From Chthonomonas sp. (GTDB lineage Bacteria; Armatimonadota; Fimbriimonadia; Fimbriimonadales; Fimbriimonadaceae): a DNA stretch of 64,000 bases. Positions 1-64,000 of this stretch are shown one piece after another (position 1 is the first letter of the stretch; every line of letters begins with the position of its first letter). The stretch spans positions 126,001 through 190,000 of the forward strand of contig JAEURP010000007.1 in NCBI GenBank assembly GCA_016788585.1. The letters are read 5' to 3'. The translations under genes were made by a program, and so were the position numbers. The notes beneath the pieces are model-generated. The model did not search any database. It saw nothing but the letters and a program-made list of their open reading frames with translations, and had not been told where the DNA came from.

Positions 1-2301
1 TTCGCTGGACGCGGGCTGATCATTCTTGCCGCAACTCTCTTCGTACTTTCAATTCTGTGCCATCTCTTGACCAAGCCAGGATCGAGAGGAGAGTGCTTTG
101 CCCGAGGAACCTTCGTTGCGGGGTGCTTCGGTGTATTTCTGGCCTTCGGTCTTGTGGGCTACCTCGTCATCAACCGGCAGTACCAGTTTCAGTACGTTTT
201 TTCGCACAGCGATAACTGGTTACCCATCGGTAGCCGCTTTGCGGCCATTTGGGGTGGGCAAGAGGGAAGCTTTTTGCTCTGGGCGGTCACGAGCGGGCTG
301 TTTGGTGTCTTGTCCGTGCGCTCAACCAGTGTCTACCGCCGGTGGTATACGGTCATATTTGCGACCTTTATGGCGGGCTTGACGGGCATTCTCGCCTATG
401 AATCGCCTTTCGCGCTCTGGCAGGCCCCAGAAGAACTGGCCAAGGCGGCGGCAGGAAAGATGCCGCCGGATGGGGCTGGGCTCACGCCTGCGCTAATTAA
501 CTACTGGATGCAGATTCACCCGCCGACCATCTTCGCTGGATTTGGCGGTCTTACGGTCGTGTTTTCCATCGCCGTTGCCGCCCTCATCCACGGCGACATG
601 AAGAGTTGGCTCAAGGTCGTACGGCCTTGGGCAATCCTTTCGGCCACACTAATGGGTGTCGGCTTATGCATGGGCGGATTCTGGGCCTACGAGACCTTAG
701 GGTGGGGAGGATTCTGGATGTGGGATCCAGTCGAAAATGCCGCTCTTATCCCATGGCTCGTCATGATCGCCTTCATCCATGGCATCTTCATACAGATCGC
801 GCGCGGCACTTGGCGCATCGCTAATGCCGTCCTCGGCGCGTCGACTCTTCTTTCGTTCATGTACGGCACGTTCCTGACGCGTTCAGGGTTCCTTGGTGAC
901 ACGAGTGTGCATAGTTTTGCCAGCATGGATCGAGGCGCGCTGTACATCCTCATCGGCCTGAGCCTGGCGTGCCTTCTCTCAGTTGTCGTTTGCGGAGTGC
1001 GTCGCTATCGCATTGATCGAAGTCATTCAGCTGGACCGTCGGAGAGCGCCGGGTTCGACCGTGGAGCCGCCTATTCCTTCGGAATCACATCTTTGCTCCT
1101 CCTCGCAATTGCCAGCGGCATCGGAATGAGCGTCCCGCTAATCATGTCGCTTCAAGGCAAAAAGCCCAGCGTCGTCGAAGAACATCTATACAACCAAGTA
1201 TCTCCGTGGCTCTTTGTCCCAATTGTTGTCTTGATGGGTATTGGGCCGCTGCTCTCGTGGCGAGGGTCGAGTCCAAAGGAGCTTTGGGCGAAGATCAATA
1301 CCCCGCTCGCTCTGAGCCTCGGCTTCTTGGGGATCGGAATGTTCCTCATGCGCACAGTGCCGTTTGGCATGGCACCGGAGCCAGCCCAAACCATCAAGGT
1401 TCCTTGGGGAACGCTACCCTTGATTCCTTGGATCCTGTTTCTTGGTTGGCTTTGCTTGTTTGGAGTGCTCTCGAATGTCATTCGCTTGGTCGAAGTGCTA
1501 CGCAAGGCACCGATGCAAGCCGGTGCTTTTCTATCCCACATTGGCGTGGTCATCGCGGTTCTTGGCCTTATCGTAAGCCGAGGATTCGAGAAGAAAGTGG
1601 AGTTCAGCGCCCAAATGAACAAGCCCGGTCAGGCGCTGGGCTACACCGTCGACGTCATCGGAATCTCAGGCAAAAACTATATGGAGCGCGAAAACAAGCT
1701 CCACGTCACGCTAGAAGGGCGAGGCGAGAAGCTGAATGCCCACCCAACGCTTTTCTACACCGAAAGCGGAAACGCCGAGGAACCGAGCCCAACCGTCCGG
1801 CCATTCATCTTCCATCGGCCGATGCACGATCTGTATTTGACCGCCTATCCATTGGTTCTCGATGCGACCGAGCCGACTGAATTTAAGGTGGGGCAGCGCA
1901 GCCGATTCGAAGGCCACGAGATCCGATATGTGAAGATGGAGAGGCAAGGTGAGGCTGGCATGTCCGGAACGCGGTTTTCTGCATTGCTCGAGGTCACCGA
2001 TCCAAACGGACACAAGTTCGAGGTTCGGCCATCTATGCGGATCGAGCAAGGTCGCCCAAGGTTTGAGGTCGCCGAACATGGGGACTTTGCCTACGAGCTA
2101 TCTCGCCTGGACGCCGCTGATCAGTCGGCGACGATCAAGCTCTACTACGCCAATCCCGTGGTGCCAATGGAACTCTTTTACAAGCCCTTGCCTTCACTAG
2201 TCTGGTGGGGTACGGGCATCATGCTACTTGGTGGATTCGTGAGCTTCTTGTACCGCCGCCGGAACAATCGCGATGCAGACCGGAAGGAGAAAGCGAGTTG
2301 A
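1..2301 (+). CDS. ccmF: Cytochrome c biogenesis heme lyase CcmF, 5' end cut by window
   Basis: The reading frame is open from base 1, so the true start lies upstream of the window; about 765 residues are visible. It is a polytopic membrane protein with the family signatures WGGQEGSFLLW, a conserved HPPTIF segment and the tryptophan-rich WWD-type motif WGGFWMWDPVEN that binds heme at the outer membrane face. A large periplasmic domain precedes a last C-terminal membrane segment. CcmF-type proteins take heme from CcmE and attach it to apocytochrome c during System I maturation. The gene ends in a TGA that overlaps the TTG start of pyrE. The family call is firm; CcmF is chosen over the related CcsA mainly on length. 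Confidence 0.93.
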   Translation, partial: FAGRGLIILAATLFVLSILCHLLTKPGSRGECFARGTFVAGCFGVFLAFGLVGYLVINRQYQFQYVFSHSDNWLPIGSRFAAIWGGQEGSFLLWAVTSGLFGVLSVRSTSVYRRWYTVIFATFMAGLTGILAYESPFALWQAPEELAKAAAGKMPPDGAGLTPALINYWMQIHPPTIFAGFGGLTVVFSIAVAALIHGDMKSWLKVVRPWAILSATLMGVGLCMGGFWAYETLGWGGFWMWDPVENAALIPWLVMIAFIHGIFIQIARGTWRIANAVLGASTLLSFMYGTFLTRSGFLGDTSVHSFASMDRGALYILIGLSLACLLSVVVCGVRRYRIDRSHSAGPSESAGFDRGAAYSFGITSLLLLAIASGIGMSVPLIMSLQGKKPSVVEEHLYNQVSPWLFVPIVVLMGIGPLLSWRGSSPKELWAKINTPLALSLGFLGIGMFLMRTVPFGMAPEPAQTIKVPWGTLPLIPWILFLGWLCLFGVLSNVIRLVEVLRKAPMQAGAFLSHIGVVIAVLGLIVSRGFEKKVEFSAQMNKPGQALGYTVDVIGISGKNYMERENKLHVTLEGRGEKLNAHPTLFYTESGNAEEPSPTVRPFIFHRPMHDLYLTAYPLVLDATEPTEFKVGQRSRFEGHEIRYVKMERQGEAGMSGTRFSALLEVTDPNGHKFEVRPSMRIEQGRPRFEVAEHGDFAYELSRLDAADQSATIKLYYANPVVPMELFYKPLPSLVWWGTGIMLLGGFVSFLYRRRNNRDADRKEKAS

Positions 2302-2861
2302 ACCTAAACGACCTTCTTGAGTCATCCGGTGCGATCCTGCGGGGGCACTTCTTGCTCACTAGCGGAAGGCATAGCGATGTCTACTTTGAGAAGTTCCGTG
2401 TCCTAGAACGTCCCGAAGTCCTGTCCGCCCTCTGCGCCGAAATCGCGGCCCATTTTGCGGGGAAGGGGATCACGCTAGTCGCTGGCCCCACTACCGGCGG
2501 AATCATCATCGCCTTCGAGGTCGCTCGTCTCATGGGGCTTCCGGCGCTCTATGTAGAAAGCGAGGATGGCCGAAAGAAGCTCCGCCGGGGAGCCAGCGTG
2601 CCAGAGGGAGCCAAAGTGCTGGTTGTGGATGATGTGCTCACGACTGGCACGAGCGTGAGGGAAGTTGTGGAGCTCCTGAAGGACCAAGCGGAAATTGTGG
2701 GCATTGGTGTGCTCATCGACCGGTCTTCCGACAGTCTAGAACTAGGGGCGCCGGTTTATGCCGCCCACAAAGTCGAAGCAACATCGTTCGCCGCCGATGA
2801 AGTGCCCGAATGGCTCGCCAAGATTCCGATCTCGAAGCCCGGAACCAGGCCCCGGAGCTAG
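2298..2861 (+). CDS. pyrE: Orotate phosphoribosyltransferase
   Basis: This 187-residue protein joins orotate to PRPP to give OMP in de novo pyrimidine synthesis. The PRPP-binding loop VLVVDDVLTTGTS near residues 115-127 is diagnostic, and the flexible-loop segment GRKKLRRG precedes it. I place the start at TTG 2298. It overlaps the ccmF stop as TTGA and has a strong GGAAGGAG ribosome-binding site 8 nt upstream; the longer frame from 2205 lies inside ccmF and adds non-homologous sequence. The gene converges on rpsD, with a two-way hairpin terminator between them. Confidence 0.95.
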   Translation: MNLNDLLESSGAILRGHFLLTSGRHSDVYFEKFRVLERPEVLSALCAEIAAHFAGKGITLVAGPTTGGIIIAFEVARLMGLPALYVESEDGRKKLRRGASVPEGAKVLVVDDVLTTGTSVREVVELLKDQAEIVGIGVLIDRSSDSLELGAPVYAAHKVEATSFAADEVPEWLAKIPISKPGTRPRS

Positions 2862-2891
2862 AGGGCGGGGCCATCAGCATAAAGCGCAACA

Positions 2892-2927
2892 AAAAGTCGG
2901 TGAGCCAAAACCGACTCACCGACTTTT
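2892..2927. terminator. Bidirectional intrinsic terminator between pyrE and rpsD
   Basis: A perfect 13-bp stem (2892-2904 with 2915-2927) encloses a 10-nt loop. The outer ends of the stem are an A run on the left and a T run on the right, so transcripts from either side would end in a U tract. It lies in the 83-bp gap between the convergent genes. Confidence 0.88.
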
Positions 2928-2944
2928 CTGACTACCGACTCGAA

Positions 2945-3556
2945 TCAGCGAGCGTAGAATTCGACGACTTGGGTTACTTTGAAGAACTTGGGAAAGTCCT
3001 CTGGCTCTGGAAGCGCGATGATCTTGCCCGTCATGTTTGGCACGTCGGCCTCGATGTAAGCTGGAACTGCGGCACCTTCGTATGAACTTAGCCGCGCGAT
3101 GTTCTTGCTGCTGTCGCGGTTGCGAACTCCGATCACGTCACCGAGCTTGACTTGGTAGCTCGGGATATTGACCATGTTGCCATTAACCGTGATGTGGCAG
3201 TGGCTCACCATTTGTCGGGCATGGAAAATGCTCTTGGCATATCCGAGGCGGTAAACGATCGTGGCGAGTCGGAACTCAAGCAGGCGAAGGAAGTTCAAAC
3301 CGGTGTTGCCGCGCATGTTGCTGGCGGTTTGGAACGTGCGGTAGAACTGCTTCTCCATCACGTTGTAGTAGCGGCGGATGACCTGCTTGGCCAAAAGCTG
3401 CTCGCCATACTCGCTGCGGCGGATGCGATCCTTGTTGTTCGGGCCGTGCTGACCGGCGGCGTAGGGGCGCTTGTTGCTTGGGCACTTTGCCTTGCCCCAA
3501 ATGTTGAAGCCGACAGTGCGGCAGATGTCTGTTTTTCGTCCTCGATAGGTTGCCAT
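2945..3556 (-). CDS. rpsD: 30S ribosomal protein S4
   Basis: Primary-binding small-subunit protein, 203 residues, the usual length. The N-terminus MATYRGRK is followed by the typical region around CPSNKRPYAAGQHG, and the S4 RNA-binding domain includes the FHARQMVSHCHITVNG stretch near residues 90-110. The start is ATG 3556; a frame extension to GTG 3592 adds 12 residues that do not look like S4. The gene stands alone, away from the usual alpha operon of rpsM, rpsK and rpoA, and has a roughly 100-nt leader. In other bacteria S4 represses its own mRNA, but no recognisable pseudoknot could be identified here. Confidence 0.96.
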   Translation of the reverse strand: MATYRGRKTDICRTVGFNIWGKAKCPSNKRPYAAGQHGPNNKDRIRRSEYGEQLLAKQVIRRYYNVMEKQFYRTFQTASNMRGNTGLNFLRLLEFRLATIVYRLGYAKSIFHARQMVSHCHITVNGNMVNIPSYQVKLGDVIGVRNRDSSKNIARLSSYEGAAVPAYIEADVPNMTGKIIALPEPEDFPKFFKVTQVVEFYAR

Positions 3557-3665
3557 ATATTTCTCGTGAGATCGAATCGGTCTCGTCACCACCGGAAGGA
3601 TCCAGTGCGCAGAGCTTTTCAGGTGACTTGCCTCGATCTGCGTGCCGCGCTTAGCGCGAAAAGAG

Positions 3666-3671
3666 ATTATA
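3666..3671 (-). promoter_or_regulatory. Candidate -10 box for rpsD
   Basis: The minus strand reads a perfect TATAAT about 110 nt upstream of the rpsD start. No clear -35 box is visible; that position falls at the edge of the heptamer array. A short palindrome (CGCGCT/AGCGCG, 3647-3659) lies just downstream in the leader. Confidence 0.45.
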
Positions 3672-3683
3672 GCATGGCAGCGG

Positions 3684-3799
3684 GTCTATGGTCTATGGCT
3701 GAGGGCTGAGGGCTGAGGGCTGAGGGCTGAGGGCTGAGGGCTGAGGGGCAACCGGCTCATAGTCCATCAGCCATCGACCATCGACTATCAGCCCTCGAC
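3684..3799. repeat. Inverted arrays of 7-bp repeats
   Basis: The left arm, 3684-3746, is nine 7-bp units in perfect register: two GTCTATG followed by seven identical GCTGAGG. The right arm, 3758-3799, is six units of the same general form on the opposite strand (CATAGTC, CATCAGC, CATCGAC, CATCGAC, TATCAGC, CCTCGAC). The arms are partly complementary and could fold. The array sits in the gap between rpsD and the first PEP-CTERM gene, immediately upstream of the rpsD promoter. A second locus with the same architecture but different units lies near 33.9 kb. Confidence 0.9.
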
Positions 3800-3801
3800 C
3801 C

Positions 3802-3835
3802 AAAAAGAACAGACCCCCAGCCTAGGCTGAGGGCC
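3802..3835 (-). terminator. Intrinsic terminator after first PEP-CTERM gene
   Basis: Read on the minus strand, a stem CCCTCAGC/GCTGGGGG with a CTAG loop is followed by TCTGTTCTTTTT. The core CAGCCTAGGCTG is a perfect 12-bp palindrome. It lies about 25 nt beyond the stop of the upstream gene. Confidence 0.7.
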
Positions 3836-3858
3836 GGATTCTCGCATTGGAGAAGCTT

Positions 3859-4812
3859 TTACTTCTTGTTGCGTCGTCGTCGTGCAAGAGCAGCGAGGCC
3901 GAGGCCGAGAGCGGCCATCGAACCTGGTTCTGGAACAGCTCGGACTCCATAGAAATGGATGTCGTATGCTTCAGTACCGGCTACATATGCACCATTGGCG
4001 ACATTAGCACCGTCCAGTCGAAGCGCATAGGTCCCAGCCGTATTGCTGCTTGTAGCAAGCATGTTGCCATTCGCGAAATACGAGGCTGTCAGCCACTCGC
4101 CTGCCTCAACAACTCCGACATCCGACGCACCAACGTTAGCCGCTGTATTATATCGGCCGACGGCGATGTAATAGGACTGACCAGCAACAAAGTTGTAGCT
4201 GATTGCTGAGTCCGTGGCTGCATCGGTCGTTTCGTCGTTCCACTCAAGAGTGTTACCATTCATGTCGAGAAGGTAAATCTCGGTGTCCATTGAGGGTTCA
4301 AACGTATCGATAACGTGGACGCCAGCACTAACCGTTCCGAGTCCTGTAACAGACACAGCTGATTGTGAGTGGGTCGCCGTATAGGTCAAAGTTGATGTCG
4401 AGGAAACGCCAGTAACTTTGTAGTCGACCGAGTGAGCGGCACCAAAGCTGTACCATTGGTTCATTCGTTGAATGCCGCCGGCTAGTGAGAACATCGACTG
4501 AATGGATGTTGAGCTAGTTGCCGACGTCGTCGTTCGACCAACGAGCGATCCGGTGAAGCCCGCAAGATCAAGCGCCATTCGGTTGCGATAGACGCCCATG
4601 GCCTGCGCGCCAAAGTTCAGCTTGAAGTGGTCGGCAGAGCCAAGGCCTGGGACGGTAAGGCTCGTGCCACTCGTCGTGCCCTGAACCACATCGCCAATAG
4701 CCATGCTGATATTGTTGGGGGTAAGCCACGTGTCGTTCGCCTCAGTCTCAAAGTGACCAAATGAAGCAGCAGGACCAACAGCCAACGCCGAAAGTAATAA
4801 AAGTTTCTTCAT
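3859..4812 (-). CDS. PEP-CTERM sorting-domain protein
   Basis: A secreted protein of 317 residues with a signal peptide (MKKLLLLSALAVGPAASFG). The body resembles a pre-peptidase C-terminal-like beta domain: FETEANDTW near the start, then a segment around DTEIYLLDMNGNTLEWNDE and SYYIAVGRYN. It ends in a PEP-CTERM tail: VPEP, a short hydrophobic helix (MAALGLGLAALA) and RRRRNKK. In known systems such tails are cut by an exosortase at the membrane; no exosortase is in this window. ATG 4812 gives a clean signal peptide with GGGAG upstream, and the longer frame to 4938 covers the promoter. The specific function is unknown. Confidence 0.88.
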   Translation of the reverse strand: MKKLLLLSALAVGPAASFGHFETEANDTWLTPNNISMAIGDVVQGTTSGTSLTVPGLGSADHFKLNFGAQAMGVYRNRMALDLAGFTGSLVGRTTTSATSSTSIQSMFSLAGGIQRMNQWYSFGAAHSVDYKVTGVSSTSTLTYTATHSQSAVSVTGLGTVSAGVHVIDTFEPSMDTEIYLLDMNGNTLEWNDETTDAATDSAISYNFVAGQSYYIAVGRYNTAANVGASDVGVVEAGEWLTASYFANGNMLATSSNTAGTYALRLDGANVANGAYVAGTEAYDIHFYGVRAVPEPGSMAALGLGLAALARRRRNKK

Positions 4813-4899
4813 ATTTTCCAACTCCCAAAAAGGCTCACCAGAGCCAAAAATTGTCTTCCGACAAACCTTATTTGGCGGATCCAGAGAATCCGTGTTCCT

Positions 4900-4934
4900 A
4901 TTATAAAGCGTAGTGACCAAATTGGTATGACCAA
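4900..4934 (-). promoter_or_regulatory. Promoter and palindromic site upstream of PEP-CTERM gene
   Basis: The minus strand has a perfect TATAAT at 4900-4905. Sixteen bases further upstream lies TTGGT-ATG-ACCAA (4922-4934), which overlaps a second palindrome ACCAA-A-TTGGT (4916-4926). The same TTGGT-N3-ACCAA palindrome occurs upstream of the next PEP-CTERM gene, so a shared regulator is plausible. It covers the place where a -35 box would be. Confidence 0.6.
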
Positions 4935-4990
4935 ACACTTCACAAAACGCAAATCCCGGTAATCATACGTGCAGGGGATTTTGAACATGC

Positions 4991-5024
4991 AAAAAAATGA
5001 ACCGCCGACCCGAAAGTCGGCGGC
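4991..5024 (-). terminator. Intrinsic terminator after second PEP-CTERM gene
   Basis: An 8-bp GC-rich stem (CCGCCGAC 5002-5009 with GTCGGCGG 5016-5023) with a 6-nt loop is followed, on the minus strand, by a run of seven T. It sits about 27 nt past the stop codon. Confidence 0.88.
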
Positions 5025-5050
5025 TCTTTGAAGAAACTTAAACTAGTTTC

Positions 5051-5707
5051 TTACTTCTTGTTGCGTCGTCGTCGAACGACGGCGGCGAGGCCGAGGCCAA
5101 GAGCAGCCATCGTGGTTGGCTCAGGAACAGCCGATGCGCCCGTGAGAGCGATCGTGTAGGTTCCCGTGCCGCCACCGGCACCGGTTCCCCAGCCAGTCAG
5201 TGCGCCAGCAGCACCTGCGCCGTCTGGAGCCTTGATGGTGGTCCAAGGAGAGCCGAGGCCCCAAATCAGGCCCCCAGCGGAGGATGGACCAGCGCTGCCG
5301 CTGTAGGCGTCGATGCCGAGAAGGTAATAGCCAGCAGTGATCAAACTGGTGGAGTTGTTGATTCTCGAGGGGCCAACGCCGGCCGGAGTGTCATCGTTGA
5401 AGACGACGCCAGTGCCATCCAATCGGAACAGCATAAGGCGCGTATCAAACGTGGCGGCTCCGCCGTCGGCTGCGTCCGTAGATGCGATGAAGGAGTTAGC
5501 GTCTTTGATCTCGATCAGATAGAGGTCAGCGCGCTCGTTGGCGGTTGCGCCAGCGCGCGTACCGGTGATCGAAGTTAGCGAAGCGTGGAGGGTGCCTGTC
5601 GCTTGTGCGGTGCTAGCAAGGTAGCCGGCATCGCCGACTTCAGTCCACGTGGCTGCGAATGAGGCCGACGCGATCGTCACGAAGGCCAACGTAAGAATAT
5701 TCTTCAT
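5051..5707 (-). CDS. PEP-CTERM sorting-domain protein
   Basis: A small secreted protein of 218 residues. It has a signal peptide (MKNILTLAFVTIASASFAA), a Thr/Ala/Gly-rich body with segments such as FDTRLMLFRLDGTGVVFNDD that resemble the neighbouring paralog, and the tail VPEPTTMAALGLGLAAVVRRRRNKK-like sorting signal at the very end. The start has AAGGAA at good spacing. A hairpin (GCATCA/TGATGC, 5721-5742) lies in the leader just before the ribosome-binding site. The two neighbouring PEP-CTERM genes are each followed by their own terminator, so they look separately transcribed. Role unknown. Confidence 0.87.
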   Translation of the reverse strand: MKNILTLAFVTIASASFAATWTEVGDAGYLASTAQATGTLHASLTSITGTRAGATANERADLYLIEIKDANSFIASTDAADGGAATFDTRLMLFRLDGTGVVFNDDTPAGVGPSRINNSTSLITAGYYLLGIDAYSGSAGPSSAGGLIWGLGSPWTTIKAPDGAGAAGALTGWGTGAGGGTGTYTIALTGASAVPEPTTMAALGLGLAAVVRRRRNKK

Positions 5708-5762
5708 AAGGTTTCCTTAGCATCAACCCAGTGGCTGATGCTCCTTTATGTTAGCGCAAGAA

Positions 5763-5775
5763 TTGGTTCGACCAA
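5763..5775. promoter_or_regulatory. Palindrome upstream of second PEP-CTERM gene
   Basis: TTGGT-TCG-ACCAA, the same 5-3-5 palindrome found upstream of the other PEP-CTERM gene. It lies 56 nt before the start codon. A weak -10-like TAACAT (minus strand, 5749-5754) is 8 nt from it. Confidence 0.55.
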
Positions 5776-5854
5776 AGCTAAAAGTATCATCAACGTGAAA
5801 TCCCCGTACAATTGCAGATGCAACGCATCGAATCCGGCAATGTGTTTCCTCCGT

Positions 5855-5860
5855 TAAAAT
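5855..5860 (+). promoter_or_regulatory. -10 box of a leaderless gene
   Basis: TAAAAT ends 6 nt before the ATG of the aminotransferase. With normal -10 to start-site spacing the transcript would begin at or next to the start codon. No Shine-Dalgarno sequence is present. Confidence 0.6.
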
Positions 5861-5866
5861 AGGCGT

Positions 5867-7207
5867 ATGGACGCCGATGCCTTTCACGCGCAAGTAGTGG
5901 ATCAATATTCCCGCCACATCAACCCCGCTTTGGCGAAGCTGATGAATTTTGCCGGCTTCGGCGTCGAGATGCGTGGCGAGGGCTGCTATCTCTACGACCA
6001 CGAGGGCCGCGCTTTTCTTGATTGCCTTGGGTCGTATGGCGTATTTGCCCTCGGCCACCGACATCCAAAGGTCGTCGAGGCCGTGATCGCCCAACTAGGG
6101 CGACTACCGATGTCGGGCAAGGTCTTTTTCAACCCGCGGCAGGCGGAGCTGGCAACGCGCTTGTCCGAAGTCTCACCAAATGGGTTGGAGTTCACCTTCT
6201 TTAGCAACTCCGGTGCAGAATCTGTTGAAGCGGCGCTGAAGTTCGCCAAGGGCGCTACGGGTCGCAGCAAGATCATCGCGACCGAAGGCGGCTACCACGG
6301 CAAGACTATCGGCGGCCTAAGCGTCACCGGCCGCGAGAAATATAGAAAGAAGTTCGGCCCCCTCATGCCCGGCGCGGAGTTCGTTCCGTTCCCGAGTGCC
6401 CCCTCCTCTCCCCTCGCGGGAGAGGAAGTTCGAGGAGTGTTGAGCGACAGTGAGACAAGCTCGAACAGGAGAGGGGTTGCTTGGAGCGAAATTCTCGACG
6501 CCATCGACTCTGACACGGCCGCGGTCATCATCGAAACCGTGCAGGGCGAAGGCGGAATCCACCTCGCCGCGCCGGGTAGTTTGGCCGCGATCCGAGCTCG
6601 AACTAGGGAGGTCGGCGCGCTGATGATCCTGGACGAAGTGCAGACTGGCATGGGCCGCACCGGGCGGCTCTTCGGCTGCGACCACGAGGGCATCGAGCCC
6701 GACATTATGACCCTCGCCAAGGCGCTCGGCGGCGGCGTCATGCCCATCGGTGCGACTCTGTTTACCGAGTCGGTTGGCACCGCGATCTTCGGCGAGAATC
6801 CCTTGATGCACACCTCGACTTTTGGGGGCAATCCGCTCGCTTGCGCGGCCGGAATCGCGACTCTAGACGTAATCCAGGACGAAGGCCTTTGCGAACGCGC
6901 AACGATCATGGGCGATCGCATGATGGCGGGTCTGCGCGACATGCAATCGCGGCATTCTGACCTCGTTTCAGAGGTGCGCGGCATCGGTCTCATGATCGGC
7001 GTCGAGTTCTCGATGGACGAAGTCGGCGAACTCGTCATCGCGCAGATGACCAAGCGCGGCGTGATCGCTGCGTACACCTTGAACAACCCGCGCGTAATCC
7101 GAATCGAGCCGCCACTAATTATCTCAGAGGCGCAGGTCGACGAAGCGGTGCGAGTGTTCGAAGAGGCTGTCGTCGAGACCGGCGAACTGCTGGCCATGCT
7201 CGCGTGA
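5867..7207 (+). CDS. Class-III PLP aminotransferase, putrescine/ornithine type
   Basis: Fold-type I aminotransferase of 446 residues, resembling putrescine aminotransferase (PatA) and acetylornithine aminotransferase. The PLP-phosphate segment NSGAESVEAALKFAK (about 114-128), the cofactor Asp in MILDEVQTGMGRTG (D256) and the Schiff-base lysine in TLAKALGGG (K285) are all present. Residues about 177-204 do not fit the family: they are translated from a GC-rich palindromic repeat inserted in frame (6399-6476), at the point where relatives pass directly from the VPF strand to the next helix. The gene appears leaderless. It overlaps recO as GTGA. Substrate is not certain. Confidence 0.88.
   Translation: MDADAFHAQVVDQYSRHINPALAKLMNFAGFGVEMRGEGCYLYDHEGRAFLDCLGSYGVFALGHRHPKVVEAVIAQLGRLPMSGKVFFNPRQAELATRLSEVSPNGLEFTFFSNSGAESVEAALKFAKGATGRSKIIATEGGYHGKTIGGLSVTGREKYRKKFGPLMPGAEFVPFPSAPSSPLAGEEVRGVLSDSETSSNRRGVAWSEILDAIDSDTAAVIIETVQGEGGIHLAAPGSLAAIRARTREVGALMILDEVQTGMGRTGRLFGCDHEGIEPDIMTLAKALGGGVMPIGATLFTESVGTAIFGENPLMHTSTFGGNPLACAAGIATLDVIQDEGLCERATIMGDRMMAGLRDMQSRHSDLVSEVRGIGLMIGVEFSMDEVGELVIAQMTKRGVIAAYTLNNPRVIRIEPPLIISEAQVDEAVRVFEEAVVETGELLAMLA
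6399..6476 (+). repeat. Palindromic repeat inserted in frame within a coding gene
   Basis: The segment begins CCCCTCCTCTCCCCTCGCGG and ends AGGAGAGGGG. It contains CTCTCCC/GGGAGAG (6406-6412, 6418-6424) and GTTCGAG/CTCGAAC (6428-6434, 6460-6466). It resembles the intergenic CCCCTCCC...GGGAGGGG palindromes at 23.5 and 24.5 kb, but here it is translated as about 28 extra residues (SSPLAGEEVRG and following) inside an aminotransferase. Confidence 0.8.
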
Positions 7208-7938
7208 GCGGCGAGGTTTCGCTCACTGGATTGGTGCTGCGCCGCTGGGATCAGGGCGAAAGCGACCGCCGCCTGAGCGTGCTGACGCGCGAGAAAGGCC
7301 GCATCTTGGTCACGGCGAAGGGCGCGCGCAAGTCCGGCTCGCGCCTGGCTTCTTGCTCTGAGCCGTTGGCCCTTGCTTCTTTTCAAATCGCGAGCGGGAA
7401 GGTCAATAACTTCATCACCCAAGCCCAAACCCACGCCGGCTTTGGCAAACTGCGGTCCGATTACGACCGCCTGATTCTGGGTTTGAGCTTTGCTGAGTTG
7501 GTGTCGGCGGTCGCGCCCCTCGAACACCCGAACCCAGACCTCTTCGACACCGCGATCATTGCTTTAAAGACCATCGAGACCGCCAGCAATCCGCTCGCCG
7601 CCTCGCTCTGGTCGCAACTGATGCTCATGAAGGTCGAAGGGACTTTGCCGAACTGGCTGTCTTGTAGCTCGTCGGGTAAGAAAATGAACGAGGATCCGGC
7701 TTGGCTCTCGCCGACCGCAGGCGGCTACCTCTCGCCAGGCGTCGCCGATGACTACGTGGACCGCTTCTTGGGTAGCTCGGAGGCGTTGATCGCTTTGTCG
7801 AAGCTCGCCGAGTTGGAAGAACCTCCAGCGAACTTAAAGCGAGCGGACGAATGCATGAAGATTCTCGCTCGCTTCTGGGAACACCACGCCGGGCGCGACC
7901 TGCCAGCTACCAAAGCCGTCCTGCAGAGCTTAACCTAA
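7204..7938 (+). CDS. recO: DNA repair protein RecO
   Basis: Recombination mediator of 244 residues that, with RecR, helps load RecA onto SSB-coated single-stranded DNA. The N-terminal OB-fold segment is recognisable (GLVLRRWDQGESDRRLSVLTR, then GRILVTAKGARKSGSRLA). The middle is helical, as in the family. The usual zinc-finger cysteines of the C-terminal half are mostly missing; only WLSCSSSGKK remains there. The GTG start overlaps the aminotransferase stop. The 3' end overlaps the convergent ligD by 9 bp. Confidence 0.9.
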   Translation: MSGEVSLTGLVLRRWDQGESDRRLSVLTREKGRILVTAKGARKSGSRLASCSEPLALASFQIASGKVNNFITQAQTHAGFGKLRSDYDRLILGLSFAELVSAVAPLEHPNPDLFDTAIIALKTIETASNPLAASLWSQLMLMKVEGTLPNWLSCSSSGKKMNEDPAWLSPTAGGYLSPGVADDYVDRFLGSSEALIALSKLAELEEPPANLKRADECMKILARFWEHHAGRDLPATKAVLQSLT

Positions 7939-10308
7939 CTTCTCGACGGCGGCGCGAAGGTCTTGCGGCTCGTCAGCGAAGTCCTTCCACGGGTCCATGC
8001 GCTGGGTTTTCAGCCGTTCCATCGCATTCTTTATCGTGAACACCGCCGCGCCGGGTAAGTCGGAAAGCTCTTCCCAGTGAACTGGGAGCGAAACCGCCGC
8101 CCCATCCCTCGCGCGCGGCGAATACGCGGAAATCGAGGTCGCGCCGCGGCCATTGCGAAGGTAATCGATGAAGACTCGCCCGTCTCGCTTCGCCATTGCG
8201 ATGCTCGATGTGTATTCCTTCGGCGACATGCGCTCCATCATGATCGCGATGCCATGGCAGAACTCCTTGACTTCTTTCCATTCGAGGTCGGGGAGGAGCG
8301 GGATGCACACGTGAAGCCCCTTGCCGCCGGTGGTTTTCACCCAGCTCTTGAGGCCGAGGTGCTCCAAGACAGCCCGAACATTCGCTGCCGCGCGCACGAT
8401 TTCCGTCCAGTCGAGTTCCTTGTCTGGGTCGAGGTCGAACGTGATTCGGTCGGGCCTCTCGATATCGTTGGCTCGGCTCCCCCAAGGGTGAATCTCCATG
8501 ACGCCAAACTGGGCCAAGGCGATCAGACCGGCGACGCCATCCAACCCGATCCCGTAGCCGTCATCAATCGGCACCGGGTGCAGGTCATCTGGCAGCGACT
8601 CGACATAGTTCTTTTGGAAGAACAACTCACCCGCTAGGCCCGAGGGTGCCCGCACGATGCTTAAGGCGCGGCCTTCGAGGTGGGGAAGTAGCCACGGTGA
8701 AACGTCAACCAGATACTCGGCTAGCTGTAGCTTGGTGACACCATCCTTGGGATAGATAACCCGATCGGGATTTGTGACCTTAATCTCGGCGGGAGCCGGC
8801 CTCTCGATCGTGACCTCAGTTGGCTTCTTATCATCTCGAAAACCCTTGAATACGGGGTGTCGCAGCCGACCCTCGGCGGTCCAAGCCGTGAATTCGACTT
8901 CGCAGACCAGTTCAGGCTCAACGTACGTCATGCCCTTCATTTCCTCTTTTGTCATTCCAGGTAGGAAAGGCGAGTCCATTCGCTCATGGGAGAGCAGTTT
9001 CGTTAAAGTCGCGTTGAGCCTCTTTTCGTCGAACCCAGAACCAACACGTCCGGCGAAAACGAGACCTCCGTCTTGATAGAAGCCCACTGCCAATGACCCA
9101 AAGCCCGATCGCGAGCCGCTGGGCTCTGTGTAGCCACCAACGACAAACTCTTGCCGCTGAATCGCCTTGATTTTCACCCAATCGCGGGTACGCGCTTGTC
9201 GGTATTTGGCATCGATCTTCTTGCTGACAATGCCCTCAAGTCCCTGCTCGGCGGCTTGGCGAAAGACCTCGTTGCCATGCCCAAGAATGTGGTCGCTGAA
9301 GCTGATCTCCTGATCCTTCACGAGCTCCTTCAGAAGCGTCTTTCGCTCCAGAAGAGGTCTCTCGGTCAGGTCGTGTCCCTCGAGAAATGTCAGATCGAAC
9401 ACGAAGTACGTGAGCTTGCCTGGGGTGCCCTCGACGTAGTTCTGGAGCGCGCCGAAGTCACTGATGCCTTTTTCATTGAGAATCACGACCTCGCCGTCCA
9501 GGATCGCTTCACCAACTGGGAGTTCTTCGATAGATTTGGCAACTGTCCGAAAAGTCTTCGTGTAATCCACTCCATTTCGAGAGAGGAGCCGAGCTTTGCC
9601 ATCCTTCAAGAATGCGAGGATTCGGTAGCCGTCGAACTTAATTTCGTGGATCCAGTCTTCGCCTTGAGGCGGATCGGTGCCCAGAGTCGCGAGTTGCGGG
9701 CGCATCTCTTTTGGCATTGGCGTAGTCTGTTTCTCTTTCGCGCCGCGCGCGATTTCTTCCATCGTCCGACCGCTCATTACGCTCGTCGTGAATTGCTCGG
9801 GCAAGTCTTCACCGTCCTTTCGAACTGCCGCGTCCTTCTCCTTAAGAAAGAGCCAGGGAATCTGCGTTTCGCCATCCTTCGGCTTCATACGAATCAGCGC
9901 CCATTTGCCCTTCATGCGCTCGCCATGAAAGGTGACCTTCATTTCGCCCTTGGTTAGCTCAGCCTCGGGGTCGGTGTCGCAAGTGAAAGTCCCGCGATCC
10001 CAAAGCATCACAGTTCCGCCGCCGTATTCGGCCTTGGGAATGGTGCCCTCGAAGCCGCCATATTCCAGCGGATGGTCCTCGACCTGAACGGCAAGCCGTT
10101 TGTTGCCTGGATCGAGGCTGGGGCCTTTGGGCATCGCCCAGCTTTTTAGAACGCCGTCGATCTCAAGCCTTAAATCGTAGTGGAGCCGGGTCGCGTCGTG
10201 CTTCTGAATACAAAAAGTGCCATGCGAATCGGAAGGCTCCTCCCCCTCGGGCTCGGAAGTCTTCGTAAAATCGCGCTTGGCTTTGTACTCAGAGAGCTTT
10301 TTTTTCAC
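7930..10308 (-). CDS. ligD: Multifunctional NHEJ DNA ligase LigD
   Basis: A 792-residue ligase with three domains in the order phosphoesterase, ligase, polymerase, as in Pseudomonas LigD. The phosphoesterase part has HYDLRLE (His43). The ATP-dependent ligase has the nucleophile motif EIKFDG (Lys224) and DGEVVILNE. The primase-like polymerase has the metal-binding pair in ITFDLDPD (Asp625, Asp627). It processes and seals double-strand-break ends together with Ku. The start codon overlaps the ku stop as ATGA, so the pair is one transcription unit. Complete, with no missing catalytic motif noticed. Confidence 0.97.
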   Translation of the reverse strand: MKKKLSEYKAKRDFTKTSEPEGEEPSDSHGTFCIQKHDATRLHYDLRLEIDGVLKSWAMPKGPSLDPGNKRLAVQVEDHPLEYGGFEGTIPKAEYGGGTVMLWDRGTFTCDTDPEAELTKGEMKVTFHGERMKGKWALIRMKPKDGETQIPWLFLKEKDAAVRKDGEDLPEQFTTSVMSGRTMEEIARGAKEKQTTPMPKEMRPQLATLGTDPPQGEDWIHEIKFDGYRILAFLKDGKARLLSRNGVDYTKTFRTVAKSIEELPVGEAILDGEVVILNEKGISDFGALQNYVEGTPGKLTYFVFDLTFLEGHDLTERPLLERKTLLKELVKDQEISFSDHILGHGNEVFRQAAEQGLEGIVSKKIDAKYRQARTRDWVKIKAIQRQEFVVGGYTEPSGSRSGFGSLAVGFYQDGGLVFAGRVGSGFDEKRLNATLTKLLSHERMDSPFLPGMTKEEMKGMTYVEPELVCEVEFTAWTAEGRLRHPVFKGFRDDKKPTEVTIERPAPAEIKVTNPDRVIYPKDGVTKLQLAEYLVDVSPWLLPHLEGRALSIVRAPSGLAGELFFQKNYVESLPDDLHPVPIDDGYGIGLDGVAGLIALAQFGVMEIHPWGSRANDIERPDRITFDLDPDKELDWTEIVRAAANVRAVLEHLGLKSWVKTTGGKGLHVCIPLLPDLEWKEVKEFCHGIAIMMERMSPKEYTSSIAMAKRDGRVFIDYLRNGRGATSISAYSPRARDGAAVSLPVHWEELSDLPGAAVFTIKNAMERLKTQRMDPWKDFADEPQDLRAAVEKLG

Positions 10309-11102
10309 GCTTTCTTGGCTTTAGCCATGCTCTCTTTGAGGAGCGACATGATGTCGATGACTTCGCTTTCATCGGCGTCAGAAGCCACTTCGACCGCGCG
10401 CTTGCCGCCTTCTTTCGATCGCTCCTCGACCCACTTGAGGAATCGCTCCTTGTACTCGTCTTTGTACTTTTCGGGCTCAAAGTCGTGCGTCATCGTCGCG
10501 ATGAGTTGCTGCGCCATGTCGAGTTCAGCCTTGGTTGCACCGACTTCCTCCGCGGTGCCGGGCAGATCGTCAGCCTTGGGCTCGCGAAGTTCGTTTGGAT
10601 AACGCAGAAGGTACAGCTTGATGCCGTTCCCCTCGGGCCAGACCGCGCAAAGATATTGTCGGGTTCGGATGACTACCTTTGCGATGCCAACTTTGTTCTT
10701 CTCTTTGAGCGCATCGCGAAGGATGACGTAAGCCTTCTTGCCGCGCTTCTCCGGCAACAGGAAGTACGGTTTATCGAAGAAGGATGGTGTGATCGCCTCG
10801 GCATCAACAAAGTCCGTGATCTCGACGCTCTGGTTGGATTCTGCGGCTAGGCTCGCCAGGTCTTCTTCGCTAAATGTGATATAGCTCCCGTCCTCAAGCT
10901 CATAGCCCTTGACGATATTCTCCTTCTCGACCGGCTTGCCGGTCTTTTCGTTGATCCGCTGGTTGCGAACGCGCGCATTGTTGGCTTTGTCGAGCAAGTT
11001 AAAGCGAACCGCGCCCTCGCTAGTTTCCTCGCCGCCAAAAAGCAACACAGGAATGGCCACGAGGCCAAATGATATCTGTCCCTTCCAAATCGGTCGTGCC
11101 AT
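10305..11102 (-). CDS. ku: Ku protein, non-homologous end joining
   Basis: Homodimeric DNA-end-binding protein, 265 residues. The N-terminus MARPIWKGQISFGLVAIPV is the classic bacterial Ku start, and the core beta-barrel region includes RTRQYLCAVWPEGNGIKLYLLRYPNELR. A lysine-rich C-terminal tail follows, short as in minimal Ku proteins. It is directly upstream of ligD with a 4-bp overlap, forming the standard two-gene NHEJ system. An intrinsic terminator separates it from the CAP-domain gene upstream. Confidence 0.97.
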   Translation of the reverse strand: MARPIWKGQISFGLVAIPVLLFGGEETSEGAVRFNLLDKANNARVRNQRINEKTGKPVEKENIVKGYELEDGSYITFSEEDLASLAAESNQSVEITDFVDAEAITPSFFDKPYFLLPEKRGKKAYVILRDALKEKNKVGIAKVVIRTRQYLCAVWPEGNGIKLYLLRYPNELREPKADDLPGTAEEVGATKAELDMAQQLIATMTHDFEPEKYKDEYKERFLKWVEERSKEGGKRAVEVASDADESEVIDIMSLLKESMAKAKKA

Positions 11103-11130
11103 GTGTTTCTATTTTGCATCACCTATGTGG

Positions 11131-11160
11131 AAAAGTGGTTCAGCGAATTTGCTGAACCAC
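11131..11160 (-). terminator. Intrinsic terminator after CAP-domain gene
   Basis: A perfect 10-bp stem (GTGGTTCAGC 11135-11144 with GCTGAACCAC 11151-11160) and a 6-nt loop are followed on the minus strand by TTTT. It separates the CAP gene from ku. Confidence 0.82.
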
Positions 11161-11182
11161 TCCAAAAGCCTCTCGGTTTAGC

Positions 11183-11668
11183 TTACATTTCGCGGCCAAA
11201 CTCTTGGACCCAATACCACTTGTACTTGGAGTTTTCGTCGAAGTAGAACCCAACGCCAAGGTGCTCGACCTTATCGCAGAGAATCGCCTTGCGGTGGCTC
11301 GGTGAGTTCATCCAACCTTCGACGACCTGCGCCGCGGTTGGATAGCCTGCAGCAATGTTCTCGCGAAGGGTTTGGTAGTTGTTGTAGCCAAATGTGGGCA
11401 CGCGTTGACCAATGCTTCGATCAAGCGAATCAACGTGAGCGAAATAGTTGTTATTCGCCATGTCTTCCGCCATCCACTGGGCAGCCTTTTCTAGGCGAGT
11501 CTCATAGGTGAGCGGACGCAACTTGAACTTAGCCCTTTCCGCATTAGTCAGCTGAAGGACTTCTTGCACAAGATCTTTGCGTGCCTTTGGCGCATCGAGG
11601 ACCAAAGCTGCCGACGAAATGGACGCCATGACGCCCAGAATCGAAAGTGTAAGAGCACGATTCAGCAT
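11183..11668 (-). CDS. Secreted CAP-domain (SCP/PR-1, YkwD-like) protein
   Basis: A 161-residue protein with an N-terminal signal peptide (MLNRALTLSILGVMASISSA) and a CAP domain. The family pattern is clear: LTNAERAKFKLRPLTYETRLEKAA, then NNYFAHVD, the RENIAAGYPTAAQVVEGWMNSPSHR block, and the final LGVGFYFDENSKYKWYWVQEFG strand. The biochemical role of bacterial CAP proteins is not settled. ATG 11668 is preferred because it opens directly onto the signal peptide; a TTG at 11710 would add 14 unlikely residues. Confidence 0.9.
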   Translation of the reverse strand: MLNRALTLSILGVMASISSAALVLDAPKARKDLVQEVLQLTNAERAKFKLRPLTYETRLEKAAQWMAEDMANNNYFAHVDSLDRSIGQRVPTFGYNNYQTLRENIAAGYPTAAQVVEGWMNSPSHRKAILCDKVEHLGVGFYFDENSKYKWYWVQEFGREM

Positions 11669-11740
11669 GATTACAGGGAAAATTCCACCGCTGTTGGCAG
11701 AAGTAGCCAAGTATTAAGTCGGGACTTTTGGCCGCTCTTA

Positions 11741-12730
11741 TTAGGGCAATCCACCGAGAGATGCAAAACCCTTGGGCACTCTCAACCGATCGAACTCGGC
11801 GATTGCAAATGTGTCCGTCATTCCAGCCACGTAATCGACGGCTTCTTGGATCGGCTTTGTCTGCGCGAAGTGGGCAAAGAGCTCGCGAACGAGAAGTTTC
11901 GACTTCTCTATCTCGGGCACTAGAGCCGGATAGCGGAAGTAGACGTTTTCGAACATCCAGTCCTTAAGGCCGTTCATGTCGGCAAGCATGTCGGAGCTTA
12001 ATCTGACACTCTCATTGCTATTGCGCACGACATCCAGAACCATTTTTCCAATCCTTGGGCCACTGGTTGCGCCTAGGTGTGAGAATGAACCAGGAACGCC
12101 TTCAATCATGCCGCTGCGAATCGCGTCCTCCAGATCATGATTCAAGTAGGCGATACGGTCACTGATCCGAACGACAGCTGATTCCCAACTTGGTGCATGG
12201 TCTCCTTCGTCCAGAGCTAGGTCTCGCTCGCCCTTGCTGTGACCCCGAATCCCGTCAAGCACTTCAACGCTCAAGTTAAGAGGTTCCAAGAAGGTGAGGA
12301 CGCGAATACTTTGGTCGTAGTGCCGAAAGCCGTCGCCTCCCCTCTCGCGAACGGCTTCATCCAGCGCTGCCTCTCCAGCGTGCCCAAAAGGGGGGTGTCC
12401 GGTATCGTGCCCCAGTGCGATGGCCTCCGTCAAGTCTTCATTTAGCCGGAGGGCCCGGCTGATTGTTCGGGCGATTTGAGCGACCTCGAGGGTGTGGGTG
12501 AGTCGAGTCCGGTAGTGGTCGCCAGCGGGCGCGATAAAAACCTGAGTCTTGCGCTTGAGGCGACGGAAGGCCTTGCTGTGAAGGATTCGGTCGCGGTCAC
12601 GTTGGAAGCAAGTCCGGATTTCGTCGGGTGCCTCCGACCGTTCGCGGCCGGCCGATTGGGAAGCCAAGCAGGCATGAGGGCTTAGGGTTTGCGCCTCGAT
12701 TGCCTCCGTCGCCTGCCGAATACCATCCAC
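11741..12730 (-). CDS. dgt: Deoxyguanosinetriphosphate triphosphohydrolase-like protein
   Basis: An HD-domain dNTPase of about 329 residues that removes tripolyphosphate from dNTPs. The signature RDRDRILHSKAFRRLKRKTQVF is followed by the metal-binding histidines in HTLEVAQIARTI and the HD motif LGHDTGHPPFGHAGE. The start is uncertain: GTG 12730 gives the usual 40 residues before the conserved block, while the open frame reaches 12868 through the preceding gene. It is the last member of the parA-macAB minus-strand run before a 72-bp gap. Confidence 0.9.
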   Translation of the reverse strand: MDGIRQATEAIEAQTLSPHACLASQSAGRERSEAPDEIRTCFQRDRDRILHSKAFRRLKRKTQVFIAPAGDHYRTRLTHTLEVAQIARTISRALRLNEDLTEAIALGHDTGHPPFGHAGEAALDEAVRERGGDGFRHYDQSIRVLTFLEPLNLSVEVLDGIRGHSKGERDLALDEGDHAPSWESAVVRISDRIAYLNHDLEDAIRSGMIEGVPGSFSHLGATSGPRIGKMVLDVVRNSNESVRLSSDMLADMNGLKDWMFENVYFRYPALVPEIEKSKLLVRELFAHFAQTKPIQEAVDYVAGMTDTFAIAEFDRLRVPKGFASLGGLP

Positions 12731-12758
12731 AAGGAGTGAAGACGGTCGAAGGAATAGT

Positions 12759-13163
12759 TTAGGGGCTCCAATCGAAGAAGCCGCTGAGGTCGATATCGGG
12801 CCAATCAAATGACGGCCATTCAAAAGACGAGAAGTCGAATGTTGACCAGTCGAAATTGAGCCCCCCAAAGTCTGGAAGCGAAAAGCCTAGGGAAGGGGCG
12901 ATGTCCTCCAGCATGGTCGTGCGCATCAGGTCGTAATTGCAGAGTTCACCAATCTGCTGGTGAAAGTGCACGAAGTCGGATCCATCCATGAACACGGAGT
13001 AAGCCCAGCAGGCGTAGTCGGGTTGATAGCCACGAGCCTCGACGGCTCTCGCGATTTGGGGTTGAGAGTATTGCTTCTTCTTGCCGTAGCGAGCCGTGAG
13101 TTCTTGACCTACCTGGTCGATGAAGCCTCTTTTGTCGCTCGGAGGGACGTGACAGATAGACAT
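12759..13163 (-). CDS. Small protein with aromatic/acidic repeat tail
   Basis: A 134-residue protein I do not recognise with certainty. Residues 1-90 form a compact globular region (KKKQYSQPQIARAVEARGYQ, then DYACWAYSVFMDGSDF), which may relate to DUF6559-like proteins. The last 35 residues are a low-complexity series of short aromatic-acidic units: FDWSTF, FSSFEW, SFDWPDID, FFDWSP. It starts 2 bp after the stop of the MacB-like permease gene, so it is probably co-translated with the transporter. No signal peptide or membrane helix is visible. Confidence 0.75.
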   Translation of the reverse strand: MSICHVPPSDKRGFIDQVGQELTARYGKKKQYSQPQIARAVEARGYQPDYACWAYSVFMDGSDFVHFHQQIGELCNYDLMRTTMLEDIAPSLGFSLPDFGGLNFDWSTFDFSSFEWPSFDWPDIDLSGFFDWSP

Positions 13164-13165
13164 TC

Positions 13166-14389
13166 TTATTCGCTTCGAAGGGCCTCGATTGGATGCAGCT
13201 TTGCGGCCCGAGCCGCTGGATAGAAGCCGAAAACCACGCCGATCAGGGCTGAAAAAATCATCGAACCAATCGCCGCACCCATTGGGAAGGGGGCTGCTAA
13301 GCCGCCTTCGCGGGGCCACTTCGACATCATGGTGACGACCGTGAGAACATTTCCGAAGCCCCAGGCAATGGCCATCCCAATCAATCCGCCCATCAACGTC
13401 AGACTTGCCGACTCGATCAAAAACTGGGTCATGATCGCGATTGGCTTTGCCCCGACCGCCTTTCGTAGGCCGATTTCTCGTGTTCTTTCCGTAACCGAGA
13501 CCAACATGATGTTCATCACGCCGATGCCGCCTACGAGCAATGACAGAGCGGCAATGCCCGAGAGAATCATTCCAATGACACCAAGGATGTTCTGAAAGAT
13601 CTTGAGAATATTTTCGCTGGACTCGACATTGTAGATTGGGCGCCCGCCTGAGCGGAGCATGAGCGACTCCCAAATCTTATCCATGACTTTGTTAATCGTG
13701 AGCCCCTTTTTGGCCCGCATCAAAATCAGATCCACTTTGTCGCCCCCAAGCCACTTTGAATTCGCCGTTGCAAGGGGAATGAACATAACTTTGGTGTCAC
13801 GCTCGCCCATGAGCTCGAGGTTTTTCGCGACGCCGATGATCTCAACGGTCAGGCCGTCGAGTTGAACGATCTTCCCAATTGCGTGCCCATCGGGAAACAG
13901 GCCATTTCGTACATCTTCGCTGATGACCGCTACACTTGCTTTAGCGGTTTGATCCTGTTCGCTAATGTGGCGGCCTTCAAGCAACTCCACGGTGTTTAGA
14001 GCCACAAAGTTCTGGTCGATTCCCTTGACACTGGCGTCCTCGAGTTTGGTGATCCCAGATCGAAGGTCGTGCTTTCCTGCTTCGCGGTATCCGCTCGCGA
14101 TTTCTATCTCTGGAACGCGAGCACGAATAAAGTCGATGTCGGAGACATTAAGGGCATCCACGTCGCCTTGGAACTGCCCCTCTCTTCCCGGGCGAAACAT
14201 AACAAAGATGGTGTCGCTGCCAATCCGAGAGAACTGGTCGCTAACGTAGGTTTGAAAGGCCGACATGGCGAGGACAATCAGCGAGACGCTCATCACGCCA
14301 ATGATCACGCCGAGCATCGTGAGAAATGCTCGAAGCTTGTGGACGCGGAGCATGTCGATCGCGACTTTGAAGGCGTCCCAGAAGTTCAT
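13166..14389 (-). CDS. MacB-like ABC transporter permease
   Basis: A 407-residue permease of the MacB/FtsX type. It has one N-terminal membrane helix (LRAFLTMLGVIIGVMSVSLIVLAM), a large periplasmic MacB-core domain, and three C-terminal helices around GIGVMNIMLVSVTERTREIG, RKAVGAKPIAIM and the PAARAAKLHPIEALRSE end. No ATPase domain is fused, and no ABC ATPase gene is adjacent. It overlaps the upstream adaptor gene as TAATG. Such modules export peptides, toxins or lipoproteins; the substrate is unknown. Confidence 0.9.
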   Translation of the reverse strand: MNFWDAFKVAIDMLRVHKLRAFLTMLGVIIGVMSVSLIVLAMSAFQTYVSDQFSRIGSDTIFVMFRPGREGQFQGDVDALNVSDIDFIRARVPEIEIASGYREAGKHDLRSGITKLEDASVKGIDQNFVALNTVELLEGRHISEQDQTAKASVAVISEDVRNGLFPDGHAIGKIVQLDGLTVEIIGVAKNLELMGERDTKVMFIPLATANSKWLGGDKVDLILMRAKKGLTINKVMDKIWESLMLRSGGRPIYNVESSENILKIFQNILGVIGMILSGIAALSLLVGGIGVMNIMLVSVTERTREIGLRKAVGAKPIAIMTQFLIESASLTLMGGLIGMAIAWGFGNVLTVVTMMSKWPREGGLAAPFPMGAAIGSMIFSALIGVVFGFYPAARAAKLHPIEALRSE

Positions 14390-16011
14390 TAGTCCTCGAC
14401 TCGTATCGCTGCGCCACCGCGTTTCGGTCCCGAGTACGAAGGTCGCTTCAATACTGAGCCTTCACCCACGCCGCTGATGACTTCAATGTAGGAAGCGGAT
14501 TCCGCGCCGGTCTTCACTTCGGTCTTCTTGCCTTGGTCCTGTTCCTTTGGCTTTTCAGGAAGCACCATAACAAATCGCTTGGCACCTTCTTTGATCACAT
14601 AGTCGATCGGAACCCGCAATGTTTTGGAGAGATTGACCACATCCATCGTACATTTCGCGGTCATGCCACTCTTGATTAGCCCGTTGGGATTGTCGAGCCG
14701 CACTTCGACTTCGTATCGGACAACCTGATCCGTACTGGTCTGGTTCTTTGCCGGGGCGACGCGAGTCACTTCTCCTTCAAAAGTTTCCTTGGGTAGCGCA
14801 TCGATGAGGATCGTAGCTTTCATACCTTCCTTCAGCTTCGCCACATCGATCTCATTTATGTTGAGCTTTACGATCATCTTGGAGCGATCTTCTAGCCGTA
14901 CAATGGGCGTACCACTGCTAAAGCTGCTCAAACTGCTGACCAGTTCTCCCTCTTGAACTAGCCGCTTGGTTATGACACCGGCGTACGGAGCCCGGATGCT
15001 TGTCTCTCCAAGTTGGCGCTGGCTATCGCTGAGGCTTGATCGTATCTGATCGACACTCGCTTGACCTTGTCGACGGGATGCAAAAAGTGCATCGACGTCG
15101 CTCAAAGCCACTTCAGCTTCACGCAAGGCGATGCGTGCTTCACGAAGCTCGGTGAGCTTCGCGGAATCCTGGACTCCATTAGCACGCGCCCGATCAAGAT
15201 CGGCTTTGGATTGCCGCACTCGCTCTTCGGCTTGACGCCTTTCGTTAAGTTGCTGCTCGGCGAGCCGACTGAGGCGGGCACGCGCCGCATCTCGGCGATT
15301 GCGAGCAATTTCGACACTCAGACGCTGGGTATCTACCTCCCGCTGGCTCACGTAGTCCTGCTTGAGCAGGCTCTCCAGCCTGCCCAATTCGCGAAGCGCG
15401 TTGTCAAGATTTAGTTGGGTTTGGTCAAATTCGCTCTGCGTCGTGGTTCGCTCATTCGGCTGAGTTGTTTTAACGAGTAGGTCGAGTTGCTTTTCTGCGG
15501 TCGCGAGTGCGGCTTGAGCTGCTGCGATTCCAGACTTGGTCAAGGTGGGCTGCACTTTGGCCTCGCGCTCCAGCTGAGCCACACGCTGTCGTGCCCTCTC
15601 CAAGCTTGTTGCCGCCGTGACGCGGCGCTGCCGAATCTCAATGTCTTGCCGGGCGACGCCGGCCTCGGCGCCTCGAAGTTGGGCCGAATTCTGCTCCACT
15701 TGGAGGCGAGTTTCAGTGGGGTCGATGATGGCGATTAATTCACCGGAAGCGACTTGGTCTCCCTCGCCCCGGACGAGCTTTGCGAGCCTTCCCGCGGCTC
15801 GGCTCTTGAGCTCGACGACGCGAACAGCCTCGATTGCGCCGCTCTCGACGACTTGCACCAAGATAGGGCCACGTTCTACCTTGGTAGTATCGCTCACCTT
15901 GGGTTTGGCGGCCATCATTTGAGCCGTGCGGAATCCGTTCAGGGCAACCATGCCACCGCCGCATACCGCGACGAGCAAAACAAGGCCGATAAGGGGCAGA
16001 CGCTTTTTCAT
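14389..16011 (-). CDS. MacA/HlyD-type periplasmic adaptor protein
   Basis: A 540-residue membrane-fusion protein. One N-terminal membrane segment (LIGLVLLVAVCGGGMVALNGF) is followed by a lipoyl half-motif (KSRAAGRLAKLVRGEGDQV), an unusually long charged coiled-coil hairpin (about residues 105-320, rich in Arg, Gln, Ala and Leu), the second lipoyl half (IRAPYAGVITKRLVQEGELV) and beta-barrel domains. It would bridge the MacB-like permease encoded just downstream to the outer envelope. The long hairpin compared with typical MacA suggests a taller periplasmic span or a different partner. Confidence 0.9.
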   Translation of the reverse strand: MKKRLPLIGLVLLVAVCGGGMVALNGFRTAQMMAAKPKVSDTTKVERGPILVQVVESGAIEAVRVVELKSRAAGRLAKLVRGEGDQVASGELIAIIDPTETRLQVEQNSAQLRGAEAGVARQDIEIRQRRVTAATSLERARQRVAQLEREAKVQPTLTKSGIAAAQAALATAEKQLDLLVKTTQPNERTTTQSEFDQTQLNLDNALRELGRLESLLKQDYVSQREVDTQRLSVEIARNRRDAARARLSRLAEQQLNERRQAEERVRQSKADLDRARANGVQDSAKLTELREARIALREAEVALSDVDALFASRRQGQASVDQIRSSLSDSQRQLGETSIRAPYAGVITKRLVQEGELVSSLSSFSSGTPIVRLEDRSKMIVKLNINEIDVAKLKEGMKATILIDALPKETFEGEVTRVAPAKNQTSTDQVVRYEVEVRLDNPNGLIKSGMTAKCTMDVVNLSKTLRVPIDYVIKEGAKRFVMVLPEKPKEQDQGKKTEVKTGAESASYIEVISGVGEGSVLKRPSYSGPKRGGAAIRVED

Positions 16012-16031
16012 CGTTCAGGTGCTAGAGAGAT

Positions 16032-17012
16032 TTATGGCAGGACAGGGACATCCCAGTACTGAGGGTGGATCAAATAGGCCGTGTGATTTGACACTGCCCA
16101 TGCTCGCTGAAACGACTCGCGATCGTACACCAAGCGGATGGGCTTTTTGCCAGGATCGTTGAAAATGAAGTTTCCATCGGAATCGACCCCTACAACGACC
16201 ACCAAGTGCCCATCATTCTCGTCGCGCTCCGGTTTGCCTTTCAGCAGGCCGTAGCTCACGCTCGCGACGACAGGTACCCCCTTATTAAGCCAGTCCTCAA
16301 TTGCAGATACGTCCCGAAGACGGGCCACATAGGCCGAAAGACCGGGGCGAGTCGTGGCAAAAGCCGTGTTAAAGGACCAATTGCCCGTTCCACCCCAAGC
16401 TGGGTCGGTCACGCAAGCCTGGACTTCCGGTACGTCGGCATCAAGGAGTGGTTTGCCAAGTTGATTGGCCCAATAGTTCAGCACCATGCTTACGCTGGTT
16501 GGACTGCAAAGGACATTCCCGCCCGGGTAATCCCCTTGAGCCCGCAGGGGGACACCGAGAGGCGCTATGGGCTCAGGTCCCCGCCAATCGTCGAGGGGCG
16601 CCGGACCACCTGAGAACGCGAGACGAAGCCAACGTAAGCGAGGAAGTGCGCCGTCCTTGCCAGCCTTCATTTGAACCAGAAACCTAACTTTGCCGCCCGG
16701 CTCGGCGGGAACAAAGGTGTCGGTGTAGACCTTGCCAATCTCGGACGCTTGATCTTTGAGACTGGAGCGTTCGGCTAGTGACCAACTGCCAAAGCTCAAT
16801 CGCTTGCCTTGCCGTTCCACCAACACCTCGATTGAGCCGCCTTGCTCGCTTCCTTCAACGTCCCAGCTGGGCACGACGTCTACCCAATCAATGCCTGGCT
16901 CGATTTCTCGCGAGACCCACGTGTTCTTCTCCCAAGTCAGGTCCTTTCTAGGCTCGAGCACGATGTTATTGCAATGAAAGGCGAACGCCGCCGAAGCTAA
17001 GAGGGAGTGCAT
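16032..17012 (-). CDS. C39-family cysteine peptidase, secreted
   Basis: A 326-residue protein with a short hydrophobic N-terminus, an all-beta N-terminal half and a C39-like papain-fold domain. The candidate triad is Cys169 in GGNVLCSPTSVSMVLNYW, His269 in NDGHLVVVVGVDSDG and Asn285/Asp286 in FIFNDP. It lies directly upstream of the adaptor and permease genes, 20 bp away. C39 peptidases elsewhere trim leader peptides during export, so a processing role for the MacAB-like exporter is a reasonable guess, though this protein is not fused to a transporter. The start appears leaderless. Confidence 0.85.
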   Translation of the reverse strand: MHSLLASAAFAFHCNNIVLEPRKDLTWEKNTWVSREIEPGIDWVDVVPSWDVEGSEQGGSIEVLVERQGKRLSFGSWSLAERSSLKDQASEIGKVYTDTFVPAEPGGKVRFLVQMKAGKDGALPRLRWLRLAFSGGPAPLDDWRGPEPIAPLGVPLRAQGDYPGGNVLCSPTSVSMVLNYWANQLGKPLLDADVPEVQACVTDPAWGGTGNWSFNTAFATTRPGLSAYVARLRDVSAIEDWLNKGVPVVASVSYGLLKGKPERDENDGHLVVVVGVDSDGNFIFNDPGKKPIRLVYDRESFQRAWAVSNHTAYLIHPQYWDVPVLP

Positions 17013-17018
17013 AGGCTG

Positions 17019-17024
17019 ATTTTA
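17019..17024 (-). promoter_or_regulatory. -10 box of a leaderless gene (C39 peptidase)
   Basis: The minus strand reads TAAAAT, then 6 nt, then the ATG at 17012. There is no Shine-Dalgarno sequence. This would start a transcript inside the 17-bp gap behind the GNAT gene. Confidence 0.55.
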
Positions 17025-17029
17025 GCCGC

Positions 17030-17635
17030 TCATGAGCGTTCGTAAGAAAGTAGAGCAGCGCAGTTCAGCGATTCTTCGTCATTCATGTAGTTCTCGATCA
17101 CACCGTGGAGAGTTAGGCCGTAGCGTAGCAGCGGAGTTAGTGTGAGGTCGGTGCGATCATTGGCTTGAACCTGGGATATATAAACTTCTGGATCAAGGCC
17201 CGACGCTTTCAATCCAGGCAAGCGGCACCCCGTTCCAAACCGTGCTATGCCCAGCTTTTGGACCAAGTTAAATCTCGCATGATATAGGGCGCGGCCGACT
17301 CCCTTTCCACGGGACAAGGGATGGACGCTGATATCGGCGCCGTAAAGCGTAGTGCCGGTAGGATCGTGCCCTTCTAAGTAGAATGACACGAGGGTGCCCT
17401 CCCAACTTCGATGCTCGTTCCAAACTTGTTCGCAAACTAGGGCAGCGCTGGCTGACCCTAGGATCGTGCCTTCATCAATGGCAACGAACTGGCCGGGCGC
17501 AAAGATACCAAGGTGAGAAGTCAAGTGTTCGACGGTCCAAAGTTGGTCGACGCGGAAGGGCGGAGGAAAGCAGAGCCTTTGGAGCGCAACGACTCCCGGA
17601 ATATCGTCCGCGACCATGGGGCGAACTTGGATCAC
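17030..17635 (-). CDS. GNAT-family N-acetyltransferase
   Basis: A 201-residue acyl-CoA-dependent acetyltransferase. The acetyl-CoA-binding motif is in ADISVHPLSRGKGVGRALYH, near residues 99-118, preceded by the strand LVSFYLEGHD. The N-terminal VRPMVADDIPGVVALQRLCF is a standard GNAT opening. The start overlaps the parB stop as ATGA, so it is translated with parAB. The substrate is unknown, and I see no reason in the sequence to link it to chromosome segregation. Confidence 0.88.
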   Translation of the reverse strand: MIQVRPMVADDIPGVVALQRLCFPPPFRVDQLWTVEHLTSHLGIFAPGQFVAIDEGTILGSASAALVCEQVWNEHRSWEGTLVSFYLEGHDPTGTTLYGADISVHPLSRGKGVGRALYHARFNLVQKLGIARFGTGCRLPGLKASGLDPEVYISQVQANDRTDLTLTPLLRYGLTLHGVIENYMNDEESLNCAALLSYERS

Positions 17636-18468
17636 AGCGAGACGCCAAGAAGATCGAGAATTCGCTGCAGGTCGTCATCCGAGTAGAAATCGACCTTGAG
17701 CTTGCCACCCTTTCCGCCTTTCTCGATCTTGACCGGCGATCCAAAGTACTCCGTAAGTAAATCCTCTAAAGCACGCCAATCCGGCGATAGTCGCTTTGAC
17801 TTTGCCTTGGTCGGAGCTGATTTCTCGACCGCTCGGGCCACCTTTTCGGCTTCACGAACGGTCAGGCCCTGATCAATGATCCTAAAGAAAAGCTCGCGTA
17901 GACGTCGCTCGTTGTCGCAAGACAGAAGGGCTTTGGCGTGACCTTCCGTGATCAGCCCCGCACTGAGGGCATCGAGCACTTCATCGGGCAACTTGAGAAG
18001 CCGGAGCGAGTTTGCAATCCCAACGCGGCTCTTGCCGACGCGCTGGGCGACCTGCTCCTGAGTCAGATTAAACTGGTCAACCAACTCTCGGTAGGCCTTC
18101 GCGAGTTCGACGGGAGTGATGTCCTCGCGCTGAATGTTCTCGATGAGCGCCAATTGCAAGACCGAAGAATCTGTCGCCGACCTGACATGCACCGGCACCG
18201 AAGTTAGCCCGGCTTTCTTCGCCGCTCGGTACCGCCGCTCGCCAGCGATGATTTCGTACTTATTCTCTGAGATGGGGCGGACAACAATTGGCTGGAGCAA
18301 GCCAACCGACTTGATTGAATCGGCGAGTTCGGCTAGGGCATCGTCGTCAAAAGTCTTTCGAGGCTGATCCTTGTTGGCGACGATCTGGCTGAGTTCGAGT
18401 TCGTTCGGCTGAACATCCGACTGCTCCCCCAGTAGCTGTGCCAATCCCTTGCCAAGCGCTCTTCTCAT
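17632..18468 (-). CDS. parB: Chromosome-partitioning protein ParB
   Basis: A 278-residue ParB/Spo0J CTPase clamp. The start MRRALGKGLAQLLGE is typical. The CTP-binding box GERRYRAAK and the ENIQRED motif are intact, and a helix-turn-helix follows (LTQEQVAQRVGKSRVGIANSLRLLKLP). The C-terminal dimerisation part begins after the SAPTKAKSKRLSP linker. It would load at parS and spread on the origin region. No perfect parS (TGTTTCACGTGAAACA) was found in the window by eye. ATG 18468 lies 13 bp after the parA stop. Confidence 0.96.
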   Translation of the reverse strand: MRRALGKGLAQLLGEQSDVQPNELELSQIVANKDQPRKTFDDDALAELADSIKSVGLLQPIVVRPISENKYEIIAGERRYRAAKKAGLTSVPVHVRSATDSSVLQLALIENIQREDITPVELAKAYRELVDQFNLTQEQVAQRVGKSRVGIANSLRLLKLPDEVLDALSAGLITEGHAKALLSCDNERRLRELFFRIIDQGLTVREAEKVARAVEKSAPTKAKSKRLSPDWRALEDLLTEYFGSPVKIEKGGKGGKLKVDFYSDDDLQRILDLLGVSL

Positions 18469-18481
18469 GGCAACATCGTAC

Positions 18482-19252
18482 CTACGCGAGCACCTCGTCG
18501 ACAAAGCGCATGTAGGCCTCCGCGCCTTTGGAGTCGGGGAACAGGCTGACCGCTGGCGAACCAAAACCCGGGGCTTCGCTCAGCCTGACGTTTCGCGGAA
18601 TTACCACCTTCGAAACTTTATCACCAAAGAATGCCGTGACCTCTTCGCTCACCTGCTGCGTGAGCTTGTTGCGGGCATCGTACATGGTCAAAAGCACTTT
18701 CGCGATCTCAAGCCGTGGATTGATACGCCGCCGCACCACGTCGATCGTCTTCATCAGCTGGCTGAGCCCCTCAAGCGCATAGAACTCGCACTGCATTGGC
18801 ACCAAAACGCCATGGCAAGCGGCGAGAATATTGACCGTGAGGATGCCCAAAGAAGGCGGCGCGTCGATGATCACCCAGTCGTAGCGATCTTGAACGGTAT
18901 CAATGGCATCACGCAGAACGAGTTCCTTGCCGACTGCATTCAACAAAACAGGCTCAGCGCCAGCGAGGTCTAGGGTCGCAGGAATCAAGTCGAGGGTTTC
19001 GTTGATCGAAATGATCGTGTCGCTTCCGATCACTGAACCATCCGGCGCGTCAATGAAATCCTCGAAGACGTCGAGCAAAGTCTTCTTGATATGAGACTTC
19101 TCGATGCCGAGGCCGCTGGTCGCGTTTCCTTGGGGGTCGGCATCTACCAGTAGCACCTTCTGCCCCTTAGCGGCGAGGCCGGCGGCGAGGTTCACGGCGG
19201 TCGTTGTCTTACCAACTCCCCCCTTCTGATTTACCACTCCCCAAATCGCCAC
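18482..19252 (-). CDS. parA: Chromosome-partitioning ATPase ParA/Soj
   Basis: A 256-residue deviant Walker ATPase that moves ParB-parS complexes. The deviant Walker A is [18 protein letters not shown] (residues 10-27), followed by [16 protein letters not shown] and [19 protein letters not shown]. The start is GTG 19252. A CATAAT box 6 nt upstream fits a leaderless start, while a GGAGG lies too far away (15 nt) to be an ordinary ribosome-binding site for this codon. The gene is divergent from the SPFH gene, and the 74-bp gap holds three ATATCA boxes. Confidence 0.97.
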
Positions 19253-19288
19253 AGAAATATTATGAAACCTCCAGCAATCTGCCGACGT

Positions 19289-19317
19289 ATATCAAAGTGA
19301 TATCACCAAGATATCAT
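19289..19317 (+). promoter_or_regulatory. Three ATATCA boxes at 11-bp period (candidate operator)
   Basis: ATATCA occurs at 19289-19294, 19300-19305 and 19311-19316, each exactly 11 bp after the last, so all face the same side of the helix. The middle one is part of the perfect palindrome GTGATATCAC. The third overlaps TATCAT (19312-19317), a fair -10 box 9 nt before the SPFH start codon. The most economical reading is an operator for the ribbon-helix-helix protein encoded at the end of this operon. Confidence 0.65.
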
Positions 19318-19326
19318 GGAAATGAA

Positions 19327-20190
19327 ATGAACGAAAGAAAGGCAACTACGTTTTCGGGAGCGCTCATGCTCTTCGTTGCAATTGTGCTTTGGATCGGCTC
19401 GCCGGTTCTGATTACATACGGAGGCAAGAACGAGATTCCCTGGGCGATCATCGCGGGTGTGACCGGGCTGATTGTCGCCTCACTGGTGTCGTGCGGGTTC
19501 TTTGTCGTCGAACCTAACGGCAGTAAAGTGGTCATCCTCTTTGGAAGCTATAAGGGGACTTGCAAGGATCCGGGCTTTCACTGGGTGAACCCATTCACCA
19601 TTCGGCGCGACATCTCGCTCCGAGCGCGAACTCTTAATGGTGAGCGGCTTAAGGTCAACGACAGTGTTGGCAACCCAATTGAGATTGCGGCTGTCATCGT
19701 CTGGCAGGTGGAAGACACGTATGACTCGACCTTCAGAGTCGATGCCTACGAGCAATATGTCGCGCTGCAAAGCGAGACCGCACTCCGACACACCGCAAGC
19801 ATCTTTCCTTATGATGCGGATGAGGAGACGATCTCCCTGCGCCGAAACACCTCGGAGATTGCTGACCACTTGAAGGATGAGCTCGCAGAGCGCCTTGAAA
19901 TCAGCGGCGTCAAGATTCTCGAGGCTCGCCTCTCGCACCTCGCCTACGCGCCTGAAATCGCCGGCGCAATGTTGAGAAGGCAGCAGGCATCCGCGGTGAT
20001 CGCCGCGCGGCAGATTATCGTCGATGGGGCAGTCGGAATGGTCGAGCTCGCCCTTGAGCGCATCGAGCGCGAAGGTGTCGTGAAACTCGACGAAGAACGC
20101 AAGGCGACAATGGTGACCAATTTGATGGTCGTGCTCTGCAGCGAACAAGCCGCCCAGCCCGTGCTAAACACCGGAACGCTGTACACCTAA
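19327..20190 (+). CDS. SPFH/band-7 domain membrane protein
   Basis: A 287-residue stomatin-like protein. Two N-terminal hydrophobic segments (about residues 12-28 and 39-58) are followed by an SPFH domain: [51 protein letters not shown] and VWQVEDTY. A helical part then follows ([34 protein letters not shown]). It is predicted to form membrane-bound oligomeric cages. A 50-residue ribbon-helix-helix protein follows 1 bp later. ATG 19327 is chosen because the longer open frame covers the operator. Confidence 0.9.
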
Positions 20191-20191
20191 G

Positions 20192-20344
20192 ATGTCTGAA
20201 CGTAAGGCCTACCCGCTGCGCATTTCGGAGGAGCTTTGGAAGGAAATCCAACGCCTTGCCGCCGCCGATATGCGCTCGGTGAACGCCCAGATCGAGGTTC
20301 TCCTCAGGGAGGCGGTCGAACGGCGTAAGAAAAAGCCGAGCTAG
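20192..20344 (+). CDS. Small ribbon-helix-helix (Arc-type) DNA-binding protein
   Basis: A 50-residue protein. Its pattern ([19 protein letters not shown], then [20 protein letters not shown]) is that of an Arc/MetJ/CopG fold: a short beta strand with alternating residues that reads DNA, and two helices. The gene starts 1 bp after the SPFH stop, so the two are co-transcribed. The probable target is the three-box ATATCA operator upstream of the operon. The last bases CTAG also give the stop of the convergent nitrilase gene. Confidence 0.85.
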
Positions 20345-21150
20345 TCAAACACCTGGCGATCGTGCCAATTCCGAACATCGTCCTGCTCGCGACAAGCGAG
20401 CAGGACCTCGAAGTCTAAGTCTGCGACGGCGAAGCCGCTTTTGCTCTCCGCCAGTATCGCGCTCTCTGGAAACGGCGTGACCGAAGGGCATAGAATCGCG
20501 CTTGTTCCGTACGTACTGGGCACGGGTTCTCTCCCTAATCCACCGGCTAGGGATGCATGGATGACGAAGACTTGATTTTCGACCGCGCGAGCCTGAGCGC
20601 ACCAGCGGACTCTTTGAAAGCCTCGCCTTGTTTCGGTGAAGGCAGGCACATTCAAAACCAATGCCCCCTCTTCGCAAACCCGCCGCGCGCCGGCAGGGAA
20701 CTCGCAGTCGTAGCAAATCAGCGTTGCCATCTCGTCGGCAACTTGCAACCCAGACCCCGCTAAGACGCCCCACTCGACCTTCTCGAATTGAGTCATGGCG
20801 TTCTTCGATTGCTCGATAACTTGGCCGTCTCGAATGAACAAGCTCGTATTGAAGACCTGGCCGTCTCGTTCTTCGAAATGAGAACCGGCGACTAATGAGA
20901 ACCCATGGCGTTGACTGAGCGCGATTGATCGCGAGCGAAACTCAGGTGCGACCTCACTCAATCGAGCAACAAGCCCCGGCCCAGAAAGCTCGGGAAACAA
21001 GGCAGCTAGTTCCAGAACGATGGATTCAGGCAGAACCACATGCTCTAAGCCCAGTCGCTCAGCCTCAACCCCGACGTTATCGAGCTTCGCCCAGAACTCC
21101 GACTCAGAAGTGAGAAGCTCTACTCGCCAGGTAAACGCGCCGACTTTCAC
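20341..21150 (-). CDS. Carbon-nitrogen hydrolase (nitrilase superfamily)
   Basis: A 269-residue amidase-type enzyme. The Glu-Lys-Cys triad is visible: Glu42 in VLPESIVL, Lys116 in [11 protein letters not shown] and Cys146 in [10 protein letters not shown]. The domain order and length match NIT/omega-amidase-like proteins, but the substrate cannot be inferred. The start overlaps the isocitrate dehydrogenase stop as ATGA, so they form an operon. Its stop codon and that of the convergent ribbon-helix-helix gene share CTAG. Confidence 0.88.
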
Positions 21151-22157
21151 GCAAGTTGACCGATAACTTCAACCTTGTATTCATTCGTGCTCGCCTTGCC
21201 GCCGAGGTCGATGGTCAGGCACTTGCCATCGCTGCAGACTCGCATGATCGAGTTCGCGATCTTATCGGCGATGTCGTGCCGTCCAAGATGGCGCAGCATC
21301 ATGATCGACGACATGAGCAGAGCCGTCGGGTTTGCGACGCCCTTGCCCGCAATATCTGGAGCGGAGCCATGAACAGCTTCGAAGACGGCGCAGTTCTCGC
21401 CGATATTCGCGCCCGGAGCCAAACCTAATCCGCCCACCAAACCAGCGCACAGATCGCTGATGATGTCGCCGTACAGATTCTCTGTCACCAGAACATCGAA
21501 CTGCTCGGGCTTGGTCACAAGTTGCATACAGCAGTTGTCAACGATGATGTCGTCACATTTAATCTCAGGGAACTCCTTCGCCACGCGATAGAAGCTGTCT
21601 AAGAACATGCCATCGGCCATCTTCATGATGTTGGCCTTGTGAACGGCGGTCACACGCTTGCGACCTTGTTCGCGTGCCATGACCAGAGCGTACTTACAAA
21701 GCCTTTCGCTGCCTTCGCGGGTGATAACCTTGATTGCTAGGGCGGTGTCTTTTTGCGGCATGAACTCGATGCCAGCGTAAAGATCTTCAGTGTTCTCGCG
21801 GACAATGATCAAGTCAAGATTGCGATCGCCAAAAACAGTCTTCACTCCGGGAAGTACTCGCGCGGGCCGAACATTCGCAAACAGATCGAGCGCCTTTCGC
21901 AGGGTTACGTTCGCGCTGCTATGACCGCCTCCCGATGGAGTGGTGGTCGGGCCTTTGAGGGCCGTGCCTATGTCGCGAATGGCATCGATCGTTTCTTGGG
22001 GAACGGGTGGTTTGCCCTTGTCCACGGCGCCCAGTCCTGCTTCTAAGTAGACCCACTCGGCTTGGAATCCAGCGGCTTCGAGAATAGAGATTGTGGCTTC
22101 CGTGATTTCGGGTCCAATGCCGTCGCCGGGGATGACGGCAATGCGTTGCTTGCTCAT
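21147..22157 (-). CDS. icd: NAD-dependent isocitrate dehydrogenase-type decarboxylating dehydrogenase
   Basis: A 336-residue member of the isocitrate/isopropylmalate dehydrogenase family, opening with IAVIPGDGIGPEIT. The substrate-binding stretch GGGHSSANVTLRKALDLFANVRPAR, with Ser before the Asn-Val, points to isocitrate rather than isopropylmalate. Other family marks are ENTEDLYAGIE, the catalytic region TAVHKANIMK and ENLYGDIISDLCAGLVGG. The closest style is the NAD-linked, eukaryote-like IDH. A GAGGGA ribosome-binding site precedes ATG 22157. Confidence 0.9.
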   Translation of the reverse strand: MSKQRIAVIPGDGIGPEITEATISILEAAGFQAEWVYLEAGLGAVDKGKPPVPQETIDAIRDIGTALKGPTTTPSGGGHSSANVTLRKALDLFANVRPARVLPGVKTVFGDRNLDLIIVRENTEDLYAGIEFMPQKDTALAIKVITREGSERLCKYALVMAREQGRKRVTAVHKANIMKMADGMFLDSFYRVAKEFPEIKCDDIIVDNCCMQLVTKPEQFDVLVTENLYGDIISDLCAGLVGGLGLAPGANIGENCAVFEAVHGSAPDIAGKGVANPTALLMSSIMMLRHLGRHDIADKIANSIMRVCSDGKCLTIDLGGKASTNEYKVEVIGQLA

Positions 22158-22253
22158 TCCCTCAATGGTGGCTGATTGAAGGCGGGCTCTGCAGGATTTT
22201 CGTGGTAACCGGGCCCCCTTTTGGGCGTATTGGTGTATAGAATAGGTTTAAAG

Positions 22254-23453
22254 ATGAAAGTTCGGTTACTCAGCTTAATGATTGCCTCGCTCGCATTGGG
22301 CGGAATGGCAATGGGTGATGGTCTTCTCGGTGGCGGCAAAGGCAATGGTGGCTCTGGTGGATCAGGCGGCGGATCAGGCGGCTCTGGTGGCGGATCAGGC
22401 CCCGGCAAGGGATCCGGCGGAGGTTCTGGACCAAGTAAAGGCTCCGGGGGCGGCTCTGGCCCCGGCAAAGGATCGGGCGGTAGCGACTCGGGCCCAAGCA
22501 AGGGGAGCGGCGGCTCCGGACCATCGAAGGGAAGTGGCGGATCAGATTCAGGTAGCGGCCCTTCGAATCCTGGCGGAGGTCGAACCGGCAGTTCTTCGGG
22601 ACCGCGCATCGTCCCGTCGCGTGATGATCGCAACCAAACCCCGCTGATTCAGAACACCCGAACCGGACGAAGTGGACGAAACACCGCTACCACTAAGACA
22701 AACAATGTAAGAGATGCGCGATCGCCGATCATCGTTAATTCGGTTCCGTCGCGTGATACTCGGTTTGGCAACAATGGCTACGGCTCGATAGGCCAACAAG
22801 CCACGCGCGAAGACCGCGCATATGCCAACTATCGACATGGCTATTACCAATACAACAACTATTGGCAGGACTGCAACTTCTGGTATCCGTATTACGGCTA
22901 TACGCCGTCGCAGCACTGCATCGTCGGCCCGTTCTATTGGTATTCAAACTTGCCGGCTTACATCTTCTTGAGCCGAATCATCTGGACTGACGATTGCATC
23001 CGCTTTAACGACTGGCGCGATTATCGGTACCGCAGTAATGACCGGAACGACCGCTATGATTGGTACGGCGATGACGACTATCGATCGCGAAATGCGATTG
23101 ATGACGCCATTTACGACCTTGAGGATGCCTTCCTCTCCCGGGATTACCGAAGCCTCGATCGCCTGATCCCTCGACGAAGCCAGATCACCGTCAATGATCG
23201 GTCGTACCGAAATTACCGCGTTCGCAGCGAGGACTTCTATGATCTCATGGCTGATCTTGTCTCGAATACGCGAACGCGCGACTTCTATATTTCGAGAGTT
23301 CAGACGAGAGGCGATTACGTTCGTATTTATGCTCAGCACATCTACGAAGACGCCTGGCGCCAAAATCGAAACGTCTACATGACCTTCATCTTGCGCGAAA
23401 GTCGCGGCAATTACGAGATCGTCGAGTTCGAAACCAGCGGCAATCGCTACTAA
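22254..23453 (+). CDS. Secreted protein with long Gly/Ser region and Tyr/Arg-rich domain
   Basis: A 399-residue protein I do not recognise. A signal peptide (MKVRLLSLMIASLALGGMAMG) is followed by about 90 residues of Gly/Ser-rich low complexity in imperfect units such as GSGGGSGPGKGS and GSGGSDSGPSKG. Next comes a Tyr/Asn/Trp-rich stretch (HGYYQYNNYWQDCNFWYPYYG) and a C-terminal 120-residue region starting around ALDDAIYDLEDAFLSRDY-type sequence, which looks like a small alpha-beta fold. It could be a surface or matrix protein. AGG lies upstream of ATG 22254. The opposite-strand proline-rich frame is a shadow of the Gly repeats. Confidence 0.8.
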   Translation: MKVRLLSLMIASLALGGMAMGDGLLGGGKGNGGSGGSGGGSGGSGGGSGPGKGSGGGSGPSKGSGGGSGPGKGSGGSDSGPSKGSGGSGPSKGSGGSDSGSGPSNPGGGRTGSSSGPRIVPSRDDRNQTPLIQNTRTGRSGRNTATTKTNNVRDARSPIIVNSVPSRDTRFGNNGYGSIGQQATREDRAYANYRHGYYQYNNYWQDCNFWYPYYGYTPSQHCIVGPFYWYSNLPAYIFLSRIIWTDDCIRFNDWRDYRYRSNDRNDRYDWYGDDDYRSRNAIDDAIYDLEDAFLSRDYRSLDRLIPRRSQITVNDRSYRNYRVRSEDFYDLMADLVSNTRTRDFYISRVQTRGDYVRIYAQHIYEDAWRQNRNVYMTFILRESRGNYEIVEFETSGNRY

Positions 23454-23485
23454 GGGTAGCGGTTCTCATTGCTCAGGCCTTTTTT

Positions 23486-23522
23486 CTCCCCTCCCAAGCT
23501 TGGGAGGGGCCGGGGGAGGGTT
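23486..23522. repeat. CCCCTCCC-AAGCTT-GGGAGGGG palindromic repeat
   Basis: A perfect 22-bp palindrome (23488-23509) with a G-rich right extension (CCGGGGGAGGG). The same 22 bp recur at 24500-24521 with a C-rich left extension, so the two copies look like opposite orientations of one element. Confidence 0.85.
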
Positions 23523-23618
23523 GACGGTAGGAGGGTGTGAGCTTAAGGTGCAGCAAGCTGCGAAGCCGCCAAACGGGGCCAATCCAAAGCGGCAGCAAGC
23601 AGCCCGCACTCTAAAGCT

Positions 23619-23813
23619 CGTCATCCCGGACCGCACACCCCTCGCCCTCAAATTCACCCGAACCAACGATCCGGGACCCAGGTGTAGGGCATTCCCGCCG
23701 TGACCTCCACGCGAAAACCAACCGCGCAGGGAGCACGAACCACGCCACACACCTGGGTCCCGGCTCTCTGCATGTGATCCACCATCAACCCGCGTAGGAG
23801 GGCCGGGATGACG
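23619..23813. repeat. ~195-bp nested inverted-repeat element
   Basis: The outer ends are CGTCATCCCGG (23619-23629) and CCGGGATGACG (23803-23813), perfectly complementary over 11 bp. Inside them lies a perfect 15-bp inverted repeat, CCGGGACCCAGGTGT (23671-23685) with ACACCTGGGTCCCGG (23749-23763). No open frame of note is encoded. It fits a small non-autonomous, MITE-like or REP-like element in the gap between the Gly-rich protein gene and the small membrane protein gene. Confidence 0.8.
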
Positions 23814-23869
23814 TTCGAGAGAGTTGGGAAGTGATAACCATCGTCCACCGTAAAAGATCGGGCCACTGG

Positions 23870-24130
23870 CTAGCTCTTTAGTTGTTTGAAGGGCTTAGGC
23901 TCGGATGCCGCGAGGCGATAGTTTAAAAGTACACACATACCTATGAATGCAAAGGCCACGGCGGGGCGTTCCCAGGTCAAGTTGTCGGATTTGAGGACTC
24001 CCATAGCATAGCGGGCAAGGAGTAGGAAGGATGCGGCCAGCATCGGCTGCCAATATGCGAGAGCCTTGAATGCAGTGATAAGAAGGAGCACGACGCTGGC
24101 GCTACAAAGCATCGTGGCGAGGACGGTCAT
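23870..24130 (-). CDS. Small membrane protein, 86 residues
   Basis: An unrecognised protein with three probable membrane helices: VLATMLCSASVVLLLITAF, MLAASFLLLARYAMGVL and AVAFAFIGMCVLLNYRL. It has a short charged tail (EPKPFKQLKS). ATG 24130 has a good GGGAG ribosome-binding site and overlaps the stop of a 33-residue upstream frame as ATGA, which suggests translational coupling. No function can be inferred. Confidence 0.7.
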   Translation of the reverse strand: MTVLATMLCSASVVLLLITAFKALAYWQPMLAASFLLLARYAMGVLKSDNLTWERPAVAFAFIGMCVLLNYRLAASEPKPFKQLKS

Positions 24131-24228
24131 TTCATCTCCCAATAGCGTTTGTAAAACCGAAACAACCCGCCTAGCGTCATCAAGCAGGCGACGAGTAAGA
24201 AAATCTCGGTCGGCGTCACAAACATCAT
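24127..24228 (-). CDS. Very small membrane protein, 33 residues
   Basis: A short frame beginning ATGATG: MMFVTPTEIFLLVACLMTLG, then a basic aromatic end (LFRFYKRYWEMK). It has one hydrophobic helix followed by positive charge, the pattern of a single-span inner-membrane peptide. The ATGA overlap with the 86-residue membrane protein gene supports it being real. The structured repeat array begins 39 bp upstream of its start. There is no strong ribosome-binding site. Confidence 0.5.
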   Translation of the reverse strand: MMFVTPTEIFLLVACLMTLGGLFRFYKRYWEMK

Positions 24229-24266
24229 CTTACACTCAATCTACAGCGGTGGAATTCCGTTCTCCC

Positions 24267-24470
24267 GCAGAAGAATTGCGTGGAAAACGAAGACATTTCC
24301 CTGCCCGCGCAAAACATTTGCGAGCCCGCGCAAAACATTTGCGAGCACGCAAATTGTTTCCGCGAGCACGGAAAACTCTTGCGCGGGCAGGGAACTTTGT
24401 TGCGCGGGCTGGCAAATGTTCTGCGCGTGCAGGAAAAATTGTTACGCGTGCTGGGAATCCTCTCCGGAAG
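24267..24470. repeat. Array of 20-21-bp palindromic units, copy A
   Basis: The array begins GCAGAAGAATTGCGTG and continues with eight degenerate 20-21-bp units. Several are self-complementary with different but matching stems (TTTGCG...CGCAAA, TTTCCG...CGGAAA). The first unit, TTCCCTGCCCGCGCAA, is the exact reverse complement of the fifth, TTGCGCGGGCAGGGAA, so these can pair around units 2-4. A related copy B lies at 62.9 kb. Open frames rich in RAGK-type codons inside it are repeat artefacts. Confidence 0.85.
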
Positions 24471-24487
24471 GCTTTCGTATGCCATCA

Positions 24488-24523
24488 ACCCTCCCCCTGC
24501 CCCTCCCAAGCTTGGGAGGGGAG
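24488..24523. repeat. CCCCTCCC-AAGCTT-GGGAGGGG palindromic repeat
   Basis: Second copy of the 22-bp palindrome (24500-24521), here with a C-rich left flank (CCCTCCCCCTG), which complements the right flank of the copy at 23.5 kb. Confidence 0.85.
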
Positions 24524-24572
24524 CTTAAGTGCCGCTCGTTTCCAGTGTTGAGCCAATCAAAGGCTCACCACG

Positions 24573-24597
24573 CTCCCCTCCCGATCTCGGGAGAGGA
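24573..24597. repeat. Diverged CTCCCCTCCC...GGGAGAGGAG palindrome
   Basis: CTCCCCTCCC-GATCTC-GGGAGAGGAG, a variant of the same family with a different centre. It lies 50 bp past the previous copy. A few further 7-bp GC-rich units (CGCCCGC, TACCCGC) follow at about 24628-24641. The rest of the gap down to the terC stop holds nothing recognisable. Confidence 0.7.
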
Positions 24598-24652
24598 GTA
24601 ACGATGACGCCCACTCCGAACTCCGCCGCCCGCTACCCGCACCTGCGCGAAG

Positions 24653-25396
24653 CTACTGCGGTTCGTTTGAATGCAGCTTGACCGCTTTGCCCGCGTTCAT
24701 CTTGAGGTTCAGCATTTCGACGCCGATGCTGAAGGCCATCGCGAAGTAGGTGAAGCCTTTCTCGATGTGCTGGTGGAATCCTTCGGCGAGTAGGTTGACG
24801 CCGATGAGCACCAGGAACGCGAGGGCGAGCATTTTGACTGTTGGGTGCTTCTCGATGAACGCGCTGACCTTGCCCGCGAAGGCGAGCATGAACGCGACCG
24901 AGCCGATGACGGAGATCACCATGATCGAGAGGTGCTTCACCATGCCGACGGCGGTGATGACGCTGTCGAGGCTGAAAACGAGGTCAATAACGACGATCTG
25001 CGCGATGACAGCGGCGAAGGCGGACTTAACTGGGCCGTCGCCACCGTGCTCCTTGCCTTCGAGCTTGTTGTGAATCTCGTGGACGGCTTTATAGATGAGA
25101 AACAAACCGCCGACGATGAGGATGATGTCCTTCCAACTGAGCGTGATCCAGGAGCCGATGGGCAGGATTCCCGCCTTGAGACTCATGATCCAGGTGATGC
25201 AGAAGAGGAGGCCGAGGCGCATCACGAGCGCGAGTCCAAGACCGAGGGTGCGCGCCTTGGGTCGCTCGGCTTCCGGCAGCTTTCCGGTGAGGATCGAGAG
25301 GAAAACGATGTTATCGATGCCTAAAACTACTTCGAGCAGGAGGAGGGCGACGAGGCCGGCCCACGCATTGCCATCATTGATCCACGAGAAGTCCAT
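24653..25396 (-). CDS. TerC-family integral membrane protein
   Basis: A 247-residue polytopic membrane protein of the TerC/YkoY type, associated elsewhere with tellurite resistance and manganese export. The conserved acidic membrane motifs are LEVVLGIDNIVFLSIL near residues 20-35 and VVIDLVFSLDSVITAVGMV near residues 130-148. ATG 25396 sits 7 nt after a TACAAT box, so the message is probably leaderless; the longer frame crosses this promoter. It is divergent from gcvH with only 36 bp between. Confidence 0.92.
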   Translation of the reverse strand: MDFSWINDGNAWAGLVALLLLEVVLGIDNIVFLSILTGKLPEAERPKARTLGLGLALVMRLGLLFCITWIMSLKAGILPIGSWITLSWKDIILIVGGLFLIYKAVHEIHNKLEGKEHGGDGPVKSAFAAVIAQIVVIDLVFSLDSVITAVGMVKHLSIMVISVIGSVAFMLAFAGKVSAFIEKHPTVKMLALAFLVLIGVNLLAEGFHQHIEKGFTYFAMAFSIGVEMLNLKMNAGKAVKLHSNEPQ

Positions 25397-25403
25397 GGGC
25401 GGG

Positions 25404-25409
25404 ATTGTA
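25404..25409 (-). promoter_or_regulatory. -10 box of a leaderless gene (TerC)
   Basis: The minus strand reads TACAAT, then 7 nt (CCCGCCC), then ATG. No purine-rich ribosome-binding site is present in the spacer. Confidence 0.6.
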
Positions 25410-25432
25410 GCAAAGGTACACTCACTGGTGCA

Positions 25433-25810
25433 GTGAACGTTCCGGCAGACCTCTTGTACACCAAGTCCCACGAGTGGGTGAAAATCGATGGCGACGTGGC
25501 CACTATTGGCATCACGGATCATGCGCAAAGCGAGTTAGGCGACATCGTTTACCTCGACCTTCCGAACGTTGGAAGAGCGCTTCGCGCTGGCGAAATCCTG
25601 GGTTCGATCGAAAGCGTGAAGACCGTTAGCGATGTTTACGCCCCTATCTCCGGCGAGGTAACCGATATTAACGAAATCGCCAAGATGTCGCCAGAAAATG
25701 TGAATAGCGATCCCTATGGCGATGGCTGGTTAATCAAAGTCAAGATGACTGGCAAAGCGGATGGCGATCTCATGAACGCTGAGGCCTACGAGCAGGAGTC
25801 CGCGCACTAA
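25433..25810 (+). CDS. gcvH: Glycine cleavage system H protein
   Basis: A 125-residue lipoyl carrier that shuttles the aminomethyl group between the P, T and L proteins. The lipoylated lysine is K63 in GSIESVKTVSDVYAP. The N-terminus LYTKSHEWVKIDGDVATIGITDHAQ is typical. The start is GTG 25433. No glycine riboswitch can fit in the 36-bp gap upstream. gcvPA follows with no gap. Confidence 0.96.
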   Translation: MNVPADLLYTKSHEWVKIDGDVATIGITDHAQSELGDIVYLDLPNVGRALRAGEILGSIESVKTVSDVYAPISGEVTDINEIAKMSPENVNSDPYGDGWLIKVKMTGKADGDLMNAEAYEQESAH

Positions 25811-27133
25811 GTGCCGTACATCCCGCATACCGAAGAAGACATCAAGCAAATGCTCGCCACGATCGGGGTGAGCAGCATCGACGACCTTTTCGTCGAGATT
25901 CCAGAGAACCTTAAGTTCAAGCGCGAACTAAACGTTCCCGAAGCAAAAGACGAGTACACCCTAGCGCGATACATGGGCGAGCTTGCAAGCCGCAATCTCA
26001 ACAGTTCAAAGCTTGATTGGTTCCTTGGCGCGGGCCTCTATGACCGCTACATTCCGGCTAGCGTGGGCGCCGTTATTAGTCGCGGCGAGTTTCTGACCGC
26101 TTACACTCCTTACCAGCCCGAAATGAGTCAGGGCTACCTGCAGACGATCTACGAATTTCAGTCCATGGTGGCCGAGCTATACGGCATGGATCTCGCCAAC
26201 GCGAGCATGTATGACGGGGCGACCGCGATGGCAGAAGCGGCGCTGATGGCATGCAATATCACCGGGCGAGCCAAGGTGATCGTCAGCCAAGCTGTCCATC
26301 CGCACTATCGCGAAGTTCTCAGCACGTACTGCTGGGCCAGCAACATCGAGGTTGTTATGGCTCCCACAGAGGGCGGGATCACACTGTGGGGCGAGACGCA
26401 GGGAGCGGCTTGCATCATCGTCCAGTACCCGAATTTCTTTGGCATCATCGAGGACCTAGAAGTCGCCCGAAACGCGGCCTCAGAGGGCACCGAACTGGTG
26501 GTTGTCTCCGATCCATTCGCTTGTGCCTTGCTTAAGCCGCCAGGAGAGTTTGGCGCCGACATTGTCGTGGGTGAGGGTCAGCCTTTGGGTATTGCCATGG
26601 GATTTGGTGGCCCGATGGTTGGGCTCTTTGCGACGAAGACTGAGTACGTCCGCAGGATCCCAGGACGGATCGTAGGCAAGACGCAAGACAGTCAAGGAAG
26701 GCCTGGGTTTACGATGACGCTACGTACCCGTGAGCAGGACATCCGTCGGGAAAAGGCGACATCGAATATCTGCACGAATGAAGCCCTGATGGCACTGGCT
26801 GCCACGGTTTATACGGCAGCGATGGGCAAGAATGGGATGCGTTCTGTTGCCGAGACATCGGTTCGAAACACGCAGTATGCGATTCAGAAGTTAACCGAGG
26901 CAGGCACGCGGCAGAGATTCCCCGGCCGGGTGTTTGGCGAATTTGTTCTAGATGTTGGAAAGGACGCCACTGAGGTGCGCGATGCGTTGATTGACAAAGG
27001 AATCATGGCGGGGCTCCCACTCGGAAGCTTCTACCCAGAACTTCGAAATTGTCTCCTCGTTGCGGTCACCGAAGTAAGGAATAAGGCTCAAATTGACCAC
27101 TTTGCCAATGCGTTCAGTTCTGTTCTTTCCTAG
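25811..27133 (+). CDS. gcvPA: Glycine dehydrogenase (decarboxylating) subunit 1
   Basis: The N-terminal half of a split P protein, 440 residues, opening YIPHTEEDIKQMLATIG. It contains the family block YQPEMSQGYLQTIYEFQSMV and DGATAMAEAALMA. The PLP lysine lies on the other subunit (GcvPB), which is not next to this gene and not in the window; gcvT is also absent. GTG 25811 directly follows the gcvH stop. The 3' end overlaps convergent ppk by 20 bp. Confidence 0.95.
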   Translation: MPYIPHTEEDIKQMLATIGVSSIDDLFVEIPENLKFKRELNVPEAKDEYTLARYMGELASRNLNSSKLDWFLGAGLYDRYIPASVGAVISRGEFLTAYTPYQPEMSQGYLQTIYEFQSMVAELYGMDLANASMYDGATAMAEAALMACNITGRAKVIVSQAVHPHYREVLSTYCWASNIEVVMAPTEGGITLWGETQGAACIIVQYPNFFGIIEDLEVARNAASEGTELVVVSDPFACALLKPPGEFGADIVVGEGQPLGIAMGFGGPMVGLFATKTEYVRRIPGRIVGKTQDSQGRPGFTMTLRTREQDIRREKATSNICTNEALMALAATVYTAAMGKNGMRSVAETSVRNTQYAIQKLTEAGTRQRFPGRVFGEFVLDVGKDATEVRDALIDKGIMAGLPLGSFYPELRNCLLVAVTEVRNKAQIDHFANAFSSVLS

Positions 27134-29216
27134 CTTCAAACTGCAATCGAGTGAAAGGCATCTTCATCAGAGCCGCTTGCGCTGATTGGTTCTGCTCATT
27201 GGGCTTGGGCGCAACGCGCTCGTACTCTCCATTCGGCTGTTCGATCCAAGAATTGGTGTTATCGCTCAAGTAGGTTTCGAGAAGCTTGTTTCGGAGCAAG
27301 GAAATTAGCGTCTTGTTCTTGATGGGAACGAGGACCTCAATTCTCCTATCAAGGTTTCGGCGCATGAGATCGCTCGATCCAATCAGGGCTTCTGAAGAAT
27401 CGCCATTACCAAAGAAATACACTCGCGAATGCTCCAAGAATCGTCCAACTACGCTACGGACTCGAATGCGCTCGCTCATACCGGCCACACCTGGCCGTAA
27501 GCAGCATGCGCCCCGGACAATCAGGTCGATTTCTACGCCAACCTGTGATGCGGCGTATAAGGCATCAATTGTCTCCGGATCTACGAGTGCATTTAGCTTA
27601 ATAATGATCCGACCATTTCCAGTCTGGGAATGGTGTTGGGCCTCTCGCTCGATACGTTCAATCACTTGATCGCGAAGTGTGTGTGGCGCGACGAGCAATT
27701 CGCGGTACTCGGTTTGCTTTGAGAATCCGGTGAGGTAATTGAACACCTCGTTGATATCTTGGGTGATGTCGGGGTCGGCAGTGAACAGACCAAGGTCGGT
27801 ATAAAGGCGGGCCGTCACCGGATTATAATTGCCAGTTCCAACATGGGCATAGGTTTTTAGTCTGCCACCCTCTCTTCGTACAACCGAGCAAAGCTTGCAG
27901 TGCACCTTCATGTCTGGGAACCCATAACTAACGTGCACCCCCTTTCGCTCCAATTCTCGGGCCCAGGCGAGGTTATTGCTTTCATCGAAACGCGCCTTGA
28001 GCTCGACGAGTACCGCGACTTGCTTGCCGGCTTCGGCGGCCTCCAGCAGAGATTCTACGATCGGTGATTGGGCGCCAACCCGATAAAGTGTTTGCTTAAT
28101 GCCCAAAACAGCCGGATCGTGGGCGGCAGCGGCGACGAACTTCTCAACGCTCAAAAAACTGTCGAATGGGTGGTGGACCAGCACGTCCTCATGTGCGATG
28201 GCCTCGAACAATGTGTTGGTGTGGTTCAGTGGCTCGGCCACGTAGGGCGCAAAGGTGGGATAGCGAAGTGCGGGTTCGTCGATCTTGGCTAATTGGTGCA
28301 AAACGTCCATGCCCAGCAAACCCTTCACCTCCAACACATCATCCTCTTCGAGGACCAGAAGTTCCTTCAAGATTTCGAGAATCTCCGGCGGCGTCCCCGC
28401 TTCGACTTCCATCAGGACCGGGTCACCCATTCGTCGTTCAAAGAGTGACTGTTCGATGGCGCTTCTGAGGTCGGGGGCCTCAAGTTCCTTGATCTCCACA
28501 TCGGCATCGCGGATGACTCGGAACCGATAAGAGCCAAGAATCTCGACGCCCGAAAAGAATGTCTGGAGATTAGCTTGAATCAGATCTTCCAGCAAAATGA
28601 ATTGCCTTTGACCCTTTTCAACGGCGATGGCTCGTGGAGTGCCGGTTGGAATTTTTACTCGCGCTAACTTGACGCCGTCGACCCCATCGCGAAGCAGTAC
28701 CGCTAGATTGAGCGACAGATTGGAGATGAATGGCACGCCTTGCGTCGGATAAACGAGAATCGGCGTGCAGAGAGGGAAGATATCGGTCCGAAAATACTCG
28801 GCCAAACGCGTCTGCTGGCGGTCGCTCAAGTCTTTCCAAGTTCGGAGCTCGATTCCGACTCGCTCCATCTCTGGGAGAAGCTGGTGAGTCCATAACTCAG
28901 CCGCCTCTTGGCGCAAAGGCTCGACGATCTCGGCAATCATCGCCAATTGGTCGGCTGGCGTCAGCCCGTCGGGCGTTAATGTCATGACTCCGCCCTCAAC
29001 CTGCTCGATCAAGCCCGACACGCGGACCATGTAGAACTCATCAAGGTTCGATTCGAAGATCGCAAGGAACCTCAGTCGCTCCAGGAGCGGGTTGTCCTTG
29101 TTCTCGGCTTCGGCCAAGACGCGGCGGTTAAATTGAATCCAACTGAACTCGCGGTTAATGTAGCGATCGCTGCGCTGTCCGCCACGCCGCCCCGATGGCT
29201 TGCGTGAAAGGCTCAC
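27114..29216 (-). CDS. ppk: Polyphosphate kinase 1
   Basis: A 700-residue enzyme that makes polyphosphate from ATP and autophosphorylates on histidine. The N-terminal domain opens INREFSWIQFNRRVLAEAE, and the head domain has FLAIFESNLDEFYMVRVSG. The catalytic phospholipase-D-like half contains the conserved YAHVGTGNYNPVTARLYTDLG with the active-site histidine and the later RGACCLRPGVAG. The length is normal. It is translationally coupled to ppx upstream (ATGA overlap), so synthesis and breakdown of polyphosphate are encoded together. Confidence 0.97.
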   Translation of the reverse strand: MSLSRKPSGRRGGQRSDRYINREFSWIQFNRRVLAEAENKDNPLLERLRFLAIFESNLDEFYMVRVSGLIEQVEGGVMTLTPDGLTPADQLAMIAEIVEPLRQEAAELWTHQLLPEMERVGIELRTWKDLSDRQQTRLAEYFRTDIFPLCTPILVYPTQGVPFISNLSLNLAVLLRDGVDGVKLARVKIPTGTPRAIAVEKGQRQFILLEDLIQANLQTFFSGVEILGSYRFRVIRDADVEIKELEAPDLRSAIEQSLFERRMGDPVLMEVEAGTPPEILEILKELLVLEEDDVLEVKGLLGMDVLHQLAKIDEPALRYPTFAPYVAEPLNHTNTLFEAIAHEDVLVHHPFDSFLSVEKFVAAAAHDPAVLGIKQTLYRVGAQSPIVESLLEAAEAGKQVAVLVELKARFDESNNLAWARELERKGVHVSYGFPDMKVHCKLCSVVRREGGRLKTYAHVGTGNYNPVTARLYTDLGLFTADPDITQDINEVFNYLTGFSKQTEYRELLVAPHTLRDQVIERIEREAQHHSQTGNGRIIIKLNALVDPETIDALYAASQVGVEIDLIVRGACCLRPGVAGMSERIRVRSVVGRFLEHSRVYFFGNGDSSEALIGSSDLMRRNLDRRIEVLVPIKNKTLISLLRNKLLETYLSDNTNSWIEQPNGEYERVAPKPNEQNQSAQAALMKMPFTRLQFEARKEQN

Positions 29217-30115
29217 TTTGCTACCTCCGCCATCGTCATCTCGAGGATTGCGCCTTCACGAACGCCAAATTCGCTGACTAAAAACTGTTTCTGCTGATAA
29301 TGCTCCAGCATTTCATAGAAAACAACGCTGCCCGGCAACAGACTCCCGGCACGCTTTTCTTTCACTCTAAATCGCCGAACAATCTCATCGATTGGCAGCC
29401 CAGCAACGGATCGCATCAAATACTCCAATTCAAAGAATTGGATCATTCGTTCGCCATCTGGATGGAGGGCGCGCATGATTCCGCGCGCGACTCCGCCGCT
29501 AGCCACAATAACCCCTCCTTGCTTTGGCTTGGCACACTGCTGCCAGTGCGGTTGCACTGCCGACCGAAGCGCGGTCAAATGGTCTTGAGGCGCGGGTTGA
29601 CGTAAGCCATGTTCGCCGATCAGCCGCCCGGTCCCGATGGGAAGCGAGGCTTGCTCGACAATATTCTTGCCTTGGCAAAGCGCCACCTGGGCGCTTCCGC
29701 CACCAACCTCGACCAGCACGGTGTTGTCGTGAACATGAGTGTCGAGCCCGATTCCCAATAGACTGAGTTCAGCTTCGCGGCTACTCGTGATGAGATCGAC
29801 TTTTATCCCGATCTCCTTCCGAATCTCCGTGATCAGCTTATCGTGATTTTCCGCAACTCGCATCGCCTCGGTCGCGAAGACGTAGAATCGCTCGACGCCA
29901 GCATCGTCGGCAATTCGCTTATAGCGGCGTAGCGTCTCGAATAGCTTTGTCGCGTCGAGCGAAGGAATCGTGCCGGTTTTGCTGACGATTTCGCCGAGCG
30001 AGAGCCATTCGCTCACATTCACTACGCGCCGGATTGTGCCTCGGTTCGTAATCTCGCCCACCAAAAGATGAACCGTATTGCTCCCAATATCAGCGGCAGC
30101 AAATCGGCGCGGCAT
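29213..30115 (-). CDS. ppx: Exopolyphosphatase / guanosine pentaphosphatase (Ppx/GppA)
   Basis: A 300-residue member of the sugar kinase/Hsp70 fold. It has the phosphate-binding loop AADIGSNTVHLLVGE at the start, the catalytic region ATEAMRVAENH and the second loop VEVGGGSAQVALCQG. It is short, lacking the C-terminal HD-like domains of E. coli Ppx. ATG 30115 opens exactly at the conserved start; a CATACT box ends 6 nt upstream, so it may be leaderless. The longer frame reaching 30325 is upstream DNA. It forms an operon with ppk. Confidence 0.93.
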   Translation of the reverse strand: MPRRFAAADIGSNTVHLLVGEITNRGTIRRVVNVSEWLSLGEIVSKTGTIPSLDATKLFETLRRYKRIADDAGVERFYVFATEAMRVAENHDKLITEIRKEIGIKVDLITSSREAELSLLGIGLDTHVHDNTVLVEVGGGSAQVALCQGKNIVEQASLPIGTGRLIGEHGLRQPAPQDHLTALRSAVQPHWQQCAKPKQGGVIVASGGVARGIMRALHPDGERMIQFFELEYLMRSVAGLPIDEIVRRFRVKEKRAGSLLPGSVVFYEMLEHYQQKQFLVSEFGVREGAILEMTMAEVAK

Positions 30116-30181
30116 TATGCAAGTATGGCAGGGAGCAATGGGAAAACACAGGCAGGGTTTTATGGCCAATCTCAACAACAC

Positions 30182-30210
30182 TTGACAAAAATCATAAAAA
30201 TCTCTAGTCT
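30182..30210 (+). promoter_or_regulatory. Sigma-70-type promoter of the FecR-like gene
   Basis: TTGACA (30182-30187), a 17-bp AT-rich spacer and TAGTCT (30205-30210). The start codon follows 19 nt later. An alternative TAGGTT (30217-30222) 7 nt before ATG would give a leaderless message, but it lacks a -35 box. Confidence 0.6.
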
Positions 30211-30229
30211 CTGATTTAGGTTTGTTGCC

Positions 30230-31696
30230 ATGGTTAAGTTCGCCCAAGTAATTTTCGCTCTCTTGCTTGTCTGCGGTGTTGCATTTGCTGAACAGTTGAA
30301 GTTTCAGGGCACTTTCGATTTGCAAAGTAGTCAGCTGTTGCTAACTTGCACGTTAGCGCGGCCAAATTCGACAAGCAACTACACTCTCGCAGGAACGATA
30401 AAGTCTGAGGATGGGCAATACACTCTGTCCGGGACCGGCTACTACAAAACCGGAAAGATCAGAGGGTTCGCGCGGCGGGGAACTGGCACGTCGAAGTTTG
30501 AGCAGCCAGTCAATGGCACCATAGGGGCAGGTGCCCAGTCGGTTACGATGGTATGCGCAATCATGGACCCGAAAGCAAAGGTCCTTAAGGGTGTTCAGTT
30601 TCGATGTGATCGCCAGGACACTAAGGACCCTAATGAGCTGATCCCGGTTTATGTCAGGACCAAGACATACGCGTCTCCGGGCAACAAACATATGGCGATT
30701 GACTTCGACAAAGGAACCGGAACGATCGGAGCTTCAGTTGGTAATGAAGCAGAAAAGCCGTACCCAATTCGTTTTAGTCCGGTGCCAAAGGCCGTTGCGT
30801 TTGGGACCGTATGGGAGTTTTGGCTCGATGCGAGCGCGGTGCCTAAAGAAGCATCCCGAGGGTTTAAGATGTCGGCTACTTACATTGACAAGTCGGCTCC
30901 TAGCCCTTACATTGATTTCGAAATGGGTCGCGGTAGTGAGAGGATTTTCCGGAAGTCCATCACTTGGAACATCAAGGATGGCTTCGATATGCAAGGAATC
31001 TACTTTCAGAATTCGAGCGCCGAGTTTGTCACGGTCTACTTCAAGCTTCAGCAGATGAAGCGCGGAGAATACGAGCGGCTAGTTGGAGTCGTTAACTCTG
31101 GGTCAGGCACAAATTCAATAACTCCTAAGCCACCGGCCAACACGACTTCAAAACCACCAACCACAACGACAACAACGCCGAAACCCCCGACCCACCCTTC
31201 CCAGCTAAGCGCGGGGACCGTGAAGGGGGATGTTGGAGTTCGGCTACCGGGCAAGGTTGACTATGAGCCCCTTAAGCCAGGCATGGTTCTTCCGCCAAAG
31301 ACGATGATCGACGTTGATCCCGACTCGTCGGCTACGTTTACATTGCCAAATGGAGCCACTCTGACGCTCCGCGGTGGCACCCAGATGATGGTCGAGGAAC
31401 TAACGCCATCGGGCGGGCAGGCACGAGTTATGGTGCGGCTGATGTTCGGCGAAATCTTGTATCGCCATACACGGAATGCCGCCGCAAACGTCGTAAAGGG
31501 AGACTTTATGATCCGGACAAATACAGCCGTCACCTCATCTCGAGGAACTGAGTTCTCGCTGAAATTTGATCCGGATTCGGGGATGCTCGTGTTGAACTTA
31601 ACGGACGGACAGGTCGAGTTTGACCCTGGGCATGGGCTGGAGAAGATGGTTCTTGACGCTCCCACCACAGTGACCTTGAGTGCCAAGGGTGGCTAG
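30230..31696 (+). CDS. Secreted protein with C-terminal FecR-like domain
   Basis: A 488-residue protein with a signal peptide (MVKFAQVIFALLLVCGVAFA). The N-terminal 280 residues are all-beta and unfamiliar. A Thr/Pro linker (PPTTTTTTPKPPTHP, about residues 300-325) joins a FecR-like beta domain with the hallmarks SATFTLPNGATLTLRGGTQM, KGDFMIRTNTAVTSSRGTEF and LNLTDGQVEF. Such domains occur in anti-sigma regulators and cell-surface proteins; here no membrane anchor or sigma factor is nearby, so it is probably a surface or periplasmic protein of unknown function. Confidence 0.83.
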   Translation: MVKFAQVIFALLLVCGVAFAEQLKFQGTFDLQSSQLLLTCTLARPNSTSNYTLAGTIKSEDGQYTLSGTGYYKTGKIRGFARRGTGTSKFEQPVNGTIGAGAQSVTMVCAIMDPKAKVLKGVQFRCDRQDTKDPNELIPVYVRTKTYASPGNKHMAIDFDKGTGTIGASVGNEAEKPYPIRFSPVPKAVAFGTVWEFWLDASAVPKEASRGFKMSATYIDKSAPSPYIDFEMGRGSERIFRKSITWNIKDGFDMQGIYFQNSSAEFVTVYFKLQQMKRGEYERLVGVVNSGSGTNSITPKPPANTTSKPPTTTTTTPKPPTHPSQLSAGTVKGDVGVRLPGKVDYEPLKPGMVLPPKTMIDVDPDSSATFTLPNGATLTLRGGTQMMVEELTPSGGQARVMVRLMFGEILYRHTRNAAANVVKGDFMIRTNTAVTSSRGTEFSLKFDPDSGMLVLNLTDGQVEFDPGHGLEKMVLDAPTTVTLSAKGG

Positions 31697-31713
31697 TTGA
31701 GCGTTTAGCCGTA

Positions 31714-32208
31714 ATGCTCGAAAAGGCACTTCTTTATGCCAACCGAGTCCACGACCCGGATTACCTGCCGCACCCAGTACAGGTCATGGAGAACTTGCGT
31801 GAGATTGGCAGAGTGACCGACGACGAACTCCTCGCAACAGCTTTGTTACACGACACCCTCGAGTGGGGAAGTGGCGACCTGACGGAACTCAATGAGCAAT
31901 TTGGCGAGCGCGTCGCGAACCTGGTCAAGCAGCTAACCCGCACTGAGCCCGACAATCCCAAGGATTACAGCCGGAAGGAGCTCTTGAAGCTCCGGCACAA
32001 ACTCCTCATGGCTGACATAGCCGTCATGAGCGAAGACGCCAAGCAGATCAAACTCGCCGACCGATTAGCGAACCTGCATGAGCGGATCGAAATCGAACCC
32101 CCAGAAAAGCTCCGGAAGTACAAAGTCAAGACAAAGGATCTCCTAAGCCACATCGATCGCAAGGTTAACCCGCCGCTTTGGGATGCCATTGAGAAACTAT
32201 TGACCTAA
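31714..32208 (+). CDS. HD-domain hydrolase, small alarmone hydrolase-like
   Basis: A 164-residue single-domain protein resembling the hydrolase half of RelA/SpoT. Visible residues are His20 in HPVQVMENLREIG, the HD pair in ATALLHDTLEWGSGDL (His46, Asp47, Glu50) and the later LADRLANLHE. This order matches the Mn-dependent (p)ppGpp hydrolases of the MESH1/SAH type. No synthetase, TGS or ACT domains follow. It could instead act on another pyrophosphorylated nucleotide. It starts 17 bp after the FecR-like gene and is followed by msrA after 19 bp. Confidence 0.85.
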   Translation: MLEKALLYANRVHDPDYLPHPVQVMENLREIGRVTDDELLATALLHDTLEWGSGDLTELNEQFGERVANLVKQLTRTEPDNPKDYSRKELLKLRHKLLMADIAVMSEDAKQIKLADRLANLHERIEIEPPEKLRKYKVKTKDLLSHIDRKVNPPLWDAIEKLLT

Positions 32209-32227
32209 GAATCGTATTACCAAGAGT

Positions 32228-32911
32228 ATGCGAATACCGACACTACTGTTGGGTGCGATAGGACTGATCCTGTCCGCATGCGCCTCTGTCGACCAGGATC
32301 ACAAAATGCCAAGCAAACTTCCTCTCGAACCCGGCAAACCCAGCGGCAAGACCGAAAAGCTCTATGTAGCGGCCGGTTGCTTCTGGTGCATCGAAGGGCA
32401 GATGGACATGCTGAAGGGCGTAACTACCGCCGTGAGTGGTTATGCTGGCGGCCGAACCAAGAATCCAACCTACAAGGACGTGATGAGCGGCACCACCGGC
32501 CATGCCGAGGTCGTTGAAGTGACTTTTGATCCTGGCGTCATTAAAGCCGAGGACATCCTACGCATCTTCTTCGTGAGTCACGACCCAACGCAGCTTAACC
32601 GCCAGGGGCCGGATGTAGGCACGCAGTATCGCTCGGCAACGTTCTATCGCAACGACGAAGAAAAGGCTTTGCTGGAGAAGATCAAGGCCGAAATGATCGC
32701 CGAGAAGTTATTCCCGGGCAAAATCGTGACTACCATCGAACCGCTAGGCGCCTTTACTCGGGCCGAGGAATACCATCAGAACTACTTCGCCAAGTTCGAG
32801 AAGGCGTCCGAATCCGAGAAGGCGCAAATGAACGCTGGCTATTGCAGCTACGTAGTCTCACCCAAGATCATCAAGTTCCGCGAGCAGTTCGCTCACCTCT
32901 TGAAAAACTAG
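32228..32911 (+). CDS. msrA: Peptide methionine sulfoxide reductase MsrA, lipoprotein
   Basis: A 227-residue enzyme that reduces the S-form of methionine sulfoxide. The catalytic motif GCFWC begins at residue 50 (Cys51). Other family marks are [26 protein letters not shown] and EEYHQNYF; a further cysteine near the end (NAGYCSYV) may recycle the active site. The first 18 residues end in the lipobox LSAC, so this form is probably attached to a membrane outside the cytoplasm, where it would repair oxidised envelope proteins. The stop shares CTAG with the convergent prepilin gene. Confidence 0.94.
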
Positions 32912-33747
32912 GGCGAGTACTGAGTCGCTGGCTTCGCGGCCTTGAACATGTAGAAGTCGTTGTTGCGAAGCTGACCCCAAAGCATGGGTCGCACGTGCCC
33001 GTCGGCAAATGCGGTCATGGTTTGCATCCTCAGGTGACCTGGTGTTACCTTGGAACCCATTGTGTTGGAATCCGTACAACCTGGTGGCATCTGATCGGCG
33101 GGTGCGGTGGAAGGATACTTGCGACCAGCGATCTTCTTCGCGTCGCATTGGATGAAGCCAGAACCATCAATGCCGCCGACGTACGGATCATTAACATCAA
33201 TCGGCCAGATTTCCAGCCACGCAACCATGTTCACAACTTCGTCGATTTCGCTGTTATTGCGCCCCCTGTAGTTCCAAGCATTCGCGTTTGCCCCCATCTC
33301 CTCACCCATGCCCGTGTTTCGATCAAAGCCTGCCTTCTCAACGGTGTTGATGTTGCCCGTGTAGTTGTAAGAACGGAGCAGGGCCATCGTTCGATACTTG
33401 CCATCTTGGAACCGAAGCGAGTTGGGGCTAATCCGCTTTTGGCTATCGCTTGGGCACCGAAAGATTTGATTATTCTTGGCGTACGGCATGACCTGCGCAT
33501 CTGGCGCGGTTAGGTTCGTATTGCCACCATTCACGGCAGGCTGCCTCATCGCCCATGCCATCCAGCAATCATCATTGTCGCTCGTGTACATCACGCTGGC
33601 GAGCGCGATCTGCTTGGCGTTGCTAAGGCACTGGGTTTTCTTCGCCGCTTCACGCGCTTGAGCCAAGACCGGAAAGAGAATCGCCGCCAGAATCGCGATG
33701 ATTGCGATAACAACCAAAAGTTCGATAAGCGTAAAAGCCCGCTTCAT
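32908..33747 (-). CDS. Type II secretion/pilin-like protein with prepilin signal
   Basis: A 279-residue prepilin-type protein. The class III signal [20 protein letters not shown] runs into [14 protein letters not shown], the standard form in Armatimonadota and Planctomycetota (DUF1559-like). The C-terminal block [18 protein letters not shown] resembles the H-X9-DG pilin-like domain, here with ten residues between. ATG 33747 is preferred over 33753 because a TACAAT box ends exactly 6 nt upstream of it. The role is probably as a minor pseudopilin or surface filament. Confidence 0.9.
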
Positions 33748-33753
33748 AAGCAT

Positions 33754-33759
33754 ATTGTA
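33754..33759 (-). promoter_or_regulatory. -10 box of a leaderless gene (prepilin)
   Basis: The minus strand reads TACAAT, 6 nt, then the ATG of the MKRAF start. An alternative ATG sits in the spacer, but its distance from the box is only 0 nt. Confidence 0.6.
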
Positions 33760-33812
33760 AGGGAAGACGGGTGAAAGTGGCGAGTTTTGTTAGAAAACCT
33801 GTTAGCAGTTTT

Positions 33813-34003
33813 GCGGGTGGCGGGGAGCGGTAAGCGGGTGGCGGTTAAGACCTAGGTTGACAATCGCCCCTACCGGGCACTTAGGGGTGGAGTGAGTAAT
33901 CAACTCAACCGACAAAGAACAAAACGGGGGAGAGTAACAAATTCCGTTATGGCGTCGATTTCGTCATTTCGACGCCACCCGCTCCCCGCTACCCGCCACC
34001 CGC
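33813..34003. repeat. Inverted arrays of GC-rich 7-bp repeats
   Basis: The left arm, 33813-33847, is five units in register: GCGGGTG, GCGGGGA, GCGGTAA, GCGGGTG, GCGGTTA. The right arm, 33976-34003, is four units on the opposite strand: CACCCGC, TCCCCGC, TACCCGC, CACCCGC. About 130 bp of unremarkable DNA lies between. The right arm ends 10 bp before the kynA promoter. The design matches the array at 3.7 kb, although the units differ. Confidence 0.82.
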
Positions 34004-34013
34004 CAAAACCAAA

Positions 34014-34019
34014 TACAAT
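34014..34019 (+). promoter_or_regulatory. -10 box of a leaderless gene (kynA)
   Basis: TACAAT followed by 6 nt and the kynA ATG. No ribosome-binding site. Confidence 0.6.
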
Positions 34020-34025
34020 GTCGGC

Positions 34026-34862
34026 ATGGCAGCGCGGCCTTACGAAACATCGATCCATACCGACTTCAACGACCGGATGGATTACGCCGGATACCTTCAG
34101 CTCGACATGGTCCTCGGTGCCCAGAAGCCGCTCAGCGAGCATCACGATGAGATGCTGTTCATCATTCAGCATCAGACCTCCGAGCTCTGGATGAAGTTAA
34201 TCGTCCACGAACTCACGGCCGCGATCGAACATGTTCAGAAGGACGAACTTGAGCCCTGCTTCAAGATTCTCGCCCGCGTGAAGCACATCCAGCGTATGCT
34301 TTTCGAACAGTGGGCTGTGCTTGAGACCCTCACACCAACGGAATACGCGCAATTCCGTGGTGCCCTTGGGCGGGCCAGTGGCTTCCAAAGCGCCTACTAT
34401 CGCCATATCGAGTTTCTTCTTGGCAACAAAGATCCCCAAGCAATCGGCGTGTTCGAGCACAAGCCCGAGGTTCAAGCTGTCCTCAAAAATGCGCTCGAAT
34501 CGCGTTCAGTTTACGACGAGTTTCTCGCTTACCTTCATCGCCACGGGCACGCCGTTCCCGACGAATGTATCAATCGTGATTGGTCGCTGCCGTATGTCGA
34601 GAATCAGGACCTCATCAAGGTCTTTAAGCGCATCTACGATAACCCGGCTCGGCTCTGGGGGCCATACGAAATGTGCGAAAAGCTTGTGGACGTCGAAGAG
34701 CAATTCCTACTGTGGCGCTTCCGGCATATGAAAACGGTTGAGCGCATTATCGGGTTCAAGAAGGGAACCGGAGGATCAAGCGGCGTGAATTTCTTGAAGG
34801 CCGCCCTCGACACGAGACTCTTCCCAGAACTCTGGGACGTGCGGACGGAGATCGGCGTTTGA
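34026..34862 (+). CDS. kynA: Tryptophan 2,3-dioxygenase
   Basis: A heme enzyme of 278 residues that opens the indole ring of tryptophan to N-formylkynurenine. Conserved stretches include [58 protein letters not shown] and the C-terminal [20 protein letters not shown], which holds the proximal heme histidine. The stop overlaps the kynU start as TTGA. No kynurenine formamidase gene is adjacent, so the middle step must be encoded elsewhere or occur another way. Confidence 0.96.
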
Positions 34863-35986
34863 GAGAGCGTTTCTCCAAGGTTCTGTCGCGAGACGAGGTC
34901 TATCTCGCCAATCACTCCTTGGGCCGCCCCTTGGACCAAGTTGCGGCAGACGTTCAAGAAGGAATTGAGGCATGGCTCATGGGTATGGACTCTGCGTGGA
35001 ATCCTTGGATGGCCGAGTTCGGGCGGTTCGAGCGAAACATCAAGTCCTTGATCAACTGGCCGACAGAAGGCGCAGTAGTTCACAAGAACAGCGTTGGTCA
35101 GGGTTTGCGCGCGGTGCTCAATGCACTTCCCATTCCGGTTCGTGTCGTTGCCAGCGCGACCGAGTTTGATAGCGTGGACTTCATCCTCCGCGAGTATCAG
35201 AAGCGCGGACAGGTCGACGTGCATTGGGTTGAGCCCAGCGCGAGCGAATCCGGCGTTCCGAAGTTCACCGCCGACGATTATCTGAATGCGATCGTTCCCG
35301 GCGTGGGCCTCGTCATCATCAGCTTGGTAATTTTCACAACCGGGCAGATTGTCCCCAACGTCGACGAGATCATTGCAAAGGCCCACTCCAATGGTGCTCG
35401 AGTCTTTTTGGATACATATCACGCGGCCGGCGTGTACCCGTGGTCGCATCCCGATGCGGACTTTGTCGCTGGCGGCTGCTACAAGTACCTGCGAGGCGGG
35501 CCGGGAGCGTGCTGGCTTGCCATCCATTCCAGGAATCTGTCACTTGAGACATTAGACACGGGCTGGTTCGCTAAGGAAGACACTTTTGGGTTTGACAAAA
35601 GCGGGCAGAGGGCTAAAGGCGGGAAGGGTTGGTGGGAGTCAACTCCAGCACCACTGCCGCTGTATCAGGCTCGAAGCGGGTTGGAGTTCACGCTGGAGAT
35701 TGGCGTTGGGGAGATTCGACGCCAAACACTGGACCATCTGCAAAGTCTCCGCGAAGGCTTAGCCCGTTTCGGAGGCTTTCTGCCTCAAATCGATTCCGAA
35801 TGGGGCGGCTTTGCTCTGCTCCCATGCGATCGTGCGGACGCCCTTGTTCGTTCGCTCAAGGAGCAGAATGTCAACGTGGACGCCCGGCAGGGAATGGTCA
35901 GATTCGGGCCGGATATTCTCACAACGGAGTCCGACGTTGCGCGTGCTATCGCTGCGCTGGAGATGTCCACAAGCCTGATCGGCTAG
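34859..35986 (+). CDS. kynU: Kynureninase
   Basis: PLP enzyme of 375 residues that cleaves kynurenine to anthranilate and alanine. The N-terminal [14 protein letters not shown] is typical. The cofactor-binding residues are Asp185 and His188 in [12 protein letters not shown], and the Schiff-base lysine is Lys209 in [12 protein letters not shown]. The start is TTG 34859, overlapping the kynA stop. Together with kynA it makes a short tryptophan-to-anthranilate pathway. The stop shares CTAG with the convergent pepE. Confidence 0.92.
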
Positions 35987-36672
35987 CCCGCGAAGCTCTC
36001 AATCGGAGTGCCGAGTCCGGTTGGGTTGTCCGCAGTGAAGATTCGTAGCGGACCTTGCCCCCATGCTGAATAGACTCCGTCTCGCGCCTTGATCATGGCC
36101 CCTTCGGGCAAGCCAATCACTTTCTCAGTGGGGTTCGCGGTTACAAACTCATGGAGTCGTTGGTCGCGGGTTTCGCCTTGGTGACCAAGGGGCACGATGC
36201 TGGAATAGTGCGGATTGATCTGAAACGGAACGCACCCAAGAGTTTGGAAGGAAGCTGGCTCGATAATCGGCATATCGTTCGTAGTTCGTAAAGTCGGGGC
36301 GGCGACGTTGGCGCCCGCACTCCAGCCCATGTAAGGCTTGCCGTTTCGCACTTGCTCTCGAATCCGACTCATTAACCCGGTTTCGTGCAGGTGATAAGTA
36401 AGGTGGAATGTGTTGCCGCCGCCGACGAAGATTGCGTCAGCCGATTCAACGCTGGTCGGATCGAGGTGAACACTCGTGATCTCAATACCATGGGGTGCTA
36501 GGGCATTCCCAACCCAAGCCGCATACTCGTCCCAACTCAGGCTAACGCCAGCAAAGGGGACCATCGCCGCTGATCGAATTCGCCCGTTCCATTGCGAGAG
36601 CAAGTGTTCGATTGCCCAATCGAACGGTTCACCACCCGGCATACGGCTATTGCTGAGAAGATAAAGTTCCAC
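35983..36672 (-). CDS. pepE: Dipeptidase E (alpha-aspartyl dipeptidase), family S51
   Basis: A 229-residue cytoplasmic serine peptidase that cleaves Asp-X dipeptides. The catalytic serine is in YMGWSAGANVAAPT. The family patterns VPFAGVSLSWDEYA, IFVGGGNTFHL, QINPHYSS and VIGLPEGAMI all line up with the Salmonella enzyme. GTG 36672 gives the start VELYLLSNS as in relatives (ELLLLSNS), and a TACAAT box lies exactly 6 nt upstream; a nearby ATG at 36699 is upstream of this promoter and is rejected. Confidence 0.94.
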   Translation of the reverse strand: MELYLLSNSRMPGGEPFDWAIEHLLSQWNGRIRSAAMVPFAGVSLSWDEYAAWVGNALAPHGIEITSVHLDPTSVESADAIFVGGGNTFHLTYHLHETGLMSRIREQVRNGKPYMGWSAGANVAAPTLRTTNDMPIIEPASFQTLGCVPFQINPHYSSIVPLGHQGETRDQRLHEFVTANPTEKVIGLPEGAMIKARDGVYSAWGQGPLRIFTADNPTGLGTPIESFAG

Positions 36673-36678
36673 TCGAAT

Positions 36679-36684
36679 ATTGTA
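36679..36684 (-). promoter_or_regulatory. -10 box of a leaderless gene (pepE)
   Basis: The minus strand reads TACAAT, 6 nt (ATTCGA), then GTG. It independently supports the GTG start predicted from homology. Confidence 0.62.
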
Positions 36685-36800
36685 GAATCTGAGGAGCATC
36701 CTTTGGATTTATTCATTCCAGAAGACCTCAAATGCAGGAAAGTCAAAGCAATTTTTAAGAATTCAAAACCCTTTTGCATCTCGTTGCGTAAGAGCCATGT

Positions 36801-37190
36801 ATGAAGTCGAACCCGATGCATCGGTTGCCTGCTTATGATCCCATTTCGGGGCAGCCGCTTATCGTGACCGAGTTGACCTCGGAAGAAAGTGGGATTAGCC
36901 TGCGTGGCCGATTCGCCGTTCCCCGATTTGCGAAGCTCACCGACGAGCAAAGCCACTTCCTGGAGACTTTCTTGCGGTGCAGGGGAGTGCTCAGCTCTGT
37001 TGAAAAAGAAATGGGCCTGAGTTATCCGACGGTGCGGAACCGGCTAGACCAGTTGCTGAGCGCCCTGGACCTGCCCCCTGCTCCCGAGCCAAAAGAAGAC
37101 ATTGAAGGAAAGCGCCGCATTCTCGACCAACTGGAGAGTGGCGAGATTTCCATCGACGAAGCAAAAGCGAGAATACGAGAAACACGATGA
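36801..37190 (+). CDS. DUF2089-family protein
   Basis: A 129-residue protein. The core LTDEQSHFLETFLRCRGVLSSVEKEMGLSYPTVRNRLDQLL is the DUF2089 helix-turn-helix-like region. The N-terminal zinc-ribbon cysteines found in many relatives are replaced here (LPAYDPISGQPLIVTEL). The C-terminal helix RILDQLESGEISIDEAKARI resembles the N-terminus of the next protein. It overlaps that gene as ATGA, giving a three-gene operon of DUF2089, DUF4097 and EVE. Probably a DNA-binding regulator. The start is either ATG 36801 or the in-frame ATG 36816. Confidence 0.87.
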   Translation: MKSNPMHRLPAYDPISGQPLIVTELTSEESGISLRGRFAVPRFAKLTDEQSHFLETFLRCRGVLSSVEKEMGLSYPTVRNRLDQLLSALDLPPAPEPKEDIEGKRRILDQLESGEISIDEAKARIRETR

Positions 37191-38380
37191 GAGAAGATAT
37201 TGAACGAATCATGCGCTTGGTTAAAGAGGGCAAGCTTAGCCCCGAAGACGCGACCGAACTCCTGGACGCGATGCAGTCACCAACGTATCAGGAAGAGCCT
37301 GTGACGGCAGGAGGAGGAGCTCCTCCGCCCCCGCCTCCACCCCCACCACCACCGGCGCCACCAAGCTTCAGTGGATTCTTTGAGGCCATCGAAAAGATTG
37401 GAAAGGACGTGACCAAAGGCATCAACTGGAGTGAGGTTGGAGAGCAACTTCGCAAGGGTGTTCATCAAGGAGCCGAAGCTGTTAAGAAGGCGGCGAGCGA
37501 TCTCAAAGAGGGCAAGTTCAGCTTCTATGAGGCCGAAATTGGCGAATTCATGCAGCCTCTAGTCGTGCCCGACGGCAAGATCCTGCGGGTCGAAACGATT
37601 AGTGGTGACATCAAAATTATCTGCGATCCAACCGAAGCGGGCTCAGTGGCGGCGACCGCTACCTTTCGCGGCGATGACCGGGAAACGCTAAAGCAAAAGC
37701 TCAGTGAATTCAGCCTCGTCATTGAGGAGAGTGATCATTTTGTGTTGATCCGCCAGCCGGATCAAGCTGGACTCTCGGTGGATTTCGTCGTCAAACTACC
37801 CAACTCAGTTCCGGTGGAAGTTCGATCGACAAGCGGAGATACATCCGTTACCGGAGCCAAGGGTGCAAACAAGGTCAAAGCCACTAGTGGCGATGTGACT
37901 CTTTCCCGGCTCGAAGGATCCTTAGAGGTCGAGGGCGTGAGCGGAAACATCGCGATCGATGAGTCTAAACTGTCGCTCCTTAACGTTGAGAACAAGAGCG
38001 GCCATGTATCGCTCAAGCACGTTCATGCTGCAACGACTGTTCGAACTGCCAGCGGCGACGTCAAGTTGGAAAAGTGCGGCGGACCTAGCCTATCCATCGA
38101 CGGAGTCAGTGGCGACATTCAGGTGCAGGTCGATGACCCAGTTCTAGGTTCGGCGAACTTACGGACGGTAAATGGCCTAATCTCTATGGAAGTCCCTGGC
38201 AATAGCGACTTCAGATTGCAGGCGTCGGCACTTCGAGGAGAAGTGATTTGTAGCCTTCCCCTTGAAGAGGAAGTGCGTGAAGATCGCCGGGTCACTGGTC
38301 GCATGGGTACGGGCACCGGCGCATTGGATATCAGCACAATCAATGGTGATATCCACGTGAGGCTGGTCGACTCGCAATGA
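37187..38380 (+). CDS. DUF4097-family beta-repeat protein with polyproline linker
   Basis: A 397-residue protein. Residues 1-28 form a short helical pair (REDIERIMRLVKEGKLSPED) of the kind found in YvlB-type proteins. A linker with an unbroken run of eleven prolines (about residues 45-55) leads to an amphipathic region and then a right-handed beta-helix-like DUF4097 domain with repeated SGD steps (TISGDIKI, STSGDTSV, ATSGDVTL, GVSGNIAI, TASGDVKL, GVSGDIQV). No signal peptide. Both ends overlap neighbours as ATGA. Function unknown, possibly envelope stress sensing as suggested for related proteins. Confidence 0.85.
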   Translation: MREDIERIMRLVKEGKLSPEDATELLDAMQSPTYQEEPVTAGGGAPPPPPPPPPPPAPPSFSGFFEAIEKIGKDVTKGINWSEVGEQLRKGVHQGAEAVKKAASDLKEGKFSFYEAEIGEFMQPLVVPDGKILRVETISGDIKIICDPTEAGSVAATATFRGDDRETLKQKLSEFSLVIEESDHFVLIRQPDQAGLSVDFVVKLPNSVPVEVRSTSGDTSVTGAKGANKVKATSGDVTLSRLEGSLEVEGVSGNIAIDESKLSLLNVENKSGHVSLKHVHAATTVRTASGDVKLEKCGGPSLSIDGVSGDIQVQVDDPVLGSANLRTVNGLISMEVPGNSDFRLQASALRGEVICSLPLEEEVREDRRVTGRMGTGTGALDISTINGDIHVRLVDSQ

Positions 38381-38835
38381 GCTACTGGCTCATGAAGTCC
38401 GAGCCCGATACCTATGGGATCGATGATTTGATCGCGCAGGAAAGGGGTATGTGGGAAGGGTGTCGTAACTACACGGTGCGTAACTTCTTCAAGAATGATT
38501 TCCGCATTGGGGATTTGGCATTCTTCCACCACTCTAATGCGAAGCCATCGGGGGTTATCGGAGTCATGAAGTGCGTTAGCGAACCCTATCCGGATCCAAC
38601 TCAGTTTGATCCGGAATCGCATTATTACGACCCCAGCTCCAGGCCCGAAAGGCCGCGGTGGCTTGTTGTGGACATGGAGTTTGTACGAAAGTTCGATCGC
38701 ATCGTCCCTTTGGCGGAACTCAAGGAGCATCCTGTTCTGAAGGACATGTGGGTATGCCGAAAGGGGCAACGGCTCAGCGTGATGCCCGTCACGGAGCATG
38801 AGTGGCAGACCCTCCTTGCCCTTCCAGGAATCTAA
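38377..38835 (+). CDS. EVE-domain protein
   Basis: A 152-residue PUA-like fold protein of the EVE/thymocyte nuclear protein 1 family, opening YWLMKSEPDTYGIDDL. The nucleotide-pocket signatures WEGCRNYTVRNFFKN, GDLAFFHHSN and the aromatic WLVVDMEFV are clear. EVE domains bind modified bases in DNA or RNA. Its presence as the last gene behind DUF2089 and DUF4097 genes, with a 4-bp overlap, is fixed by the sequence, but the functional link is unknown. Confidence 0.93.
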   Translation: MSYWLMKSEPDTYGIDDLIAQERGMWEGCRNYTVRNFFKNDFRIGDLAFFHHSNAKPSGVIGVMKCVSEPYPDPTQFDPESHYYDPSSRPERPRWLVVDMEFVRKFDRIVPLAELKEHPVLKDMWVCRKGQRLSVMPVTEHEWQTLLALPGI

Positions 38836-38860
38836 AAAGGCCCCATGTACAACATGGGGC
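38834..38860 (-). terminator. Intrinsic terminator, minus strand
   Basis: GCCCCATGT/ACATGGGGC (38840-38848, 38852-38860) with a 3-nt loop. On the minus strand it is followed by CCTTTTTA. It would end the transcript of the membrane-anchored protein gene about 130 nt past its stop. The gap up to that gene holds nothing else recognised. Confidence 0.72.
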
Positions 38861-38990
38861 TGATTGCAAGTTATCTAAGCCTCTCCTCAACTATAGGGTC
38901 GATGCCACGAGGGCCACTGACCACTTCTTGATTGACGCGAGTAGCATGCCAGGGAACGAGTCCGGCGGCAGAAACGAGCGGAAATACGAG

Positions 38991-39818
38991 CTATTGGCCT
39001 AGGACCCTAGCGCTGGTTACCTTGGATTCACCCCGAACTTGCTCACCGACGTCTAGCCGGAATCTCTGACCGAACCTCTCAACCTCATAAGTTGATCTGA
39101 TGTCGCCATTCCACATTGAGCTAACCACCTCATCCCAAACTGATTCCAAAGCCGTGCGTTCATCGTCGGGGATTGGGTCCGAACGTAGCTCAGGCAATCC
39201 GATTTTTCGTAGTCCGCATGTGCGGAGTTCGCCACCGGTGGGGACAAGCACCCAGGCTAGCCGAACGCCGTGCTCGGCTTCTTGATTGGGAGATTCTGCT
39301 AGCTTCTGACAAAATAGGTCGGCGGTCAGAAGCGTTTCTGAAGCAACATCGAGAACCGCCAGCCCACCGCCTATTCGAGAAATCGCATCAGCGAGATGGG
39401 GCATGAATTGGAGATGCCGACGATCTGGGAGCGGTTCCTCGGACACGTACCTGGCCTGAATCAAGCCTTTCGATTGGGCAAGCAAAGGCAGCACTTCAGC
39501 CGAGTAAGCGCATGAATCGAACATGACGTCCGGGCGGAAGACGTGGGGGTTACGCTCGCGCCGCAAGGATGCAATGTGCAGCCGGATGTCCGTAAACAAA
39601 AGCCCCTCCCGCTTGCCGATGCATGGCGAATATGGGCGATTGTGGGGATTAGCGGCGAGCATTCCGTCCATGATTCTCTCCATGGGTGGAAGTACAGCCT
39701 CTGGCAGATAGATCCAATATTCGCACAGTGTTAATGGACCTTTCGACGCTCGTTTACGCCTGATAGCCACCAACCCCACGACGACCAAGATTATGAAAGC
39801 CGGTATCAGCCAAGCCAC
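38991..39818 (-). CDS. Membrane-anchored protein of unknown function
   Basis: About 275 residues. With GTG 39818 the protein begins with one membrane helix (WLIPAFIILVVVGLVAI) followed by a basic stretch (RRKRASKG). The remaining 240 residues are soluble, with no motif I recognise. The zinc-ribbon gene stops 2 bp upstream of this GTG, and GGCGGGAG lies in its last codons, so this start is favoured; an alternative GTG 39845 and a longer frame to 39899 overlap that gene. Read as coupled to the small zinc-ribbon protein. Confidence 0.7.
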   Translation of the reverse strand: MAWLIPAFIILVVVGLVAIRRKRASKGPLTLCEYWIYLPEAVLPPMERIMDGMLAANPHNRPYSPCIGKREGLLFTDIRLHIASLRRERNPHVFRPDVMFDSCAYSAEVLPLLAQSKGLIQARYVSEEPLPDRRHLQFMPHLADAISRIGGGLAVLDVASETLLTADLFCQKLAESPNQEAEHGVRLAWVLVPTGGELRTCGLRKIGLPELRSDPIPDDERTALESVWDEVVSSMWNGDIRSTYEVERFGQRFRLDVGEQVRGESKVTSARVLGQ

Positions 39819-39820
39819 GG

Positions 39821-40036
39821 TTAGGGGCCAACTCCCGCCATCCACCGCTCGACCAGTTTTTGCTCGGCTTCGCTGAGCATCACCGAACACACGTCGCACA
39901 GCCCGGCCTCATTGACCGGGCCTTGGCAGCAGAGCAAGCACGAATTTGTCCTCCGAGCTCGCATGACAATGTCTCGCCGAGTGAGCGCCCAAGCCAATGC
40001 CCCACGATTCAGGCCCTCAGAGTTCACTCGGTCCAT
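39821..40036 (-). CDS. Small zinc-ribbon protein
   Basis: A 71-residue protein with two CxxC knuckles in NSCLLCCQGPVNEAGLCDVC, followed by a helix (LSEAEQKLVERWMAG). It is probably a zinc-binding regulatory or adaptor protein. ATG 40036 is supported by a TACACT box 9 nt upstream, on the same palindrome that serves xth on the other strand. An internal ATG at 39964 would start just before the cysteines. It is directly upstream of the membrane-anchored protein gene. Confidence 0.7.
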   Translation of the reverse strand: MDRVNSEGLNRGALAWALTRRDIVMRARRTNSCLLCCQGPVNEAGLCDVCSVMLSEAEQKLVERWMAGVGP

Positions 40037-40045
40037 CTATACCTG

Positions 40046-40055
40046 AGTGTACACT
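40046..40055. promoter_or_regulatory. Palindromic divergent -10 element AGTGTACACT
   Basis: The perfect 10-bp palindrome AGTGTACACT gives TACACT on each strand. Rightward it ends 6 nt before the xth ATG (40062). Leftward it ends 9 nt before the zinc-ribbon ATG (40036). One short palindrome may therefore act as the -10 box for two nearly leaderless divergent transcripts. Confidence 0.5.
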
Positions 40056-40061
40056 TCAGCA

Positions 40062-40835
40062 ATGCGCATTGCGACGTTCAACGCCAACTCCATTCGATTG
40101 AGGCTTGAAACGATTTTGGAGTGGATGGCGAGTCACAACGCAGATGTCATGGCCATCCAGGAGACAAAGGTCGATGACGACAACTTTCCTCGACTGGCGA
40201 TCGAAGAATATGGCTATCACGTCGCCTTTCACGGGCAGAAGACCCACTATGGAGTCGCGACGATCAGTAAGATGCCACCGCTCGATGTGAGCTATGGCAT
40301 TGGCGATTCGGCTTGGCCCGACGACAAGCGTATTCTGTGTGCTACATACGATGGCGTCCGAATTGTGAACACCTATGTTCCAAATGGAACGAAAGTGGGC
40401 TCAGACAAATTTGAATACAAGTTGCGATGGTTGGAACGATTCGGCACCCTGCTCGCCTCAGAAATGCGGGCCCATCCTAACACCATTTGGCTCGGCGACA
40501 TTAATATTGCTCCAAAGCCAGAAGATGTCCACGATAGTCCAAGACTATTGGGTAGCGTTGGGCACCATCCGAGCGAGTTCTCAGTGCTCGAGAAGATCGT
40601 TTCTGAACTGGGGCTCACCGATTGCTTTCGCAAGTTCAACCAGGAGGCCGGTCAATTCACTTTCTGGGAGATGTTTCGGCCGCAGATCTTCGAGAGGAAT
40701 TTAGGATGGCGTATCGACCACATTTATGCCTCGTTCCCAATGGCCGAGCGATGTGTAGGATGCGAAATCGACAAGGGTCCTCGGGCCGGTACTAGGCCGA
40801 GCGACCACACGGTCGTCTATGCGGATTTCGATTAA
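40062..40835 (+). CDS. xth: Exodeoxyribonuclease III
   Basis: A 257-residue AP endonuclease and 3' exonuclease for base-excision repair. The EEP-fold motifs are FNANSIRLRLETILEWM, the metal-binding Glu in VMAIQETKVDD, the catalytic WLGDINIAPKPEDVHD and the final GTRPSDHTVVYADFD. ATG 40062 matches the conserved N-terminus and sits 6 nt after TACACT. The stop codon and that of convergent tatA share TTAA. Confidence 0.95.
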   Translation: MRIATFNANSIRLRLETILEWMASHNADVMAIQETKVDDDNFPRLAIEEYGYHVAFHGQKTHYGVATISKMPPLDVSYGIGDSAWPDDKRILCATYDGVRIVNTYVPNGTKVGSDKFEYKLRWLERFGTLLASEMRAHPNTIWLGDINIAPKPEDVHDSPRLLGSVGHHPSEFSVLEKIVSELGLTDCFRKFNQEAGQFTFWEMFRPQIFERNLGWRIDHIYASFPMAERCVGCEIDKGPRAGTRPSDHTVVYADFD

Positions 40836-41065
40836 GGCTGGGCAGACTTCTTAGCTGCTTCTTCCTCGGCTTCTGCGACGGAAGTATTCAGCGCTCGCTT
40901 ACCTTCTTCGAGGCCCTTTTGCAGTTCTCCCATGCCTCGGCCAACGCCTCGCATGAGTTGAGGAATCTTTGCACCGCCAAAGAGAAGCAGGATAACCAAG
41001 AAGACAAGGAACCATTCCGAGCCGCCGGGCAATCCAAAAAATGCGAATGAGTTGAAAATAAGCAT
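40832..41065 (-). CDS. tatA: Sec-independent translocase subunit TatA/TatE
   Basis: A 77-residue protein with the TatA layout: a short N-terminal membrane helix (EWFLVFLVILLLFGGAKIPQL), a hinge, an amphipathic helix (RGVGRGMGELQKGLEEGKRAL) and an acidic C-terminus. TatA oligomers form the export path for folded twin-arginine substrates. No tatC is nearby. It lies last behind two related membrane-anchored proteins, 32 bp downstream. A TATAAT box 10 nt upstream of ATG suggests its own, nearly leaderless promoter. Confidence 0.93.
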   Translation of the reverse strand: MLIFNSFAFFGLPGGSEWFLVFLVILLLFGGAKIPQLMRGVGRGMGELQKGLEEGKRALNTSVAEAEEEAAKKSAQP

Positions 41066-41097
41066 CGCCTATAAGATTATACGCGCGAAAGGCTCAT

Positions 41098-41697
41098 TTA
41101 GCGGCTTGCCGGTGACCCTTGGCCTGTACCGACGAGGTCTTGCATCTTTCCAGATACGGGAACAACGATCCAATCCCGCAACTGACCAAGGACTTCTGGC
41201 TTGGTACGGTCGCCGCGCCTCTCGTACTTCACAGCTGCGTTTTGGAGAGCGGGAGTTTCAAACACAAGGACAGTCTTCATAGGATCCTTGATCGACTTGA
41301 GCTCTTTCCCGGCAAGGTCGGCATTATATTGAAAAGCCTGCATTTGGCCGTCGATAACGCAACCCCACGGACCTCTATCGGCTGACCATCTAATGGCTGG
41401 TGTCGCGCTCTTATCACGAAGTTGGAGGTCGAGGGCGATCAACTCGCTACGCCGCCGTAAGAACTCGGCTCGAACGTCGTCCGCCCAGGTTTCTGCGCCG
41501 GGCAGCTTGCCATCGTGGCGATTGGCGTAGTGAAGAATGGAATCCCTCAGCGCGTTGGCCTCAAGCATGCAGCCGGCGATGGGGCGCATGGCGGCTACGC
41601 CTTCTTGAATCTTGTTGACCGAGAAAAAGACGGCGGTCAGGCACAGCAGTCCGCAACCTACGGCGATAAAGATGAGCGCCTTGCCAATTACGCTCAT
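41098..41697 (-). CDS. Membrane-anchored protein, paralog of its neighbour
   Basis: A 199-residue protein with one N-terminal membrane helix (ALIFIAVGCGLLCLTAVFF). The soluble part contains ILHYANRHDGKLPGAETWADD, close to the pattern ASENDGKLPPAGSWQD in the next protein and reminiscent of pseudopilin-like proteins in this lineage. Another shared patch is GPWGCVIDGQMQAFQYNADLAGK against GVWGCRVSGGKTHAFVFNEEL. The two genes overlap as ATGA and arose by tandem duplication. Function unknown. Confidence 0.78.
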   Translation of the reverse strand: MSVIGKALIFIAVGCGLLCLTAVFFSVNKIQEGVAAMRPIAGCMLEANALRDSILHYANRHDGKLPGAETWADDVRAEFLRRRSELIALDLQLRDKSATPAIRWSADRGPWGCVIDGQMQAFQYNADLAGKELKSIKDPMKTVLVFETPALQNAAVKYERRGDRTKPEVLGQLRDWIVVPVSGKMQDLVGTGQGSPASR

Positions 41698-42338
41698 TCG
41701 CCGTTAACTTCGACCTTAACTCGCTTTCGCTTGGTGTTTCCACCTTCCAATTGAAACTCACCGTCGAGAGTGATCTTAAGAAATTCACGCTTTTCACCAG
41801 CGATTGCCATGTCTGAAGTGGGCTTCTTGTAGCTGTACTTGCCCTTAAGATTCCTGCCCGATTGGCTGTCTTCCCAAAGGAGAACGGTGTCAACCGCGTT
41901 CTTCACTTCAGAGATCCTCTTGCCGCTCAGTTCTTCGTTAAAAACAAAGGCGTGGGTTTTGCCCCCAGATACGCGACAACCCCAAACGCCATCGACTTCG
42001 CTCAGCTTTACGTCGATGCCAATGCGACTGGCTTCTTCGATGTCACCATCTTCAAGCTTACTTCGCTCTTCTTTGAAGTATTTCTTGGTTGCATCTTGCC
42101 AAGAACCAGCAGGAGGCAATTTGCCATCGTTTTCCGAGGCGTATCGCTTTATTGAGGCTCTTGCTGCCTGCAAATCCACTCCACAAGCCACCATATTAAT
42201 CGCTTGGCCAGCTACCCCTTGAAAGGCCCTTACCCCGAAGAATCCACCTAAAACGCAAAGCAGGATACAAAACCCCGCTAGACCGAGGATGACCCAAAGG
42301 AGGGTGTTCTTACCCCTTGTTGGTTCTGCATAGCCCAT
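41694..42338 (-). CDS. Membrane-anchored protein, paralog of its neighbour
   Basis: A 214-residue protein with a hydrophobic segment near the start (LLWVILGLAGFCILLCVLGGFFGV). The soluble part carries RYASENDGKLPPAGSWQD and VWGCRVSGGKTHAFVF, shared with the downstream paralog, and ends in a basic tail (NTKRKRVKVEVNGE). It heads a minus-strand run of itself, its paralog and tatA. It is divergent from hutH. Function unknown; it might be a cargo or accessory of a secretion system. Confidence 0.78.
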   Translation of the reverse strand: MGYAEPTRGKNTLLWVILGLAGFCILLCVLGGFFGVRAFQGVAGQAINMVACGVDLQAARASIKRYASENDGKLPPAGSWQDATKKYFKEERSKLEDGDIEEASRIGIDVKLSEVDGVWGCRVSGGKTHAFVFNEELSGKRISEVKNAVDTVLLWEDSQSGRNLKGKYSYKKPTSDMAIAGEKREFLKITLDGEFQLEGGNTKRKRVKVEVNGE

Positions 42339-42452
42339 GACATTGTTAGTTTACGCGAATGCGTTGCGGTGCGTGACAGGGTAGGGCAAGAGGACCAGAG
42401 GCCCGACCCGCTTGCAAAATCCTTGAGCCGATCATTTGGTACCCTCAACGAA

Positions 42453-43943
42453 ATGATTGAACTGGCTGGGCAAGCGCTTTCAATGTCGCAAATCCTTTCT
42501 GTTGGGAAAGGAGTCGATCATGTCGCTCTCAGCAAGACGGCACTTCCTCGGGTCGATGGGGCGCGGCGCGCAGTCGAGCAAGTCTTAGCAGAGGGGAGGG
42601 TTGTCTATGGAATCAACACTGGCTTCGGAAAGCTCTCGGACGTTGAGATTCCTGCAGATCAAGTGCAGCAACTCCAGACAAATCTCGTTCGTTCGCATGC
42701 TTGCGGCTTTGGAGAGCCGCTCGATGATGATGAAGCCCGAATCCTCATGCTACTCCGGGCAAATGTTATTGCAAAGGGGAATAGCGGGGCGCGCCGCGAG
42801 GTTGTTGACCTCCTCTGCGAGATGATCACCGCTAATCTGGTGCCCTGGGTACCGAGTCGAGGCTCAGTGGGGGCGAGCGGAGACCTGGCGCCACTCGCGC
42901 ATCTGGCCCAGGTGCTCATTGGCGAAGGCAAGGCCAAGATTGGTGCGGGGAGTTGGATGCCTGGCGGAGAAGCGCTACGGTCGGTGGGCCTCGAGCCGAT
43001 CACCCTTGAGGCCAAAGAGGGGCTGGCTTTGCTGAATGGAACACAGGCCATTGGCGCGGTCGGGTTAGTCGCTCTCGGAAGGGCCAAGTCCTTGGTAGAG
43101 TGGGCTACTGTCGCTGGTGCAATGTCGTTGGAGGCTCTCTTAGGTACCCCAGCAGCCTTCGATTCTCGGATTCACGAGGCGCGTGCTCACGCGGGCCAGA
43201 AATTGGTTGCGAGCAAACTGATCGAGTTGCTCGAGGGAAGCGAGATTAGAGAGTCGCACCGGGATAATGATCCGCGAGTTCAAGATGCCTATTGCCTACG
43301 TTGCATGCCTCAAGTCCATGGGCCGGTTGTCGACAATCTGAACTCGGCGATCAAGACCTTTGAGGTCGAATCCGGGGCCGCGACCGACAATCCCCTTGTC
43401 TTCGCAGAGCAAGGCGACATAATCTCGGGCGGCAATTTTCATGGCGCGCCTCTGGCGCTTGCGCTGGACAATGCGAGCGTCGCGCTGACTATGCTCCTCA
43501 GCATTACAGAGAGGCGGATAGACCGGCTACTCAATCCTGACCTTAGCGATGGATTGCCGCCATTCCTGGCCCACAATCCCGGCCTCGAATCAGGGTTCAT
43601 GATCGCCCATGTCGCGGCTGTTGCGGCCTTGAATGAAGCGAGGGTTCTCTCCCACCCAGCTTGTGTCGACAATTGTACGACGTCAGCGAGCAAGGAAGAT
43701 CATGTTTCGATGGGCATGACCAGTGCCCTAAAGTTCAAGCAAATCGTTGCGCTTGCCGCGCATATTGTCGCAACGGAGCTCGTCACAGCTGCCCAGGGCT
43801 TGGAGTTTCGTCGGCCGCTCAAGGCCGGTAATGGCGTCGAAGAAGCCTACACGTGGGTAAGGGCGCTCGTCCCGCCAACGCTACAAGATGAGCCGCTCGG
43901 CGAACCCATCAGCCGCGTAGCGAAGGCGCTGCTGAAGAACTGA
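42453..43943 (+). CDS. hutH: Histidine ammonia-lyase
   Basis: First enzyme of histidine breakdown: histidine to urocanate and ammonia. The 496-residue protein has the MIO cofactor tripeptide Ala141-Ser142-Gly143 in SVGASGDLAPLAH, the YGINTGFGKLSDV motif, and RCMPQVHGPVVDNL and NPLVFAEQGDIISGGNFHG later. ATG 42453 gives a normal N-terminus; an in-frame GTG at 42369 would add 28 unlikely residues. It is followed by hutU after 42 bp, then hutG and hutI with overlaps. Confidence 0.96.
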   Translation: MIELAGQALSMSQILSVGKGVDHVALSKTALPRVDGARRAVEQVLAEGRVVYGINTGFGKLSDVEIPADQVQQLQTNLVRSHACGFGEPLDDDEARILMLLRANVIAKGNSGARREVVDLLCEMITANLVPWVPSRGSVGASGDLAPLAHLAQVLIGEGKAKIGAGSWMPGGEALRSVGLEPITLEAKEGLALLNGTQAIGAVGLVALGRAKSLVEWATVAGAMSLEALLGTPAAFDSRIHEARAHAGQKLVASKLIELLEGSEIRESHRDNDPRVQDAYCLRCMPQVHGPVVDNLNSAIKTFEVESGAATDNPLVFAEQGDIISGGNFHGAPLALALDNASVALTMLLSITERRIDRLLNPDLSDGLPPFLAHNPGLESGFMIAHVAAVAALNEARVLSHPACVDNCTTSASKEDHVSMGMTSALKFKQIVALAAHIVATELVTAAQGLEFRRPLKAGNGVEEAYTWVRALVPPTLQDEPLGEPISRVAKALLKN

Positions 43944-43972
43944 CCCACCGACTGACCGTCGCACCGACCCAC

Positions 43973-43978
43973 TATAAT
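43973..43978 (+). promoter_or_regulatory. -10 box of a leaderless gene (hutU)
   Basis: A perfect TATAAT, 7 nt, then the hutU ATG. No ribosome-binding site is present, so hutUGI may have its own leaderless promoter inside the hut cluster. Confidence 0.62.
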
Positions 43979-43985
43979 TAATACT

Positions 43986-45629
43986 ATGCCGACAACAGCG
44001 ATTCGAGCTCCACGGGGCAATCAACTGAGTTGCCAAGGCTGGCACCAAGAGGCCGCAATGCGGATGCTGATGAACAACCTTGACCCCGAGGTTGCCGAGC
44101 GTCCCGACGATCTCGTGGTCTACGGCGGCACGGGTAAAGCAATTCGGTCTTGGGAAGCCTTCGACGCCACAATACGTACGCTCAAGAGTCTCAAAAACGA
44201 TGAAACTCTGCTGATCCAAAGCGGCAAGCCAGTCGGCGTGTTCCGAACTCACGATGAAGCCCCGCGAGTACTTCTCGCGAACTCAAACCTTGTGGGCCGC
44301 TGGTCGAACTGGGAAGTCTTTCGAGAGCTCGAGCAAAAGGGCCTGATGATGTACGGCCAGATGACCGCCGGCTCATGGATTTACATTGGTTCTCAGGGCA
44401 TTGTCCAAGGCACATTTGAAACCTTCGCGGCCTGCGCTGACCAGCATTTTGATGGCTCGCTCGAAGGGAAGTTGGTGGTCTCTGGCGGCATGGGAGGCAT
44501 GGGTGGTGCTCAGCCTCTCGCGGCTGTTCTCAACGGGGCCAGCTTCCTGGGCATCGATGTTGATCCATCTCGAATTGAAAAGAGATTGCAGACTGGCTAC
44601 TGCGACCATATCGCGTGGACACTTGACGAAGCCCTTGCAATCCTCAAGGATCGGCCCGCGCAAAGCGTCGGCTTGGTGGGTAACTGTGCCGAAATTTTGC
44701 CCGAAATGGTTCGCCGGGGCATCGTTCCTGATGTTCTGACCGATCAAACCAGCGCCCATGATCCTTTGGTTGGCTATGTCCCTGTCGGCTTCGATCTTGC
44801 CGCGGCCGCTGAGCTTCGCCAAAGCAATCCCGAGGAATATGTCCGGCGTAGCGTCGCAAGCATGGGTGTTCACGTGCAGGCAATGCTTGATCTGCAAAAG
44901 GCCGGGGCGATCACCTTCGACTACGGCAACAACATTCGCGCCAACGCGGTCGACGCCGGTGTCGCAAATGCCTACAACATCCCTGGCTTCGTGCCCGAGT
45001 ACATTCGCCCGCTCTTCTGCGAAGGCAAGGGGCCGTTCCGTTGGGTCGCGTTGAGTGGCGATCCCGAAGATATTGATCGAACCGATCGCCTCGCCATGGA
45101 GATGTTCCCCCACAACGCGGCGCTCCAGCGGTGGTTTGGGCTCGCCAAATCCCGCATTCATTTCCAAGGTCTGCCCGCCCGAATCTGCTGGCTCGGCTAT
45201 GGCGAGCGGGCCGAGTTTGGTCTCGCCATGAACCAATTGGTTAAGAGAGGCGAGGTTAAGGCACCGATCGTCATTGGTCGCGATCACCTTGATTGCGGCT
45301 CAGTCGCCTCTCCAAACCGAGAAACTGAAGCCATGAAGGACGGCACTGATGCCGTTGCCGACTGGGCCCTGCTGAATGCCATGGTGAACACGGCGGCGGG
45401 TGCAAGTTGGGTTAGCCTTCACAATGGCGGCGGCGTGGGAATTGGTTACTCGCAGCACGCCGGCATGGTCGTTGTGGCGGATGGCACTGAAATGATGGAT
45501 CGCCGTCTAGAGCGCGTTCTGACCTGCGACCCTGGCATGGGTGTTATTCGCCACGTTGATGCTGGCTATCCTGAAGCCGACGAAACTGCGAAGGCCAAAG
45601 GCGTTCGCGTCCCGATGCAGGAAGGATAA
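43986..45629 (+). CDS. hutU: Urocanate hydratase
   Basis: NAD-dependent urocanase of 547 residues, urocanate to imidazolonepropionate. The opening [20 protein letters not shown] is the family standard. NAD binding is seen in [17 protein letters not shown], and the catalytic region in [12 protein letters not shown] and [20 protein letters not shown]. The C-terminal [17 protein letters not shown] is intact. The stop overlaps the hutG start as TAATG. Confidence 0.97.
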
Positions 45630-46468
45630 TGCACCACGATCCCCACTGGCCCCGAGCGGGGGAATGGCTGAAGTCGTCTTCTGAAAACGCAATTGTACAG
45701 GTGCAAGGCGTTCCACTCAATAAGAGCATCACACCTGGGCACTGCGACGAAGCCCCTGCTGCCGTGCGGGATGCTCTGATGTACTACAGCCTTGCCGACG
45801 TTGAGTACTTTTCGAGCCTAGATGAGTTTGGAGTGCGCGACCTCGGCGACAGTTTGGACATCGAGCCATACGAGCTTCCGACGATTTTGCTCGGAGGAGA
45901 CAACGGGGTCACCTATCACGGCGTTCACGCCATGGGTTTGCCGCTCGATCGCATTGGGCTGATCACGCTCGACGCGCATTTTGATCTGCGCCATCTCGAC
46001 AACGGACTTCATAACGGAAATCCTATCAGTGCACTCCTTCGCGATGGAATGCCGGGCAAGAACATCACTCAATTGGGAATCCAGAGTTTCGCCAATTCCC
46101 CCGCCTATGCAAATGTCGCCGCCGAGGCCGGAATCAACGTGGTCACCATCGATGACCTCTACTATCAACAGATCGTCCCGACACTGAAGGAGGCGTTAGA
46201 CGGAACTGACGTAGAAGCCTTCTATATCGATCTAGACATTGATGTTCTCGATCGCGCTCACTGCCCCGGAGCACCCGGTGCGCGGCCCGGTGGAATGCGC
46301 CCCGAAGAAGTTTTCGATTTCGCATATTTTGTTGGGCTCGAGCCGAGAGTCCGAGCCATGGACATCGTTGAATTTGACCCACGACTCGACATTAACAAGG
46401 TCACGGCATTGACATGCGCTAAGGCCATGCTGTTCTTCATATCGGGAGTCAGCAAGCGCAATGACTGA
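45629..46468 (+). CDS. hutG: Formimidoylglutamase, arginase family
   Basis: A 279-residue manganese enzyme that releases formamide from formiminoglutamate. Metal-binding motifs are GGDNGVTY, LDAHFDLRHLDNG and YIDLDIDVLDRAHCPGAPG. The first motif has Asn where arginases have His, a change also known in some HutG proteins, so one metal site may be altered. The gene overlaps hutU by one base and hutI by 8 bp, fixing it in the hut operon. Confidence 0.92.
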   Translation: MHHDPHWPRAGEWLKSSSENAIVQVQGVPLNKSITPGHCDEAPAAVRDALMYYSLADVEYFSSLDEFGVRDLGDSLDIEPYELPTILLGGDNGVTYHGVHAMGLPLDRIGLITLDAHFDLRHLDNGLHNGNPISALLRDGMPGKNITQLGIQSFANSPAYANVAAEAGINVVTIDDLYYQQIVPTLKEALDGTDVEAFYIDLDIDVLDRAHCPGAPGARPGGMRPEEVFDFAYFVGLEPRVRAMDIVEFDPRLDINKVTALTCAKAMLFFISGVSKRND

Positions 46469-47627
46469 GATCGCCGTCGTTCACTGCGGACAGCTTGTCC
46501 CGGTATCTGGGCCCATTGTCGAAGATGGGGCCTTCGTCATTCGGGGCGGCAAAGTCGATTGGGTGGGGAAGACCGATGAAGTGCCGAAGGGCTTAGAGGA
46601 GTTCGATGCCCAAGGCATGGTGGTGACCCCGGGTCTCGTCGACGCGCACACGCACACAGTCTTTGCGGGCAACCGGCTCGATGAATTCGAGTGGCGGTCG
46701 AAGGGCGCGACTTACCAAGAGATCGCAGAAAATGGCGGCGGTATACGCTCGACGATGAATGCGACGCGTGATTGCGAAGACCTGAAGACTCAAGTCAAGA
46801 AGCATCAACTCAGGCTCGTTCGCAATGGCACGACGACTTTTGAGACTAAGACCGGTTACGGTCTAAAACCGGAATTAGAACTGCAACACCTGGAAGTCGC
46901 CGACGCCGGAGTCGCCACGGTGAAGAAGACCTTTCTCGGTGCCCATGCGCTGCCGCCAGAATTTGAAGGCAATCTCGAGGGATACATCAATGCGCTCATT
47001 GAGATACTCCCAGAGGCAAAAAAGCTGGGCGCTAGCGCGGTTGATGCATTCATCGAAGCTGGCTACTTCACCCCCGAAGTCACCCGCCTTTACCTGCAAA
47101 CGGCCAAGAAACTCGGCATGGAGGTTCACCTGCACGTGGATCAGCTTGGTCCACAGAAGGGAGCTCAGTTCGCGGCCGAAATGAAGGCGACCACGGCTGA
47201 TCATCTTGAGTACACCGATGAAGAGGGCATTCGCGCGCTTTTCGTGGCTGGTGTAACTCCTGTGTTGCTTCCAGCATCGGTTTATGGTTTGGGAAAGACG
47301 AAGTACCCTGATGCCAAGGCAATGATGAAAGCTGGCCTCCCCTTCTGCCTCGCCACGGATTACAACCCAGGCAGCTCGCCGACACCGAGCCTTCCGTTTG
47401 TGATGGGACTCGCGTGCCGGTACATGGGCATGACGCCCGCCCAAGCCCTAGTCGCCTGCACTTCGATCCCAAGTCAAACCCTTGGATTGGGTGACCGAAA
47501 GGGCTCAATCTCACCGGGTTTTGACGCCGATTTTGTGATCTGGCCGTATAAGGATTACCGCGAGATCGCGTACTGGATTGGAGATGTGATGCCAGAGCGC
47601 GTCGCGATTGCCGGAGAGTTCATCTAA
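46461..47627 (+). CDS. hutI: Imidazolonepropionase
   Basis: A 388-residue amidohydrolase that opens imidazolonepropionate to formiminoglutamate. The metal-binding HxH is in VDAHTHTVFAGNRLDEFEWR. ETKTGYGLKPELELQHL, HLHVDQLGPQKGA and LATDYNPGSSPTPSLPFVM follow in the family order. It starts 8 bp inside hutG and completes the four-step histidine pathway. The next gene begins 5 bp after the stop. Confidence 0.97.
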   Translation: MTEIAVVHCGQLVPVSGPIVEDGAFVIRGGKVDWVGKTDEVPKGLEEFDAQGMVVTPGLVDAHTHTVFAGNRLDEFEWRSKGATYQEIAENGGGIRSTMNATRDCEDLKTQVKKHQLRLVRNGTTTFETKTGYGLKPELELQHLEVADAGVATVKKTFLGAHALPPEFEGNLEGYINALIEILPEAKKLGASAVDAFIEAGYFTPEVTRLYLQTAKKLGMEVHLHVDQLGPQKGAQFAAEMKATTADHLEYTDEEGIRALFVAGVTPVLLPASVYGLGKTKYPDAKAMMKAGLPFCLATDYNPGSSPTPSLPFVMGLACRYMGMTPAQALVACTSIPSQTLGLGDRKGSISPGFDADFVIWPYKDYREIAYWIGDVMPERVAIAGEFI

Positions 47628-47632
47628 GTTTC

Positions 47633-48334
47633 ATGCAGCATCTTCGCCGAGCCGAGCGCCACAAACGCAAGCGCGCCAGTGTGCGCATTGCGCGGTTTTC
47701 TCGGTATTTGAGTCCGAAGTACCACTGGCGAAAACTCGTCGAGGATGTGAAGTCGGCAAAAGCTGGCCTCAGTATGTGGCAACTCGATAAGGCTAAGTCA
47801 GAAGGTGAACTAAGGAAGGCGATCCGAGGGAAGTTGTTCGCGACTTTCCTGGCCGGAACGCCGATCGCCGGCTTTGGAGCGCCAATTGGTTACGGTATTC
47901 AAATTGCAACTGGAAACCCGCTGATCGGAATCTACTCAGGCGTTCTCCTCGCCAACTGCCTCGGACTACTCGCGTTTCAGGTGGTATGGGCGACCACCAA
48001 TCGGGCATTCTATGCACGCCGACACTACGGCCTCATGGCCCGCTGGAAGGCAATGCTCGAGGATCTTTGGCCCATGCAGTGGCAGAGTATCAAGATTGCG
48101 CTCGTGATGAACCTCTTTTTGCTTCCGCTCACGTGGATCATTGCCGCGGTGATGACGTGGCTTTTCCCTCAGGGGATTCGATACATTCCCCTTGGGCTGG
48201 TCGTGAGCGGAGCCGAAGCCGTGTTTATCCAGACAACAACTTTGCGGTTACTCGGTGATCTTTACGAGCGACACGCTAGAGTGCTGGCACGGAAGTACTC
48301 GCCGACTCTCGATCAAGCGATAGAAGAGTGCTGA
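47633..48334 (+). CDS. Polytopic membrane protein of unknown function
   Basis: A 233-residue protein with a strongly basic N-terminus (HLRRAERHKRKRASVRIARF) and about four membrane helices: FATFLAGTPIAGFGAPIGYG, NPLIGIYSGVLLANCLGLLA, IALVMNLFLLPLTWIIAAVM and IPLGLVVSGAEAVFIQTTTL. It is not a recognised family. It follows hutI by 5 bp but shows no sign of being a histidine transporter. The 3' end overlaps the convergent glycosyltransferase by 59 bp. Confidence 0.78.
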   Translation: MQHLRRAERHKRKRASVRIARFSRYLSPKYHWRKLVEDVKSAKAGLSMWQLDKAKSEGELRKAIRGKLFATFLAGTPIAGFGAPIGYGIQIATGNPLIGIYSGVLLANCLGLLAFQVVWATTNRAFYARRHYGLMARWKAMLEDLWPMQWQSIKIALVMNLFLLPLTWIIAAVMTWLFPQGIRYIPLGLVVSGAEAVFIQTTTLRLLGDLYERHARVLARKYSPTLDQAIEEC

Positions 48335-49433
48335 CGATATCGTTGGCGGCGTTGGGAAGACCGAAAGACCGCGCCTTCGCTCTCATGGCGGCGAGTTTTT
48401 CTGGGTGATCGAGAAGGTCACGCGCGACACTGACCAATTGGTCAATGTTTGATGCCTCGGCCCCAGCCCCTTCTTTTACCAAGAACTCGGCATTGCCTTC
48501 TTCTTGTCCGGGAATGAGAAATGGATGGAAGACGAGCATTGGGCATCCTACAGCGAGGCATTCGCTCGTCGTAAGTCCCCCAGGCTTACTGATCAGAAAT
48601 TCGCTTGCCTGCATTCGCAAAGCCATCTCCTCTTGGCTGATGTGGCCGCGTACCTTGACCGAGACTTTGCTGTTAAACGGCATCTTCTTCACCCGCTTCT
48701 CGATATCTCGGCGTCGTGCTTCGTTCCTGCCGCAAATGACCTCCAGATGGACCTCTCGGTCGAGCGAGAACAGCGCCCGTAGTGCTGCGGCAAAGGGCCC
48801 ACCCCCAATTCCGCCACTGGTGATCGTAATGATCTTCGCGCCGGGCTTGCAGCCCAGGCTCTTCTGGATGTCATCGGGCTTAAAGGTCTTTGAAAAAACT
48901 GGATGGATTGGGATGCCGGTGATCGTGGTGATTTCGGCAGAACCCGGCTGGCGATCATCGAGGATCTTCTTTGACCATTCACTTGGCACAAAGAAGTGGT
49001 CTGGTTCGCCGCGGAGCCACATCAGGTGGGGATAGAGGTCGGTCACGACGATGGCCATCTTGAAGCCGAACTCCTTGCGAAGCTCTGCTAGGCGTGGTTG
49101 GGGCAGGCTGTGCGTACAGACCACCCAATCCGGTTTCTCTTCGGACAAGAGCTTTCGCAGCTTAAACAGAAACCCATAGTCCATCCGAGTCTGCACTTTG
49201 TACGATATGTTGGGCTCATCACTAACCTTGTAAAGCACTCCCCACGAAGAAGGAGCCCTGCGAACCACCATTTCGTAGCCGCCGCCGTACCACATCTGAA
49301 ACGGCTTGGGCGCATATTTCAGAGCGTCGACATAGCGCCCATGGATACCCCGCTCCTTACAAACGGCTTCAATTGCTTTGGCCGCACTAATGTGTCCGTT
49401 CCCGGTGCTTGCAGAGAGGATGAGGATTCTCAT
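48276..49433 (-). CDS. Glycosyltransferase of the MGDG synthase/UgtP (GT28) type
   Basis: A 385-residue GT-B enzyme. The N-terminal acceptor-binding domain opens ILILSASTGNGHISAAKAIE, typical of galactosyl- or glucosyl-diacylglycerol synthases. The donor-binding half has ITITSGGIGGGPFAAALR and ISKPGGLTTSECLAVGCPML, followed by PGQEEGNAEFLV. It probably puts a sugar on diacylglycerol or a similar lipid at the inner membrane. The start overlaps the upstream membrane-protein gene as ATGA. Three overlapping genes here form an envelope or glycolipid unit. Confidence 0.88.
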   Translation of the reverse strand: MRILILSASTGNGHISAAKAIEAVCKERGIHGRYVDALKYAPKPFQMWYGGGYEMVVRRAPSSWGVLYKVSDEPNISYKVQTRMDYGFLFKLRKLLSEEKPDWVVCTHSLPQPRLAELRKEFGFKMAIVVTDLYPHLMWLRGEPDHFFVPSEWSKKILDDRQPGSAEITTITGIPIHPVFSKTFKPDDIQKSLGCKPGAKIITITSGGIGGGPFAAALRALFSLDREVHLEVICGRNEARRRDIEKRVKKMPFNSKVSVKVRGHISQEEMALRMQASEFLISKPGGLTTSECLAVGCPMLVFHPFLIPGQEEGNAEFLVKEGAGAEASNIDQLVSVARDLLDHPEKLAAMRAKARSFGLPNAANDIVSTLLSLDRESASTSVPAL

Positions 49434-50293
49434 ACTTGTGCTTTCTTGGCCTCCATTTTATCGGCTCTACGCAAAAGCAATTTGAAGAGCCTCGTTCGAT
49501 GTTGGCGCTGCAGGAAGATCGCGTACACGTTTAAGTACCCGATCACTAGCATGGCGAGGAGCCCGAGCCAATATGGCTTCGAAAGAAAAACCCAGGCAAA
49601 GGGAAGATGCTCCAAGATGCCGAGAAGATGCACGGTTTCGCTTGTTCGCGTTCCCTTTTCAAACTCATCGAGTTGCTCAGCCGTTGGGTTTTTAAGGTAA
49701 TTCGGCGCCTGTTCCTTTGCCTCCTCGGTTGCCCCAGATTCGATAAGGCCAGTGAGCCAGTAAACGAAGACCCGATAGCTATTGACTCCGATTCGGTCGT
49801 AAAACTTCTCGCTCTCAAAGCCAAGGGGGCGGAAATACCAGTGCACAAGTTCCTTTCGCGTACGAAGATAAGGGGGCTCAAGGTCGGCGGGGCCATCGGT
49901 CAGAGCTTCGGGATGGCTCAGCCACTCTTCCAGTAATCCGCGCTTGTAGCGTTCAATCGGGACGATCAAGAAGTGGTGTGCCGTAATCAGCATGGCAAAA
50001 AAGGCCAGAGCGGGGAAGTTCCCAACTTGGCAGATCACGGCGAGCCCGAAGTAGATGAGGGCGCACATCGCATTCACCACCTCGCTGTACTGTCCACGGA
50101 GGATTCGCTTGAGAACGTACGCTCGTGGCAGGCGATCTTCAGGCGAAAATCGCTCTACGGGGGGCTCATGAAACACCGATGCGAGCTGACGATCGATCCA
50201 GCGAATTCCCGTTAGTTCGTAAATGCGTCCGCTCCTCTCCCAAGGGAAAAGGCGTAGATACCAACGGATGAATGCAGGGAAGAGGCCACGCAT
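49430..50293 (-). CDS. Membrane protein, possible CrtO-like acyltransferase
   Basis: A 287-residue protein with four or so membrane helices (AMCALIYFGLAVICQVG, ALAFFAMLITAHHFLIVP, LPFAWVFLSKPYWLGLLAML, ALIVIGYLNVYAIFLQ-like). The order of conserved features (ERSGRIYELTGIRWIDR near the start, SETVHLLGILEHLP, then a final helix ending in QRQHRTRLFKLL) resembles the glycosyl-diaponeurosporenoate acyltransferase (CrtO) family. This is by eye and tentative. If right, it could acylate a sugar added by the glycosyltransferase that follows. It overlaps both neighbours. Confidence 0.7.
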   Translation of the reverse strand: MRGLFPAFIRWYLRLFPWERSGRIYELTGIRWIDRQLASVFHEPPVERFSPEDRLPRAYVLKRILRGQYSEVVNAMCALIYFGLAVICQVGNFPALAFFAMLITAHHFLIVPIERYKRGLLEEWLSHPEALTDGPADLEPPYLRTRKELVHWYFRPLGFESEKFYDRIGVNSYRVFVYWLTGLIESGATEEAKEQAPNYLKNPTAEQLDEFEKGTRTSETVHLLGILEHLPFAWVFLSKPYWLGLLAMLVIGYLNVYAIFLQRQHRTRLFKLLLRRADKMEAKKAQV

Positions 50294-51102
50294 TAGGACG
50301 GAAACGGCAGACTCGGTTCAGGTTGAGACGATTCCGTAGGCTCAAAAGCCCCGCGCAAATCGCACCAGTGCACAAGTTCAAGCCGCCCGTCTAGGTGTTC
50401 GACCAGCGCAGAGCAATGCTTCATCCAATCCCCTGTGTTGATATAAAGGGCGCCAGCTTCGTGCTCGCGGAACTCAGGCTTATGAATATGTCCGCACACC
50501 ACGCCGTCGTACCCGGCGTTCTTCGCGTCCACCGTAATGCGGTCGTCGAAGTTCGTGAAGTATTGAATAAAGTCCTTGACGCGCTTCTTGGCGAGGCCAC
50601 TAAAGTCGCTCGGTGGCCGTCCAAATCGCTTGGCCCAGCGGTTCCAAAACACGTTATAACCGCCTAGCCCCTCGTGCACCCACGCACCCAGGTAGGCGAG
50701 CCATTTCAGCGTCGTCACGCTTCGATCCAGGTAGTCACCATGAATCACCCAAAGCCGCTTGCCTTCGAGCGTCGTATGAACAAACTCGTGTTCGACGTGG
50801 ATATTGCCAAACCCGATTCCATTGAGTCGCCGAAACTCGCTATCGTGGTTGCCAGGAGTTAAATAGACTTCTGTGCCGCGCCGCGCTTTGTCGAAAATGC
50901 TACTAACGATGTCGGTGTGCTCCTGCCGCCACTTGCCCTTCTTGCGGCTCACCCACATATCCATAATGTCGCCAACCAGATACAAGTGCTCGCAATCCGT
51001 ATTCACCAGAAAGGTTTGGATGGCTTCGGCATTGCAAGTCACCGATCCCAAGTGGAGATCGGAAATGAATACGGCACGAAACTGAAGGCGATTCGGGAGC
51101 AT
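50293..51102 (-). CDS. LpxH-like metallophosphoesterase
   Basis: A 269-residue calcineurin-like phosphoesterase. The metal-binding motifs are FISDLHLGS, VGDIMDMW, TPGNHDSEF and CGHIHKPE, in the spacing of UDP-2,3-diacylglucosamine hydrolase (LpxH-family) proteins. Other lipid A genes are not in the window, so its substrate may be another nucleotide-linked lipid. ATG 51102 has a good AGGGGAA ribosome-binding site. It is the first gene of the three-gene unit, ending with a one-base overlap. Confidence 0.88.
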   Translation of the reverse strand: MLPNRLQFRAVFISDLHLGSVTCNAEAIQTFLVNTDCEHLYLVGDIMDMWVSRKKGKWRQEHTDIVSSIFDKARRGTEVYLTPGNHDSEFRRLNGIGFGNIHVEHEFVHTTLEGKRLWVIHGDYLDRSVTTLKWLAYLGAWVHEGLGGYNVFWNRWAKRFGRPPSDFSGLAKKRVKDFIQYFTNFDDRITVDAKNAGYDGVVCGHIHKPEFREHEAGALYINTGDWMKHCSALVEHLDGRLELVHWCDLRGAFEPTESSQPEPSLPFPS

Positions 51103-51156
51103 TTCCCCTTTGCAAAGACCGACGTAGCGTACCCCGCGCTCGTTGCAAGTCCTAGT

Positions 51157-51247
51157 CCGGGGGATAGGCTGAAGCCCATCCAGTGTGGGTTGGCGTCCCG
51201 TCAGGCTAAAGCCTAACCTCCATTTGACAGGCTGAGCCTATCCTCCG
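51157..51247. repeat. 91-bp intergenic palindromic element
   Basis: The ends CCGGGGGATAGGCT (51157-51170) and AGCCTATCCTCCGG (51234-51247) are complementary except for one base. A second palindrome, AGGCTAAAGCCT (51203-51214), lies inside. The motif AGGCTNAAGCC occurs repeatedly. It fills most of the gap between the LpxH-like and proline dehydrogenase genes. Confidence 0.75.
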
Positions 51248-51276
51248 GTTGGGGGAAGTACAATTGACCCTGAACA

Positions 51277-52200
51277 ATGTCGTTCGGTCGCGCCATCATT
51301 CTCAAAACCGCCGCCCTCAAGCCCATCGAGCGCTTGGTCCGGCGGTCGTTCCTTTTTAGAGGCGTCGTCAAGCGGTTCATTGCCGGCGATACGCTTGCCG
51401 AGGCAATGCAAGTGGCCGAAGAGCTTGCTGCAAGGGGCATGAACATCTCGCTGGACTATTTGGGCGAGAACACAACCAAACGCGAAGAGGCCGAGCAGGC
51501 AACTTCGATGTTTATGGAGATCGTTCGTGCGATCGCCGCTAGTCCCCACCGAGACAAGATTAACATTAGCATCAAACTCACTCAATGCGGACTAGACATT
51601 GACCCCGCATGGGCAGAGGACAATTACCGCCGGCTCCTTTGGCTCGCCGCCGAGAGCAACACGTTTGTGCGCGTCGATATGGAGTCGACCGACTACACAG
51701 AGCGGACCGTTAGCCTCATCGAAAGAGTCTTTCAGGATTTCAAGAACACTGGTACCGTTCTGCAAAGCTATCTCAAGCGCTCCATGGACGACACCCGCCG
51801 GATGATCACCCTTGGCGCCCGCGTTCGTGTGGTCAAAGGAGCCTATCTCGAACCCGAACAACTGACCGTCCCCGATAAGGCCGCCACGGACAGGCAGTAT
51901 GTCGAGATGGCGAAGCTCCTGATGCAAGAAGGGAATTACCCTGCCATTGCAACGCATGACGAGAAGATCATTTTGGAACTTAAACAGTGGGCCGCCGAAC
52001 AGGGAATCGGCAAGGAGAAGTTTGAATGGCAGATGCTCTATGGCATTCGCCGGGACCTGCAGTCATCGCTCCACGAGGAGGGCTATAACGTTCGCGTTTA
52101 TATTCCGTTTGGCGACAGCTGGTATCCGTATTTCACAAGACGCCTCGCCGAGCGTCCCGCAAACATGTGGTTCATTGTGAAAGCGATGTTTCGCAAGTGA
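51277..52200 (+). CDS. Proline dehydrogenase
   Basis: A 307-residue FAD-dependent TIM-barrel enzyme, proline to pyrroline-5-carboxylate. It is the monofunctional type found in Thermus and Bacillus. Markers are NISLDYLGENTTKREEAEQA, the substrate strand INISIKLTQCGLDID, VRVDMESTDYTE, GARVRVVKGAYLEP, and the proline-binding end YFTRRLAERPAN. No P5C dehydrogenase is adjacent. A TACAAT box lies 12 nt before ATG. Confidence 0.94.
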   Translation: MSFGRAIILKTAALKPIERLVRRSFLFRGVVKRFIAGDTLAEAMQVAEELAARGMNISLDYLGENTTKREEAEQATSMFMEIVRAIAASPHRDKINISIKLTQCGLDIDPAWAEDNYRRLLWLAAESNTFVRVDMESTDYTERTVSLIERVFQDFKNTGTVLQSYLKRSMDDTRRMITLGARVRVVKGAYLEPEQLTVPDKAATDRQYVEMAKLLMQEGNYPAIATHDEKIILELKQWAAEQGIGKEKFEWQMLYGIRRDLQSSLHEEGYNVRVYIPFGDSWYPYFTRRLAERPANMWFIVKAMFRK

Positions 52201-52267
52201 CACAAATACGATTTGTCGCCCAGCCGAATCAGGCATCGAGTGTGATGCGCCCAGCGGTCAAGTTAAC

Positions 52268-52657
52268 TCAGTCGATCTCAAGCGACTGAAAGCGCTTTTC
52301 GGTGATGCTGAATTCCTCGCTCAGAATCGTGTATGCCGTATGGATGCTGCGCTGAATTCGTATCGCCCGAGTGTGCTCTTCGCTCCCGGTCGTGAATTGT
52401 TCGGGCTTAGACTTTTCGCGAAGCTCCTCGTAGGCCTTTTTCACTGTTTGCAGGCTCGCGCCTTCGGCTACATCGAGGATCCGGCGAGCATGTGCGGCGT
52501 CGCGAACGATCACCTTAGGGGTGGTCGTTGGTTCGGGACGGGGTGAAATGGAATCAAGTTCGTCACGCGCATCCAGAATCTCGACGGAGTTGATTCGCTC
52601 CCACTGCTGATTAACGTATCCCTTGATGATTCCGACCGCGCGCTGGAACTCACTCAT
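52268..52657 (-). CDS. J-domain-like protein without HPD
   Basis: A 129-residue protein. The C-terminal half (ARRILDVAEGASLQTVKKAYEELREK, then IQRSIHTAYTILSEE) follows the helix pattern of a J domain, but the HPD loop that contacts DnaK is replaced by SKPEQF. It may be an inactive J-like scaffold. The first 60 residues are helical then Pro/Thr-rich. ATG 52657 lies 7 nt after a perfect TATAAT on the minus strand, so the message is probably leaderless. Confidence 0.8.
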   Translation of the reverse strand: MSEFQRAVGIIKGYVNQQWERINSVEILDARDELDSISPRPEPTTTPKVIVRDAAHARRILDVAEGASLQTVKKAYEELREKSKPEQFTTGSEEHTRAIRIQRSIHTAYTILSEEFSITEKRFQSLEID

Positions 52658-52664
52658 GCTCTTG

Positions 52665-52670
52665 ATTATA
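52665..52670 (-). promoter_or_regulatory. -10 box of a leaderless gene (J-like protein)
   Basis: The minus strand reads TATAAT, 7 nt (CAAGAGC), then ATG. The box lies in the 24-bp gap behind the beta-barrel gene. Confidence 0.62.
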
Positions 52671-52681
52671 CGTTGGTGGCC

Positions 52682-53548
52682 CTAGAAGCGAAAGTGGACG
52701 CCAAAGGCTAACAATTTGCTACCGCGATCGACTCGAAACTGACCTGTGAGACTAAGCTTGTCGTCGATTGGCATCTCGACCTCAGCACGCAAGTGGTCGG
52801 TTCGGGCTTGAAGCGCCCGCGCATAACCGAGTTTGAACTCTGGGGTTCGCTCGTTCTTACGGTAGGCGAACTCCAGGTCCAGCACGTCTTCATCTTCATC
52901 AAGAGGGGATGATCCTCGGCGCAGACCGGCGTATTCGAAGAGAACCCGAAAGTCGCGCCAAGAGGCGGCAGCGTCGAGCCCAAACAGCAAATCGTAGCCC
53001 CTGCCGAGGCCAGGTGCTTCTTCGGGACGACGGATAGCGGCCAGCGAAGTACCGCTGGCGGCAAGATGGTGGCCTGACCCAAAACTAAGGCCAACCTTGC
53101 CGCCGACGCGCCCAATGACTCCGCGTGAACGACTACCCCCGTCGTCAATAGCTGCGATGGTAATGGGAAGGTTATCGATGAGCAAATTTGTGTTGAACTC
53201 GCCGCCAAGGCCATATTCACGAATAAGCCATCCGCGGCCAAACTTTGTATCCAAGTGCCCAAGTCGCCACACGCCTGGCAGTTCGACATAGAAGTGCTCA
53301 AGTTGATTACTAGAATTGTCGCTTGGAATCCTGGTGAACCGCTCACTGAGGCTCAAGCGGTAGAAGCCTTCGAAGATCATGGCGAGGCGCACTGTACTGA
53401 TCCTGGCAAACGGATCAAAGAGTCTGGGCCGAACATCTCCTTCGCTGGAATGAACCTGCATTCTCAGGTCGGTGTAGATACTGAAGTCAGGCATTTGCGC
53501 GTGAGCAAGGGCGCAAGCAAAGAGCATGGAAAGGGCGATGGCGCGCAT
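52682..53548 (-). CDS. Predicted outer-membrane beta-barrel protein
   Basis: A 288-residue protein with a signal peptide (MRAIALSMLFACALAHAQ) and many short alternating strands. It ends in aromatic GVHFRF, the C-terminal phenylalanine pattern recognised by the BAM machinery. Strand-like segments include FSIYTDLRMQVHSS, YRLSLSERFTRIP, FKLGYARALQARTDHLRAEVEM and KLSLTGQFRV. This supports a two-membrane cell envelope. It shares one base with the hisS stop region upstream (TAATG arrangement). Function unknown. Confidence 0.75.
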   Translation of the reverse strand: MRAIALSMLFACALAHAQMPDFSIYTDLRMQVHSSEGDVRPRLFDPFARISTVRLAMIFEGFYRLSLSERFTRIPSDNSSNQLEHFYVELPGVWRLGHLDTKFGRGWLIREYGLGGEFNTNLLIDNLPITIAAIDDGGSRSRGVIGRVGGKVGLSFGSGHHLAASGTSLAAIRRPEEAPGLGRGYDLLFGLDAAASWRDFRVLFEYAGLRRGSSPLDEDEDVLDLEFAYRKNERTPEFKLGYARALQARTDHLRAEVEMPIDDKLSLTGQFRVDRGSKLLAFGVHFRF

Positions 53549-54804
53549 TAGTCGTATAGTCGCCCGATGTGCGAGGCCAGTTCAGAGAAGGGCACGGCCC
53601 TTTGATCTCCCGATTCAAGATAGCGAACCGTCGCGTTTCCGCTGGCCAATTCGTCGTCGCCGATGATCACCGCTGCTTCCGCTTTCATGGCATCTGCTTG
53701 CTTCATTTGTCGTCGCAAGTCCTTACCATCGACGTCGCATTGCGCGCTGACGTCCTTGCTACGAAGGAGGCGACAAATTCTTGAGACTTCCGACCGTGCC
53801 GATTCCGTTGCCGCGACGACGTAAGCTTGGATCGACTCGCCAGAGTTGAACCTCAAGCTCTCGAGTACGAGGGCAAGCCGCTCGATGCCCATACCAAAGC
53901 CGACCGCTGGCGTATCGGGACCGCCGAGAGCCCTCACGAGGCCGTCATAACGACCGCCGCCACAAAGCGCGCTTTGCGCTCCCAGTTGATCACTGAGAAC
54001 CTCGAACACGGTGTCGGTGTAGTAGTCCAGTCCTCTGACGATCTCTGGACGGACCTCAAAGGGAATGTCAATGTCGGCGAGGATGCCGCAAAGGGTGTCG
54101 AACCTCATTCGGCTCTCGTCCTCGAGATAGTCTAGAATCGATGGCGCCGCCTTCATGACCTCGATGGCTTTTGGATCCTTGCTGTCGAGCAGACGCAGAG
54201 GGTTCTTTTCAGCCCTGGCCCGTTCATCAGCCTCAAGGTCTGCAAGGTAGCCAGCGGCATGACTCAAAACAGCTTGGCGATAGGAAGACCGAGTTGCTTC
54301 TCGACCAATGGAATTTACGGATACCTTGACATCTGAAATCCCGATCATATTCAGGAACCGGTAGGCCACTTCAATCACTTCGGCATCTGCTTGTGGAGAC
54401 GCTGAGCCCAAACACTCGATGCCAAACTGATGGTGCTGGCGATAGCGGCCCTTCTGCGGACGTTCGTAGCGAAAGACGGGCGTTTGGTACCAAAGGCGAG
54501 TGGTCTGACCCTGTCCTCCTAAGCCATGTTCGAGGTATGCCCGGACCGCTGGAGCGGTGCCTTCCGCCTTTAGAGTGATGCTACGGCCACCCTTGTCGGT
54601 GAACTCATACATTTGTTTGGTGACGATGTCGCTGGTCTCACCCGACGTGCGTTTGAAGAGTTCCGTATCCTCGAAAGCGGGCGTCCTTACTTCGCCGTAG
54701 CCGTAAAGCCCCACAACATGGCGAAAATAGCCTTCCAGGTCACGCCAAACAACTGCCTCGTTGGGCAAGATGTCGTGGGTGCCGCGGGGAGCCTGATACT
54801 TCAT
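53548..54804 (-). CDS. hisS: Histidyl-tRNA synthetase
   Basis: A class II aminoacyl-tRNA synthetase, 418 residues. Motif 1 region QAPRGTHDILPNE, motif 2 VFRYERPQKGRYRQHHQFG, the histidine-specific VRGLDYYTDTVFEV and GGGRYDGLVRALGG, and motif 3 VGFGMGIERLALV are all present, followed by the anticodon-binding domain. A normal, complete enzyme. It is followed directly by the beta-barrel gene with a one-base overlap. Confidence 0.97.
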   Translation of the reverse strand: MKYQAPRGTHDILPNEAVVWRDLEGYFRHVVGLYGYGEVRTPAFEDTELFKRTSGETSDIVTKQMYEFTDKGGRSITLKAEGTAPAVRAYLEHGLGGQGQTTRLWYQTPVFRYERPQKGRYRQHHQFGIECLGSASPQADAEVIEVAYRFLNMIGISDVKVSVNSIGREATRSSYRQAVLSHAAGYLADLEADERARAEKNPLRLLDSKDPKAIEVMKAAPSILDYLEDESRMRFDTLCGILADIDIPFEVRPEIVRGLDYYTDTVFEVLSDQLGAQSALCGGGRYDGLVRALGGPDTPAVGFGMGIERLALVLESLRFNSGESIQAYVVAATESARSEVSRICRLLRSKDVSAQCDVDGKDLRRQMKQADAMKAEAAVIIGDDELASGNATVRYLESGDQRAVPFSELASHIGRLYD

Positions 54805-54825
54805 GGAACGATAGAGTTTAGCCGT

Positions 54826-55461
54826 TCAGAGATCGGGGTTGAAGTACTTCTCGCGAAGTTCGGTCATGGCGCTAGCCGGCAATGACAATGGCTCCCCAAT
54901 CTTGTTCGCGCGGTAGATCGCCGCTGCGACCCGCTCCAGCGTGTCCATGCGAGCAAACGCATCTTCTAGAGTTTTCCCGAGGGTAACGGCACCATGGTTT
55001 TGGAGCAAGAAGGTCTTGTGCTTCGTCAGATAGGGTCGAATCGCATCTCGCATCGCGGTCGTCCCCGGCATCGCAAAAGGAACCATGGCGATTCGCCCCA
55101 AGAAAACAGCCGCCTCTGGCAAGAGGTTCTCCGGAATGGGCTCGCCCGCGAGGGCGAACGCGGTAGCGTACGGCGGATGGGCATGGACGACGGCCAAGCA
55201 ATCTGGTCGACCATCATAGCACTCAAGATGCAGTTGAACTTCGCTGCTGGGCCGACCCTCGCCAAGCGACCGCCCTTGACGGTCGATCAGCACGATTTCT
55301 GCTGGGGTCAGTTCTCCCTTGTTGCGGCCCGCTGGCGTGCACAATAGCGTTGTGGTGTCGAGTCGCCAAGAAACATTGCCCTCGGCGGCACCTATGTGGC
55401 CGCGGCCCCAAAGAAGGTGTCCGATTCGGCAAATTTCAGACCTGGCAATGGCCTCATCCAT
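54826..55461 (-). CDS. Class II aldolase/adducin-family protein
   Basis: A 211-residue zinc aldolase of the fuculose-phosphate type. The metal ligands are in VVHAHPPYATAFA (two His) and LLQNHGAVTLGKTLEDAF. The phosphate-binding GAAEGNVSWRL and TPAGRNKGELTPAEIV are typical, and the catalytic Glu is in RPSSEVQLHLECY. Substrate unknown. It is divergent from the MerC gene across a 36-bp gap that holds CATAAT-like boxes for both directions. Confidence 0.9.
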   Translation of the reverse strand: MDEAIARSEICRIGHLLWGRGHIGAAEGNVSWRLDTTTLLCTPAGRNKGELTPAEIVLIDRQGRSLGEGRPSSEVQLHLECYDGRPDCLAVVHAHPPYATAFALAGEPIPENLLPEAAVFLGRIAMVPFAMPGTTAMRDAIRPYLTKHKTFLLQNHGAVTLGKTLEDAFARMDTLERVAAAIYRANKIGEPLSLPASAMTELREKYFNPDL

Positions 55462-55497
55462 CAGGGATCATTATGGGCGATCTGCCATAATTCGGCA

Positions 55498-55926
55498 ATG
55501 AAGCCGACGCGATCCGTGAACTGGGACAAGGTTGGTGGAACTGCGAGCAGTCTGTGTGCAGTTCATTGCATCCTCACCGGCTTGGCAATGGGCTTCATTT
55601 CTTCTTTTGGACTAGAGTTTATTGCATCCGATGCTCTTGAACTCGCCTTTTTTGTGATCGCCATACTCGCTGGTGCCCTTGCAATAAGGAACGGCCTTCG
55701 GAAGCACGGCGACTGGAGACTAGCGCCCCTTTTTGTGGCCGGCATGGGCCTCCTTATCGTGCGTCATGTCTTTTTTGGGCATCCGCATGCTCACGCCGAT
55801 GAAGGATTCCATGCTGTTCCGCCTGCGGCGACGTGGATGTCGGTCGTCGGTGCGATTTGTCTGATCGTGTTCCACGTCTGGAACTCCCTCAAATCGCACC
55901 GCGATTGTAGTTGTTGCCAACGTTAG
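55498..55926 (+). CDS. MerC-domain membrane protein
   Basis: A 142-residue protein with four probable membrane helices. The MerC hallmark is the cysteine pair in SSLCAVHCILTGLAMG (residues 19-23 region); the C-terminus ends in HRDCSCCQR, a second cysteine cluster that could bind metal. MerC proteins take up mercury or act in metal handling, but no other mer gene is nearby. ATG 55498 lies 6 nt after CATAAT, so it may be leaderless. The stop overlaps that of the convergent dockerin-like gene (TTAG). Confidence 0.87.
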   Translation: MKPTRSVNWDKVGGTASSLCAVHCILTGLAMGFISSFGLEFIASDALELAFFVIAILAGALAIRNGLRKHGDWRLAPLFVAGMGLLIVRHVFFGHPHAHADEGFHAVPPAATWMSVVGAICLIVFHVWNSLKSHRDCSCCQR

Positions 55927-57056
55927 CCGTCGGTTTCGCCAAAGTTCGCAATGGCGACGTCGATGTCGGCCGCGTCGACTTCACCGGAGCCATCGAGGTC
56001 GGCGTCGATATCGTATCCCGGTTGATTCGCCACGCCGCCGAAGCCAGCGATCACCTGGTCGATATCGGCTGCGTCAACTTCGCCCGAATGATCTGCATCA
56101 CCGTTCTTCAGGCCACCCAAAGTGACGTTATTGGTACCTGCCGCCAATAGGAATTGTCCCCAGGTCTTCGAAAGCCAGGTTCGTCCACGAACGCGCACGC
56201 GGGTCCAGCCATCAATTGGTGTGGAGCAAGTGAACGTCCCGCTACCGTTGAGCGGCACATTTGGAATCGAATCCAGGATACTTCCACTATTTGTAACCAA
56301 TTCAACTTTGACCACCTCGTTCGCGACATTTCCAATGAAGTCGCCAAGCGATACCGTCCCTGTGATTGTTACGTGGTTCGAAAGGAAGGTCAAGTCACCA
56401 TAAGCTTGCGCGTGGTGAAAACCGCCCGTGCTGTTGATACCGGCCGCCGTGTAGAAGCGATAGGTTCCGCTAAGCATCGTTCTATTGAAGCCGAAGGGGC
56501 CAAGGCCACCAGGGCCAAAAAGTGACGTGTCCCAAATGGTCCATGTAAATCCGTCCCAGCGCCTCAAGGTCACTTCGCCTCCGTAGTTAACGGAGGATGA
56601 GACTGTACCATTCAGTGAGTAGCGTCGAGGTCGGGCGAGCGTGAACTCAAACTGGTGCGAGTTTCCGGAAGTCGTTGAATAAGCCGCTGAAACTCCGGCT
56701 CCCGTGGCATTGGCCAACAAGTTAGTGGTGTTTGTGCTGGTGATGGTGGAGAGATTATTGAGCGGGCCGATTGTGTAATAGCTTTGATAGAGATCAATGT
56801 CTACTCCAGCGGTATAGGGTGTGCCCGGATTGCCGGGCAGGCTACCGGACGTGCTCCCCTCGTAGTGCAACTCATCCATATCGGTTGCAAGCAGGTCTCC
56901 CTGATCAAACACATCAGAACCAGTGTGCGAATCGGCTCCGGCTCCATAGACATAGTTGTAATTCATGTGGGACGCGCGACTAGTCAGCGTTTGTGCAGTC
57001 GCCAAAGAATGCCCCGCAAGAAGACAGCCGAAAAGAGAGTAGATTCTTAAACTCAT
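55923..57056 (-). CDS. Secreted protein with C-terminal dockerin-like repeats
   Basis: A 377-residue protein with a signal peptide (MSLRIYSLFGCLLAGHSLATA). The N-terminal motif NYNYVYGAGADSHTGSDVF and the later ARPRRYSLNGT are shared with the next paralog. The end carries two calcium-loop units, DADHSGEVDAADIDQVIAGFG and DLDGSGEVDAADIDVAIANFG, typical of type I dockerins. No cohesin partner or PEP-CTERM tail is present. ATG 57056 gives the signal peptide; a GAGG site lies upstream. Confidence 0.85.
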   Translation of the reverse strand: MSLRIYSLFGCLLAGHSLATAQTLTSRASHMNYNYVYGAGADSHTGSDVFDQGDLLATDMDELHYEGSTSGSLPGNPGTPYTAGVDIDLYQSYYTIGPLNNLSTITSTNTTNLLANATGAGVSAAYSTTSGNSHQFEFTLARPRRYSLNGTVSSSVNYGGEVTLRRWDGFTWTIWDTSLFGPGGLGPFGFNRTMLSGTYRFYTAAGINSTGGFHHAQAYGDLTFLSNHVTITGTVSLGDFIGNVANEVVKVELVTNSGSILDSIPNVPLNGSGTFTCSTPIDGWTRVRVRGRTWLSKTWGQFLLAAGTNNVTLGGLKNGDADHSGEVDAADIDQVIAGFGGVANQPGYDIDADLDGSGEVDAADIDVAIANFGETDG

Positions 57057-57164
57057 GGTCGTTCTAAATTGCACCTCAGAAGTCCAGTATAGAGCAAGCA
57101 TGGAACTATTCCAAGCTTTTGGCTCACGTATTCGCTTCCCGGATGCCGATCCTGATCCGATTAA

Positions 57165-58298
57165 CTAGTTTTCAGTCGCGCCAAAGTTCAGAATTGCGAC
57201 GTCGATATCGCTAGCGTCGACTTCCGTCGAGCCATCCAAATCAGCCGGCCTGAAGTACGGGCCACTTCCCGTGTTTTCGCCGAAGTGCTGAATGACCAGA
57301 TCGATGTCCGCCGCATCGACTTCGTTGGATCCATCGACATCTCCGTTCATTAATGTAATGGCAGTAGTATTGTTGACCCCGTCGACGAGGTTGTACCAAA
57401 CCGTATTGTGAGCAACCCAGGTAAGCCCACGAACGCGTAGCCAATGCCAACCAGCAAGAGCCGTAGTAACCGAAAAATTTCCGCTTGCATCCAGAGGAAC
57501 ATTGGTGATAGTGTCCACAACGCCAAAATTGTTCTTAAGCTGGACCGTGATCGTCTCATTACTCATTGAAGGCAGATAATCGCCCAAAGTAACCCGACCG
57601 TTAATCACTACAGGCGAGGGAAGTATCTGTAAGTTGTAATCTGCGTGAGCAGACCGAGAGTCGTCGAAGGCATTTGCGCCCGAAGATGAAGCTAACTTGT
57701 AGTTGCCAAGCGGCATTGTGCCGGCCCAATTAAAATTGCCAACAGAGCCGGGCAGAAAAAGCGACGTTTGGAAAATCCCCCACGTAAATCCGTCCCACTT
57801 GCGGACCGTAACATCAGCAAATCCCCCGCCTACCTGCGCGGCGTTACCGGTCATAGAATACCGCCGCGGTCGAGCAAGCGTGAACTGAAGTTCGGTCAGA
57901 TTTCCAGGGTTATTCGAATACATCAACGCTGATCCGAAGCCCGAAACATTGCCAGTACATTGAGTATTGTGAACCGACGAAAGACCCGTAAAACTGGGCA
58001 GGGCGCCTGTAATCTGTGTTGTAAAGGAAAGATCACAAGATGATTCAGCAAAATATGGTCGGGGAGGGTCTCCGGGAAGAGTGCCAGAAGTCGAATCTAT
58101 GAAAGATAAACCGTGTGTGCTGCTTGGCTCAACAAGGAAGCTTTCCCACAAATCGCCTCCGGTGTGAGTATCCCCGCCGGCTCCATAAACATAGTTGTAG
58201 TTCAGCTTTGAATAGCGTGACGTAATGACTTGGGCTGAACTAGTGGCTGAAACGGCAAAAAGACCAGCCAAAAAGAAAAGAGATTTGGAATTCAACAT
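57165..58298 (-). CDS. Secreted protein with C-terminal dockerin-like repeats, paralog
   Basis: A 377-residue paralog of the preceding gene, same strand, 108 bp away. It has a signal peptide (MLNSKSLFFLAGLFAVSATSSA), the shared NYNYVYGAGGDTHTGGDLW and ARPRRYSMTGN motifs, a beta-rich centre, and two dockerin-like loops (GDVDGSNEVDAADIDLVIQHFG, DLDGSTEVDASDIDVAILNFG). A TATAAT box about 23 nt upstream and a GAGG site suggest its own promoter. Probably a cell-surface or matrix protein; function unknown. Confidence 0.85.
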   Translation of the reverse strand: MLNSKSLFFLAGLFAVSATSSAQVITSRYSKLNYNYVYGAGGDTHTGGDLWESFLVEPSSTHGLSFIDSTSGTLPGDPPRPYFAESSCDLSFTTQITGALPSFTGLSSVHNTQCTGNVSGFGSALMYSNNPGNLTELQFTLARPRRYSMTGNAAQVGGGFADVTVRKWDGFTWGIFQTSLFLPGSVGNFNWAGTMPLGNYKLASSSGANAFDDSRSAHADYNLQILPSPVVINGRVTLGDYLPSMSNETITVQLKNNFGVVDTITNVPLDASGNFSVTTALAGWHWLRVRGLTWVAHNTVWYNLVDGVNNTTAITLMNGDVDGSNEVDAADIDLVIQHFGENTGSGPYFRPADLDGSTEVDASDIDVAILNFGATEN

Positions 58299-58396
58299 GG
58301 GCCTCACAAACTAGCCTACATTATACGGAACGATTTCAGGAACTGTTAAAATTTCGTGGCCGCAACATTCTTGTGTCTGCTCTAGTCAACCGAAGA

Positions 58397-58402
58397 TATA
58401 AT
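58397..58402 (+). promoter_or_regulatory. -10 box of the infC-rpmI-rplT operon
   Basis: A perfect TATAAT with only a weak -35 (TTGTGT, 20 bp upstream). It leaves a leader of about 40 nt before the infC start. No long L20- or IF3-type leader structure is evident in this short stretch. Confidence 0.6.
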
Positions 58403-58447
58403 GCGAATGATGACAATTGATTCGACCCTATGTCGAGGTGAAAGCCG

Positions 58448-59140
58448 ATAAAGCAAGGCTTCCGAAGGTACCAACCTCGGGACGAAGGTCCCCCAGTTAA
58501 CGAGCGCGTTCTGCGTTTCAGAGAAGTCCGTGTTATTGGAGCTGAGGGCGAGGCCCTTGGCATCATGCAAAGCCGACAGGCTCTCGCCGATGCTAAGGAG
58601 CAGGGCCTTGACCTTCTCATGGTGGCCCCCAATGCGGTTCCGCCGGTTTGCCGAATCGTCGATTACGGCAAGTACAAGTACGAGACCGAGAAGCGCGACA
58701 AGGAAGGGAAGCGCAAAGTTCAGGACGTAAAGGGTATAAAGTTACGTCCGCATACGGGAGAAAACGATCTCAACACGCTCCTGCGCAGGGCCCGCAAGTT
58801 CCTTGAAGAAGGTGACAAAGTGCGAGCAGTCTGCCAGTTTCGAGCCCGAGAGATCGCGCATCCCGAGATGGGATTGAAGCAAATGGCGAAGATTGCCGAA
58901 GCGCTCGCAGACCTTGCGATCGTCGAAAAGCAAGCCTCGCTCGATGGGCGGCAGATGGTAATGGTATTGATTCCAAAGCCAAAGGCCAAACCCAACGAAG
59001 GTAAGAAGAAAGATGCCGAAGATCAAAACGCACAAGACGGCAGCGAAGCGGTTCAAGATCACGGGAACGGGGAAAATCACCCGGCGCAAGAGCGCGAACA
59101 ATCACATGTTCTTCCACAAGAGCAAGAGCCAGCGACGTAG
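58448..59140 (+). CDS. infC: Translation initiation factor IF-3, with AUA start
   Basis: A 230-residue IF-3. The N-domain begins VNERVLRFREVRVIGAEGE and the C-domain includes RAVCQFRAREIAHPEMG and DGRQMVMVLIPKPK. There is no ATG, GTG or TTG ahead of the conserved N-domain after the in-frame stop at 58439. ATA 58448 has a strong GAGGTG site 7 nt upstream, so I take it as the start; rare start codons in infC are known to allow self-control. The C-terminus runs about 45 acidic, Gln/Glu-rich residues past the normal end and overlaps rpmI by 128 bp in another frame. Confidence 0.85.
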   Translation: MKQGFRRYQPRDEGPPVNERVLRFREVRVIGAEGEALGIMQSRQALADAKEQGLDLLMVAPNAVPPVCRIVDYGKYKYETEKRDKEGKRKVQDVKGIKLRPHTGENDLNTLLRRARKFLEEGDKVRAVCQFRAREIAHPEMGLKQMAKIAEALADLAIVEKQASLDGRQMVMVLIPKPKAKPNEGKKKDAEDQNAQDGSEAVQDHGNGENHPAQEREQSHVLPQEQEPAT

Positions 59141-59207
59141 GCTGGAAGGCGAGCCCGAACTCTTTAAGGGTGAAAAGCCGCGAATCCGCCGACTGCTCGT
59201 CATTTAG
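59013..59207 (+). CDS. rpmI: 50S ribosomal protein L35
   Basis: A 64-residue basic protein, opening MPKIKTHKTAAKRFKITGTG with the usual KITRRKSANNHMFFHKSKSQ centre. Two thirds of the gene overlaps the 3' part of infC in a different frame. A purine-rich AAGGTAAGAAGAAAG precedes the ATG. Standard order infC-rpmI-rplT. Confidence 0.95.
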   Translation: MPKIKTHKTAAKRFKITGTGKITRRKSANNHMFFHKSKSQRRRLEGEPELFKGEKPRIRRLLVI

Positions 59208-59292
59208 TCTTATCATCGCCGCAAAACCTACCGCTACCGCCAAATGGCTGGGACCCGGTGCGGCCCGACAAAACAAAGGAGAAAAATAAACT

Positions 59293-59640
59293 ATGGCCCG
59301 CGTTAAGCGTGGATTAATGCGCCACAAGCGCCACAAGAAAATAATCGGTAAGGCATCCGGCTACTTCGGCCGGAAGAAGAATGTCTTCCAGCGCGCTCAC
59401 GAGCAGGTGATGAAGTCGGGGCAATATGCCTTCCGCGATCGTCGCCAAAAGAAGCGCGATTTCCGACAACTCTGGATCGTTCGTATCGGTGCGGCTTGCC
59501 GCGCTAATGGCGTTCGCTACAGCGACCTCATGAGTGCCGTCAACAAGAAGGGCATTCAGGTCAACCGAAAGATGCTGAGCGAGCTCGCAATCGCCGATCC
59601 GAAGGCGTTTACCGCGTTCGTGAAAGAAGCGACCAGCTAG
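59293..59640 (+). CDS. rplT: 50S ribosomal protein L20
   Basis: A 115-residue ribosomal protein with the typical start MARVKRGLMRHKRHKKIIGKA and the conserved FGRKKNVFQRAHEQVMKSGQYAFRDRR. It has a clear AAAGGAG site 12 nt before ATG. In other bacteria L20 represses its own operon by binding the leader; the 85-bp gap after rpmI could hold such a site but none is proven. A good terminator follows. Confidence 0.97.
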   Translation: MARVKRGLMRHKRHKKIIGKASGYFGRKKNVFQRAHEQVMKSGQYAFRDRRQKKRDFRQLWIVRIGAACRANGVRYSDLMSAVNKKGIQVNRKMLSELAIADPKAFTAFVKEATS

Positions 59641-59658
59641 GACGTTTCGCAATCACAA

Positions 59659-59692
59659 AGACCCTCGGGCTGATTAGTCCTAGGGTCTTTTT
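59659..59692 (+). terminator. Intrinsic terminator after rplT
   Basis: AGACCCT/AGGGTCT (59659-59665, 59682-59688), extended by GG/CC after one mismatch, followed by TTTTT. It lies about 20 nt past the rplT stop. Confidence 0.88.
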
Positions 59693-59710
59693 CTGTAGCA
59701 CAATGGGCTC

Positions 59711-60292
59711 GTGAACATTTCGGACGAGGAGTTCCAGGAAAAGCTTGCTGCGCATAGGGAGCGGCGAGAACAACTCATCGCGAAACTCTATTCAGTGTTT
59801 GCCGCCGTCACACGAGAAGGCGGGGTTTCTTGGAGCGAGGCGGAGTACCTCGATGGGCCGCCACGCAAGATGGCAGATCGCCTCAAGGTTCGAGCAAAAG
59901 ATAAAGAAAAGAGCTGGCACGACCTAATCGATGATCCAAATTTCAACCCTATCCGTGGCTTCAGCTTTCTGGACTCGATCGGGTTTCGATATTACATGGT
60001 TCCGACCATGATCAGGGAGCTGAAAGGGCGCGAAGAAAGGGCCCTCGATTTCTATCTAGACAAACGACACAAACAACCTCAAGGCGACATTATCAACCGA
60101 CCTGGTTATCGCCTGCAGCTGAGTACTTCCTTTCCATTCATATTTCTAGTTTGGGATGACGAATCGGTCATCGGCAACTACTGGGCTTGCTTTACGGCCG
60201 ATCAATTAGCCTGCGTTGATGAATTCGAAGCCGTTATGAAGGAGAGCGACCACTGGGGCTTTAACCCTTACGTGGGTGGTCAAATTCCCTAG
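59711..60292 (+). CDS. DUF6714-like protein
   Basis: A 193-residue cytoplasmic protein. The stretch YSVFAAVTREGGVSWSEAEYLD, the WHDLIDD turn and FSFLDSIGFRYYMVPTMI follow the pattern of DUF6714-type proteins, often near immunity or toxin loci, although no such gene is adjacent. GTG 59711 is the likely start; CACAAT ends 6 nt upstream, a weak case for a leaderless message. Function unknown. Confidence 0.72.
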   Translation: MNISDEEFQEKLAAHRERREQLIAKLYSVFAAVTREGGVSWSEAEYLDGPPRKMADRLKVRAKDKEKSWHDLIDDPNFNPIRGFSFLDSIGFRYYMVPTMIRELKGREERALDFYLDKRHKQPQGDIINRPGYRLQLSTSFPFIFLVWDDESVIGNYWACFTADQLACVDEFEAVMKESDHWGFNPYVGGQIP

Positions 60293-60333
60293 ACCATGCG
60301 ACAAATTCCTGCCGCGCTCGTTGAATCTGTCTG

Positions 60334-61536
60334 GTGATACTCCGCAACCTCGGTGAGGCATTCCGAAATGCGCGTGAGCAATGGCAACGCGCGGTACTCA
60401 CCGCACTGGGGGTCATGGTCGGCGTCGTCGCGATCACCTTGCTCATTGGCATTGGTCGCGGCGTGCGAGCCGACATGACCCAGCAGGTGAAGGACCTGGG
60501 CGTTAATCTGCTTGTGGTTTTCCCGGCTCGAATCGACCCAAGCGCCCTCGCCTTCAACCCAAACATGGGTGGCATGAGTTATCTCAAGCACGAGGATTCG
60601 CAACGAATCGAGCGAGTGCAAGGCGTCGTGCGAGCATCGGTGCTGAGCTTTACCGGTGGCGGCGTACGCGCCGGTGAAAAGGAGGCGTACCCAATCAACA
60701 TCGCCGCCGAGCCGGATTGGTTTAGCATTCGTCCCGTCACGCTGAAAGAGGGCAAACTGTTCACATCCGAGAACGAGAGTCAGGCGGTCGCCGTCCTCGG
60801 CAGCATCGCCGCCGAAGAGCTTTTCGGCAAGGGTTCGGCACTCGGCAAGGAGGTCACGATTAATGGCAAGCCCTACCAGATCATCGGAATCACTGAAGAT
60901 CTCGCCGATGAGAAGAGCCTTTTCAGCGAATTCAGTTTCCAGAACGTGGCCTACGTGCCTTGGGCGGGGTTCAAGAAGCTCAACCCGCAGGCGCAGATCG
61001 ACCGCATCATGGTGCAGACCGAGCCAAATGCCGAACCCAAAGCTCTCACAAAGCAGATTGAAACCACCCTAGGCCAGCGCCTCGACGAGCAGCAGTACAG
61101 CGTCTTCACGCAGGATCAACTCCTCGGCCTTATTTACCGCATGATGAGCATCCTCGAGATCCTTGTCACCGGTCTCACGAGCATCGCGCTCTTTGTCGGT
61201 GGCGTGGGCATCATGGCGATCATGCTGATGGCGGTCAATGAGCGCAGCCGCGAGATCGGCATCCGCAAGACCTACGGCGCGCGCCGGGCCGATGTCTTTG
61301 TACTCTTCCTGTTCGAGGCGATCATCATCTCGCTGGTTGGCGGTGGAGCCGGCCTCTTGCTCTCGATGGGCGTGAGCTGGGTGCTTGCAACTTACACGGC
61401 CGTGAAGCCAGAGATCTCGAATACTCTGGTTCTGTTCTCGTTGGGAATCTCGACCGCTGTCGGAATTGTGTTTGGCCTCGTCCCGGCCATGAACGCGGCG
61501 CGCAAGAACCCTGTCGAGGCGATGCGCAGCGAGTAG
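60334..61536 (+). CDS. MacB-like ABC transporter permease
   Basis: A 400-residue FtsX/MacB-type permease: an N-terminal membrane helix (AVLTALGVMVGVVAITLLIGIG), a periplasmic core, then three helices with GGVGIMAIMLMAVNERSREIG, RKTYGARRADVFVLFLFE and PAMNAARKNPVEAMRSE. No ATPase or adaptor gene is adjacent. It is similar in kind to the permease at 13.2-14.4 kb, but the two differ enough to be separate transporters. The GTG start is the first in frame. Confidence 0.88.
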   Translation: MILRNLGEAFRNAREQWQRAVLTALGVMVGVVAITLLIGIGRGVRADMTQQVKDLGVNLLVVFPARIDPSALAFNPNMGGMSYLKHEDSQRIERVQGVVRASVLSFTGGGVRAGEKEAYPINIAAEPDWFSIRPVTLKEGKLFTSENESQAVAVLGSIAAEELFGKGSALGKEVTINGKPYQIIGITEDLADEKSLFSEFSFQNVAYVPWAGFKKLNPQAQIDRIMVQTEPNAEPKALTKQIETTLGQRLDEQQYSVFTQDQLLGLIYRMMSILEILVTGLTSIALFVGGVGIMAIMLMAVNERSREIGIRKTYGARRADVFVLFLFEAIIISLVGGGAGLLLSMGVSWVLATYTAVKPEISNTLVLFSLGISTAVGIVFGLVPAMNAARKNPVEAMRSE

Positions 61537-61572
61537 AACGTTCGGACTAGCTATGCCGTCTGCCATTCAATC

Positions 61573-62064
61573 ATGTTCGCCGTTTCACTTGTCCTAAGCA
61601 CGATCATGGCAGTCGCCCAGCCCGCCCCCGATCCCGCAAAAGACTTCGACTTCTGGATCGGAGAATGGAAGTGCGCCGGCGACTCGTATGATGCCGCCGG
61701 AAAGGCCACCAAGACCGAGGCGACTAATCGTATCGCGAAGATCTTAGATTCAAAGGTCGTCGAGGAGAACTTCAAGATGGGCAGCTTCATCGGGCGAAGC
61801 TACTCAACCTACGACCCAACCGCGAAGCTGTGGCGGCAGACGTGGGTAGACAACCAGGGCAGCTACATCGCGCTCACCGGCAAGTTCGAGGCGGGGAAGA
61901 TGATCCTGCAAACGATCCCCAACCCCCTGCAGCCCAAGGTCGCCAGCCGCATGGTGTTCGAGAACATCAAGAAGGAGTCGTTCGACTGGAATTGGGAGTC
62001 GAGCACCGACGAGGGCAAGACCTGGAAGCTCAACTGGCACCTGCGCTACACGCGCGTAAAGTAG
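61573..62064 (+). CDS. DUF1579-like secreted protein
   Basis: A 163-residue protein with a signal peptide (MFAVSLVLSTIMAVAQ) and the pattern KDFDFWIGEWKCAGDSYDAAG, which is typical of DUF1579-like lipocalin-fold proteins. Later strands (FIGRSYSTYDPTAKLWRQTW, NWHLRYTRVK) fit the same fold. No catalytic residues are known for this family. It follows the permease by 36 bp but is not clearly linked to it. Confidence 0.82.
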   Translation: MFAVSLVLSTIMAVAQPAPDPAKDFDFWIGEWKCAGDSYDAAGKATKTEATNRIAKILDSKVVEENFKMGSFIGRSYSTYDPTAKLWRQTWVDNQGSYIALTGKFEAGKMILQTIPNPLQPKVASRMVFENIKKESFDWNWESSTDEGKTWKLNWHLRYTRVK

Positions 62065-62088
62065 CCCGTCCGGGATGACGATTCTGCG

Positions 62089-62117
62089 AAAAAAGGGGCG
62101 AGCCGAAGCCCGCCCGA
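62089..62117 (-). terminator. Intrinsic terminator after fibronectin-domain gene
   Basis: On the minus strand GGGCGGGC-TTCG-GCTCGCCC (one G-T pair) is followed by CTTTTTT. It is a tight UUCG-capped hairpin, 24 nt past the stop. Confidence 0.9.
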
Positions 62118-62140
62118 CATGAAACCCCAGATAGAAGTCG

Positions 62141-62785
62141 TTACGCGGCCAGTTGGATGACCTCGCCCGAGCCGCCGTCGGCCCAGATGTCGATGCCATT
62201 GCTCGGCGCGGAGACCGAGGCGCCGCGGATCGCGACCACGCGGATGTAAAGCGGCGTGCCGGGGTTGCCCGAGATCGTCGCCTTGGTCTTGGTGGTCGTA
62301 AAGGCAACCGACCAAGCGCCGGTCGTGCCCTCGCGGGTTTGAATGTTGTAAACCGTGCCGCTCTTGTTGCCGCCTCGCTTCCAGGTGAGGTCGATAAGAC
62401 CGGTTCCGCTGAAGCTGAACGAGAGGTTCGTCGGCGGGACAGCCGGAGTCTGCGAGCCCTGAGTTTGGTGCGGAGGCACGTTCATATCGGCAAGAACCGA
62501 GTCCTTGATCGCTGGGTTAGCACGCCAAGTCTTCGCGTACTGGGCGATTTGCTCGCGAACAACTGAAGCCGATTCGTTTTTGGCCGATACGGCGGCCTTC
62601 GAGGCTAGCTTCGCGGCATCGACGCTGTCCATGTCCAGCGTAAACGTGTCGAAGAGCTCGCCCAAAGCTTCAATCTCGGGGGCAGTGAGGCCGAGGTCGT
62701 CCGCGTTGGCGGTGGCGTTGGCCAGAAATGTTGGAAGTTGCGCCTTCAGGGCAACATCGCTTCGTGTTTCAGTTATAAACGGCAT
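62141..62785 (-). CDS. Fibronectin type III protein with helical N-terminus
   Basis: A 214-residue protein. Residues 1-105 are helical (ANATANADDLGLTAPEIEALGELFDTF, then KASKAAVSAKNESASVVREQIAQYAKTWR-like sequence). The rest is an FN3-like beta domain with IDLTWKRGGNKSGTVYNIQTR and PLYIRVVAIRGASVSAPSNGI. This two-part architecture occurs in many bacteria without a known role. No signal peptide. ATG 62785 has a GGAGAAC ribosome-binding site; the longer frame crosses repeat copy B. Confidence 0.85.
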   Translation of the reverse strand: MPFITETRSDVALKAQLPTFLANATANADDLGLTAPEIEALGELFDTFTLDMDSVDAAKLASKAAVSAKNESASVVREQIAQYAKTWRANPAIKDSVLADMNVPPHQTQGSQTPAVPPTNLSFSFSGTGLIDLTWKRGGNKSGTVYNIQTREGTTGAWSVAFTTTKTKATISGNPGTPLYIRVVAIRGASVSAPSNGIDIWADGGSGEVIQLAA

Positions 62786-62862
62786 GATTGCTGTTCTCCA
62801 GAGCTGCATTTGACGGCCCTTCATTGAATTTATTGGCACACTAGCGCAAAAACTGGAGTCTC

Positions 62863-63055
62863 GCAGAAGAATTGCGTGAAAAACGAAGACATTTCCCTGC
62901 CCGCGCAAGACATTTGCGAGCACGCAAATTGGTTCCGCGGTCACGCAAATTCTTTCCGCGTGCAGGAAAAACTCTTGCGCGGGCAGGGAATTTTGTTTCT
63001 CGGGCTGGCAAATGTTGTGCGCGGGCAGGGAAAAGTGTTACGCAAGCAGGGAGAT
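62863..63055. repeat. Array of 20-21-bp palindromic units, copy B
   Basis: It shares the 5' block GCAGAAGAATTGCGTG...GAAGACATTTCCCTGCCC with copy A at 24.3 kb and then continues with seven or eight variant units. Stems include TTTGCG/CGCAAA and TTTCC/GGAAA, and TTCCCTGCCCGCGCAAG is the exact reverse complement of CTTGCGCGGGCAGGGAA further on. It lies 78 bp upstream of the FN3 gene, in the same orientation relative to that gene as copy A has to its own. The DNA from 63056 to 63215 holds nothing I can identify. Confidence 0.85.
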
Positions 63056-63215
63056 GGTTTGAGTTGAAGGCCGGAGGAAGGATGCGACCTGCGATGAACT
63101 GAGGCAGGTCGCTTGAGTACTTCTCGCTTGGCAGATTGGGATATCTTTGGCGACGGCTCAGAAATGTCTACAAAAGTTTGGTGCTTGTGAACCGATTGAT
63201 GTAACATTGCATTAC

Positions 63216-64000
63216 ATGGTTCTCGCTAACCTTGCGCTTGCAACTCTCTTGACCGATCCAACGGTCACGATTTCGGTTATTCCTGTACCTCCCTCCGGCT
63301 GGGAGGATTTGGTCGCAATTAGCAATCCCGTCAGCACTTCAACAAATCCAAGTATTTACCGAGTGATTACCCGCCGAAAGCAAGTGGCAACGGGCCCACT
63401 GCCGCTCGTCTACACACAGTTCCCGGGCATGGCCGCGCTATTTGGATATACAGTCTCTGTCAACCTTGTTCTTCCTCCTCCAACTGGGGATGATCCGATT
63501 AACAAGCCGGTCCACTTGGAAGGTTGGAATTTCATGTATGTGGAGGCACAGCACAATGTTGAGACTGATACTCCTGGTGGAAGCTCATCAGTTACTCGTT
63601 CCTGGCTTACAATGCCAAGGTTTATCGATCATCCTGCAAACAGCCCGATCCCTCTTGATGGAACTATTGCCGCAAGCGTAGCTGGGGCCGGAACTCCAGC
63701 ACAAAGAAAGCCGCAATCCGGCCGCTATCAATATCGTCGGATCGAGTCTTCCCGTTGGGGCGCAACTCCAAATGGTGGACGTTCCGCCACATTCATTTTT
63801 AATCTTGCACAGGGAATGAATCTGTCCCTACCCTTCGTTGGTCAAACGGCGTTGTCTTTTGGAGAGCATGAATTCGAGTTCTCGACTTTCACGGGTGCTT
63901 CAGGCACGAGTACGTCCGCATCTGGTACCGTAGTGCCCATAATTCCCAGCCTGCCAGGCGCTACGGTTCCACCGCTGGAAGGAGGTGTTACGATTCGACC
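63216..64000 (+). CDS. Unknown protein, 3' end cut by window
   Basis: The frame from ATG 63216 is open to the window end (261 codons). The product begins MVLANLALATLLTDPTVTIS, which could be a weak signal sequence, and is then rich in Pro, Ser, Thr and Gly (VIPVPPSGWEDLV, VNLVLPPPTGDDPIN, TGASGTSTSASGTVVP). The middle (RYQYRRIESSRWGATPNGG) is beta-like. Probably a surface or secreted protein, unrecognised. TAACAT lies 8 nt upstream of ATG. Confidence 0.6.
   Translation, partial: MVLANLALATLLTDPTVTISVIPVPPSGWEDLVAISNPVSTSTNPSIYRVITRRKQVATGPLPLVYTQFPGMAALFGYTVSVNLVLPPPTGDDPINKPVHLEGWNFMYVEAQHNVETDTPGGSSSVTRSWLTMPRFIDHPANSPIPLDGTIAASVAGAGTPAQRKPQSGRYQYRRIESSRWGATPNGGRSATFIFNLAQGMNLSLPFVGQTALSFGEHEFEFSTFTGASGTSTSASGTVVPIIPSLPGATVPPLEGGVTIR

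Follow-up and report, generated by a model that had tools for sequence, protein, structure and literature searches.

The 64,000-nucleotide stretch of DNA analysed here (the window) belongs to a MAG of the Fimbriimonadaceae (Armatimonadota; G000) that comprises 2,382,461 bases on 27 contigs and is 95.29% complete. Near its beginning, an array of heptamers in two arms sits between the gene of a PEP-CTERM protein and rpsD, both encoded on the minus strand. The region is organised as follows:

2945-3553, minus strand: rpsD, ribosomal protein S4 (Pfam PF00163 and PF01479)
3666-3695, minus strand: promoter-like site of rpsD, composed of TAGACC (3695-3690), 18 bp and TATAAT (3671-3666), with TG before TATAAT
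3684-3746, plus strand: first arm, nine 7-bp units in one register, GTCTATG twice and then GCTGAGG seven times (read from sequence and by Tandem Repeats Finder)
3703-3748, plus strand: G-quadruplex motif with seven tracts of GGG (GGGG in the last) separated by 4-base CTGA loops (regular-expression scan)
3747-3757: spacer of 11 bp between the arms, GGCAACCGGCT (read from sequence)
3758-3799, minus strand: second arm of six units, from outer to inner GTCGAGG, GCTGATA, GTCGATG, GTCGATG, GCTGATG and GACTATG (read from sequence)
3812-3835, minus strand: terminator-like hairpin downstream of the PEP-CTERM gene and distinct from the array
3859-4812, minus strand: gene of a PEP-CTERM sorting-signal protein (Pfam PF07589)

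Re-reading of the sequence reproduced to the base the nine units and the six opposite-strand units given in a preliminary description of this DNA. Tandem Repeats Finder reported 26 rows for the window and placed its top score of 102 at 3697-3747, while the more degenerate minus-strand arm scored 32. An exact lag-7 run of 44 bases is the longest in the window, compared with a maximum of 11 in 60 windows simulated under an order-3 Markov model. The heptamer arrays beside rpsD are far above chance. Despite its degeneracy the minus-strand arm is real; its strength lies in words that are common to other loci of the genome. The seven identical GCTGAGG units had been attributed to recent slippage, which is a reasonable reading since many other arms are made of mixed words.

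Contact of the array with the rpsD promoter region, likewise proposed at the outset, was borne out: the -35-like hexamer TAGACC falls within the first units, 18 bp from TATAAT. The promoter-like pattern had one match against 0.3 expected and marks the sole promoter-like site found for rpsD. The G-quadruplex motif is the longest of seven detected in the window by the regular-expression scan. The array supplies a weak -35-like hexamer together with a potential G-quadruplex on the non-coding strand just upstream of rpsD, and may thereby slightly tune S4 transcription as a by-product. A copy-number switch of rpsD is unlikely, because added copies would enter upstream of the -35 box and leave the -35/-10 spacing unaltered. 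Phase variation of rpsD has in its favour a slippage-prone identical run adjoining the promoter. We nevertheless regard it as very improbable, given that the units lie neither in the -35/-10 spacer nor in a coding frame, that S4 is a housekeeping protein and that both sister genomes described below lack the array. The practical importance for rpsD itself is probably small.

Further along the window, positions 6404-6477 contain a hairpin repeat (CCCTCTCC...GGAGAGGGG) some 74 bp long, which recurs at about a dozen places in the genome among the matches listed. It lies within an ORF (5867-7207) that encodes a putative aminotransferase, as judged by eye from the translation. A gene for LigD with primase-polymerase, 3'-phosphoesterase and ligase domains is located at 7930-10308 on the minus strand.

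Heptamer arrays across the genome

Scanning of the whole genome with a strict three-unit pattern yielded 65 overlapping matches (44 forward, 21 reverse) and none for the same pattern read backwards. When one mismatch was allowed, 146 matches were obtained compared with 14 in the reversed control. The genome contains at least about 19 array loci, which use the same few words (GTCTATG, GTCGATG, GCTGATG, GCTAATG). Locus counts rest on the matches listed and are therefore lower bounds. Among these matches, 12 loci with two arms, six with a single arm and pure (GTCTATG)n runs were distinguished; the further inverted 7-bp arrays that the preliminary description had proposed to look for are present. 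The pure runs, with which contig C18 opens and C24 closes, may represent one array that the assembler failed to cross.

The family words begin with G, continue with TCT, TCG, CTG or CTA and end with ATG or a near variant. Across 36 arms, some of which are pieces of one array, GCTGATG and GTCTATG each occurred in 17, GCTAATG in 14 and GTCGATG in 11. Excluded before these word statistics were the minus-strand arms at L057 and L064, which are phase artefacts in pure (GTCTATG)n, and a chance match (L150:82989). Position 1 of the unit is almost always G and position 5 mostly A, and variation is found mostly at positions 2-4. Most family words contain GG only; tracts of three guanines are reached by the array in the window.

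Eighteen of 19 arrays checked were intergenic, a count that includes three arrays overlapping doubtful ORF calls, which were taken as spurious. The remaining array, C4:88353, lies within a convincing ORF. It is a weak match and was dropped from the locus count, and was retained in the word-polarity statistics as one of four C..T arms. The genes flanking the arrays occur in every relative orientation. Two of the two-arm arrays, C7:46280 and C11:78021, match at 86% along 72 bp and resemble each other in their spacers, an indication that copying can extend to entire two-arm elements.

Corresponding sites in related genomes

RpsD is 97% identical to its counterpart in the Fimbriimonadaceae MAG SJ800 (G004) and 96% identical to that in SJ46 (G001). 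Upstream of rpsD, both sisters retain the TGCTATAAT box, and 50-80 bases of unrelated spacer replace the array. No array was seen on reading the rpsD upstream sequences of G002 and G003, and a period scan of this region in 19 named relatives revealed none, the only signal being one weak and unrelated period-7 stretch (L089).

Nine array sites were compared with the sisters. At seven of them (rpsD, C24:21356, C24:32324, C24:35224, C11:78021, C11:83151 and C16:151667) the heptamer array is absent from both. The array at C6:93412 is also present in SJ800 with point changes and with the word order kept, which could reflect selection. At C16:138305, SJ800 holds a degenerate version next to a convergent pair of octamer arms, and at C11:83151 a convergent octamer pair (GTCGGTGA words) occupies the place of the heptamers in SJ46. 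The strict heptamer pattern matched once in each sister genome versus 65 times here, while the octamer pattern matched 15 times in SJ46, four times in SJ800 and three times in this genome. Pattern counts and site readings together indicate that word sets differ among close species and that some sites are shared. With one genome per species, arrays were present or absent between species, not longer or shorter.

Gene order is kept at six of the nine sites and rearranged at three. C24:35224 and C16:151667 are located at synteny breaks relative to the sisters, and C24:21356 adjoins a tRNA-Met that is inverted relative to both SJ800 and SJ46. This gives a hint, and only a hint, that the arrays are associated with rearrangement junctions, as repeats can mislead MAG assembly. 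The inverted tRNA-Met (L147 1300-1700, C24) has the heptamer array on one side and a convergent GGTTNGG/CCNAACC stretch on the other.

Dispersed, intergenic arrays that are absent at sister sites might be copies of a small non-autonomous mobile element of MITE- or REP-like type, and C7:46280 and C11:78021 do resemble copies of one unit. This origin is doubtful, however. Spacers vary from 0 to about 71 bp without a common sequence, the ends are not fixed, and the empty site corresponding to C11:78021 shows no clear target duplication. RAYT-type genes do exist in this genome, namely two Y1 transposase genes on C6 and C26 (L126 and L127) with their own palindromic repeats flanking them. A RAYT/REP origin of the arrays was rejected: PF01797 was detected in 41 of 61 genomes, this one among them, but both genes here are flanked by these palindromes and not by heptamers.

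Arm order, arm independence and word polarity

In all 12 two-arm loci among the matches listed, the G-rich arm comes first (two-sided sign test, 5e-4), an order that reads identically from either strand. A two-arm design found in 12 loci in one order is not an accident of a single site. The "defined element" of the preliminary description is not supported in the sense of something fixed: spacer length and sequence vary between loci, and neither arm mirrors its partner. The same order was found in four octamer pairs of the sister genomes, two of them from paired pattern matches (C57:4177/4210 in SJ46, C10:36920/36972 in SJ800) and two read directly. It was also found in both close pairs of G021, whose heptamers are GGCTATC-like, among 20 examined stretches of its contig C1; distant pairs were left out (L268 with opposite order, 558 bp apart, and L271 with the same order, 289 bp apart). 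G021, a genome of the same family, is very rich in mixed RGMNATC heptamers, with 347 three-unit matches versus 26 in the reversed control.

Arms paired with their own-locus partners no better than with arms of other loci (p 0.76 for folding, 0.93 for identity). The two arms of a locus are thus not inverted copies of one another, nor do they form a hairpin maintained by pairing. When the array in the window was folded as DNA, a z-score of -1.83 was obtained and nine of 200 shuffles folded equally well. This z-score and the equality of cross-locus pairing ruled out a mirror hairpin as the organising principle. Within the arms, GTC words lie outside and GCT words inside in 17 cases versus four with the reverse arrangement (sign test, 0.007), an excess that was not reached in 20,000 shuffles of words within arms.

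Two similar mirror arrays with a period of 21 were observed at 24285-24460 and 62888-63055 of the window. They are C-rich first and G-rich second, opposite in order to the heptamer arrays.

The arrays might serve a factor that binds DNA or RNA, or might form a regulatory structure such as a G-quadruplex or hairpin, and be maintained by selection. Unit positions 1 and 5 are far less variable than 2-4, a G-quadruplex motif lies beside the rpsD promoter, one array (C6:93412) is kept in SJ800, and at some sites different species have arrays made of different words. Mixed orientation of the flanking genes, the prevalence of words with GG only, arms that are not matched for pairing with a fold of only z = -1.8, and close relatives without the arrays make this reading unlikely.

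Fixed order in all 12 loci listed, in the four octamer pairs and in both close G021 pairs, together with mutually independent arms, word polarity from outside to inside and rearrangements at three of the nine compared sites (C24:35224, C16:151667 and C24:21356), would also fit scars of end repair. G/T-rich repeats would have been added to both 3' ends of a chromosome break, perhaps templated by RNA, before the ends were joined, leaving a G-rich arm with a C-rich arm behind it. The genome encodes LigD with a primase-polymerase domain as well as one reverse transcriptase. We consider this course of events improbable: breaks associated with repeats can be MAG assembly errors, six of the nine sites retain gene order, no template RNA was found, and the reverse transcriptase does not track the arrays, which G008, G017 and G050 carry without a match to it. 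In a more specific, telomerase-like version, G/T-rich repeats particular to each species would be added from a template at both 3' ends of a break before joining. This proposal predicts fixed order, independent arms, polarity and rearranged junctions, and we would give it only a small chance of being correct. If it were true, the heptamer and octamer arrays with their convergent arms would be repair scars, and words would differ between species because the template had changed.

A link to reverse transcriptases in general was not convincing. RVT_1 was found in 10 of 61 genomes and array carriers are split: G000, G010 and G021 have a match and G008, G017 and G050 have none, although all six have arrays of some word set. 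The reverse transcriptase encoded here, of 516 aa, is located on C11 (L189 3512-5062) about 10 kb from the array at C11:83151, and its best PADLOC match is Drt8 (E 2.4e-15).

Origin of the arrays and comparison with known repeats

The explanation that we favour, and hold to be somewhat probable, is a dispersed, lineage-specific family of intergenic heptamers that arose by repeat addition or copying, followed by slippage, without a dedicated function. Each arm would have formed at an intergenic site separately from its partner arm, through the addition of repeats or as a copy of another array, and replication slippage would later have enlarged certain runs, (GCTGAGG)7 and (GCTAATG)7 among them. 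The fixed arm order, the words shared by unlinked sites and the arrangement with GTC outside and GCT inside are not predicted by simple slippage and run counter to this explanation. Arm order, shared words and word polarity might instead reflect a dedicated process or the binding of a factor. The array at C6:93412 kept in SJ800 and the matching pair C7:46280 and C11:78021 likewise weigh against it.

The STRR heptanucleotides of cyanobacteria are tandem heptamer arrays dispersed in the genome, with motifs other than those found here. In vertebrates, interstitial telomeric sequences are likewise arrays of short repeats that one species has at a given locus and its relatives lack, and empty orthologous sites of this kind were seen in both sisters at seven of the nine sites. 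The vertebrate sequences are explained by double-strand break repair, and the telomerase in their case is a eukaryotic enzyme. Our literature searches on Fimbriimonas tandem repeats, intergenic repeats of Armatimonadetes and convergent heptamers found no account of the present family.

The passages of Rehm et al. (2015, PMC4692102) drawn on here describe GGGAATC heptamers of Xanthomonas as intergenic repeats with convergent site pairs, 70 in Xcc and 75 in Xac, for which no function was found; heptanucleotides of Calothrix are mentioned as well. The present arrays share with these heptamers and with GGGGA(C/T)T of Nostoc the 7-bp unit and a dispersed, mostly intergenic distribution with variable copy number, and their G3N4 layout recurs in the GCTGAGG run. 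Because the Xanthomonas heptamers also form convergent inverted pairs, the present arrays belong, as far as these passages go, to a known kind of repeat. In contrast to the Xanthomonas and Nostoc heptamers, the words are neither GGGAATC nor GGGGA(C/T)T and mostly lack a G3 tract, several words are mixed within an array, each species has its own word set with octamers in the sisters, and the sites are mostly empty in the sisters, whereas genomic locations are described as more conserved in Xanthomonas and Nostoc (PMC4692102).

TAACTGA direct repeats of Beggiatoaceae, Cyanobacteria and Bacteroidetes (MacGregor 2015, PMC4679880) resemble our family in forming intergenic heptamer arrays that are at times split by related 7-mers and are unevenly distributed among genomes. 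In the sections consulted they differ by a single dominant word, by a position mostly just upstream of start codons and by only one inverted case. Neither of these accounts, in the parts used here, describes a mixed word set specific to each species, independent arms or a change from heptamers to octamers between sister species (PMC4692102, PMC4679880).

The same sources indicate that the over-representation of heptamers in bacteria has no settled answer. Slippage set by the footprint of the polymerase has been proposed (PMC4692102, PMC4679880), and Rehm et al. cite a suggestion that heptamers are a favourable unit length for slippage by the polymerase (PMC4692102). To any such explanation the genus examined here adds constraints, namely facing arms with the G-rich arm first that are independent of each other, words that are common within a genome and different between sister species, some sites at which one species has seven-base units and others have eight-base units, and several arrays located at rearrangement junctions.

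Follow-up and report, generated by a model that had tools for sequence, protein, structure and literature searches.

How does a GC-rich palindrome come to lie, in frame, in the middle of a class-III aminotransferase, and what kind of element is it? The gene belongs to the window analysed here, a stretch of 64,000 nt from a 2.38-Mb assembly in 27 contigs, to which Fimbriimonadaceae MAGs (Armatimonadota) are the nearest relatives with a name. This is a draft genome of MAG type, and our analysis covers the assembled sequence only. The observation and the interpretation of the initial annotation stand, apart from two corrections: one on where the relatives of the palindrome lie, the other on how exact the empty site is. 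We consider it very probable that the palindrome, here called element A, is a small non-autonomous element that inserted into a loop of the aminotransferase, and that the peptide it encodes is near-neutral ballast.

The host gene and the palindrome within it

The aminotransferase is encoded by an intact open reading frame at 5867-7207 (+; 446 aa) that matches Pfam Aminotran_3 with an E-value of 2.7e-108. The top Foldseek match of its predicted structure is the putrescine aminotransferase YgjG (4uox; TM 0.89, 42% identity), and its score lies below the NCBIfam equivalog cut-off. By domain and fold, the protein is a class-III aminotransferase, of the putative putrescine type. Every alignment-invariant residue is present, K285 included, in agreement with the initial annotation, which had held that the frame is kept and the catalytic residues remain. 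The gene is followed by recO (7204-7938, +), and the two closest congeners show the same order; because the recO start codon overlaps the aminotransferase stop, a frameshift upstream would probably affect recO translation as well. Two adjoining genes at 3859-4938 and 5051-5707 (-) have near-identical 3' ends, and the one at 5051-5707 encodes a PEP-CTERM sorting motif.

Element A occupies 6401-6478 (+), that is, 78 nt or 26 codons for residues 179-204 (PSSPLAGEEVRGVLSDSETSSNRRGV). It had been drawn at 6395-6482 with residues 177-204; the core of that interval stands, and a few flanking bases fall outside the repeat. The ends of the A consensus are imperfect 9-bp inverted repeats, CTCCTCTCC and GGAGAGGGG, which in this copy pair at 6403-6411 and 6468-6476 (both +) and enclose an inner stem-loop (GTTCGAG...CTCGAAC, 6428-6466, +). 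Such terminal repeats are a feature of MITEs, and the outer stem of nine pairs that they form in A includes one compensatory change, in copy L010. An alternative local hairpin, TCCTCTCCC-CTCGC-GGGAGAGGA, could form at 6404-6426 (+). The aminotransferase copy folds better than its shuffles (-40 kcal/mol, z -2.8).

Searching the genome with this copy returned 11 near-full matches, itself counted, the others at 80-91% identity with E-values down to 3e-27, and three further partial matches at E < 1e-3, which makes a chance resemblance untenable. Across the family, compensatory changes occur at 4 of 26 pairs, with 10 double-changed cells against a shuffle mean of 3.7 and none of 500 shuffles as high. 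The inner stem covaries family-wide at A positions 40-55 and 41-54, and a C-G to G-C change at 6439/6456 is confined to the aminotransferase copy. As the eleven sequences are few and related, the case for maintenance of the palindrome is good but falls short of overwhelming. By our own gene calls the other 13 copies are all intergenic, several of them a few bases 3' of a stop codon. Inspection of the copies revealed no consistent flanking target-site duplication, and a search of Rfam gave nothing relevant. The initial annotation had sought the relatives of the palindrome among the intergenic repeats of the window; those at 23486-23527 and 24482-24523 belong to a different family, C, and the true relatives of A lie elsewhere in the genome.

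The empty site and the age of the probable insertion

An old loop shared by the orthologs had been named as the finding that would speak against an insertion. The segment is missing from all 30 aligned orthologs that span the site, drawn from the family and order, and the stretch from GREKYR to QGEGG measures 76 residues here, 55 in the congeners G001 and G004, and 47-48 in the non-congeners counted, so that this objection fails. The G001 and G004 enzymes share 87-88% protein identity with this one and have at the site 7-8 short, unrelated loop residues (PQEGAS in G001). The net gain over the congeners is 63 nt rather than 78, so the empty site is not base-perfect, and about 15 nt of the congener loop were either lost with the insertion or removed by a separate later indel. 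An empty site was also found at an intergenic A plus B copy (L002) upstream of amine oxidase. The intergenic copies L006 and L008 have no matching congener sequence and hence no empty site to show.

Within the genomes searched, the family is private to this species. It is absent from the other 290 genomes of a 291-genome Armatimonadota sample and from 60 relatives, with only 24-nt fragments in one of these, and it has no plasmid match. The aminotransferase copy differs from its nearest subfamily at 7 of 78 bases (9%), against a dS of about 1.1 to the two closest congeners; the insertion therefore probably postdates the split from those congeners. That the family is mobile, as initially proposed, is supported by copy number, species-privacy and empty sites; transposition itself is what we infer from these rather than something observed.

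It is unlikely, but worth weighing, that A entered the gene in the common ancestor with G001 and G004 and was later mostly deleted there, leaving a scar of 7-8 residues. The net excess over other genera is 84 nt, close to 78 plus 6, and the G001 loop holds a remnant-like CCCCTC...GAGGGG stretch: CCCCTCGC matches element A, with 2% of shuffles as good. This match leaves some room for an older, partly deleted insertion in G001, and to that extent it limits the best explanation. However, the aminotransferase copy belongs to a young subfamily, its 7 differences in 78 bases contrasting with a between-species dS of about 1.1, the congeners yielded no A copy, and the G004 loop has no similarity to A. 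As a separate observation, the G001 and G004 aminotransferases (L050 and L051) are 94% identical overall and nearly unrelated in the loop (residues about 176-195), which suggests local recombination or a hot spot.

We favour a more recent insertion. In this scenario, a small non-autonomous palindromic element, bounded by the terminal repeats and inner stem-loop described above, would have multiplied in one Fimbriimonadaceae lineage, and one copy would have inserted into the aminotransferase loop, most likely after the split from the closest relatives. Because the copy amounts to 26 codons and is stop-free in frame, it left intact the reading frame, the catalytic core and the recO start that overlaps the gene. 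The insert would then be translated and held in frame via purifying selection on the enzyme, the new peptide most likely being a disordered surface loop without a function of its own.

Inserts of other families and the fate of the peptides

The initial annotation had called for a search of the genome for further proteins containing similar segments. None of the remaining A copies lies within a gene, but a second family supplies such segments. Two inverted hairpins with a short spacer are the dimer form associated with REPINs, and family C has about 20 sites in the genome as REPIN-like dimers of 94-103 nt, in each of which a spacer separates a pair of inverted GC-rich hairpins; a search of three congeners and one outgroup did not find the family. 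In the window, two inverted C half copies (23486-23527 and 24482-24523) lie 954 nt apart in intergenic DNA and flank a stretch with a 21-nt tandem array. Related 21-nt arrays with internal inverted repeats occur 38.5 kb apart, at 24269-24478 and 62865-63053.

The intact chorismate synthase gene carries two in-frame C inserts, a first at residues about 170-202, whose second half is a D-type hairpin, and a second at about 299-333; the intact amine oxidase gene carries one in-frame C insert with a net gain of 25 aa. The first chorismate synthase site is empty in 22 of the 22 relatives compared and the second in 20 of 22. At precisely this second site, the sister species G004 has another palindromic dimer (D), G001 has none, and the more distant G010 has a longer, unrelated-looking loop. 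The amine oxidase site is empty in both G001 and G004. A 291-aa open reading frame (L166) that contains a half C copy, and that has no family match, is probably a further gene with a translated insert. In a 464-kb sample of the genome (89% coding), 7 of 15 strong pyrimidine-arm hairpins lie inside genes, although known repeats guided part of the choice of this sample.

Between the first chorismate synthase site here and the second in G004, a stretch of about 36 nt within a D half is identical. In the 5' part of chorismate synthase (gene loci L165:726-1988 and L202), third-position difference from G004 is only 20%, compared with 46% for the aminotransferase, a hint of gene exchange.

Structure predictions place the peptides in loops. 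An AlphaFold2 model of the aminotransferase, built from 40 sequences, has a mean pLDDT of 89.7, and residues 181-201, between a strand and a helix, are the sole segment below 50, a value that is partly expected since no homolog covers the insert. The initial annotation had called for modelling whether the insert is a surface loop, and this result agrees with one. The chorismate synthase model is predicted to be disordered at 171-198 and 306-331, which correspond to its two inserts. Peptides predicted from the palindromic inserts include GEEVR/GVLSDSETSSNR and LGGAGGGLNTEADPH. That the repeats can create new peptide segments, as had been suggested, is shown at the level of sequence, and their translation in the cell is probable.

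To assess translation, we compared synonymous and non-synonymous differences with an intergenic control, a comparison that replaces third-codon-position bias. That bias was downgraded as proof of translation, given that intergenic copies show some of it in the same register (13 of 23). The two full intragenic C copies differ at seven sites, five of them synonymous, and the aminotransferase copy differs from its subfamily at six unambiguous sites, of which four or five are synonymous. Read in this frame, the intergenic A copies have 6 synonymous and 13 non-synonymous differences (6/19), which equals the chance expectation. Pooled, 9-10 of 13 intragenic differences are synonymous versus 6 of 19 intergenic ones (Fisher p 0.041 to 0.015). 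For this small number of differences, the excess suggests that purifying selection acts on the reading frame or the encoded peptide. Gene calling by intact reading frames is biased towards in-frame copies and cannot detect insertions that break the frame, and for this reason we give no rate of frame retention.

Selection could also mean that the inserts are adaptive, the palindrome-derived peptides being kept for regulation, for partner binding or for mRNA structure within the operon, and this we regard as slightly less probable even than the ancestral insertion discussed above. The intragenic copies differ mostly synonymously, the hairpin of the coding copy is preserved by a compensatory change from C-G to G-C, and two species have different palindromes in one and the same chorismate synthase loop, all of which such a function could explain. 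The inserts are nevertheless predicted to be disordered, all of the sites are loops, and purifying selection against stops and misfolding accounts equally well for the synonymous bias, which was in any case drawn from few differences. The peptides are most likely near-neutral ballast.

Two further readings are very improbable. An ancestral hypervariable loop that merely resembles the repeat would fit the loop being 7-8 residues longer in the clade that unites this genome with G001 and G004 than in other genera, and the strong difference between the G001 and G004 loops, but it would leave unexplained why ten other loci, with covarying stems, match the segment over its entire 78 nt at 80-91% identity, and why no ortholog has anything comparable. 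Misassembly of a repeat copy into the gene, conceivable in a draft with many repeat copies near contig ends, is contradicted by a copy that is unique in sequence, by gene halves that join in one frame at the orthologous position, and by the same pattern at three more sites in this genome and at one in the assembly of another species.

Relation to known palindromic elements

The likeness to Rickettsia palindromic elements (RPEs) that had been suggested is borne out by in-frame palindromes inside conserved enzymes. In Rickettsia, RPEs are palindromes that are translated as part of genes (PMC2229807, PMC10969869; reviewing Ogata et al. 2000), and guanylate kinase, one tested RPE-bearing enzyme, is active with its insert (PMC2229807). 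Compared by description, both kinds are small, lineage-specific palindromes found in intergenic DNA and in frame within conserved enzymes. However, RPEs are 105-146 bp long (PMC2229807), longer than A (78 nt) or C (94-103 nt), and nearly half of them lie inside open reading frames (PMC10969869), compared with 1 of 14 A copies. The host phylum differs as well, A being limited to 1 of 291 Armatimonadota genomes.

GTAG/CGTC-tagged REPs are similar in that they are short palindromes, mostly at gene 3' ends with a minority inside open reading frames, where they add 20-30 residues in Opitutus terrae, R. conorii, Thauera and others (PMC3733652). Neither tetranucleotide occurs in 6401-6478 on either strand. 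Lacking the length of RPEs and the tag of these REPs, A is not filed as a member of either group, although by analogy it appears to work like RPEs and intragenic REPs. REPINs are a further point of comparison (PMC3116915). C resembles them in its dimer form, any RAYT link of C being putative, and A is a single nested palindrome and no dimer. ERIC/RU and other enterobacterial MITEs are mobile intergenic repeats with open reading frames fused in genes (Delihas, PMC2759123); they share with A stop-free frames and occasional in-frame fusion to conserved enzymes, but differ in length and host, and no consistent target-site duplication was seen in A.

RAYT proteins were considered as mobilisers. The genome has two RAYT-type Y1 transposase (Y1_Tnp) genes (L123 and L124, on contigs C6 and C26), each flanked by its own inverted repeats, which are unrelated to A and C; neither gene's flanks contain an A or C match. 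A role for these genes in moving A was set aside on this basis, action in trans being still conceivable.

Elements of this kind are already known in several phyla; the A and C families and their host are new within the literature searched, which included no paper on Armatimonadetes and repetitive extragenic palindromic sequences. What the locus adds is an Armatimonadota example of in-frame palindrome insertion like that of RPEs, for which near relatives supply the empty sites. Because the congener genes carry no insert, a different one or two, the effects of the peptides on aminotransferase and chorismate synthase are directly testable, and whether such elements are neutral, and how they stay in frame, can be approached by comparison. 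A bolder proposal, which we hold only tentatively and lean against, is that several unrelated palindrome families in a Fimbriimonadaceae genus repeatedly and independently colonise the same tolerant enzyme loops, as chorismate synthase loop 299-333 with its C dimer here and D dimer in the sister species would illustrate, with similar low-complexity peptides then kept by selection. If true, this would be a continuing RPE-like route to protein loops outside Rickettsia.

Intergenic copies could have consequences of another sort. At L002:1410-1600 (contig C11), A and B repeats lie directly upstream of the amine oxidase start, where the congeners have an ordinary purine-rich stretch that resembles a ribosome-binding site. 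The GGAGAGGAGG end of the element may now act as such a site.
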